A stretch of 27,085 nt of DNA from a virus: IMG/VR virus record IMGVR_UViG_3300009151_000309, positions 1 through 27,085 of that record; one strand, 5' to 3'. A program made the position numbers and the translations under genes. Numbering within the stretch: position 1 is the stretch's first letter; the number at the start of each line of letters is the position of its first letter. Below are positions 1 through 27,085 of this stretch, one piece after another. Below the pieces are notes generated by a model. That model saw only the letters and a program-made list of their open reading frames with translations. It did not search any database and was not told the origin of the DNA.

Positions 1-581
1 AGGTCGCGCTCCAATGCCTGCGCCAGCTCGTCCTGCGCCAGCGTCGCGTTAGACCCGTCGTCGCGGATCTTAACCGGACCGTCGGTCGGCAACAACTCGC
101 TGCGAGCATTGGCTTGAAACCGCAGGCAGGCCTCAAGCAGGAGCGGGTGCCGCACCTTGCTCATGCCCTCGATCGGCGCGCCGTCGCTGGCGCCTTGCTG
201 ACCAGGGATCTCGATCTTCAAGCCCAACAGCTTGATGCCCTGCGCCCTGTCTTCAATCCAGTCCTTGCGGCTCTCAATGTCGTCGCTCACGCCGCGCATC
301 AGCATCTCGGAAATGCGGCCCAGCTCCATGTCGTCGATGTCGTCAACAAGGTTGTCAAACCAACCGCCGCGCGGCTTGTCAGCGCCGGGGTTAATCGGTT
401 TGCCGTCTAAACTGATCGTAATAGACCCGTCATCATGCTCAATTTGCAAGGCGTCGCCACTGGCCTGCGGCATCTTGCCGCCCTCAATAATCTCGATTTC
501 AGGCGCGCCGGTCTGCGGAATACGCGGCTGATTGTCGTCCAAAAGACGCAAATTTGGCGATAAGCCTGTCGCTAGTGGCAT
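1..581 (-). CDS. Phage portal protein, N-terminal part (runs off the left edge)
   Basis: The minus strand is open from an ATG at 581-579 to the window edge, giving about 193 codons without a stop. The translation starts MPLATGLSPNLRLLDD and contains VRHPLLLEACLRFQANARSE followed by LLPTDGPVKIR. This stretch (match to a chromosomal target, then a glutamate/proline-rich 'pl. Gpvk' segment) is what I recognise from portal proteins of podovirus-like and related phages. Portal proteins form the dodecameric ring at the capsid vertex through which DNA is packaged by terminase and ejected. The start is supported by a GAGGA about nine bases upstream and by a ten-base overlap with the preceding gene. 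Its place directly after large terminase is the normal position for a portal. The residues before about 75 are acidic and poorly conserved. The assignment is by recalled similarity and context, not by a search. Confidence 0.8.
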   Translation of the reverse strand, partial: MPLATGLSPNLRLLDDNQPRIPQTGAPEIEIIEGGKMPQASGDALQIEHDDGSITISLDGKPINPGADKPRGGWFDNLVDDIDDMELGRISEMLMRGVSDDIESRKDWIEDRAQGIKLLGLKIEIPGQQGASDGAPIEGMSKVRHPLLLEACLRFQANARSELLPTDGPVKIRDDGSNATLAQDELAQALERD

Positions 582-775
582 GTGTACTTGTCCTCTGGTC
601 CAAGCGTCTCGACCTCTTCGACGAACCGCCTCAGCCCTTCCTGCGCCGCATCATTATCAGATTTCGCCTTAATCGTATAGATTCGGAAATAATCGTAAGG
701 CGGCTGGCCGTGAACTTGGACATTCCAGTGGTTTTTCTCGTCTGCTTCGTCAACAATGGCCCAAGCTTTGATCAT
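572..775 (-). CDS. Small conserved phage protein between terminase and portal (67 aa)
   Basis: Starts with ATG at 775-773, one base after the large-terminase stop codon, and overlaps the portal start by ten bases, so it is translated in the packaging operon. A longer reading frame from 856 exists but would overlap terminase by 80 bases; the MIKAWAIVDEADE start is far more economical. The protein is small and soluble, with alternating hydrophobic residues (HWNVQVHG, DYFRIYTIKAK) suggesting a short beta sheet and then a helix (EGLRRFVEEVETLG). I recognise no catalytic motif. Small proteins in this position occur in many phages of this type, but I do not know their role. Confidence 0.75.
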   Translation of the reverse strand: MIKAWAIVDEADEKNHWNVQVHGQPPYDYFRIYTIKAKSDNDAAQEGLRRFVEEVETLGPEDKYTCH

Positions 776-776
776 T

Positions 777-2402
777 TTACACCGCATATAATGGGGGAGC
801 AGGCTTGCCGTAGCTCCGCTTGAAGGAATCAATTTCAGCCAAACGCTCCGGCCCACGGGTCAGCAGGCCAATCTCACGCAAGTGGCGCAACGCCATCGAA
901 ACGGTGTCGGTGAGGTCATCGTACTTGGTTTTTGGGAAATTGGAAACTTGGTTAATAACGGTCTGCGCCCAGTCCTTATCGGGCGCGTAAATCATGCCCT
1001 CGGCAAACAGGTGGCTGATTGAGTGCAGGCGCGCCACTTTGTCGATGCGGCCGGTCGGGATCAGCTGCACGCCGAACAGCTCGTGGTTGTAAAGGCGGCG
1101 GATCTCTTGGTGAACGGACAGGCCAGCGGCCGCCGATTCGATTAACAGCTTGTCAACTTTAAGCTTTTTGCAATCGCCGGCCACCCTTTCGACCAGCTTG
1201 GAGATCGGCAACCGTTCTTGCCACGCATACATCAGCATGACCTTCGGGATCGCCTCGACGTCCTGATAGCCCTCAAGGTCAGGCAATTCCTCGCCCTTCT
1301 TGCCATACCGATCAACGTAGCGCGTGGCGCGCACCTTTGGGTCGCCGCTGAATATGCCCCAGACCGTCATCGCGCTGTAGTCTGATTCCTGCTTCTCGCC
1401 GTAACTCGTGTCGAGGCTGGCCATGATAAAGTCAAATGGCGGATATTGGTTGTCGGGCGCGTCCCATAGTAGCCAGTCCTCGGTCGGAATAATGCCGCCA
1501 CCGCGCGGCGACGGCGACTGTTGCATTTGGCCGGCGAACGCGTACTCGCCGCTGACGCGGCGGTCGCGATCAACGACGGCCTGCGAGAAGCGCGAGGGGA
1601 ATAGCAGCTCGCCTGGGATCTCGCGCACGTCAACGGCGCCCAGCTTAGTCGGAAAGGCGCGGTCGGGATCGTACAGCATCGGCAGCATGATGTAGTCGTA
1701 GCCCAAATTGCGGTCGAGGATCACGCCGCTGATGTCTTCCTCGTGCAGGCGCTGCATGATGACGACGATCGCCGACCGCTTGGGATTGTTGAGGCGCGAG
1801 GGGATTGCTTCGAGGAATGTGGTGATTTCTGCCTCGCGCTGCACTTCCGACGCCGCCGAGTCAACACTGTGCGGGTCGTCGATGATCACGCGGTCGCCAC
1901 GAATACCGGTGAGGCTTGTCATCGCGGTCGCGATGCGGAAGCCTTGCGCGGTATTAACGAAATTCAGTTTTTCGTTTTGATCACGCGCCAGCTGCACCCG
2001 ATCGCCCCACAGCCCTTGATACCACTCGGATAGGATTAACTCACGCATGCGGCGCGAGTCGCGGGATGACAGGTTCTCGACTTTGTGCGCCGCACAAACG
2101 TAACGAAGGTGGGGCATGTTACGCGGCCCCCACTCCCAAGCCGGCCAGAAGACGTTCACCAGCAGCGACTTCATCGATCCTGGCGGCACGTTAATCAGCA
2201 GGCGATTATATGGCGAGCCATCTTCTAATGTGATGCCGTCGGTGATAGCTTCGAGATGCTCGCAAATAAAATCAACGTGCCAGTTATGTTGATACTTTGA
2301 ACCAGGTTCGACGACGTGCCAAGCTTTACGAATAAACGCCGCCAGTGATCGCTCACACACCTGCTGCTCTGCCGCGCGCGACAGCTGCAGGATCTTATTC
2401 AT
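777..2402 (-). CDS. terL: Terminase large subunit (DNA packaging ATPase/nuclease)
   Basis: 541 residues, a usual length for TerL. The N-terminal ATPase has Walker A VPPGSMKS (about 72-79), Walker B VIIDDP (about 172-177) and a coupling-type segment AIVVIMQRLHEED (about 211-223). The C-terminal RNase-H-like nuclease shows the acidic set expected: D331 in MASLDTSYGE, D341, E422 in LLIESAAAG, and D495/D496/D499 in KYDDLTDTVSMA. The enzyme drives genome translocation into the prohead through the portal and cuts concatemers. It overlaps the small subunit by eight bases and is followed within one base by the next gene, so the block is co-transcribed. The overall pattern resembles the family with a TIGR01630-type C-terminal domain. 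Packaging mode (headful or site-specific) cannot be read from this sequence. Confidence 0.95.
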   Translation of the reverse strand: MNKILQLSRAAEQQVCERSLAAFIRKAWHVVEPGSKYQHNWHVDFICEHLEAITDGITLEDGSPYNRLLINVPPGSMKSLLVNVFWPAWEWGPRNMPHLRYVCAAHKVENLSSRDSRRMRELILSEWYQGLWGDRVQLARDQNEKLNFVNTAQGFRIATAMTSLTGIRGDRVIIDDPHSVDSAASEVQREAEITTFLEAIPSRLNNPKRSAIVVIMQRLHEEDISGVILDRNLGYDYIMLPMLYDPDRAFPTKLGAVDVREIPGELLFPSRFSQAVVDRDRRVSGEYAFAGQMQQSPSPRGGGIIPTEDWLLWDAPDNQYPPFDFIMASLDTSYGEKQESDYSAMTVWGIFSGDPKVRATRYVDRYGKKGEELPDLEGYQDVEAIPKVMLMYAWQERLPISKLVERVAGDCKKLKVDKLLIESAAAGLSVHQEIRRLYNHELFGVQLIPTGRIDKVARLHSISHLFAEGMIYAPDKDWAQTVINQVSNFPKTKYDDLTDTVSMALRHLREIGLLTRGPERLAEIDSFKRSYGKPAPPLYAV

Positions 2403-2868
2403 CGTCGTCCTCGTCGTCCGCGCGGCCGTTCAGCGCGATGTCGAGGATCTCTAACTCCTCGTCCGACAAGTGAGACAGATCAACGCGCTCAATCTGCACC
2501 GGTCCGCCGTTCGGTCCAGACACTTCGGTCTTTGTCCGCGTTGAGTAACGTGGCGCAATGCGCTCCGCGACCCACTGCTCGAAGCCAACCTCGATTTTGA
2601 GCAGGTTTGGATCAACGCCGGTTTGTTGGGCTTTTACGACTTTTTCGCGGACTTTCGACAAGCGCACTTCTGTGAGCGTCTCACGCGCGCGCGCGCATTG
2701 TGTGTCAAACTCAGGGTATTCGTTTAGCCAACGAAACACAGTTCGTCTATTTAATTTTAAAATATCGCATGATTCGACCAAGTCGTGACCTTCGACCATC
2801 AGATCACAAATCTGGTCGGCAAGTTCTTGGGTAAACTTTGAAGGCGGTCCTGGTTTTAATTTAGCCAT
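2395..2868 (-). CDS. terS: Terminase small subunit-like DNA-binding protein
   Basis: 157 residues from an ATG at 2868-2866. An alternative ATG six bases upstream at 2874 is immediately next to the GGAG Shine-Dalgarno, so 2868 fits better. The N-terminal half has a helix-turn-helix: LADQICDLMVEGHDLVESC then LKLNRRTVFRWLNEYPEF (about 12-50). This matches phage small terminases that recognise the packaging site. The C-terminus is strongly acidic (NGRADDEDDDE). It is the first gene of the leftward late block, is eight-base overlapped with terL, and is transcribed from the divergent region next to it. The assignment rests on the HTH, size and position. Confidence 0.85.
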   Translation of the reverse strand: MAKLKPGPPSKFTQELADQICDLMVEGHDLVESCDILKLNRRTVFRWLNEYPEFDTQCARARETLTEVRLSKVREKVVKAQQTGVDPNLLKIEVGFEQWVAERIAPRYSTRTKTEVSGPNGGPVQIERVDLSHLSDEELEILDIALNGRADDEDDDE

Positions 2869-2881
2869 ATGCATTCTCCAT

Positions 2882-2915
2882 TGCTATAAAATAGCATTTT
2901 TTGCCAATTTTTCAA
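2882..2915 (-). promoter_or_regulatory. Candidate leftward promoter with a palindrome over the -10, upstream of terS
   Basis: A perfect 15-base palindrome, TGCTATAAAATAGCA (2882-2896), lies just upstream of the terS ribosome binding site. Read leftward, TTGAAA (complement of 2910-2915) sits 16 bases before TATTTT (complement of 2888-2893), so the palindrome overlaps the -10. This looks like an operator-controlled late promoter. The plus strand also reads palindrome then TTTTTT, so a weak terminator is an alternative, but no plus-strand gene ends here. Confidence 0.35.
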
Positions 2916-2940
2916 CGCCCCAAATTTTTTTATAAAAAAA

Positions 2941-2991
2941 TGAAGTTTTTTCATTTTTGTTGTTGACATTGTGAAGATACTTCATTAAATT
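2941..2991 (+). promoter_or_regulatory. Promoter/operator copy 1
   Basis: TTGACA at 2963-2968 is followed after 17 bases by TAAATT (2986-2991). Two 13-base near-palindromes of the form TGAAGNNNNTTCA flank the -35: TGAAGTTTTTTCA at 2941-2953 and TGAAGATACTTCA at 2972-2984, the second filling the spacer. An almost identical block recurs at 3674-3724, which makes chance unlikely. It drives the plus-strand genes from 3029. A dimeric repressor or activator binding both sites is inferred; the protein is not identified. Confidence 0.65.
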
Positions 2992-3028
2992 CAAATCATC
3001 AAATGACATTAACCAAATGGAGACTAAA

Positions 3029-3241
3029 ATGCGTTACAACACCATGAAAATTGAAAATGACGGAATGAATCGCGATCACGGCTCGCTCTATGACCGTGGT
3101 GGTGCTGACAGCTATTACGGCCGCAAAATGACACCTCACTACTATGTTGGCAGCAGCCGCGTCACTGACCTGACGGACGAGCAGATTGCTGAGTACCGCG
3201 CTGGTTATGTTGAAAACACTGACCTCAAAGATTGGGGCTGA
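3029..3241 (+). CDS. Small early phage protein of unknown function (70 aa)
   Basis: Starts at ATG 3029. An in-frame ATG at 3017 is part of the sequence ATGGAGACTAAAATG, whose GGAGA is correctly placed as Shine-Dalgarno for the second ATG, so the shorter start is chosen. The protein is polar and rich in Tyr, Asp and Gly (RDHGSLYDRGGADSYYGRK), then VTDLTDEQIAEYRAGYVEN, which looks like a single helix. No domain is recognised. It is the first gene after promoter copy 1 and is followed two bases later by a tiny membrane protein gene. Confidence 0.75.
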   Translation: MRYNTMKIENDGMNRDHGSLYDRGGADSYYGRKMTPHYYVGSSRVTDLTDEQIAEYRAGYVENTDLKDWG

Positions 3242-3243
3242 TT

Positions 3244-3327
3244 ATGAAAAGCTTTTTGTGGGATGTGTTTGAACTCGCTGGGATTGCCACCTTTGTGGCG
3301 GCAATTCTCCTTATCATCAATTTTTAA
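3244..3327 (+). CDS. Very small membrane protein (27 aa)
   Basis: ATG at 3244 opens a 27-codon frame: MKSFLWDVFELAGIATFVAA then ILLIINF and TAA. A single hydrophobic helix covers nearly all of residues 9-27, with a Lys at the N-terminus, as expected of a one-pass inner-membrane peptide. It lies two bases after the preceding stop and its own stop overlaps ATGGAGATTAACATG, the leader of the next gene. Coding is inferred from tight packing and hydrophobic composition; no ribosome binding site is obvious, so it may be translated by coupling. Function unknown. Confidence 0.5.
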   Translation: MKSFLWDVFELAGIATFVAAILLIINF

Positions 3328-3338
3328 TGGAGATTAAC

Positions 3339-3662
3339 ATGGGCAAGGCAAAGAAAAACGACATCATCGCTATTGAGGAAACCTGCAGCATGACCAACCT
3401 GCACAGCACCACCAAAACTTATGAGGTTTTGTTTTTGGCGCGCGTAACTCGCTCTGATCGTCAGGGCATCGTGCAGGAGTTTAAAAAAATTGGCGGCACC
3501 AAGTGCAAGGCAGAGCGCCCTTACCGCGTGATGACCATTGACAATGCCGACAAGCAGGCACTGGCGCAGGTTTTGGCTGAGAAGCTTGAGGCTGAACCAA
3601 ACAAAAACTATTACAACAACCCTAAATTGCTGATTGACGCTATTTTGACTGGCGTCGCGTAA
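3339..3662 (+). CDS. Phage protein of unknown function (107 aa)
   Basis: The start at 3339 is chosen because GGAG at 3329-3332 lies six bases upstream; an ATG at 3327 in the same frame would put the ribosome site inside the gene. The protein starts with a basic GKAKKNDIIAIEETCSMTN and then reads as an alpha/beta domain (TYEVLFLARVTRSDRQ, PYRVMTIDNADKQALAQVLA). The last third is helical. I do not recognise the family. It is directly followed by promoter copy 2, so it ends the first short transcript unless there is read-through. Confidence 0.75.
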   Translation: MGKAKKNDIIAIEETCSMTNLHSTTKTYEVLFLARVTRSDRQGIVQEFKKIGGTKCKAERPYRVMTIDNADKQALAQVLAEKLEAEPNKNYYNNPKLLIDAILTGVA

Positions 3663-3673
3663 AAATAAAAAAG

Positions 3674-3724
3674 TGAAGTTTTTTCATTTTTGTTGTTGAC
3701 ATTATGAAAATACTTCACTAACCT
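3674..3724 (+). promoter_or_regulatory. Promoter/operator copy 2, duplicate of the block at 2941
   Basis: TTGACA at 3696-3701, 17 bases, then TAACCT (3719-3724). TGAAGTTTTTTCA at 3674-3686 is identical to copy 1 and TGAAAATACTTCA at 3705-3717 differs by one base. The stretch from the first palindrome to the end of the second matches copy 1 with only a few substitutions. The -10 is poorer than in copy 1. It precedes the gene at 3767. Two copies of one regulated promoter in the same small operon suggest a tandem duplication of promoter plus gene. Confidence 0.6.
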
Positions 3725-3766
3725 ACAAACACTGACTTAAACCTTATGACATTTATGGAGATTAAC

Positions 3767-4084
3767 ATGTCAAACATCACCGCACTCGTAGACGACTTCG
3801 CCGCCATCGACGCTCAGGTCAAGGAATTGACCAAGCAGCGCGATGCAATCAAAAAGCAGCTGCTGGAAGTGGCTGTATTTATGGCCAACGACAAAATGAT
3901 TGAGTCCGCAACCTTTGCTGGCACAAAGGCTGACGTGGTCATTACCAAGACTTTCCCCACCACGTTCAGCAAGGATCTGGCGCAGACGCTGTTGTCGGCT
4001 GAGGACTTTGTCCGCTGCCACGCAACGGCCATCAAGCCGACCCTGACGCCTCGCGTCGTGGCCAAGTCCCCCGCGTTCGCGTGA
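3767..4084 (+). CDS. Phage protein with N-terminal coiled coil (105 aa)
   Basis: Starts at ATG 3767, six bases after GGAG, in the same ATGGAGATTAACATG leader as the gene at 3339. Residues 5-40 form a heptad-like helix (ALVDDFAAIDAQVKELTKQR then DAIKKQLLEVA), followed by a mixed domain with ADVVITKTFPTTFSKDLAQT and a basic/hydrophobic end (TLTPRVVAKSPAFA). The general pattern, a short coiled coil followed by a small domain about resistance of the C-terminus to conserved residues, is seen in many small phage proteins, but I assign no function. It is transcribed from promoter copy 2 and leads into three more small genes. Confidence 0.75.
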   Translation: MSNITALVDDFAAIDAQVKELTKQRDAIKKQLLEVAVFMANDKMIESATFAGTKADVVITKTFPTTFSKDLAQTLLSAEDFVRCHATAIKPTLTPRVVAKSPAFA

Positions 4085-4094
4085 GGGGGCTGCC

Positions 4095-4244
4095 ATGTCG
4101 AGGCTGATCAACACTTATCGCAAAGTGCCTTCTATGAAAAACCGCAGCAAGTTGCAGGCGTATTTGGAGCGGCACCCGATGGCCATCTGCGTGGCCACTG
4201 ACGCAGAAATTAACTTCCTCATATCAAACCAATTTTTAATTTAA
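4095..4244 (+). CDS. Small basic protein (49 aa)
   Basis: ATG at 4095, ten bases after the previous stop, with a purine-rich GAGGGGG ribosome site in between. The product starts MSRLINTYRKVPSMKNRSKL and then QAYLERHPMAICVATDAEIN, ending FLISNQFLI. It is basic in the first half and fits the spacing of the operon exactly, ending 11 bases before the next ATG with TAAGGAGAA as stop plus Shine-Dalgarno. No family is recognised, though a short 'Y...L..HPMA...A' arrangement suggests a single folded helical hairpin. Confidence 0.65.
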   Translation: MSRLINTYRKVPSMKNRSKLQAYLERHPMAICVATDAEINFLISNQFLI

Positions 4245-4255
4245 GGAGAAATATC

Positions 4256-4456
4256 ATGACTGTAGAACAAGTTCTTGGAGCAAAATATCACGCTCGTCAC
4301 TTGGCCGACCACGCAATGTTGGTTCATTACGCGGACAATTTCAATGTTATGAACTACCACGCCGCAAGAATGCATGAGGCATTTTTGGAATTGGCTGACG
4401 AAATGGGTTACGATGTCGTCCTCCGCAGCGCTGAACAGGAGCAGGAGGCGGCATGA
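4256..4456 (+). CDS. Small helical phage protein (66 aa)
   Basis: ATG at 4256 preceded by AAGGAG at 4243-4248, a strong site. The sequence is helical and rich in His and Ala (KYHARHLADHAMLVHYADNF, then NYHAARMHEAFLELADEMGY) and ends with EQEQEAA. Five or more histidines lie in the first half, but their spacing does not make a clear metal site. Its stop overlaps the next start as ATGA, so translation of the two is coupled. Confidence 0.7.
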   Translation: MTVEQVLGAKYHARHLADHAMLVHYADNFNVMNYHAARMHEAFLELADEMGYDVVLRSAEQEQEAA

Positions 4457-4701
4457 AGGGCAGGGAATTAGGCGCGATCATGGGGAGGCACAGTTTAACT
4501 GTGCCTGACCTCGCTCTGGTAATGGGCGTGACTAACCGCAGTGTGTTCAATTGGCTGTCTGACAACCACCAGATCCCCAATTCGGTCAGTCTGCTGGTCA
4601 AGGCATTTGATCAGGGCATCATTACGGTGGAATGGCTTGCAAACAATTTAGAGGCATCGCCAGAGGACGAACCACCACCCAAAGGCACCCCAGCAGCATA
4701 A
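4453..4701 (+). CDS. Small helix-turn-helix protein (82 aa)
   Basis: Starts in an ATGA overlap with the gene before it. Residues about 4-45 form an HTH: ELGAIMGRHSLTVPDLALVM then GVTNRSVFNWLSDNHQIPN, with the recognition helix in TNRSVFNWLSD. This is like the Cro/C1-type and 'YdaS-like' DNA-binding folds, in which a tryptophan follows the recognition helix. The C-terminal tail is Pro/Glu-rich (ASPEDEPPPKGTPAA) and disordered. It is the last gene before the terminator at 4710. As the only clear DNA-binding protein in this operon, it is a candidate for binding the repeated operators, but that is inference. Confidence 0.75.
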   Translation: MKGRELGAIMGRHSLTVPDLALVMGVTNRSVFNWLSDNHQIPNSVSLLVKAFDQGIITVEWLANNLEASPEDEPPPKGTPAA

Positions 4702-4709
4702 AACGAAAG

Positions 4710-4731
4710 AGGCCGCTCAGCGGCCTTTTTT
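4710..4731 (+). terminator. Rho-independent terminator, probably bidirectional
   Basis: A GC-rich hairpin, AGGCCGC, loop TCA, GCGGCCT, is followed by a run of six T (4726-4731). It sits in the 36-base gap between two convergent genes. On the minus strand the stem is followed by CTTTCGTTTT, so it may also stop the leftward operon that ends at 4738. Confidence 0.85.
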
Positions 4732-4737
4732 GTGCGT

Positions 4738-5340
4738 TTAAAACGGCATCGGATCATTGAGGTCAGCCATTGATTGTTCAAGCGCATTCCGATCTTTCAT
4801 GATATTGGTTTTGACCTGCGTGATTTCGGCGCCCTTCCAGATCTCTTTGGCCCTGACAATTTCGGGGAAGCCGGCAATTAGGCGCCCGATTTCGTCCATC
4901 GTGTAGATTTGCACCCACCGACTATCAGCCGAAACATCTTTCACATCCTCATTGTAACGCACGAGGGCGGCCACCGTGCCGTTGGATAGGGGAATTTCCC
5001 ACACCGTCGGCTTGAGCCGCTCACGGCCCATTTCTGTGGCTTTACGGTCGAGAGCGCGCCAGGCGACGATCATGCGCCGTGCTTCGGTGCGGACGTCGTC
5101 GAGGGAGCCGTACCAAATCGCTCGGTCGAGCTTGTGCCGCTGCGAGTCAAACTTGGCACGCAGTTCGGGATCGACCATCAGCCGCAGCCGGTCGGCTCCC
5201 CACTTCGCCTCCATGTCCCGCGCAACGAGATCCACCTCATCGATCTCCGCCTGACCGCCGAAGTAGGTCGAGGGGTGCGACTGCCAAGTGGGTTCAGCCG
5301 GTTTAGTCGCCGGCTGATTGCTGGTTGGTTTCTTCGCCAT
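4738..5340 (-). CDS. Phage protein of unknown function, last gene of the replication operon (200 aa)
   Basis: Starts MAKKPTSNQPATKPAEP, a low-complexity N-terminal tail of about 25 residues, then a folded domain with EVDLVARDMEAKWGADRLRL, RHKLDRAIWYGSLDDVRTEA and RRMIVAWRALDRKA. The end reads SMADLNDPMPF. An acidic/proline tip ending in PF resembles the C-terminal peptide by which bacterial SSB recruits partners (consensus DDDIPF), but this may be coincidence. It overlaps the previous gene by 38 bases. I have the impression that proteins of this kind are common in alphaproteobacterial prophages, without a known role. No catalytic motif is seen. Confidence 0.75.
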   Translation of the reverse strand: MAKKPTSNQPATKPAEPTWQSHPSTYFGGQAEIDEVDLVARDMEAKWGADRLRLMVDPELRAKFDSQRHKLDRAIWYGSLDDVRTEARRMIVAWRALDRKATEMGRERLKPTVWEIPLSNGTVAALVRYNEDVKDVSADSRWVQIYTMDEIGRLIAGFPEIVRAKEIWKGAEITQVKTNIMKDRNALEQSMADLNDPMPF

Positions 5341-5641
5341 TCATGCGCTCCATTAATTTTTGGATGATCCATTCGACTTTGTCTGGGTAATGCTCGATCA
5401 AAAGCTTGTAGTCTTTGCTCGACACAACAACCCGACTTGAGCTTATCGTTATTTGCCAAACATTCTTTTTGGCTTTTTTGTAATAAAACAGTTTGAAGTT
5501 TGAAAACTTCTCATTGCTCCACCCTTCAATTTTTACAGCGTGCCAGTCGCCTTCTTTAAAAACTTCAACCTCGTCAGGCCTAACAACCAAAAATCTCAAC
5601 CCAACTTTTCTGTGGCCGTCTTCAATAAGTTCAGTGCTCAT
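5303..5641 (-). CDS. Hypothetical protein (112 aa)
   Basis: An in-frame ATG at 5656 exists, but GGAGG (complement of 5650-5654) lies eight bases before the ATG at 5641, so the shorter form is chosen. The protein has alternating charged and aromatic beta-strand-like segments (LRFLVVRPDEVEVFKEGDWH, FSNFKLFYYKKAKKNVWQIT) and a C-terminal helix. It is more AT-rich than its neighbours and contains a perfect inverted repeat, GAAGTTTGAAAACTTC, in its coding sequence. It overlaps the next gene by 38 bases. No family recognised. Confidence 0.65.
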   Translation of the reverse strand: MSTELIEDGHRKVGLRFLVVRPDEVEVFKEGDWHAVKIEGWSNEKFSNFKLFYYKKAKKNVWQITISSSRVVVSSKDYKLLIEHYPDKVEWIIQKLMERMNGEETNQQSAGD

Positions 5642-5712
5642 AACTTCGTCCTCCATGTCCCTAGGAAGTCCCTAGTTATTTGCCTAGTAATATGAGCCGC
5701 GCCAATCGTCAA

Positions 5713-5926
5713 GGGACAAAAATCTGGACATTTGCGCGGGACACTGCGGCACTCCCCTGTAAGGGGGAGTGTCCGCGTAAGCTGTCCCTTGTGTCCCGCA
5801 AGCAAAAAGTCTTGTCGGGAAAGTGTCCCTTTCAACTGTCCCGTTACTGTCCCGCACTGTCCCGCAAAAGTTAAGCATTTGTAATCCAACAATAATTTGC
5901 CCAACTGCCAACTGTCCCGTGGGACA
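5713..5926. repeat. GGGACA/TGTCCC repeat cluster (iteron-like) after the helicase gene
   Basis: Ten copies of GGGACA occur in 214 bases: seven as TGTCCC on the plus strand (from 5783, 5792, 5824, 5837, 5848, 5858, 5913) and three as GGGACA (5713, 5738, 5921). Three copies at 5837, 5848 and 5858 are 11 and 10 bases apart, one helical turn, so they face the same side of DNA. The 214-base stretch 5657-5870 shows no convincing gene; reading frames through it have no ribosome site and shift between repeats. Position next to a prim-pol/helicase gene suggests a replication origin or a replication-protein binding region. That is inference. Confidence 0.6.
5750..5771. other. Perfect 8-bp hairpin inside the repeat cluster
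   Basis: CACTCCCC (5750-5757), a six-base spacer, then GGGGAGTG (5764-5771). No T-run follows on either strand, so it is not a standard terminator. It lies between inverted and direct copies of GGGACA and could be part of an origin or an RNA processing site. Confidence 0.5.
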
Positions 5927-8048
5927 CTAAGCGCTCAACAGCCCTTGCAAACGTCTTCCGCTTCGTGTCTTCGCCATTTGGGTTGCCAGCATAGTAATAT
6001 TGGCGCCAAGCATTGACGTTAACGACCCGTGTGTTGGCTGGGATCTGCGACAGGCCGACCATTTCGCCACCCTCATTGATAGCCATTCTAAGCGCCGCTA
6101 AAACCGTTTTGTCATTCGCATTGAGGGTTCGGTCGATCTTCTTTTTGGCGGGCGTTTCGGATATCTCAATCGGCACCAGAGCAAGGCTCTTGTGTTCCGG
6201 ATCTATAGCACTGAGTGCTACAGTTTCCATTTGGAACATAAGCTTGAAACCGTCCTCGCCGTCCTTCTGTTTGGTCACGAGGATCTGCCCGATGCGCTCG
6301 TCCGAGTTCTCGTCGGATATGCGCGTCAGCTCCAGTTCCGCGTCCACAGCGCCGAGGAGGCTGCTGTGACCGCGTTGTCCGCGTGCCTCGTCCTTGCCGC
6401 TGTGGTGGACGATCATGACGGCGGATCCGGTCGCCTGCTGCAGGAGGCCGATGATATTAATAAAGGCGCCCATGTCCTCGGAGGTGTTTTCGTTGCCGCC
6501 GGCGAAGGCCCGCGCCAGCGTGTCGATGACAATCAGCTTCGGCTTGATGTTGTTCTTTTTGATTGAAGCAAGGAGTCCGGCTAGGTCTTCCATTGTCGAG
6601 CGCAGGTTAAGTTGGCTCTTCAGGAAATACAGGTTCGGTATCTCTGGCATGTCGTGACGCTTGCGGAGGGCGTCTAGACGACGTTTGAGGCCAGCGCCGC
6701 CCTCACCCGCAATATAAACGACGTCGCCCGCCTCAGACTTCTTACCAAAGGCCATGAGGCCCAAGGCGACGCAGGCGCTTAGGTAAAGCGCCACAAACGA
6801 TTTAAACGTGCCAGGCTTGCCGTAGAGGGCCACGAAGGCCATCATGGGTATGAGGTCTTGCAGCAGCCACTTCACCTGCTCGTCGGTAAGTTTTGTTGAA
6901 GGGATAAGGAGATACTTGTCCTTGATCTTTGGCTTTTCGTTGTCGCTGCTGAAGTTATCCTCGTCCGAATACCCAAATGCCGATTTGGGTATTGCGATAA
7001 ATGGCTCTTTCGAAAACTTCAGCAAAATCTCGCCAGTTTCGGAATCGATCGTGTATTCCGTCGGGTCAAAAGGGCGAGCGGTGTCCTTTACCGAACGCTC
7101 TTCCTTGGCGTGGTCAGACACTTTATCCCACCACTGCGCGGCGGCAGTGTTCCACTTTTGCGTGAAGAGCGATATTCCGCGATTTTCCCGTTCTAGTAGA
7201 ACGGCATTGTCGGTCTCAGGCTCAACAATTCGTGATTTCGTTTTCTTTTCATAGACTTCGAACGCTTTCTTCATCTCAGTTGTGAGGAATGCATCATTGA
7301 TCATCGGGGCTTCGCGCCGAAGGTTAACAAGTGTCCCCCAGATCAGGCGCGTCATGTATTCCTCGCGGCCATCTTGAACGCGGCCAGAAATCGAGATCTC
7401 ATACTTCGGCGATGAAGTTTTTTCACCTTTGACGTTTGTTGTTGTCTTGCCGCCAAATTCCTCGGCGAGGTGATCAATCTCCTCGCATAGCCACTGCGGG
7501 CATTCGGCGACGTCTATTTCATGCGGGCCGTTATTCTCGGCCCAGTCGTAATTTTTGCCTGACTCGTGCAGACTGGGGGCAATGACGGCGAAGCCGCCCT
7601 GTCCGCGTATGTCGATGCCGAGGCTTGTCTTGCAGGTGGGTGCCGACCATCCGGCGGGGATCTTGAAGAAGTATTGCAGGCCACCGCCGCCAGTTTTTTG
7701 AAAGACGGTCTCAAGTTCGCCGGCTGTCTGCTGTCGGTCTTGCATGGCCTGCCACCACCCTGCCGCCGACTCGTGCCGCTGAATGTCGAGGTCGATGACG
7801 ACGATGTTGGAGGCTTGGCCGGTGATGATGCCGATATTCTTTTCTTTGACGTAGTCGCCATTGGCGCCGTACCAGCGCTCGAAGGTAAGGTCGGGGACCA
7901 GTTCCTGCTGGAGCGGCCGCCACTCGACGAGCGGTCGCTTCCACTGCTTACCTTTTTGTGGGCTGACGGCGGGAACGATTTGCCATTTAAGCGTGCGGTA
8001 AAACCTTGCCCAGTCGGCGGTGCCGCCAAATTCCAAGTCGTAATTCAT
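5871..8048 (-). CDS. Bifunctional primase-polymerase / RepA-type replicative helicase
   Basis: 725 residues from ATG 8048; a start four codons earlier would sit inside the stop region of the methylase gene. Residues about 10-200 are a prim-pol (AEP) domain: IVVIDLDIQ with the catalytic DLD, a Gly-rich TGGGGLQYFF strand, and LGIDIRGQGGFAVIAPSLH. The C-terminal half is a RecA-fold hexameric helicase of the RepA/AAA_25 type: Walker A GKPGTFKS (about 410-417), Walker B LIVIDTLARAFAGG (about 505-518), and VHHSGKDEARGQRGHSSL (about 547-564) with the conserved His and Arg. The protein should prime and unwind phage DNA. The middle (about 205-395) is a less conserved linker. It is followed by the GGGACA cluster; the last codons overlap two of the copies. 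Confidence 0.93.
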   Translation of the reverse strand: MNYDLEFGGTADWARFYRTLKWQIVPAVSPQKGKQWKRPLVEWRPLQQELVPDLTFERWYGANGDYVKEKNIGIITGQASNIVVIDLDIQRHESAAGWWQAMQDRQQTAGELETVFQKTGGGGLQYFFKIPAGWSAPTCKTSLGIDIRGQGGFAVIAPSLHESGKNYDWAENNGPHEIDVAECPQWLCEEIDHLAEEFGGKTTTNVKGEKTSSPKYEISISGRVQDGREEYMTRLIWGTLVNLRREAPMINDAFLTTEMKKAFEVYEKKTKSRIVEPETDNAVLLERENRGISLFTQKWNTAAAQWWDKVSDHAKEERSVKDTARPFDPTEYTIDSETGEILLKFSKEPFIAIPKSAFGYSDEDNFSSDNEKPKIKDKYLLIPSTKLTDEQVKWLLQDLIPMMAFVALYGKPGTFKSFVALYLSACVALGLMAFGKKSEAGDVVYIAGEGGAGLKRRLDALRKRHDMPEIPNLYFLKSQLNLRSTMEDLAGLLASIKKNNIKPKLIVIDTLARAFAGGNENTSEDMGAFINIIGLLQQATGSAVMIVHHSGKDEARGQRGHSSLLGAVDAELELTRISDENSDERIGQILVTKQKDGEDGFKLMFQMETVALSAIDPEHKSLALVPIEISETPAKKKIDRTLNANDKTVLAALRMAINEGGEMVGLSQIPANTRVVNVNAWRQYYYAGNPNGEDTKRKTFARAVERLVSHGTVGSWANYCWITNA

Positions 8049-8049
8049 G

Positions 8050-9735
8050 TTATTTTCCATTTTTTATCTCAATATAATTTTGTATGCGTTTGCCGATCCA
8101 GTGCATTACAGGAACGGCCATGCTGTTGCCAAGGGCTTTATATCGCGGGCCATCGGCGGCGTTTGGGATTGCAGTGTAGTCGTCAGGAAAACCTTGCAAT
8201 CGCTCACACTCGCGCGGGGTCAGGCGGCGCACTGCCATTTGTTGTGCAATTACATGACTTGGCCTGCTTGGCCTGTCTTCTCCTTCAGCGCGTAAAGTAC
8301 CTGCTTTGTCATCTTCCATCCAATAACCCTGTCCACTCTCGCGTATGACAATTGGTTGCATTACGGCTGTGCCTCCTTGTGCCGCAGTTGGGTTTAACCC
8401 AGATGCGGCATCCAATGTCTTGCTGGTGATTGCATCCATATCAACATAAAACCCGCCCTCTGGCCGATCGGGCCGCTTATTGCCGCCAAAGATATTGATT
8501 GGTTGCGCTACCGCCATACTTCCCCCACCATTTGCATCATATGCGCCAAGAGAGCGAAGCGTAGGCGACATGTCCGTTGTAGCGTCACTGCCGTAGTCTT
8601 TTGAGTTAAATGCAATTGGTTGTACTACATGCATGTTGCTATTTGAACTTAAAGTTCCAGTCGGCAGCTCACTTTCAGCCCTTGATCTGTTTGTCGCACT
8701 TGTAATTTGCGCCAAATCAAATGCTATTGGTTGCATGACAGCTGTTGTTGTGCTGTTTTGAATACCGCCTGGTGCTCTGGATAATAAAGCATTAGAAACT
8801 TCAGTGTAACTTGCAGTATTTACTGTGCCATCAGACCCATGCAATATAATACCAATTGGTTGCGCTACTAAATCTGTTGCATCTTTCCAATCGCGAGCCT
8901 TCATTGCGCTGGCAGTTCCATCTTCAACATATTCGCCAAATGCAACCATACGGGCAGCTAAAACAGCACCAGCAATCTGATTTCTTATCGGACCATCTTT
9001 GGCACGCGCGTCTAATGTTGGATTTAATTCGGTGAAATTACCTCCAGAAGGGCCAATTTCAATGCCTCTGGCAGATCCTTTCCCCGCACTGCGGCTCGGC
9101 GCAATATCCCTGCGCACGCCTTCGCGCTCAAAAAGTATTTCTGCTGGATCGAATCCGTCTCTAGCACTTGCGACAACGAACACACGACGGCGTCGTTGGG
9201 CCACTCCGAAATATTGGGCATCAAGGATACGCCACGCTGCTGATCTTTTGGGACCAACAACCAAACCAGCGTTTGTCCACTTTCCCCCTGTCGGGATGAG
9301 GGGGGCATCATTTCCCGTAAGGGCGGCAAGGAAGCATCCGAAGGCGTTGTCTTTGACGGACAAGACGCCGGGGACGTTTTCCCAGACGATGATGGCAGGG
9401 GGTCGTGCTGCATCATGTCGAACATTGTCAATTGCATCGGCCAATCTCACAAATTCTAATGTTAAATTTCCACGATCGTCTGACAGCGATTGGCGCAATC
9501 CCGCCACGCTAAACGCTTGACAGGGCGTTCCACCCACTAACAAATCGGCATCAACAATCCAATCCTGATCACGCAAAACGGTAAAATCACCGTGGCATGG
9601 CGTGTCGGGGTAATGATATGCCAATACTTGACGAGGGAATTTTTCTATTTCGCTAAATGCCAGTGGCTGCCAGCCAATGGGGTGCCACGCCACTGTTGCC
9701 GCCTCTATTCCTGAGCATACTGATAAATATTTCAT
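8050..9735 (-). CDS. DNA (cytosine-5) methyltransferase with a repeated target-recognition region
   Basis: 561 residues. All key C5-MTase motifs are present: I, LSVCSGIEAATVAW (4-17); IV, GGTPCQAFS with catalytic Cys72; VI, WENVPG (118-123); VIII, QRRRRVFVV (180-188); IX, RRLTPRECERLQGFP (503-517); X, GNSMAVPVM (536-544). The region between VIII and IX, where target recognition sits, is about 310 residues long and carries five QPI repeats (292, 335, 372, 411, 460) in units of 37-49 residues. It should methylate cytosine in phage DNA, perhaps to evade host restriction; no cognate endonuclease is visible. An AAGGA ribosome site lies four bases upstream, at the very edge of the pentamer array. 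The specificity is unknown. Confidence 0.95.
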   Translation of the reverse strand: MKYLSVCSGIEAATVAWHPIGWQPLAFSEIEKFPRQVLAYHYPDTPCHGDFTVLRDQDWIVDADLLVGGTPCQAFSVAGLRQSLSDDRGNLTLEFVRLADAIDNVRHDAARPPAIIVWENVPGVLSVKDNAFGCFLAALTGNDAPLIPTGGKWTNAGLVVGPKRSAAWRILDAQYFGVAQRRRRVFVVASARDGFDPAEILFEREGVRRDIAPSRSAGKGSARGIEIGPSGGNFTELNPTLDARAKDGPIRNQIAGAVLAARMVAFGEYVEDGTASAMKARDWKDATDLVAQPIGIILHGSDGTVNTASYTEVSNALLSRAPGGIQNSTTTAVMQPIAFDLAQITSATNRSRAESELPTGTLSSNSNMHVVQPIAFNSKDYGSDATTDMSPTLRSLGAYDANGGGSMAVAQPINIFGGNKRPDRPEGGFYVDMDAITSKTLDAASGLNPTAAQGGTAVMQPIVIRESGQGYWMEDDKAGTLRAEGEDRPSRPSHVIAQQMAVRRLTPRECERLQGFPDDYTAIPNAADGPRYKALGNSMAVPVMHWIGKRIQNYIEIKNGK

Positions 9736-9738
9736 TTT

Positions 9739-10666
9739 TCCTTGCCTGCCTCGTCTCGCCCATCATTGCCAATCCACGCCTAATCTCGCCTGCCTTGCCT
9801 AATCGGACCGGACCGAACCTGGCCATGCCTCGCCTGCCTTGCCAAATTGGCCACACCTCGCCGCTCCAAATCATGCCAAACCACGCCCGGCCTGCGATGC
9901 CATACCTTGCCGCACTTAGCCTTGACGAACCATGTCTCGCCCCGCCTGCCTTGCATAACCCCGCCGATCCAAGTCTAGCCACGCCTCGCCTGCCTTGCCT
10001 AACCTCGCCGGACGTGTCCGCATCTGGCCATGCCACGCCTGCCTTGCTATGCCTAGCCGAATCACGCCGGACCGATCCCCGCCTATCCTTGCCTGCCCTG
10101 CCGAACCAGACCGGACGATGCCTAACCTCGCCAATCCTCTCCACGCCTGCCTTGCCTTGCTGTGCCACGCCAGACCCGGCCGCTCCATGCCTCGCCTGCC
10201 TTGCCAAACCTAGTTCGGCCTGACCGTGACACGCCGTGCCGGGCCTGCCTTGCTATGCCTTGCCAGACCATACCGATCCATACCTCGCCTGCCTTGCCCT
10301 GCCATACCGAACAGATCCCTGCCTATCCGAGCCTGCCGAGCCAATCCGTGACTTATCTGACCTTTCCTCGCCCTGCCTGCCACGCTCTTCCTCGACTAGC
10401 CTGATCCCGCCGGACCTTGCCTGCCATGCCAATCCTTACCCAACGGTGCGTAGCCTTGCGATGTCACGCCTGCCACACCTTGCCATTCACCGCCCTGCCA
10501 TTCGATGCCCGTCCCTGCCTGCCATGCCATGCCAGACCGGACCGAAGCTAGCCTAAACCCGCCTCGCCTGCCGTGCCTGACCTGAACGCGCCATACCCCG
10601 CCTCTCCTAGCCTGCCTTGCCGGACCCGTCCAAGCCTCAACAGGCCTTTCCCCGCCTGCCTTGTCA
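9739..10666. repeat. Two-level pentamer array, non-coding
   Basis: A 0.93 kb stretch with no gene. On the plus strand almost every fifth base pair begins a pentamer of the form NNCCN (TGCCT, CGCCG, GACCG, ATCCA). A core near CGCCTGCCTTGCC recurs 20 times, starting at 9743, 9787, 9831, 9889, 9943, 9987, 10036, 10090, 10144, 10193, 10242, 10286, 10330, 10374, 10418, 10467, 10516, 10565, 10609 and 10653. Spacings are 44 (nine times), 49 (six), 54 (three) and 58 (once). Each unit is one four-base step (CGCC) plus 8, 9 or 10 pentamers. It runs from the stop codon of the upstream gene to the ribosome site of the methylase gene, and on the minus strand it has GG every five bases. Unit lengths of 44 and 49 shift the reading frame, so it is not protein-coding. 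Confidence 0.95.
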
Positions 10667-11125
10667 GTCAGAATTGAGCTGACGTTCAAGGCGCGCTTTG
10701 ACGCGATTGACTTCCGACAGAAGGTCGTCAACTTCAGGAGCCGCCAAATTATGGAGCATCGTCGAGATTTGATTGAGGCGCATCAAAACGATTTCCAGCC
10801 GGCTTGGCGTATTTCTGGCGATGATTTGCGTGTGGTAATATCCCTCGCCACTTTTACGCGGCGCTTGCGTAAACATGGGCGCGAGAACGACTTTGTTGTC
10901 CTGACGCACAATCTCAACCGTGACGGTCTTGATCAGCTGCCGCGCCTGCTGCAGGCGGTAGTTGTGCGCGGCCTCTTGATCGTCCCAATTGAATTGATCG
11001 TGCATGGCGGAGTTTGGATTGCTTGCGGAGCGCACCACCTCTTCGGGGGTAAGAACCCCCGATTTGGCAATGGCTTCAAGCTCTTCGCGGATAGCCGCGA
11101 GTCGTTTGCTTGAAATTCTTGGCAT
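10664..11125 (-). CDS. Conserved phage protein, function unknown (153 aa)
   Basis: The ATG at 11125 is preferred over a GTG one codon earlier because AGGGA lies five bases upstream. It overlaps the stop of the previous gene. The central part SASNPNSAMHDQFNWDDQEA then AHNYRLQQARQLIKTVTVEI is distinctive: I recall similar 'NP.S.LH..F.W.D..A...YR..QAR.LI' segments in phage replication/recombination neighbourhoods, function unknown. The protein then has a predicted coiled coil near its end (LSEVNRVKARLERQL). The stop codon abuts the first base of the pentamer array. Nothing catalytic is seen. Confidence 0.85.
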   Translation of the reverse strand: MPRISSKRLAAIREELEAIAKSGVLTPEEVVRSASNPNSAMHDQFNWDDQEAAHNYRLQQARQLIKTVTVEIVRQDNKVVLAPMFTQAPRKSGEGYYHTQIIARNTPSRLEIVLMRLNQISTMLHNLAAPEVDDLLSEVNRVKARLERQLNSD

Positions 11126-11754
11126 CACATTCCCTCTATTTTGAAAGTACCCCAGCCAAGTCCGGCGGAGGACTTGGAGTCGGGCCGTCCCTCACCGATG
11201 CCGACCTGCATACCCGCACGCATGATGAGGTTTGCAACGTCCTTGTCGGTGAATTGGTCGCCGTCGTAAGACACGCGGAGATTGATGTGCCACTCGCGCC
11301 ACAGTGGTCGAACGCGAATGTCAATCACGCCGGTGGCGTTACGGACGTGCATGTCGTTGCGTTCCCAGTCGCCATGTAGATGCACGAGCGGGACGCCATC
11401 GACACGGTCAAACGTGTCTGCTTCAACGAACACAGACAGTTTGGCAAGTGTCATTTTAAATCCGACGAGGCGGCAGGCGGAGATCATGGCCGCGCGAAAT
11501 GCACCAGCCGGAACGCCAACATGCCCATCCACGCCAATGTGCATGGCGTTGACGCAGTCCTCGTCGAAGTCGCGGGCCTCGCGGACTTTTTTACCGCGCG
11601 CCGTTGTTCCTTCCGCCATTTTGCCCATCATCATATTTTTGGCTTTTTCGCTAAAGCGGGCCTGCACGAAGGGCGCAGTGCCGATTAGCTTAAAAGCTAT
11701 TGTATTAATTTTGGGGGCGGTGATTTGGATTGCTTTAGAAGTTTTATCTAACAT
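11125..11754 (-). CDS. RAMP/Cas7-like phage protein (inferred fold), function unknown (209 aa)
   Basis: No phage family name comes to mind, but the architecture resembles a ferredoxin-like RAMP/Cas7 protein: an N-terminal strand (NTIAFKLIGTAPFVQARFSE), VPAGAFRAAMISACRLVGFK about residues 82-100 like the 'ipgsslrGalr' segment of RAMPs, a middle with VDGVPLVHLHGDWER and VRPLWREWHINLRVSYDGD, and a terminal Gly-rich MQVGIGEGRPDSKSSAGLGW like the G-loop. Cas7 proteins bind RNA; phage relatives could bind nucleic acid in recombination or replication. No Cas partner genes are present, so this is not a CRISPR system. SD AGGA is upstream of the ATG. The fold assignment is an inference from pattern and needs structure comparison. 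Confidence 0.8.
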   Translation of the reverse strand: MLDKTSKAIQITAPKINTIAFKLIGTAPFVQARFSEKAKNMMMGKMAEGTTARGKKVREARDFDEDCVNAMHIGVDGHVGVPAGAFRAAMISACRLVGFKMTLAKLSVFVEADTFDRVDGVPLVHLHGDWERNDMHVRNATGVIDIRVRPLWREWHINLRVSYDGDQFTDKDVANLIMRAGMQVGIGEGRPDSKSSAGLGWGTFKIEGM

Positions 11755-11796
11755 TTTAGTTTTCCTGTTATTTAACTCCCTGTGCGTCAGGGTCCG

Positions 11797-11814
11797 ATTG
11801 GGGGAAGCCCCAAT
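11797..11814. other. Intercistronic hairpin after the resolvase gene
   Basis: ATTGGGG, GAAG loop, CCCCAAT: a perfect seven-base-pair stem that starts on the last base of the resolvase stop codon. There is no T-run, so it is more likely an mRNA stabiliser or processing site than a terminator. Confidence 0.5.
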
Positions 11815-12263
11815 TACTGTATGGTTTCAACGTAGAAGCGTGCTAACAGCGCTGCCTCCGCGCGACCATTGTCCTTTTTTCTGCTAAATCCTTGATTTTC
11901 GGGCCACAATCTAATTGCCAGCGCGCGTGATTCGTCTTTGTCTGATGTCAGGCGGAAGTGCTTTTTCCAGCGCACGGGGCTAACAAGGTGATAGGGGATC
12001 ATGCTGGCGGCGACGGTGCCGATCGCGATACCGTAAGCCATACCGAACTTGAAAGTGCTGGCGACGCCTTGGCCAGGCATTGAGTGGACGGCCTCGATCA
12101 TGGCCGCACTGGGATTATACTTATTGATGAGATGAAATAAACCAGCGCCATCGACCTGATTGCCGGCAACGGGCGTATCGTAGACGGACACGCGGTTTTC
12201 TTTTGGGAAGTAAAACGCGACGGCGCCAGAGATGCCAGGGTCGATGCCGAGGATGCAAGTCAT
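11814..12263 (-). CDS. RuvC-like Holliday junction resolvase
   Basis: 149 residues, close to the size of phage RuvC-like enzymes. The RNase-H-like catalytic acids are visible: D8 in ILGIDPGISGAVAF, E57 in AAMIEAVHS, and D131 with E136 in KKDNGRAEAALLAR. A conserved Lys/Trp segment (SPVRWKKHF) also fits. The enzyme should cut four-way junctions and branched DNA before packaging. It starts in an ATGA overlap with the preceding gene and is in the leftward replication operon between the small HTH gene and the RAMP-like gene. Confidence 0.92.
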   Translation of the reverse strand: MTCILGIDPGISGAVAFYFPKENRVSVYDTPVAGNQVDGAGLFHLINKYNPSAAMIEAVHSMPGQGVASTFKFGMAYGIAIGTVAASMIPYHLVSPVRWKKHFRLTSDKDESRALAIRLWPENQGFSRKKDNGRAEAALLARFYVETIQ

Positions 12264-12451
12264 GCTACTTTGTTCCTATTATTATGTTTGGCAAAGTCTT
12301 TGTATCTGATGCGGCCGCTAGACCGCATCATGATTTCGATTTGCATATGGTAGGGAACTTTATTGCGACTACGCCACTGACGTATAGTGTGGTCGAGGAT
12401 GCCAAGGTCTTTGGCGATCTCCGCAATAATTTGCCACTGCTCAGGTGTCAC
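12260..12451 (-). CDS. Small HTH DNA-binding protein (63 aa)
   Basis: GTG start, in a GTGA overlap with the stop of the GapR-like gene; its own stop is in an ATGA overlap with the resolvase. The sequence EQWQIIAEIAKDLGILDHTI then RQWRSRNKVPYHMQIEIMMR is a HTH with a recognition helix in LDHTIRQWRSR, similar to small Cro-like regulators with 'W..R..VP' after the recognition helix. The basic tail (KDFAKHNNRNKVA) would help DNA binding. It is a candidate Cro-type regulator; the 15-base palindrome upstream of this operon is a plausible target. No repressor for lysogeny is visible. Confidence 0.75.
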   Translation of the reverse strand: MTPEQWQIIAEIAKDLGILDHTIRQWRSRNKVPYHMQIEIMMRSSGRIRYKDFAKHNNRNKVA

Positions 12452-12723
12452 TTTTTAAATTCTCTTTCCAATGCAGCTTGACCGAGGGGCGTGTCTGATA
12501 GCATGCCCAGTGCCGCCATGTAAGTTTCCATGAGGGCTTCCTCTTCCTTGCGCTGCTCGTCGGTCTTCTTGCGCAGGGCAACGACTTTACGCAAGATCTT
12601 TGGATCATAGCCATTGCTTTTTGCTTCGGTGTAGATTTCACTAATTGATTGCGTCAGTAACTTCTTTTCGTCTTCCAGCCGCTCAATGCGGTCAATAATG
12701 GATTGCAGTTGATTGTTGATCAT
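12448..12723 (-). CDS. GapR-like nucleoid-associated protein (DUF2312)
   Basis: 91 residues. It begins MINNQLQSIIDRIERLEDEK then KLLTQSISEIYTEAKSNGYD and PKILRKVVALRKK, which is the signature of DUF2312/GapR: an N-terminal dimerising helix, then a helix with YTEAKSNGYDPKILRKVVALR. In Caulobacter, GapR binds overtwisted AT-rich DNA ahead of forks and transcription complexes and stimulates gyrase and topoisomerase IV. The phage version probably helps replication or transcription of its own DNA. Start choice is supported by AGGAGAATAAAT before ATG. It is the first gene of the leftward operon, downstream of the promoter with the palindrome. Confidence 0.92.
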   Translation of the reverse strand: MINNQLQSIIDRIERLEDEKKLLTQSISEIYTEAKSNGYDPKILRKVVALRKKTDEQRKEEEALMETYMAALGMLSDTPLGQAALEREFKK

Positions 12724-12757
12724 ATTTATTCTCCTATAGATATGATTTGCGCATCTT

Positions 12758-12781
12758 GTGACAATTTGTCACGAATGTCAA
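12758..12781 (-). promoter_or_regulatory. Leftward promoter/operator for the replication operon
   Basis: GTGACAATTTGTCAC (12758-12772) is a 15-base palindrome. Read leftward, TTGACA (complement of 12776-12781) lies four bases before it, so the palindrome fills the promoter spacer, the same layout as at 2963 and 3696 (TTGACATT followed by a palindrome). The -10 is not well conserved (CAAGAT after 17 bases). A repressor bound here should block the leftward operon starting with the GapR-like gene. Confidence 0.55.
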
Positions 12782-12790
12782 CAGCCCCTA

Positions 12791-12819
12791 TTGACGAATT
12801 ATTTTGAATGCTTCATAAG
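12791..12819 (+). promoter_or_regulatory. Candidate rightward promoter for the nuclease/SSB operon
   Basis: TTGACG (12791-12796), 17 bases, then CATAAG (12814-12819), with the ATG of the nuclease gene 28 bases further on. The operator palindrome is just upstream, so one regulator could govern both directions. This is a motif match only. Confidence 0.4.
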
Positions 12820-12847
12820 GGGCAAACCAAATTGAACTGGAATGTAA

Positions 12848-13600
12848 ATGAACAACCCATTTGAGAAGTACAACATCAAACACTTGTCGCCATCACAATG
12901 CAATTTGTTTATTGCATCGCCCGCCATGTATGTCATGGAGCGGCTGATGAATGTGCGCACGCAAGTGGGCGCCGCCGCCTTTCGTGGCACGGCAGTTGAG
13001 GCTGGGATTGTTCACGGCTTGATGAATGACGCGAATCTGTTTGAGTGTCAGGCCGTTGCCAAAAAAGAATTTGATAAATTGTCTGCACTGTCGTCAGACC
13101 CGCGCCGCGATAAAGAGTATGCGGCAATTCCGGAAATGGTTGAGCAGGGATTGTCGGAACTTTGGCCATACGGAAAACCGAGCAGCACGCAGGGCAAAAT
13201 TGAATATCAGGTTGAGGGATTGGCCGTGCCACTTATTGGTTTCTATGACCTTGAGTGGGAAAATCACGGTGTGCTTGTTGATTTGAAAACAACGCACGCA
13301 CTGCCGTCAAAGATCAGCACAAACCACGCACGTCAGGTGGCACTGTATGTCGCGGCGCGTGGCGACAATTTGGATGCGCGCATTACTTACGTCACGTCAA
13401 AGAAAGTCGCGACGTATCAGCTGGAAAACAAGCGCGAGCACGTCAAGGCGCTTGAGCGCGTGGCGTTAACCATACAACGATTTTTATCCCAGAGCGACGA
13501 CCCGAAGGAGTTGGCGCAATTGGTTGTCCCCGACGTTGACAGTTTTTATTTTAATGACCCCGCAACACGCCAAGCGGCGTTTGAGATATGGGGCATGTGA
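12848..13600 (+). CDS. PD-(D/E)XK exonuclease, RecB/Cas4-like
   Basis: 250 residues. The start HLSPSQCNLFIASPAMYVME then FRGTAVEAGIVHGL resembles the 'S.S....fl.CP..y......G...H.' opening of RecB-type nucleases. The catalytic core is GFYDLEWENHGVLVDLKTTH (131-150), giving D134 and the D145-L146-K147 signature, with a downstream Gln in HARQVALYVAA. No four-cysteine iron-sulfur cluster, typical of Cas4, is visible. In this position it probably resects or processes DNA ends during phage recombination, together with the ssDNA-binding-like protein downstream. The Shine-Dalgarno is weak (GGAA). I see no RecT/Erf annealing gene in the window. Confidence 0.88.
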   Translation: MNNPFEKYNIKHLSPSQCNLFIASPAMYVMERLMNVRTQVGAAAFRGTAVEAGIVHGLMNDANLFECQAVAKKEFDKLSALSSDPRRDKEYAAIPEMVEQGLSELWPYGKPSSTQGKIEYQVEGLAVPLIGFYDLEWENHGVLVDLKTTHALPSKISTNHARQVALYVAARGDNLDARITYVTSKKVATYQLENKREHVKALERVALTIQRFLSQSDDPKELAQLVVPDVDSFYFNDPATRQAAFEIWGM

Positions 13601-13625
13601 GCTTCGCCCGCGTGGGCAAGAGCAA

Positions 13626-13645
13626 GCCGCTGGCTAGATAGCGGC
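13626..13645 (+). other. Hairpin in the nuclease-SSB gap
   Basis: GCCGCT (13626-13631), eight-base loop, AGCGGC (13640-13645), followed by ATTTTGT. It could attenuate or stabilise the mRNA before the SSB-like gene. The T-run is interrupted, so complete termination is unlikely. Confidence 0.4.
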
Positions 13646-13667
13646 ATTTTGTAGAAGGACTGATAAA

Positions 13668-14312
13668 ATGGCACTTGGATTAAATTTATCTTCTGGTGGT
13701 GGTAACTACCTTCCGATTTGCAAGTTTGACTGCCGCGCCGGTCGCATGTTCAAAAGCGACAAAGTGGACGGCTCGTGGAACCAAGTCGATATTACAAAAA
13801 ACTTTAAGGCTGTAATGGACTTAGAAAATGTCGAAGTTGGTTGGATTAAGTTTGACGGTGGCGCCCCTGACTTTGTGATGAACCACATTAGTGAGGGACT
13901 GCCAGAGAAGCCATCCGACGCGCACCGTCAGGGCGTGCGGTTGGTGATTAAATTGAATAAGAGCTGCGGCGGTGACGTGCGCGAATTAGCGGGCAATGCC
14001 AAGGCGCTCTTAGCAGGAGTTGACGCGCTCCACGACCTTTACGAGGAGGGACTCGTAAATAACAAGGGCAAACTGCCTGTCGTGGCGCTCGCCGACACGG
14101 TTGCAGTGTCAACCGGAGAGGGCGCAACAAAGAGCACGAACTACCGTCCCGTGTTCGAAATTACCGGCTGGGTTGACCGCCCAGACGACCTTGTGCCGTC
14201 ATCGCGTCCGTCTTCGTCACCGAAAGTGAAGGCGTCCGCACCCACGACTGGATCGACTAAAGTATCCGCGCCGAAGGCTGTCATTGCTGACGACGACGAA
14301 GACTTTGGTTGA
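13668..14312 (+). CDS. Single-stranded DNA-binding-like phage protein
   Basis: 214 residues, AAGGA ribosome site nine bases upstream. The protein has an N-terminal beta-rich domain (LPICKFDCRAGRMFKSDK, GWIKFDGGAPDFVMNH), a helical middle, a STNYRPVFEITGWVDRPDD strand region, a Pro/Ser linker (SSRPSSSPKVKASAPTTGST) and an acidic tip IADDDEDFG. OB-like core, flexible linker and acidic end are the layout of phage and bacterial SSBs (tip DDDIPF). Its position right after a RecB-like nuclease supports a role in recombination or replication. I cannot match it to a named SSB family, so function is inferred. Confidence 0.75.
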   Translation: MALGLNLSSGGGNYLPICKFDCRAGRMFKSDKVDGSWNQVDITKNFKAVMDLENVEVGWIKFDGGAPDFVMNHISEGLPEKPSDAHRQGVRLVIKLNKSCGGDVRELAGNAKALLAGVDALHDLYEEGLVNNKGKLPVVALADTVAVSTGEGATKSTNYRPVFEITGWVDRPDDLVPSSRPSSSPKVKASAPTTGSTKVSAPKAVIADDDEDFG

Positions 14313-14320
14313 TTGAATTT

Positions 14321-14347
14321 ATGGGAGGGGGCAACTCCTCCCATTTT
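14321..14347 (+). terminator. Partial terminator after the SSB-like gene
   Basis: ATGGGAGG (14321-14328), eight-base loop, CCTCCCAT (14337-14344), then TTTT overlapping at 14344-14347. The stem may extend through TTGATT/AATCAA on either side. The T-run is short, so read-through to the next genes is likely; it may set a high SSB to downstream ratio. Confidence 0.6.
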
Positions 14348-14364
14348 AATCAATTGGAGCAAAC

Positions 14365-14628
14365 ATGAAATTCCTTATAACAATGAACATGCCTGGCAAT
14401 ACGGGCAGGCCAACGCATCAAGTCATTTGCGAGTATCCTGTTGACAGTATTGACGGGTTTATTAACGCGCTCTCAATTAACGATTTTTTAATCGTTGACG
14501 AGTATTACCGAGATCCGCAGACTCAAAAGCACTTCAATGCCGGCGAGTTGGGATTAAACTACAGATATGTTGGCAAGGTAAAAGTGTATGATCCAAACCA
14601 TGCTAAAAATATGCAGGCGGCTATCTGA
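14365..14628 (+). CDS. Small phage protein, unknown (87 aa)
   Basis: TTGGAGCAAAC precedes the ATG. Sequence opens MKFLITMNMPGNTGRPTHQV, then ICEYPVDSIDGFINALSIND with a mixed alpha/beta pattern, and ends YVGKVKVYDPNHAKNMQAAI. It resembles small phage proteins with a beta-alpha-beta fold, no function known. It follows the partial terminator, and 71 bases without a gene separate it from the next start. Confidence 0.75.
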   Translation: MKFLITMNMPGNTGRPTHQVICEYPVDSIDGFINALSINDFLIVDEYYRDPQTQKHFNAGELGLNYRYVGKVKVYDPNHAKNMQAAI

Positions 14629-14699
14629 CAGATTGCAGCCGTATTGGACGACAAAAATATATATCAACCAAACGTGTACTACATTCAGGAGTAAGTTTA

Positions 14700-15044
14700 A
14701 TGGACTACCAAAACACAATGTCAAAAGCTATTTCGATCTTAAACGAAAGAAGCCGCTACGGCGACCTTATTGATGTGCATACAGAAATTGCAAAGATTGC
14801 GTCAACGCTGATTGGTAAGGATTTATCCTTACACGACATTGCGATGATACATCATATAACTAAGTTGGTGCGCATGAAGCGCGATAAAACAAATGTGGAT
14901 CATTATGTTGACGGTATTAATTATCTGGCCTTTGCTTCGGAGTTTGGAGCGGCTTCTGATGTCGAGGCAGACATAAAGGAGATGGCGGCGAAGTTTGCGC
15001 CGATGCCAAAGGCGCCAGTGCCTGACTTGATTGAGGGTAGCTAA
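14700..15044 (+). CDS. DUF6378-like phage protein (114 aa)
   Basis: AGGAGTAAGTTTA precedes the ATG. The sequence MSKAISILNERSRYGDLIDV, then KIASTLIGKDLSLHDIAMIH and NYLAFASEF, fits the small all-helical family I recall as DUF6378, with an R.YGDL.D opening, 'AMIHHITKLVRMKRDKTNVDH' in the middle and a 'DGINYLAFA' segment. Members are found in phage replication regions, but no activity is known. The protein is followed without gap (TAATG) by a small membrane gene. Confidence 0.8.
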   Translation: MDYQNTMSKAISILNERSRYGDLIDVHTEIAKIASTLIGKDLSLHDIAMIHHITKLVRMKRDKTNVDHYVDGINYLAFASEFGAASDVEADIKEMAAKFAPMPKAPVPDLIEGS

Positions 15045-15127
15045 TGGACATGTACATGTTTTTCTCGGCGGCCCTAGGGTTTACCCTAGGATTTGTCTGC
15101 TGCGCTCTTATGCTGGACGAGTATTAA
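15044..15127 (+). CDS. Tiny membrane protein (27 aa)
   Basis: ATG overlaps the previous stop (TAATG) and its own TAA overlaps the next ATG the same way, so it sits in a chain of coupled genes. The product is MDMYMFFSAALGFTLGFVCC then ALMLDEY: one transmembrane helix (about 5-23) with a short acidic cytoplasmic or periplasmic end. Acidic residues flank both ends. Role unknown. Confidence 0.6.
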   Translation: MDMYMFFSAALGFTLGFVCCALMLDEY

Positions 15128-15309
15128 TGGAAATTTTGTACGAGTGTGAGCACTGCCAATGCACGTTGATGGCGGCCGCTCACGATCGGCACGAGTTTTT
15201 TTGTTTGGGCTGCCAAAAGGAAACAGTGCCAGTGATGGTGTATGGGCTGGAGGTGTTTAATTATGGACCTGAAAGAGAGACTGCAGTTCGCGATCAATCA
15301 CAAAGTTGA
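15127..15309 (+). CDS. Zinc-ribbon-like small protein (60 aa)
   Basis: Starts by TAATG overlap at 15127; a reading frame begins further upstream but would duplicate the previous gene in another frame. MEILYECEHCQCTLMAA and FFCLGCQKETVP give two CXXC pairs (CEHC and CLGC, plus one more Cys), the minimum for one zinc ribbon. Such small zinc ribbons are common in phages and can act as nucleic-acid or protein binders. The last part is read in another frame by the next gene's start. Confidence 0.75.
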   Translation: MEILYECEHCQCTLMAAAHDRHEFFCLGCQKETVPVMVYGLEVFNYGPERETAVRDQSQS

Positions 15310-15460
15310 GAATTGGGAGCTTCTGTCCCAAGCTTTGGGACGTATTGACTTCCTCGAAGAAAGCTATTATGAGTTGGACTTGGAATACCAAATATACAAA
15401 TCAAAAGTTTATGAAATGAAAAAAAGGAATGATACAAATGACAAGAGATCAGGTGATTGA
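15263..15460 (+). CDS. Small helical protein (65 aa)
   Basis: ATG at 15263 is chosen because GGAGGTG (15249-15255) lies eight bases upstream; the longer frame from 15242 would include the ribosome site. It overlaps the zinc-ribbon gene by 47 bases. The protein is predicted helical (MDLKERLQFAINHKVENWEL, SQALGRIDFLEESYYELDLE) with a basic tail (KSKVYEMKKRNDTNDKRSGD). No family recognised. Confidence 0.65.
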   Translation: MDLKERLQFAINHKVENWELLSQALGRIDFLEESYYELDLEYQIYKSKVYEMKKRNDTNDKRSGD

Positions 15461-15482
15461 GTGCGCTAAGGAGCGGACTACA

Positions 15483-16091
15483 ATGAGTAAAGATTTTCGC
15501 GTTTTAGTCAGAGTAAAAAACAATTTACTTTTAGAGAAAATAGAAAAGGCTGGATACGATTCGATCAGTGAATTTTCCAGAGCTTGCGGCGTGGCACAAA
15601 CGACTGTTGGTCATTTTGTAAACATGCAAAAATCACCCATAAATTCTCATAGCGGTGAATATAGTCAAGCATTTATGAAAATAATTGATTTTTTAAAATG
15701 CATACCGGAAGACGTATTTCCTGAAAAACTAATGGATAAAAAAATAAAGGGATACAAAAAAGAATTTAAAATAGACGCCGACGATTTGGTCTCATCTTTG
15801 CGTTCACTAACAATTGAACCAGAAAAAAAGATGATCATGGATCAAGCAGAGCAAAATTTTAAAACATTATTAAAAGAAAAAATATCATCACGGGAATATG
15901 AGATTTTAAAAATGCGATTTGGATTGGATGGCAGCGAAAAATATACACTTGAGGAGGTGGGCGAAAAATTTAATCTTAGTGGTGAGCGCGTTAGATCTAT
16001 TGAAGTAGGAGCAATGAGAAAATTAAAAAGCCCATCCACTTTCAGGCAAACAAGAAGCATTTTTGAAGATTATACATCAGCGAGGAATTAA
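15483..16091 (+). CDS. Regulator with an HTH and a sigma-70 region-4-like domain
   Basis: ATG at 15483 has AAGGAG nine bases upstream; a start at 15438 (with AAGGA and in frame) would add 15 residues. The N-terminal part (about 15-40) contains SISEFSRACGVAQTTVGHFV, a HTH like those of XRE proteins. After an AT-rich, lysine-rich linker, the C-terminus reads SSREYEILKMRFGLDGSEKY, then TLEEVGEKFNLSGERVRSIE and VGAMRKLKSPS: this is the region-4.2 pattern of RpoD-type sigma factors ('TLEEVG..F.vtrERIRQIE..AL.KLr'). Region 2 is absent, so it cannot be a normal sigma factor. It may bind RNA polymerase beta-flap or the -35 and redirect late transcription. Its sequence is noticeably richer in A and T than its neighbours. 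Confidence 0.8.
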   Translation: MSKDFRVLVRVKNNLLLEKIEKAGYDSISEFSRACGVAQTTVGHFVNMQKSPINSHSGEYSQAFMKIIDFLKCIPEDVFPEKLMDKKIKGYKKEFKIDADDLVSSLRSLTIEPEKKMIMDQAEQNFKTLLKEKISSREYEILKMRFGLDGSEKYTLEEVGEKFNLSGERVRSIEVGAMRKLKSPSTFRQTRSIFEDYTSARN

Positions 16092-16093
16092 AA

Positions 16094-16306
16094 ATGAGCG
16101 GCGAAACGAAACAACGAATCAGTGAATTAGAAGCAGATATTGCACGACTGAAGGCGGCGCAGCCAACACTGCGCGATCAGTTTGCAATGGCGGCGTTGAC
16201 TGGATTAATATCAATTAATCCAGCTCCAAAAAGTTTGGTAGGCATTGCAGAATTTAGTTATTTGGCGGCCGATTCCATGATGGAGGCCCGCACTTTGCGC
16301 ACATAA
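16094..16306 (+). CDS. Conserved small phage protein with N-terminal coiled coil (70 aa)
   Basis: Starts two bases after the previous stop with GAGG upstream. MSGETKQRISELEADIARLK is a coiled coil; then LRDQFAMAALTGLISINPAP and AADSMMEARTLRT. The 'LRDQFAMAALTGL' phrase and the 'AY..AD.M..AR' end are known from many small proteins in phage early regions. No function known. Confidence 0.75.
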   Translation: MSGETKQRISELEADIARLKAAQPTLRDQFAMAALTGLISINPAPKSLVGIAEFSYLAADSMMEARTLRT

Positions 16307-16376
16307 AAAGTTTAGGGGGGAGTCTCCTTTCCCGCAGCCGTATTCATCAACGGGCGAGCGTTCAAGGCGCTACAAG

Positions 16377-16422
16377 GTATTGTTCTGGCCCCCGTAAATT
16401 TTTCATTCCAGTGAAACAATAC
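16377..16422 (+). promoter_or_regulatory. Inverted repeat upstream of the DUF551 genes
   Basis: GTATTGTTCTGG (16377-16388) pairs with CCAG then TGA bulge then AACAATAC (16408-16422): 12 base pairs with a 19-base loop. It lies in a 148-base gap without genes. It could be an operator, attenuator or an RNA structure; no T-run follows, so not a terminator. Confidence 0.45.
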
Positions 16423-16454
16423 AAGATGAATTTTTAAAATAACGGAGATTAAAA

Positions 16455-16718
16455 ATGCCAAGGATTGAACTGACAGAAGTTGAACGCATGAAGTTAGCAA
16501 AGGCCGGAGCTGATAGCATCCCATGCACGCACGGCTGGCAGCCTATTGAAACGGCACCAAAGGATGGAAGATCCGTGTTAGTTGCTGACGCAAAATATAA
16601 AACCATTGGTATTAATTTTTGGTGCAATTACGAGAATGACTGGGATCGAGAAAGCGACTTGGTTTGGCCCACCCACTGGATGCCTTTACCGAAGCCACCA
16701 CAGGATGAATTAAAATGA
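16455..16718 (+). CDS. DUF551 protein, first of two (87 aa)
   Basis: Start preceded by CGGAGATTAAAA. The DUF551 signature is complete: HGWQPIETAPKDGRSVLVAD (about 26-45) and VWPTHWMPLPKPP (about 70-82). DUF551 proteins are small phage and prophage proteins of unknown function. The N-terminal 20 residues (MPRIELTEVERMKLAKAGAD) are an extra helix not shared with the second copy. Ends in an ATGA overlap with the next gene. Confidence 0.85.
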   Translation: MPRIELTEVERMKLAKAGADSIPCTHGWQPIETAPKDGRSVLVADAKYKTIGINFWCNYENDWDRESDLVWPTHWMPLPKPPQDELK

Positions 16719-16978
16719 CATGGCAACCTATTGAAACAGCACCAAACGACGGCACACCATTTATTGGCATACAAACATTCAAGTCAATTAAACTGGTCGC
16801 TATGGCAATTGTTAAAAGAAATCCAAAGCTACCTGAAAAAATTTGGCAATGCTGCACATCTGTAACTATTTACAATTCACAACCAAACGGCGAGGGAAAC
16901 TATACTGCTTTGCCATTCCTTACCCACTGGATGCCTTTACCGAAGCCACCAACAACAAAGGATGAAGAAAATGACTGA
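16715..16978 (+). CDS. DUF551 protein, second of two (87 aa)
   Basis: Begins immediately with the DUF551 box, TWQPIETAPNDGTPFIGIQ, and ends with FLTHWMPLPKPPTTKD. It shares WQPIETAP and THWMPLPKPP with the gene before it but differs in the middle, so the pair looks like an old tandem duplication. The starting ATG is within the stop of the first copy. No catalytic residues can be named. Confidence 0.85.
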   Translation: MTWQPIETAPNDGTPFIGIQTFKSIKLVAMAIVKRNPKLPEKIWQCCTSVTIYNSQPNGEGNYTALPFLTHWMPLPKPPTTKDEEND

Positions 16979-17186
16979 AGATTATGTGTTCCATTATCAA
17001 AAACGGGACGGGCATAAGTTGATTCACGATGTTCAAATTACGTTTTGTGAAGAAAACACCCATTTTGGGTCTGCAAATACCTTAACCAAAATGGCAGATT
17101 TTCTTCGGGCAGTAGGTTATGATTTTGATTATATTCAAATAGTTAAAAGCCATAAAGGCATGGTCGGAGGTAAAAAAGATGACTGA
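16971..17186 (+). CDS. Small phage protein (71 aa)
   Basis: ATG 16971 is preferred to an in-frame ATG at 16962 because AAAGG is directly adjacent to the latter, leaving no spacer. It overlaps the DUF551 gene by eight bases and the next gene by eight. The sequence (TEDYVFHYQKRDGHKLIHDV, then FLRAVGYDFDYIQIVKSHKG) has a beta-rich then helical look. No family recognised. Confidence 0.7.
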   Translation: MTEDYVFHYQKRDGHKLIHDVQITFCEENTHFGSANTLTKMADFLRAVGYDFDYIQIVKSHKGMVGGKKDD

Positions 17187-17409
17187 CATTGTTGAACAGT
17201 TGCGGGATTTGCTTCCGACAGAAACTGGTGGTTACGCTGCATATGATTTTCATGAACGGGCGCACAAACATGCCGCTGATGAAATTGAACAATTGCGGAA
17301 ACGGGTTGAACTGCTTGAAGGTTATTTAAACGGCGCATTAAATGTTATTGAGGGTTTTGTTCATTGCGACACAACAGAAGCCCGTAAAGCACTAAGGGGG
17401 AAAGAGTGA
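17179..17409 (+). CDS. Small phage protein, Ead/Ea22-like N-terminus (76 aa)
   Basis: GAGGTAAAAAAG precedes the ATG. MTDIVEQLRDLL and AHKHAADEIEQLRKRVELLE form a coiled coil like the openings of small Ead/Ea22-like phage proteins. Its stop is within the GTG start of the next gene (GTGA overlap). No activity is known for such proteins. Confidence 0.7.
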   Translation: MTDIVEQLRDLLPTETGGYAAYDFHERAHKHAADEIEQLRKRVELLEGYLNGALNVIEGFVHCDTTEARKALRGKE

Positions 17410-17813
17410 TAGACATCCTTAATGAAATGAAAGAAATGCGTGATGAAACGCAATATTCCGTGCATAAAGACATATACACGCGGGCAGTTGAAGATATGGA
17501 GCAATTGAGAAATGAAGTTGACCAACTGCGCGCAATCAGCAGAAAGCTATATGTTGAAAAAGCGCACTTGCTTGCAGACAAAATATCAAATGAAATTATG
17601 CGAGAAAACTACGACAAGTTGGTTTTAGAAAATGCAAAATTAAGATCCGACAATTCAAAAATGCACCAGAAGTTGGCAAAGGGGAAGCCGAAGCCTCCCC
17701 CAAAAGATCAAGCCAAGTCTTCTTCAAAAAAGTCTTCGTCTTCGTCTTCTTCCTCTTCTTCTTCGTCCTCGTCTTCGTCATCAGACATAGTTGACGAATC
17801 AATGACTTCATAA
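17406..17813 (+). CDS. Coiled-coil protein with a poly-serine tail (135 aa)
   Basis: GTG start within the stop of the previous gene; AGGGGGAAAGA acts as the ribosome site. Residues 1-90 are a long coiled coil (EMKEMRDETQYSVHKDIYTR, RNEVDQLRAISRKLYVEKAH, KLVLENAKLRSDNSKMHQK). Residues about 93-110 are basic/proline-rich, then about 17 serines in a row end in SDIVDESMTS. The serine run is encoded by TCT/TCG/TCC repeats (about 17717-17786). The last 106 bases overlap an opposite-strand gene. The first two-thirds looks like a real phage protein; the tail seems driven by the repeat. Confidence 0.65.
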   Translation: MIDILNEMKEMRDETQYSVHKDIYTRAVEDMEQLRNEVDQLRAISRKLYVEKAHLLADKISNEIMRENYDKLVLENAKLRSDNSKMHQKLAKGKPKPPPKDQAKSSSKKSSSSSSSSSSSSSSSSSDIVDESMTS

Positions 17814-17953
17814 AGAGAATTGATCAGAAGATAGAGCGAGCCAATGCGCTCAGGATATGAACGCTCAAGAAAGTCGGCGGAGAAGTCAAAGGAAATTTCT
17901 TCTGCGCCCTCTTCGTCAACGGAGACGAATGCAGTACCGATAATGCTAGTCAT
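17708..17953 (-). CDS. Small protein with an acidic tail, antisense-overlapping the poly-Ser gene (81 aa)
   Basis: CAGGAGCTTACTC before the ATG is a strong ribosome site, which argues that this is a genuine gene. The protein begins MTSIIGTAFVSVDEEGAEEI, has a hydrophobic middle (YPERIGSLYLLINSLYEVID) and ends with a run of Asp and Glu (about residues 58-78; 17 of 21 acidic). The acidic run is the complement of the poly-Ser codons in the plus-strand gene. It lies 63 bases after the phosphoesterase gene and is probably co-transcribed with it. Function unknown; an acidic DNA-mimic or protein-binding tail is possible. Confidence 0.65.
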   Translation of the reverse strand: MTSIIGTAFVSVDEEGAEEISFDFSADFLERSYPERIGSLYLLINSLYEVIDSSTMSDDEDEDEEEEEEDEDEDFFEEDLA

Positions 17954-18016
17954 GAGTAAGCTCCTGAAAACGGAAAAAGGGATTTACCATCAAAAACTAC
18001 TGAACTGATATGACAA

Positions 18017-18943
18017 TCAAAAGACATATTTGTTGCGAAATGCCGGACGCCCGCGAATCAATTCACAAAATTCTGGCGGCATAAGATTAAAATCATCATC
18101 AAATGTCAGAAAAACAAAGCCAGGGCATGAACGGCTTGCCGTGCCTTCCGCATACTCAAATTGCGGCCCAAATGGATTGCCCAACATGCCAGCCTCAATG
18201 CCGTAGTGGCTGCCGCGCCTGTTCCTGACGGCCGTCAATTGCAGCTGGTGGGTGTGAGACGTCACGATATTGATGCCTGAGTGTAGGGCATTGTTCCAGC
18301 CGGCGTGAATGCCAGAGCGGAAGCGGTGGCGGATCTCGACGTCGTTAATGATGGTCGCCCAACAAAACTGCCACTCAGGAAAACGGTCTTTTAAGTGGCC
18401 GGCATAGTCTTCAAGTTCTGGCGCGGCCGACGCAAGGTAATTGTCAACGCGTATGTCGTGATTACCCATCGTCCATATTTTTTGGTTGGCGAGTGGCAGC
18501 ATCTTAATGTGCGCCCTGACGGCTTCAATTTCTTCCGATATTTTGGGCGCCCTAGACCCCAAGGCGCGACTGTGGCGCGACACGCGGGCGCCATCGAGAA
18601 TGTCGCCATTGAGAACAATACAGTCTGGTTTAAGTTGCTTGGCGACCTTTGCAAAGGCCTTCCACATAATGGTTGGCTCGCCTGGCCAGATGTGGGCGTC
18701 GCCGCCAATCAATATGCTTTTTATATCGGTTTCAGGATAATGGATGGCGGGAACTACCCAATTCTGTATTTCGGTTTTCTTTTCTTCAAATAATTCTGGA
18801 TATGTATCTCTTGCAATTTTTAGTCTTGATTGAACTGTCTGTCGGGGTAAGTTCATTACAAATGCCGTACCCCGTATAGATTTGGTTTCATTATATATTT
18901 TAATGGTATGAGCCATTACCTCATCAGGCGTAAAACTTCCCAC
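18017..18943 (-). CDS. Calcineurin-like metallophosphoesterase with N-terminal HTH
   Basis: 308 residues, GTG start with AAGGA eight bases upstream. The metal motifs are in order: GDAH (81-84), GDILD (113-117), GNHD (160-163), a His in SGIHAGW (213) and SHTHQ (229-233). The N-terminus (about 6-46) has MAHTIKIYNETKSIRGTAFV then MNLPRQTVQSRLKIARD, a HTH, so DNA binding and phosphoesterase are fused. It may act on DNA ends, nucleotides or a signal nucleotide; the substrate cannot be told. The 141-base region upstream (18944-19084) is AT-rich and divergent with the plus-strand gene at 19085; I see no clear promoter there. Confidence 0.88.
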   Translation of the reverse strand: MGSFTPDEVMAHTIKIYNETKSIRGTAFVMNLPRQTVQSRLKIARDTYPELFEEKKTEIQNWVVPAIHYPETDIKSILIGGDAHIWPGEPTIMWKAFAKVAKQLKPDCIVLNGDILDGARVSRHSRALGSRAPKISEEIEAVRAHIKMLPLANQKIWTMGNHDIRVDNYLASAAPELEDYAGHLKDRFPEWQFCWATIINDVEIRHRFRSGIHAGWNNALHSGINIVTSHTHQLQLTAVRNRRGSHYGIEAGMLGNPFGPQFEYAEGTASRSCPGFVFLTFDDDFNLMPPEFCELIRGRPAFRNKYVF

Positions 18944-19084
18944 GGTACAATTCCTTATCCGTTAAGGCTTTGCAATATAAACAATTTTATTATGTAAATA
19001 AAATGACACACATTTTTACTTTACAAATCATTTATAACATGCATTGATTTTTACATTAACAACTAATTAAAGATTGTAAAAAAC

Positions 19085-19288
19085 ATGGTTAAAGGAAGTG
19101 TAAAATATCAAGACCTGTTTGATCAAGGTTTCATGATTATCAGGCGAGAAGAATACGAGCGGCTGATAACTGACGTAAAAATTTACGAAGAGGCGCTGCA
19201 AATCATTTCGGTTGAGCCTGGCATTTTAAATGTCGTTGCCGAAAAAATGCGCCGCCTCGCGCAGCACGCATTAAAAAAATACCACTGA
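19085..19288 (+). CDS. Small phage protein (67 aa)
   Basis: First gene of a short rightward group, starting after an AT-rich leader. MVKGSVKYQDLFDQGFMIIR, then REEYERLITDVKIYEEALQI and VAEKMRRLAQHALKKYH. The helical, charged layout is typical of small phage proteins with no known function. Its stop overlaps a small hairpin, and a second hairpin with T-run follows. Confidence 0.65.
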   Translation: MVKGSVKYQDLFDQGFMIIRREEYERLITDVKIYEEALQIISVEPGILNVVAEKMRRLAQHALKKYH

Positions 19289-19316
19289 CCTTGGAGGCCA
19301 GTGGCAAGTTCTGCCC

Positions 19317-19346
19317 AGTTCAGGGGGAGTGGCCTGAACTTGTTTT
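19317..19346 (+). terminator. Rho-independent terminator before the GcrA-like gene
   Basis: AGTTCAGG (19317-19324), eight-base loop GGGAGTGG, CCTGAACT (19333-19340), then TGTTTT. A smaller hairpin CCACTG...CAGTGG (19282-19304) precedes it. Together they separate the gene at 19085 from the GcrA-like gene, which then needs its own promoter or read-through. Confidence 0.65.
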
Positions 19347-19365
19347 AACATAATAGGTGAATGAC

Positions 19366-19851
19366 ATGGATGCAATGAAAAAAGCGATACTGAACATGTG
19401 GAATAAGGGTTATTCTAGCACAATGATTGCGCAAAAGACTGGCAAAACGCGCAACGCCGTCATGGGCATTGTGTCGAGGCACCGCAATAAAAATGCAGAA
19501 AGTGTAAGATTTAGCCGCCCAGTGATGTCAGTCATTAATAAAACAAAAAAAGAAAGACCGCCCCAGCCAGTTAAAAAAATATCAATAAGCAAAGTCAGAA
19601 TACCCCTCATGTTTGAGGTGCCAACGCCTGACAAAAACATACGAATTACCGACTTAAATTATAATTCTTGCCGCTACCCCGTAACAGAATCAACGACCGT
19701 GCAAGACACGTTTTATTGCGGCCACCCCAAAGAGCGCGGCGCCTACTGTGCCTATCACGCACAATTGTGCTATACTCCGATTGCGCTTTACAAAAGGTTG
19801 GACAATCATGATTTTGCAGCTAAATCCCGCTTTACCCCTCGACACCCCTAA
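19366..19851 (+). CDS. GcrA-like cell-cycle transcription regulator
   Basis: ATG 19366 is chosen because AGGTGA lies five bases before it; a GTG at 19357 is an alternative. The N-terminus reads KKAILNMWNKGYSSTMIAQK then TGKTRNAVMGIVSRHR, the GcrA HTH that begins '...lW.eG.Sas.IA..lg..TRNAVIGkvhR'. The C-terminus has LNYNSCRYPVTES, FYCGHPKERGAYCAYHAQLC, with the 'C.wP......fC g......YC..H' arrangement. In Caulobacter, GcrA binds sigma-70 at methylated GANTC promoters. A phage copy could retune the host program or drive phage promoters. The pre-HTH lysine-rich stretch is phage-specific. Confidence 0.9.
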   Translation: MDAMKKAILNMWNKGYSSTMIAQKTGKTRNAVMGIVSRHRNKNAESVRFSRPVMSVINKTKKERPPQPVKKISISKVRIPLMFEVPTPDKNIRITDLNYNSCRYPVTESTTVQDTFYCGHPKERGAYCAYHAQLCYTPIALYKRLDNHDFAAKSRFTPRHP

Positions 19852-20032
19852 GGGTAAGGCCTTGTGCCATTTTATGATTGACTACGGAGAAGAGGCAGAC
19901 CTGTTGTGGGTCTGCTTTCAAGACGACACCGGCGAGTGCTGGACGTGGAGCAACAAAGACATCCGCGCTCAACAAAACGTGTCTATGGGGCGTATTAAGT
20001 TGAAAACAGATAGCCAGTCGCAAACGGGTTAG
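19808..20032 (+). CDS. Small phage protein following GcrA-like gene (74 aa)
   Basis: ATG at 19808, 44 bases inside the GcrA-like gene in another frame. MILQLNPALPLDTPKGKALC then HFMIDYGEEADLLWVCFQDD and TGECWTWSNKDIRAQQN. The pattern 'P..TPKG.A...IDYG.E.dLlWVc..d.tGecWt..N..vR..' is a small phage family I have seen overlapping other genes in Alphaproteobacteria phages; function unknown. The final 38 bases overlap the opposite-strand fibre gene at its 3' end. Confidence 0.8.
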   Translation: MILQLNPALPLDTPKGKALCHFMIDYGEEADLLWVCFQDDTGECWTWSNKDIRAQQNVSMGRIKLKTDSQSQTG

Positions 20033-20672
20033 GCACAGTGCCACTGCCGCCGCCTGTGGAGGCGATCGTAATGGTGCCATTGCCATTTGTGATTGTGATG
20101 TTAGATCCGGCCGTCAAATTGGCTTTAGTCAGTCCGCCGGTCGAGCTGTTACCGATCAGGATTTGGCCGTCCGTGTAAGTTGAGTTTCCAGTGCCGCCAT
20201 TTGCCACAGCGACGGGCGTTGACAGGCTGATCGTGCTTCCGGCTATAGAGATACCCGTGCCGGCCGTGGAGACCGATGCGTCGGCTTTATAGACGTTTTG
20301 ACCGTCTGACCAGATAAACGTATTGGCGCTTTGCGTTGCGGTCACGCTGGCGCTGCCGCCGCTGTAAGCCGAGTTGAGTGTGACAGTGTAAGACCCGCTC
20401 GTGGTGTTGCGCACGATGTAAAAGCCGGCCACGAGCGCGGGGAATGACACGGTGACGTTGGCACTGAGTGTGCCGGTCAGCAGGATGCAGACGCTTTGCA
20501 CGTTTGCCTGCGTCAGCGTGACGTTTGAGTTTGTCAGTGGCAGCGTGTAAATACCGCCGAAAGCGAGATCGATGATGTCCCAGTCGTTATTGACTGGCAC
20601 GTTCCAAGAATCAACATACGAGTTGTTGCTTGGTTTTTCGATGGCCTTGTTGGTGGTATACGTCGAAACCAT
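19995..20672 (-). CDS. Fibre-like virion protein (225 aa)
   Basis: The opening YTTNKAIEKPSNNSYVDSWN then VPVNNDWDIIDLAFGG is a phage tail/fibre signature, and the rest is Ser/Thr/Gly-rich with short beta repeats: VANGGTGNSTYTDGQILIGN and ITITNGNGTITIASTGGG. Such Gly-Thr-rich trimeric beta structures are typical of tail fibres or tip proteins. It is the last gene of the leftward virion group and converges on the gene at 19808 with a 38-base overlap. Receptor specificity cannot be read. Confidence 0.8.
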   Translation of the reverse strand: MVSTYTTNKAIEKPSNNSYVDSWNVPVNNDWDIIDLAFGGIYTLPLTNSNVTLTQANVQSVCILLTGTLSANVTVSFPALVAGFYIVRNTTSGSYTVTLNSAYSGGSASVTATQSANTFIWSDGQNVYKADASVSTAGTGISIAGSTISLSTPVAVANGGTGNSTYTDGQILIGNSSTGGLTKANLTAGSNITITNGNGTITIASTGGGSGTVPNPFATGYLFST

Positions 20673-20684
20673 GACCTTGATCCT

Positions 20685-23096
20685 TTAGATTGCCTGATTA
20701 GCCACATGAAGCGCTTTGACGATGGCCTCGTCAGGAGCATTGAGTAACGGCTCGGTGTTCTTAGATACTTCCTTTTTCGCCTTCTCGGCAAGATCCATCA
20801 GCCGCTTGACTAGCATCTGTTTTTTGCTGTTGGTCACTTTACCGCCGCGGGCGTAGCCCTCAGTCGGGTAGTTTTCTGGGCGTGAAGAACCTTGCGGAGG
20901 AGGATTAGACCGCAAAGCATTGAACGCCGTTTGTTGAACAAAATTGCCGGATTTGTCTATCAAGTTGCGCGCCGCTATGTTTTCTTGAGCCAATTGGCCA
21001 AGACGTTGAATGTCTTTTTTGTCACTGGATCCAACCAAGCGCATGACTTCAGGAGCCACTTTTGACTCTGCGGCATTAAGTGCGCCCTTGCTCAATTGAC
21101 CACCAATAAATGCTATAGCTACTTTAGCACTTGATGCAGGATCCATTGCACCGTGCTGTAGTAATTCATAAACTGCCGTACCAGCGCCAGCTGTAAAACC
21201 TGGCCCCCAAGACGGCAAATTATCTAATAATGATCTTCTGTTTGTCGGGTCAGTAATAGGCGCCGTTTTGTTTAAGTACGCTTCAGATTTGGCGCGGCCA
21301 TAAATAGAATTAAAATTCTCATCACCCAAAAACAATTTGGCCCGCTGACTTAAATTAGGCTTCTCCATAAGTTTTGCTAATTTTTCCGGACCATTGGTTT
21401 CAGCAAATTCTTTTAAAAATGATGCCACACCCTCTTGTGCCATCATTTTTTGCGCGTCATTCATTTTATTAAAGCTATTGATGACGTCTTGAGATTTAAA
21501 TGCGTTAATATTTTTCATAGCATTGTAGCCGGCCTCAAGCGCGTTTGTAGCGCCCATGCCTTCGGCGGCCGCACCACGCGCTGTGGCATACTCCGGCACA
21601 ATACTATCAACCTCAGTTGTAAGTCTGTTTTTTAAACTAATGAGGCGACGCGCTTCATTGTTTTCACCCGCCCGCAATGCAGTTGAAATTTTATCGTCAA
21701 TGTTTTGTTTGACTGAATCCCAAAACTGCAAATTAGGAGCTTGCGGCGGAACTGCGGGTGTACCAGCCTGCCACTGAATACCTCTGTCAGTTTGAACATA
21801 ACTGCCAGGAGTGCCAGGCTTGCCCTCTTGAAACAGTTTAATACCAGACTGCGGATCTGTGGCGTCAGACGCCGTTTTTCTAATTGCAGATTTCACATCA
21901 TCAATCTGCAAAAGATTTTTCAATTTGTCGTTAAAGACGGATTGGGCATTTGGTGAATTACGCGCTAAATCGTAAACGGTATCATTTATGTTTTTATTAA
22001 TTTGATCGATTGATGCGGAACGAGCACCAGCATCAAGAGGCACGCCTAAAGTGTCTTCTATGTGTTGGCCGAGAGCCGTTTTAGAAGCGTCAGCGCGGCC
22101 TTTAATTGCTGTATTTATTGCAGCTGTAGCGTCGCGCGTTTCATCAGTGCCATAGCCCATTTTCTTTAAAAAGGCATCCGTCTTTGGGCCTTTGTAATCA
22201 AACACATTCGGAGTGGCGCCATTACTCACAGCTTCCTGCACTTTGGAAAGGAGCGCGGGATTGTCAATAAAATCTTCAGCCAAAACACGCGCAAGGTCAG
22301 CTTTGGCTTTAGCGTTTGGCATAAATGCAGTTTGAACCATGTCAGACATGTAACTGCCAAGAGAAGATAAAGCTTTGCCAGCGGCTTTAGATGTTCCAAG
22401 GCCCAAAACGGAACCAAAGAAACGAGCATATGGCTCCGCCTCGGTATTCTCCGTAAGAAAGCCAGCTGACTCTGACCCAACGCCGGCCATAAAGTTTTCA
22501 AGAGCCTGCTTTCCCGTTGAAGTTGCGGCTTCAGTTAAAAGAGGCAAAGCCTTGGCGCCGCCATAAACACCCTTTACAAAGGTGGGCAATTCGGCAAGTC
22601 CGCCAGTTAATGCAGCGCCAGACGCAAAGCGTGAGCCGCCGCCCATAATTTTACCTGGCACTGTCGTTGATTCATATTCTGCAGGCGGATACGCTTCTTT
22701 AATTTTTCTTTCAACGCCCTGCACTGTCGGAAGGTGCGTGCCAAAAAAAACACCATAATCACCTGACAATTCTTTTGCAGTAGGTGGTTCCGGCTCCTGA
22801 TTAAATTCAATTTTGTTTAAACCCAAGTTAAGCGGGTCTGAATATATGGGCGACTCATCTTCTGACAGCCTTTGACGTGCTGCCCTAGCCGCCAAACCAA
22901 TAGTGCCAGGCAAGCCAATTATATCAGCTGGAGCCAATGCAGCTTGCGCCCTCATAGAGCGGCCAACGTCCTCCGCAATGCCAACATTGGAGGCTTTAGC
23001 GCCGCTGCCAAATGCTGACGACAAATCATTGTTGCCAGTTTGATCAGTCGACGTCGTTTGGGATCCAAATAATTTTTGAAGATCGTCTTCTTCCAT
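20685..23096 (-). CDS. Large virion protein, possible internal/ejection protein (803 aa)
   Basis: The ATG overlaps the previous stop (TAATG). The protein is Ala- and Gly-rich with helical blocks. The opening MEEDDLQKLFGSQTTSTDQT is acidic/low complexity; then ALAPADIIGLPGTIGLAARA may be membrane-active; residues about 740-803 contain GYARGGKVTNSKKQMLVKRL then MDLAEKAKKEVS, which is the 'RGGkv' motif shared with the large protein upstream. No enzyme motif is clear. Ala-rich large proteins downstream of the portal/peptidase gene in podovirus-like phages are often internal proteins injected with DNA; that role is inferred. Confidence 0.75.
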   Translation of the reverse strand: MEEDDLQKLFGSQTTSTDQTGNNDLSSAFGSGAKASNVGIAEDVGRSMRAQAALAPADIIGLPGTIGLAARAARQRLSEDESPIYSDPLNLGLNKIEFNQEPEPPTAKELSGDYGVFFGTHLPTVQGVERKIKEAYPPAEYESTTVPGKIMGGGSRFASGAALTGGLAELPTFVKGVYGGAKALPLLTEAATSTGKQALENFMAGVGSESAGFLTENTEAEPYARFFGSVLGLGTSKAAGKALSSLGSYMSDMVQTAFMPNAKAKADLARVLAEDFIDNPALLSKVQEAVSNGATPNVFDYKGPKTDAFLKKMGYGTDETRDATAAINTAIKGRADASKTALGQHIEDTLGVPLDAGARSASIDQINKNINDTVYDLARNSPNAQSVFNDKLKNLLQIDDVKSAIRKTASDATDPQSGIKLFQEGKPGTPGSYVQTDRGIQWQAGTPAVPPQAPNLQFWDSVKQNIDDKISTALRAGENNEARRLISLKNRLTTEVDSIVPEYATARGAAAEGMGATNALEAGYNAMKNINAFKSQDVINSFNKMNDAQKMMAQEGVASFLKEFAETNGPEKLAKLMEKPNLSQRAKLFLGDENFNSIYGRAKSEAYLNKTAPITDPTNRRSLLDNLPSWGPGFTAGAGTAVYELLQHGAMDPASSAKVAIAFIGGQLSKGALNAAESKVAPEVMRLVGSSDKKDIQRLGQLAQENIAARNLIDKSGNFVQQTAFNALRSNPPPQGSSRPENYPTEGYARGGKVTNSKKQMLVKRLMDLAEKAKKEVSKNTEPLLNAPDEAIVKALHVANQAI

Positions 23097-26000
23097 TATT
23101 GCACCCCAAATTTAAACATATCGGCTGGGTTAACTTTTTGAATGTCTTTCCCATCGTAACGGAAAATATCTCCAGAAGTTAACCCGCGTTTGCTAAGTGC
23201 GCCCATTTGTTCCTTGCTAAGATTTTTGGGGACAACGTAAGTGGCGCCGGCAGTCCACTCTTCATGTTTTGGCAAATCCATACCGCCGAAGGTGCCGATT
23301 TGCTTTCTAGCGGCTTCTTCGTAAGTGCTAATTGGATTGGCCTTTGCCCATTCGTTATAAAACGCTGACGGGCTTTTCCAACCTTGTTGTTGCGCAACCT
23401 GCCAGTCATTCATAAATTGCTTGGTCCACATTGAGCCACCCTTTAATGAGGCAAGCATGGCGTGGTTGGCCTTAGCCGACAAATCAACGTCTGGCGTTCC
23501 TACGTCACTCAATTTGTTAAATTCAGATTGAGCAAACCGTGGTTGTGCGGCCTTCAATTGCTGCAAAACAAGGTTAACTTTGTCCTTTTGGATCAATTGA
23601 GCTGCGCCTAAATCGCCGCCTAATATCCGTTTGGCGAGGTCGTGATCTCCGTATGAGTCAGCAATAGCAGCGTAGCCAGCCAACATATTAGTTGTTGCCC
23701 CACTCTTAATAAGTTTAAACGCATTAGTCATTTGATCAGCAAGTGCCATCGCCCGATCAACATCTGGCTGCTTCTCTAAAAAGTCCTTATAGAAAGCGGA
23801 ATCATTTTTTTGCTGCTCTTTATGCGACTCAGGCAATTCAGTCACAATAGAACCCTTAGGCACGTTAATAGGAGGCAAGCCGCCATTAGCAGGCGCCGCA
23901 GGTACAGCGCTTGTTACCGTGGCTGTTTTGGGATCCATAGTGGCCTTTTTAACTTCCTGCGCACCAGAGGGTTGAGCAGATGGCTGCTGTGTAATAGCCG
24001 GACCTTCAGGGTTAATAATTTTTACGCCTGTTTCAGTAAACTGTGGGGCGTATGACGTCTCCATCTTTTTCTTGGCTTCTTCTACAGCGACCGTTGCGTA
24101 TTTGTTACGCACATCGTTGTAAACATTTAACGCTTGAGCGGCTTGCGCCCTGATAGCCGCAGACTGCCCAGAGGCAATCAGCGCAGGGTCTTGTGCCTGC
24201 AAGGATAAGGATTCATAAGCCTTTTTAGCGTTCGCCACTTCCGGAATGGAGTCAATGTGCTTGTAAATATCTTGAACGTCCGAAATATTTTTTGGAAGTT
24301 CATTGCTTACAGGTTTATTCGCAGAAGGTTGCGCAGCGGCCTTTGCTTCAGGCTGCCCTGTTGTTTGACCAGTTGGCTGGTTAGTTTCACCGGCAGATTT
24401 ATTACCAGCGCCCGCCATACCCATAGACCCAGCATATTTAGAGAAGCCAGGGATCTGGTTTAAACGGTTGCGATATTCATCTGCGCTAATGGCTTCACCA
24501 CGGATATTATCATAAAATTGACCGTTGCCAATTGGTCTAAACCGTTCGGCTGCAAGGCCCAGAGTATTTTTCATAATCTGGCTTTCTTGCAATTGAGCCT
24601 GCTGCGCCAACTGCTGCTGCTTAAACTCACGGTCCTGCTGCGCACCGTAAGCACCGGCGCCGGCAAGCAAGCCCTCACCGAGGCGCTGCGAGAAGCGGTA
24701 TTGGTTAGACGCCAGCATACCACCGAGGCCCGCAATCAACGGCACCCAGAAGCTTGCTTCGCGCGGCACGACATCGGGAACGCCAACAGTGTCGGCGATC
24801 TTTTCAAATGGGCCTTTTTGCGGTGACAGGCCGTTAAATGACTTTGGCTTACCCGTTGCTTCATTGCTTGCCACTTCATTTTTCTGCGCGTCAGGATCAT
24901 TGACGCGAGGATCATACTCAAAGTGCATAGGGTCTGGGTTGTTTTTAAAATTACCACCCCAAACCAAATTGTGCTTCTTGGCTATTTCTTCAATATTGTC
25001 GGGAAGATTTGTCCGTGTTGAACCCTGCGGATTATCTTCAGCATTAATGTCTATGGCATTGCCATAAGCATGTTGCGACGGCGTATTTGTCCCGCGAATA
25101 TTTCTTGGATTAAAACCGCCACTTGAAGAAAGCGGATAGCCCATTGAATCCAATTCTTGCAAGAAGCTTTGGAAGTGTGGCGCCGCTTGTTTATTAACGG
25201 TCCACTTGCCTCTGTCAGGAATTTCAACAGTGGTCAAATTTTTAGCTTGCCATTCTGGTTCACTATAATGGCCGCCCATAGTTTGAGGATTGGCATAATT
25301 ATACGCCAATTGCACATTTTGATCGCCAGTTTGATCAGGCGTTGACAACGTATCGGTCGTGCCTTGTGCGTCGGACGCTGAAACAAAGCCCGGCAATGCG
25401 TAGCCAGTACGTCCGCCAGACTTGCGAGCCACGCGCTGCTTTAATTTTGAGTGAGCGCCGAGTGCCGCCTGCGTCAGCAGATACATGTAGGTCACGGTTT
25501 CCTTGGGCAGGAAATCGCTAATCTCTTTGCCTGTGTGAGCGGCCTGACGGATGGCGTTATCAACTGTCTGCACGCCTGCATTCATTGCGGCGGCAGCCAA
25601 CAGCGGGTTATCATATTTGTGAACAAGGTTATTAAACGACACTTTCATCGCGTGATATTTGGGGTCGTTTTGGTTGATGACGTTTGAATGCGAACCTAAG
25701 CCACCGCCGCCCGCTTTACCAATGCGGCCACCGCGATTTAGGAAAAACATTGGCAAAAATTCTAAAGCGGATTCTGCGCCGCCAGCAATAAGGCCTGCGT
25801 CAGCGAGGCCAGCGCCAATGCCGGCAGCAGTGTCACCAAGAGCAGCAAGCTCAGTTGCGCCAGCCGCTGCAGATCCAGCTTCTGCGGCGCCAGTACCCAT
25901 CAATTCACCAAGCGCGGGAGAAGCGGTTGCCTCAGCCGCACCGTGGGCAGCGGCAAGGCCAGTCGGGCTTGCGTTGGCAGCTAATGCGGCCTCGCCAGCG

Positions 26001-27085
26001 CTAGGCGCAACACTTGTCGCGGCGCTAGACGTGGACGCTGCAGCTCCAAGCCCCTCAGGGCGCGCTAATGGCACGGGAGTGCCGGCAGCAGCCGCAGGGT
26101 AAGCCGAGGCAAGTCCGCCCGCAGGCGTGGGCGCGCTTTGACCAAGCAACTCGGCTGCCTTGCCATAAGCTGCATTACCCATTTTGCCCAAACCATACAA
26201 ATTAGATGCCATTGAGGTCATCTTCATAAGAGGGTTTTGAGTTTCCTGAACAGTCGGCATTTGGCCGGCCTTCATGGCGTTAAATGCCTGCGTTGGGTTG
26301 ATTTTTTGGCTGAGATCCAACTGGCCCATGTAGCCTACACGGGATGGGTCTTTTGATGGGTCGTTAGGATCATTAGAGGCGCCATAAGGCAGCACACTGC
26401 CATCCAAGGCGTGGTGAGCGCGTCCGCCTCTATTATACCCCTCAGGGCGAATAGGAGGCATTACAGACGTGTATGTCCCATCATTTGCCGGTAAAGTGTC
26501 GCTTGACGTTAATTGATCAAGCCAACCCTTTTTTTCTCCTGGCTCTGCAATAAGTTTTTCTTTAAGTTTCTCAGCTCCAGCAGCCAAGCTAGACACGCTG
26601 TTACCAAACTGCGCGGCTTGGTTAATTGTACCCATAGTTGTTTGCTGCGGACCCAATTGAGCGCTTGCAGTCATCAAATTACGGGGCTGGGCAGGATTAA
26701 GAGCCACGCCATAAGGGCCAGGCATTGCAGCTGGATTGCCGGGCATACCCGCATATCCTGCTTTTTGTTGAGCGGCCAACGCCATGATAGACGGGTTGTT
26801 GCTCATCATGTCAATGTAGTTTTTCAATGCAGACGGATCTGCACCACCAACGCTATAACCAGTGCGGCCACCGCGAGCAAAAGCGCCGCCAGATGACGTT
26901 GGCCCCTTACCGCCCGCAGTTGGAGGTGTTGAAGTTGTTGGCGTGCTTGTAGATGGCCCTTTGCCGCCCGCAGTGGGAGGCGTTGTTGGCGCGGGTGTCG
27001 GGGCAGGAGTGGACGGCCCCTTACCGCCAGCCGTTGGCATTTGCTGCTGCGGCTGTTGGTATTGTTGTTGATAGCCGCCATATTG
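23096..27085 (-). CDS. Very large virion protein with an M15-type peptidase domain (5' end outside the window)
   Basis: Open to the window edge: 15 in-frame codons precede the ATG at 27040 and encode QYGGYQQQYQQPQQQ, so the start is outside and at least 1329 residues are seen. The N-terminus has three PTAGGKGP repeats. Four RGGR/GGR motifs (about 56, 206, 436, 543 from the ATG) flank Ala-rich low-complexity blocks. At about 610-715 there is a peptidase M15 domain: SQHAYGNAIDINAED (His, Asp zinc ligands) and PMHFEYDP (His), as in D-Ala-D-Ala carboxypeptidases and phage endolysins. It should cut peptidoglycan during DNA entry. The remainder is helical and coupled to the 803-residue gene by TAATG. 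Confidence 0.85.
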   Translation of the reverse strand, partial: QYGGYQQQYQQPQQQMPTAGGKGPSTPAPTPAPTTPPTAGGKGPSTSTPTTSTPPTAGGKGPTSSGGAFARGGRTGYSVGGADPSALKNYIDMMSNNPSIMALAAQQKAGYAGMPGNPAAMPGPYGVALNPAQPRNLMTASAQLGPQQTTMGTINQAAQFGNSVSSLAAGAEKLKEKLIAEPGEKKGWLDQLTSSDTLPANDGTYTSVMPPIRPEGYNRGGRAHHALDGSVLPYGASNDPNDPSKDPSRVGYMGQLDLSQKINPTQAFNAMKAGQMPTVQETQNPLMKMTSMASNLYGLGKMGNAAYGKAAELLGQSAPTPAGGLASAYPAAAAGTPVPLARPEGLGAAASTSSAATSVAPSAGEAALAANASPTGLAAAHGAAEATASPALGELMGTGAAEAGSAAAGATELAALGDTAAGIGAGLADAGLIAGGAESALEFLPMFFLNRGGRIGKAGGGGLGSHSNVINQNDPKYHAMKVSFNNLVHKYDNPLLAAAAMNAGVQTVDNAIRQAAHTGKEISDFLPKETVTYMYLLTQAALGAHSKLKQRVARKSGGRTGYALPGFVSASDAQGTTDTLSTPDQTGDQNVQLAYNYANPQTMGGHYSEPEWQAKNLTTVEIPDRGKWTVNKQAAPHFQSFLQELDSMGYPLSSSGGFNPRNIRGTNTPSQHAYGNAIDINAEDNPQGSTRTNLPDNIEEIAKKHNLVWGGNFKNNPDPMHFEYDPRVNDPDAQKNEVASNEATGKPKSFNGLSPQKGPFEKIADTVGVPDVVPREASFWVPLIAGLGGMLASNQYRFSQRLGEGLLAGAGAYGAQQDREFKQQQLAQQAQLQESQIMKNTLGLAAERFRPIGNGQFYDNIRGEAISADEYRNRLNQIPGFSKYAGSMGMAGAGNKSAGETNQPTGQTTGQPEAKAAAQPSANKPVSNELPKNISDVQDIYKHIDSIPEVANAKKAYESLSLQAQDPALIASGQSAAIRAQAAQALNVYNDVRNKYATVAVEEAKKKMETSYAPQFTETGVKIINPEGPAITQQPSAQPSGAQEVKKATMDPKTATVTSAVPAAPANGGLPPINVPKGSIVTELPESHKEQQKNDSAFYKDFLEKQPDVDRAMALADQMTNAFKLIKSGATTNMLAGYAAIADSYGDHDLAKRILGGDLGAAQLIQKDKVNLVLQQLKAAQPRFAQSEFNKLSDVGTPDVDLSAKANHAMLASLKGGSMWTKQFMNDWQVAQQQGWKSPSAFYNEWAKANPISTYEEAARKQIGTFGGMDLPKHEEWTAGATYVVPKNLSKEQMGALSKRGLTSGDIFRYDGKDIQKVNPADMFKFGVQ

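Follow-up and report, generated by a model that had tools for sequence, protein, structure and literature searches.

A dense GGY-NN repeat array beside a RAMP-fold gene of a phage, very probably the guide-RNA array of a VIPR system

Genes and repeat units at the locus

The window, i.e., the whole stretch of DNA that was analysed, is a 27,085-base virus record whose genes include a terminase, a primase-helicase, a methylase and a RuvC-like gene. On its minus strand, a gene for a 209-aa protein is followed by one for a 154-aa protein, which overlaps its end by four bases, by a tract of short repeats, and by the methylase gene, whose ATG at 9735 stands directly past the AAGGA that closes the tract (Table 1). 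The informative strand of the repeat is the minus strand as well, which is the coding strand of both flanking genes. The protein families phrog_4652 and phrog_15946, to which the first two genes belong, are both annotated as of unknown function in PHROGs. Some further repeats were noted in the window. The methylase (8050-9735) carries several QPI-motif repeats in the middle of the protein (MQPIAF, VQPIAF, AQPINI, MQPIVI), a short GTCTTC tandem repeat at 17732-17779 lies within a small ORF and yields a serine run, and a minus-strand ORF of 1,314 aa at 23096-27040 has PTAGGKGPS-type repeats at its N-terminus.

Table 1. Features of the repeat locus, with positions in the window
Feature	Position	Strand	Basis or remark
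Very probable vrRNA (guide RNA) array, GGY-NN, 19 units/20 GGCA steps	9736..10660	-	repeat analysis
vipr gene, 209 aa, predicted RAMP-fold protein, phrog_4652	11125..11754	-	profile and predicted fold
Candidate vap (vipr-accessory) gene, 154 aa, phrog_15946	10664..11128	-	PHROGs, linkage
First core GGCAGGC	10654..10660	-	starts three bases past accessory-gene stop (TGA)
Unit 1, 44 nt	10613..10656	-	
Unit 2, 44 nt	10569..10612	-	
Unit 3, 49 nt	10520..10568	-	
Unit 4, 49 nt	10471..10519	-	
Unit 5, 49 nt; only unit found common to contig L012	10422..10470	-	
Unit 6, 44 nt	10378..10421	-	
Unit 7, 44 nt	10334..10377	-	
Unit 8, 44 nt	10290..10333	-	
Unit 9, 44 nt	10246..10289	-	
Unit 10, 49 nt	10197..10245	-	
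Unit 11, 49 nt	10148..10196	-	
Unit 12, 54 nt	10094..10147	-	
Unit 13, 54 nt	10040..10093	-	
Unit 14, 49 nt	9991..10039	-	
Unit 15, 44 nt	9947..9990	-	
Unit 16, 54 nt, degenerate core CGCAGGC at end	9893..9946	-	split by eye
Unit 17, 58 nt, one additional short step inside	9835..9892	-	split by eye
Unit 18, 44 nt	9791..9834	-	
Unit 19, 44 nt	9747..9790	-	
AAGGA closing the array, probable ribosome-binding site of methylase gene	9739..9743	-	sequence

A preliminary description of the tract, made by eye, had read its plus strand as five-base steps of the form NNCCN. The pattern is real and withstands autocorrelation, but it is better written on the minus strand, as a repeated GGY-NN with a short step GGCA. 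Over the 928 bases from 9739 to 10666, lag-5 identity is 0.495 versus 0.296 in shuffled sequence (z 14.0, 300 dinucleotide shuffles), and the tract is ordered at lags 44, 49 and 54 as well (z 15.6, 16.2 and 12.2, same shuffles). When the whole window is scanned in 150-base steps, lag-5 identity exceeds 0.4 in five 300-base segments only, all covering 9751-10650. Base frequencies were counted in 17 of the 19 units, leaving out both units of a 112-base stretch. In these units, the two G positions are occupied at 0.90 and 0.88, the third base is C (0.58), T (0.27) or A (0.15) and never G, and two variable bases follow. Approximately 10% of the GG positions in the window are degenerate.

Nineteen exact GGCAGGC cores and one CGCAGGC, the latter read by eye, make up 20 cores and delimit 19 units. 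Re-analysis thus returned the same count and spacing as had been described before: nine units of 44 nt, six of 49 nt, three of 54 nt and one of 58 nt. The same holds for the bounds of the tract, from the stop codon of the upstream gene to the probable Shine-Dalgarno sequence of the methylase gene. The short step between units comprises four bases, GGCA, and occurs 20 times in the window; a unit ends in GGCA by definition of the core, and the pentamer preceding this terminal GGCA is mostly GGCAA or GGCAT. Only the period and a short core of ~12 bases are common to the units. A reading of the units revealed no structured non-repeat tail between them, and Rfam gave no match in the window at gathering scores.

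The neighbouring proteins and the VIPR assignment

VIPR (Viral Interference Programmable Repeat) was reported in April 2026 (PMC13142463; bioRxiv 2026.04.26.720920), and we found no other paper on VIPR systems or vrRNA since 2025. The system consists of a RAMP protein, Vipr, an accessory gene, vap, and vrRNAs of 9-16 YNNGG repeats (PMC13142463). GGY stays unpaired, while NN reads double-stranded DNA noncontiguously with one base skipped, NNxNNx..., and the Vipr complex silences genes of competing phages, as shown for phage SUSP1 and a Pseudomonas fulva prophage (PMC13142463).

A profile of 61 Vipr-family sequences matches PDB entry 36pp, "SUSP1 Vipr protein", with E 3.1e-12 over 86 columns, and the next matches among solved proteins have E 0.49 or worse. 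Since the relation spans these 86 profile columns only, the published code is carried over a large distance. The AlphaFold model of the 209-aa protein (pLDDT 90.6) is in agreement with the profile: all 50 Foldseek matches listed are chains or complexes of type III (Cas7-11 included) or type VII RAMP proteins, the best with E 2.2e-5, and the best VIA-align result is Csm3 (Z 11.4, 149 residues, rmsd 3.4). The Foldseek library extended up to 2026-04-08, and 36pp is not among the matches listed. Judged by profile and predicted fold, the product of 11125-11754 is a RAMP-fold relative of SUSP1 Vipr. No Pfam family matches more than two of the 61 members, and PADLOC gave just two single-member matches for them (E 0.03 and 0.05). 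The model of the 154-aa accessory protein reaches pLDDT 94.0 and has no significant Foldseek match in the PDB (best E 0.38). A tblastn search with gp39, the Vipr relative of Gordonia phage UmaThurman, also reaches Escherichia and Felixounavirus phages with E ~1e-5 among the matches listed; SUSP1 presumably belongs near these phages.

A RAMP-homologous Vipr, an accessory gene in a small locus (the candidate vap gene, phrog_15946), a tract of tandem repeats with GGY and hypervariable NN, which recurs in relatives, and carriage by a phage, evident from the phage genes of the window and from its origin as a virus record, are found together. With protein, accessory gene and GGY/NN tract all present, the window is considered a VIPR locus, and the tract is very probably the guide-RNA (vrRNA) array of a phage VIPR system. 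The earlier description knew of no named element with this design, a gap that the VIPR report (PMC13142463) now closes. The repeat, its units, the gene linkage, the RAMP fold, the relation to SUSP1 Vipr and the hypervariable NN are directly supported here.

The SUSP1 system (type II; PDB 36pp) resembles the window in its RAMP protein, its adjacent accessory gene, its location on a phage, and guide RNAs of the GGY/NN form that are encoded in the intergenic region alongside. In contrast, the four SUSP1 guides measure ~100 nt and end in an invariable structured 3' tail, whereas the window carries ~19 back-to-back units parted by the four-base step only. Its regular units comprise 8-10 full pentamers and one four-base step, compared with 9-16 repeats in published vrRNAs. 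Since the type II trait of an invariable structured 3' tail after the repeat tract is absent from the window, we do not assign the locus to type II. PMC13142463 also mentions staggered arrays in which vrRNAs overlap (fig. S18); these probably share the architecture of the window, whose units follow one another without spacer. The locus is an unusually compact and very dense example of a VIPR array. With the RAMP proteins of Class 1 CRISPR systems (Csm3/Cas7) the window shares the predicted fold (Z 11.4) and the idea of a protein filament on a guide; it differs in having one 209-aa protein, a pentamer register and no near-identical repeats. An unsystematic look recognised neither a CRISPR array nor cas1/cas2 in the window. 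A CRISPR array was rejected as an explanation of the tract, as its units lack near-identical direct repeats and unique spacers.

For transcription, loading, DNA reading and silencing we infer from the published work how the parts may act together. The array lies directly behind both genes in the same direction and is therefore probably transcribed with them. The transcript would be cut or trimmed into ~19 guides, and Vipr would line each guide, one subunit to every GGY-NN pentamer, such that GGY is held by the protein and the two free bases are presented. The NN pairs would then read double-stranded DNA as NNxNNx... and silence genes of competing phages, if the window follows the published systems (PMC13142463). 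By the same analogy, silencing rival phages is probably the purpose of the array. We further propose, on the basis of the present data, that the four-base step (GGCA GGC) breaks the five-base register and thereby marks the end of one guide and the start of the next: a protein that steps by five bases would lose its register there, so that the guide may be expected to end.

Occurrence of the array and its linkage to the two genes

An array-only DNA pattern matched at least 120 IMG/VR contigs. Among the matches listed, the array was confirmed in 106 of 120 loci by a loose test, namely a 150-base stretch with lag-5 identity of at least 0.45. An iterative HMM search found one or both genes in 89 of these 106 viral array loci listed (both in 74, phrog_4652 only in 11, phrog_15946 only in 4, neither in 17), and either gene in 0 of the 14 pattern loci without array among the matches listed. 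By protein search, IMG/VR contains 522 Vipr relatives, and an array is present in 72 of the best 80; these 80 are the closest relatives and overlap the loci collected before (three belong to the phage of the window itself, and six or more are contigs that had already been collected), thus the sample is not fully separate.

The orientation of neighbouring genes was determined from crude ORF calls, i.e., the longest ORF near the array, for 129 arrays in all. The upstream ORF lies on the G strand in 91 of the 116 arrays with a called upstream ORF, and the downstream ORF in 74 of 113. Within a set of 71 upstream ORFs, 32 match phrog_15946 and 20 match phrog_4652, the same families as in the window. 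Stop codons called from 90 bases before to 60 bases after the array start fall within 31 bases of it in 62 of 98 cases.

A scan of bacterial genomes returned at least 119 loci, many of them chance matches in GC-rich genomes. Of the loci listed, 49 of 119 pass the loose array test, and a further locus is a simple repeat; a stricter test retains an array in 24 listed loci, 10 of which have either gene. A Vipr relative occurs in 12 listed genome loci, 11 of them with an array. Within the 8 kb at most that were covered per locus, neither gene was found in 38 of the 49 loci of the loose test and 14 of the 24 of the strict one. As the genome loci mostly come without either gene, the link between array and genes is less clean than in the viral loci. 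Some of the gene-less arrays are chance or simple repeats in GC-rich genomes, and others are unexplained. Arrays in Streptomyces (L203:7028-7133) and Agromyces (L219:4858-5220) have NN that is mostly AG and no Vipr relative in the locus; they are perhaps simple repeats of other origin. In Bacterium HR16 (L173:752-2046), two arrays were observed in which NN varies and the GGCAGGC core occurs several times, and neither a Vipr nor a phrog_15946 gene was recognised in 7.3 kb, which fits a divergent system or lost genes.

Named phages also carry relatives. A Vipr relative together with punctuated GGY/NN arrays is present in Cyanophage Cy-LDV1 (66% identity to the Vipr of the window; a third-party assembly), Mycobacterium phage Saal (35%) and the Gordonia phages ODay (30%) and UmaThurman (31%). 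Compared with the window, these phages have fewer units per array and a variable order of genes and arrays. In Cy-LDV1 (L383:3120-4115), one punctuated array lies between the Vipr relative and the next gene and another past that gene; in Saal (L384:2085-2340), a punctuated array with units of ~59 nt lies upstream of the Vipr relative. The protein search listed 27 Mycobacterium phage records with a Vipr relative, duplicates included. The recorded hosts of phages with a Vipr relative and punctuated arrays include Mycobacterium smegmatis mc2 155 and Gordonia terrae 3612.

A special case is gp40 of UmaThurman (L252:3011-3334), a hypothetical protein that sits almost entirely on a GGY/NN array, flanked by the Vipr relative gp39 and the phrog_15946 relative gp41. 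It is almost certainly not a protein, and it bears out a suspicion in the preliminary description, that spurious RQGKARQG-type frames in other phages may be the same thing. A tblastn search with the 184-aa frame of the window's array hit UmaThurman only (E 7e-3). A blastn search of arrays against phage records gave no match, which says little because the low-complexity filter was on. The papers listed in literature searches contained nothing relevant on pentanucleotide or pentameric repeats in phages.

Punctuation, guide turnover and alternative readings

A chain detector, stricter than the loose test, found 182 array pieces in 109 loci from all sources and a single one in reversed sequences. 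In these 109 loci, steps from GCC to GCC are mostly of 5 bases (4,167), followed by 4 (525) and 10 (468), and the base of the four-base step is T on the C strand (GGCA opposite) in 495 of 525 cases. The seed patterns required GCCTGCC, i.e., one four-base step per locus, hence the count of four-base steps arises partly by construction; these steps outnumber the loci several-fold. Distances from one GGCAGGC core to the next were also measured in the 69 loci that have a Vipr relative. They are 4 modulo 5 in 402 of 471 intervals, 39 to 64 bases being the commonest lengths, so that each unit holds one step that is one base short. A further 37 intervals are 3 modulo 5, of which 26 measure at least 83 bases; as we read them, these long intervals match two units with a degenerate core between. 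The "4 + 5n" spacing in 402 of 471 intervals makes the short step look like punctuation between guides, and we accordingly interpret the four-base GGCA step as such. The main text of PMC13142463 does not describe a four-base punctuation; its fig. S18 may.

Three contigs of the same phage carry the array of the window with 99.8-100% identity. A close relative, L012, has a Vipr 85% identical to that of the window; its contig ends inside the array, of which 12 units were parsed. With a limit of same length and at least 65% identical NN, the two arrays have one unit in common, unit 5, in which NN is identical at 17 of 18 positions and GGY differs at 5 of 27. Throughout the collection, 2.5 million offset comparisons revealed only 58 shared guide pairs, which come from 20 contig pairs. 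The contigs of the window's phage (L009-L011, L303-L305) and the duplicates L321, L343, L353-L355 and L376 were excluded from these guide comparisons, and the run detector (80% GG) catches 13 of the 19 window guides, the unit in common with L012 not being among them. Between guides drawn at random from different contigs, 0.72-0.74 of NN, 0.08 of GG and 0.36 of Y positions differ. Just four shared guides are non-identical, too few for a strict comparison of drift in NN versus GGY. The earlier view of a noncoding repeat, not freshly duplicated, with quantised unit lengths, in which the period is conserved and not the sequence, is supported. A single tract may store ~19 guides, with a one-base-short GGCA, throwing the filament off register, as the sole separator, no need of tail or spacer, and repertoires that are replaced between close relatives; taken as a whole, we regard this proposal as possible, leaning slightly towards doubt.

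No credible target was found in IMG/VR for the five of 19 window guides that were searched (units 5 and 11-14). A 26-base wildcard pattern of unit 5 has four matches, all in AT-rich contigs (GC 0.25-0.37), which lie antisense in ORFs of 256-418 aa and in one codon phase, not the wobble-skip phase. The 16-base cores of units 11, 12, 13 and 14 have 5, 7, 1 and 19 matches, and 0 of these 32 extend to the next NN, with 2 expected by chance. When the hit contigs were compared with 16 window proteins, a relative was found in L299 only (L299:4316-4846): there the core of unit 14 matches ~1.6 kb away from a distant Vipr relative (25%, E 6e-7). Guides against other VIPR systems have been reported (PMC13142463); the L299 match is without extension and is therefore treated as probable chance. 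One guide each from Bradyrhizobium, Atopobiaceae and Saal gave no convincing target in 265, 140 and 248 genomes of the host taxa, respectively. The Bradyrhizobium pattern has 47 near matches (46 with two mismatches, one with one) versus 9 for the reversed control, an excess that we read as codon-phase bias; the Atopobiaceae pattern has 15 versus 5 and the Saal pattern 2 versus 0. As no target was found, the function is carried over from the published VIPR systems.

The reading rule was addressed on the collected loci, where L253-L302 were left out of the target tests because most had been fetched with guide patterns. With one base skipped, 14 of 768 guides have a match that is expected less than 0.1 times (~5.0 million bases, both strands counted), and 6, 5 and 7 guides do so at skips 0, 2 and 3. 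Shuffling gives 9.05 +/- 2.8 guides at skip 1 (20 shuffles, one of which also reached 14), so the excess points weakly in the expected direction and is not proof. Exact 7-NN words match at chance among the collected loci. Exact 8-NN words, counted with the loci fetched by guide patterns removed, match 8 times at skip 1 versus 6, 3 and 6 times at skips 0, 2 and 3, which is not distinct from the 4-9 of five shuffles. A test of the skip rule by constant phase was uninformative (z 0.5). NN resembles codon positions 1-2 in 330 of 523 guides, and NN permuted within loci fits the codon phase nearly as well (315 observed versus 302 +/- 8, 496 guides). Strand coherence within guides has z 3.1 for the codon-1-2 phase and 1.9 and 0.5 for the other phases. 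This codon-phase signal is suggestive only, and for the window by itself it lacks significance (the value is reached in 258 of 1000 permutations).

These results bear on the reading that the locus is a Vipr-related RAMP system which reads RNA, or reads its targets by a rule other than the skip of one nucleotide. The distance to SUSP1 Vipr, the guides searched without finding a target, and skip-rule tests that stay so close to shuffled sequence would all fit such a system, as would the presence among the closest folds of type III Csm3, whose complexes target RNA. Nevertheless, the GGY/NN grammar is the same as in the experimentally tested systems (PMC13142463), and the excess at skip 1, weak as it is, goes in the expected direction; we consider this reading unlikely.

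A low-complexity basic protein (ARQG/KARHG type), translated from the minus strand of the tract in whichever frame, is very improbable. GGCNN repeats leave both strands with open-looking frames, two minus-strand ORFs (184 and 111 aa) cross parts of the tract, and gp40 of UmaThurman shows that such an array can be annotated as a protein; however, none of the listed frames extends over the whole array, unit lengths of 44 and 49 nt shift the frame, the array begins directly after a stop codon, and NN, which sets most residues, is near random between phages.

The strict period and the intergenic position could likewise suit a DNA site, i.e., a binding ruler with CC every half helical turn, an origin, or a packaging or recombination site, as the preliminary description had considered. 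Against this, the array is tied to one two-gene RAMP cassette in many diverse phages, its strand follows the upstream gene (see above), near-random NN leaves no sequence-specific site beyond GGY, and a mean step below five bases should run off the 10.5 bp phasing; such a site is very improbable. A two-quartet G-quadruplex in DNA or RNA, suggested earlier by GG at each five bases of the minus strand, is scarcely credible, as none of the 17 units counted has a G at the third base, which is always C, T or A, and a quadruplex should need neither GGY nor four-base steps.

VIPR has been argued to be older than CRISPR, and little about it is in print. If a register slip indeed marks the guide ends, it would provide a testable rule for reading guides from sequence alone, and with such a rule it could be listed which phage attacks which. 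The Vipr phages of M. smegmatis mc2 155 and G. terrae 3612 make the rule testable at once. Guide arrays have probably been misread as proteins in some phage annotations of the RQGKARHG kind, and the form of the array described here may turn out to separate guides in a manner of its own.
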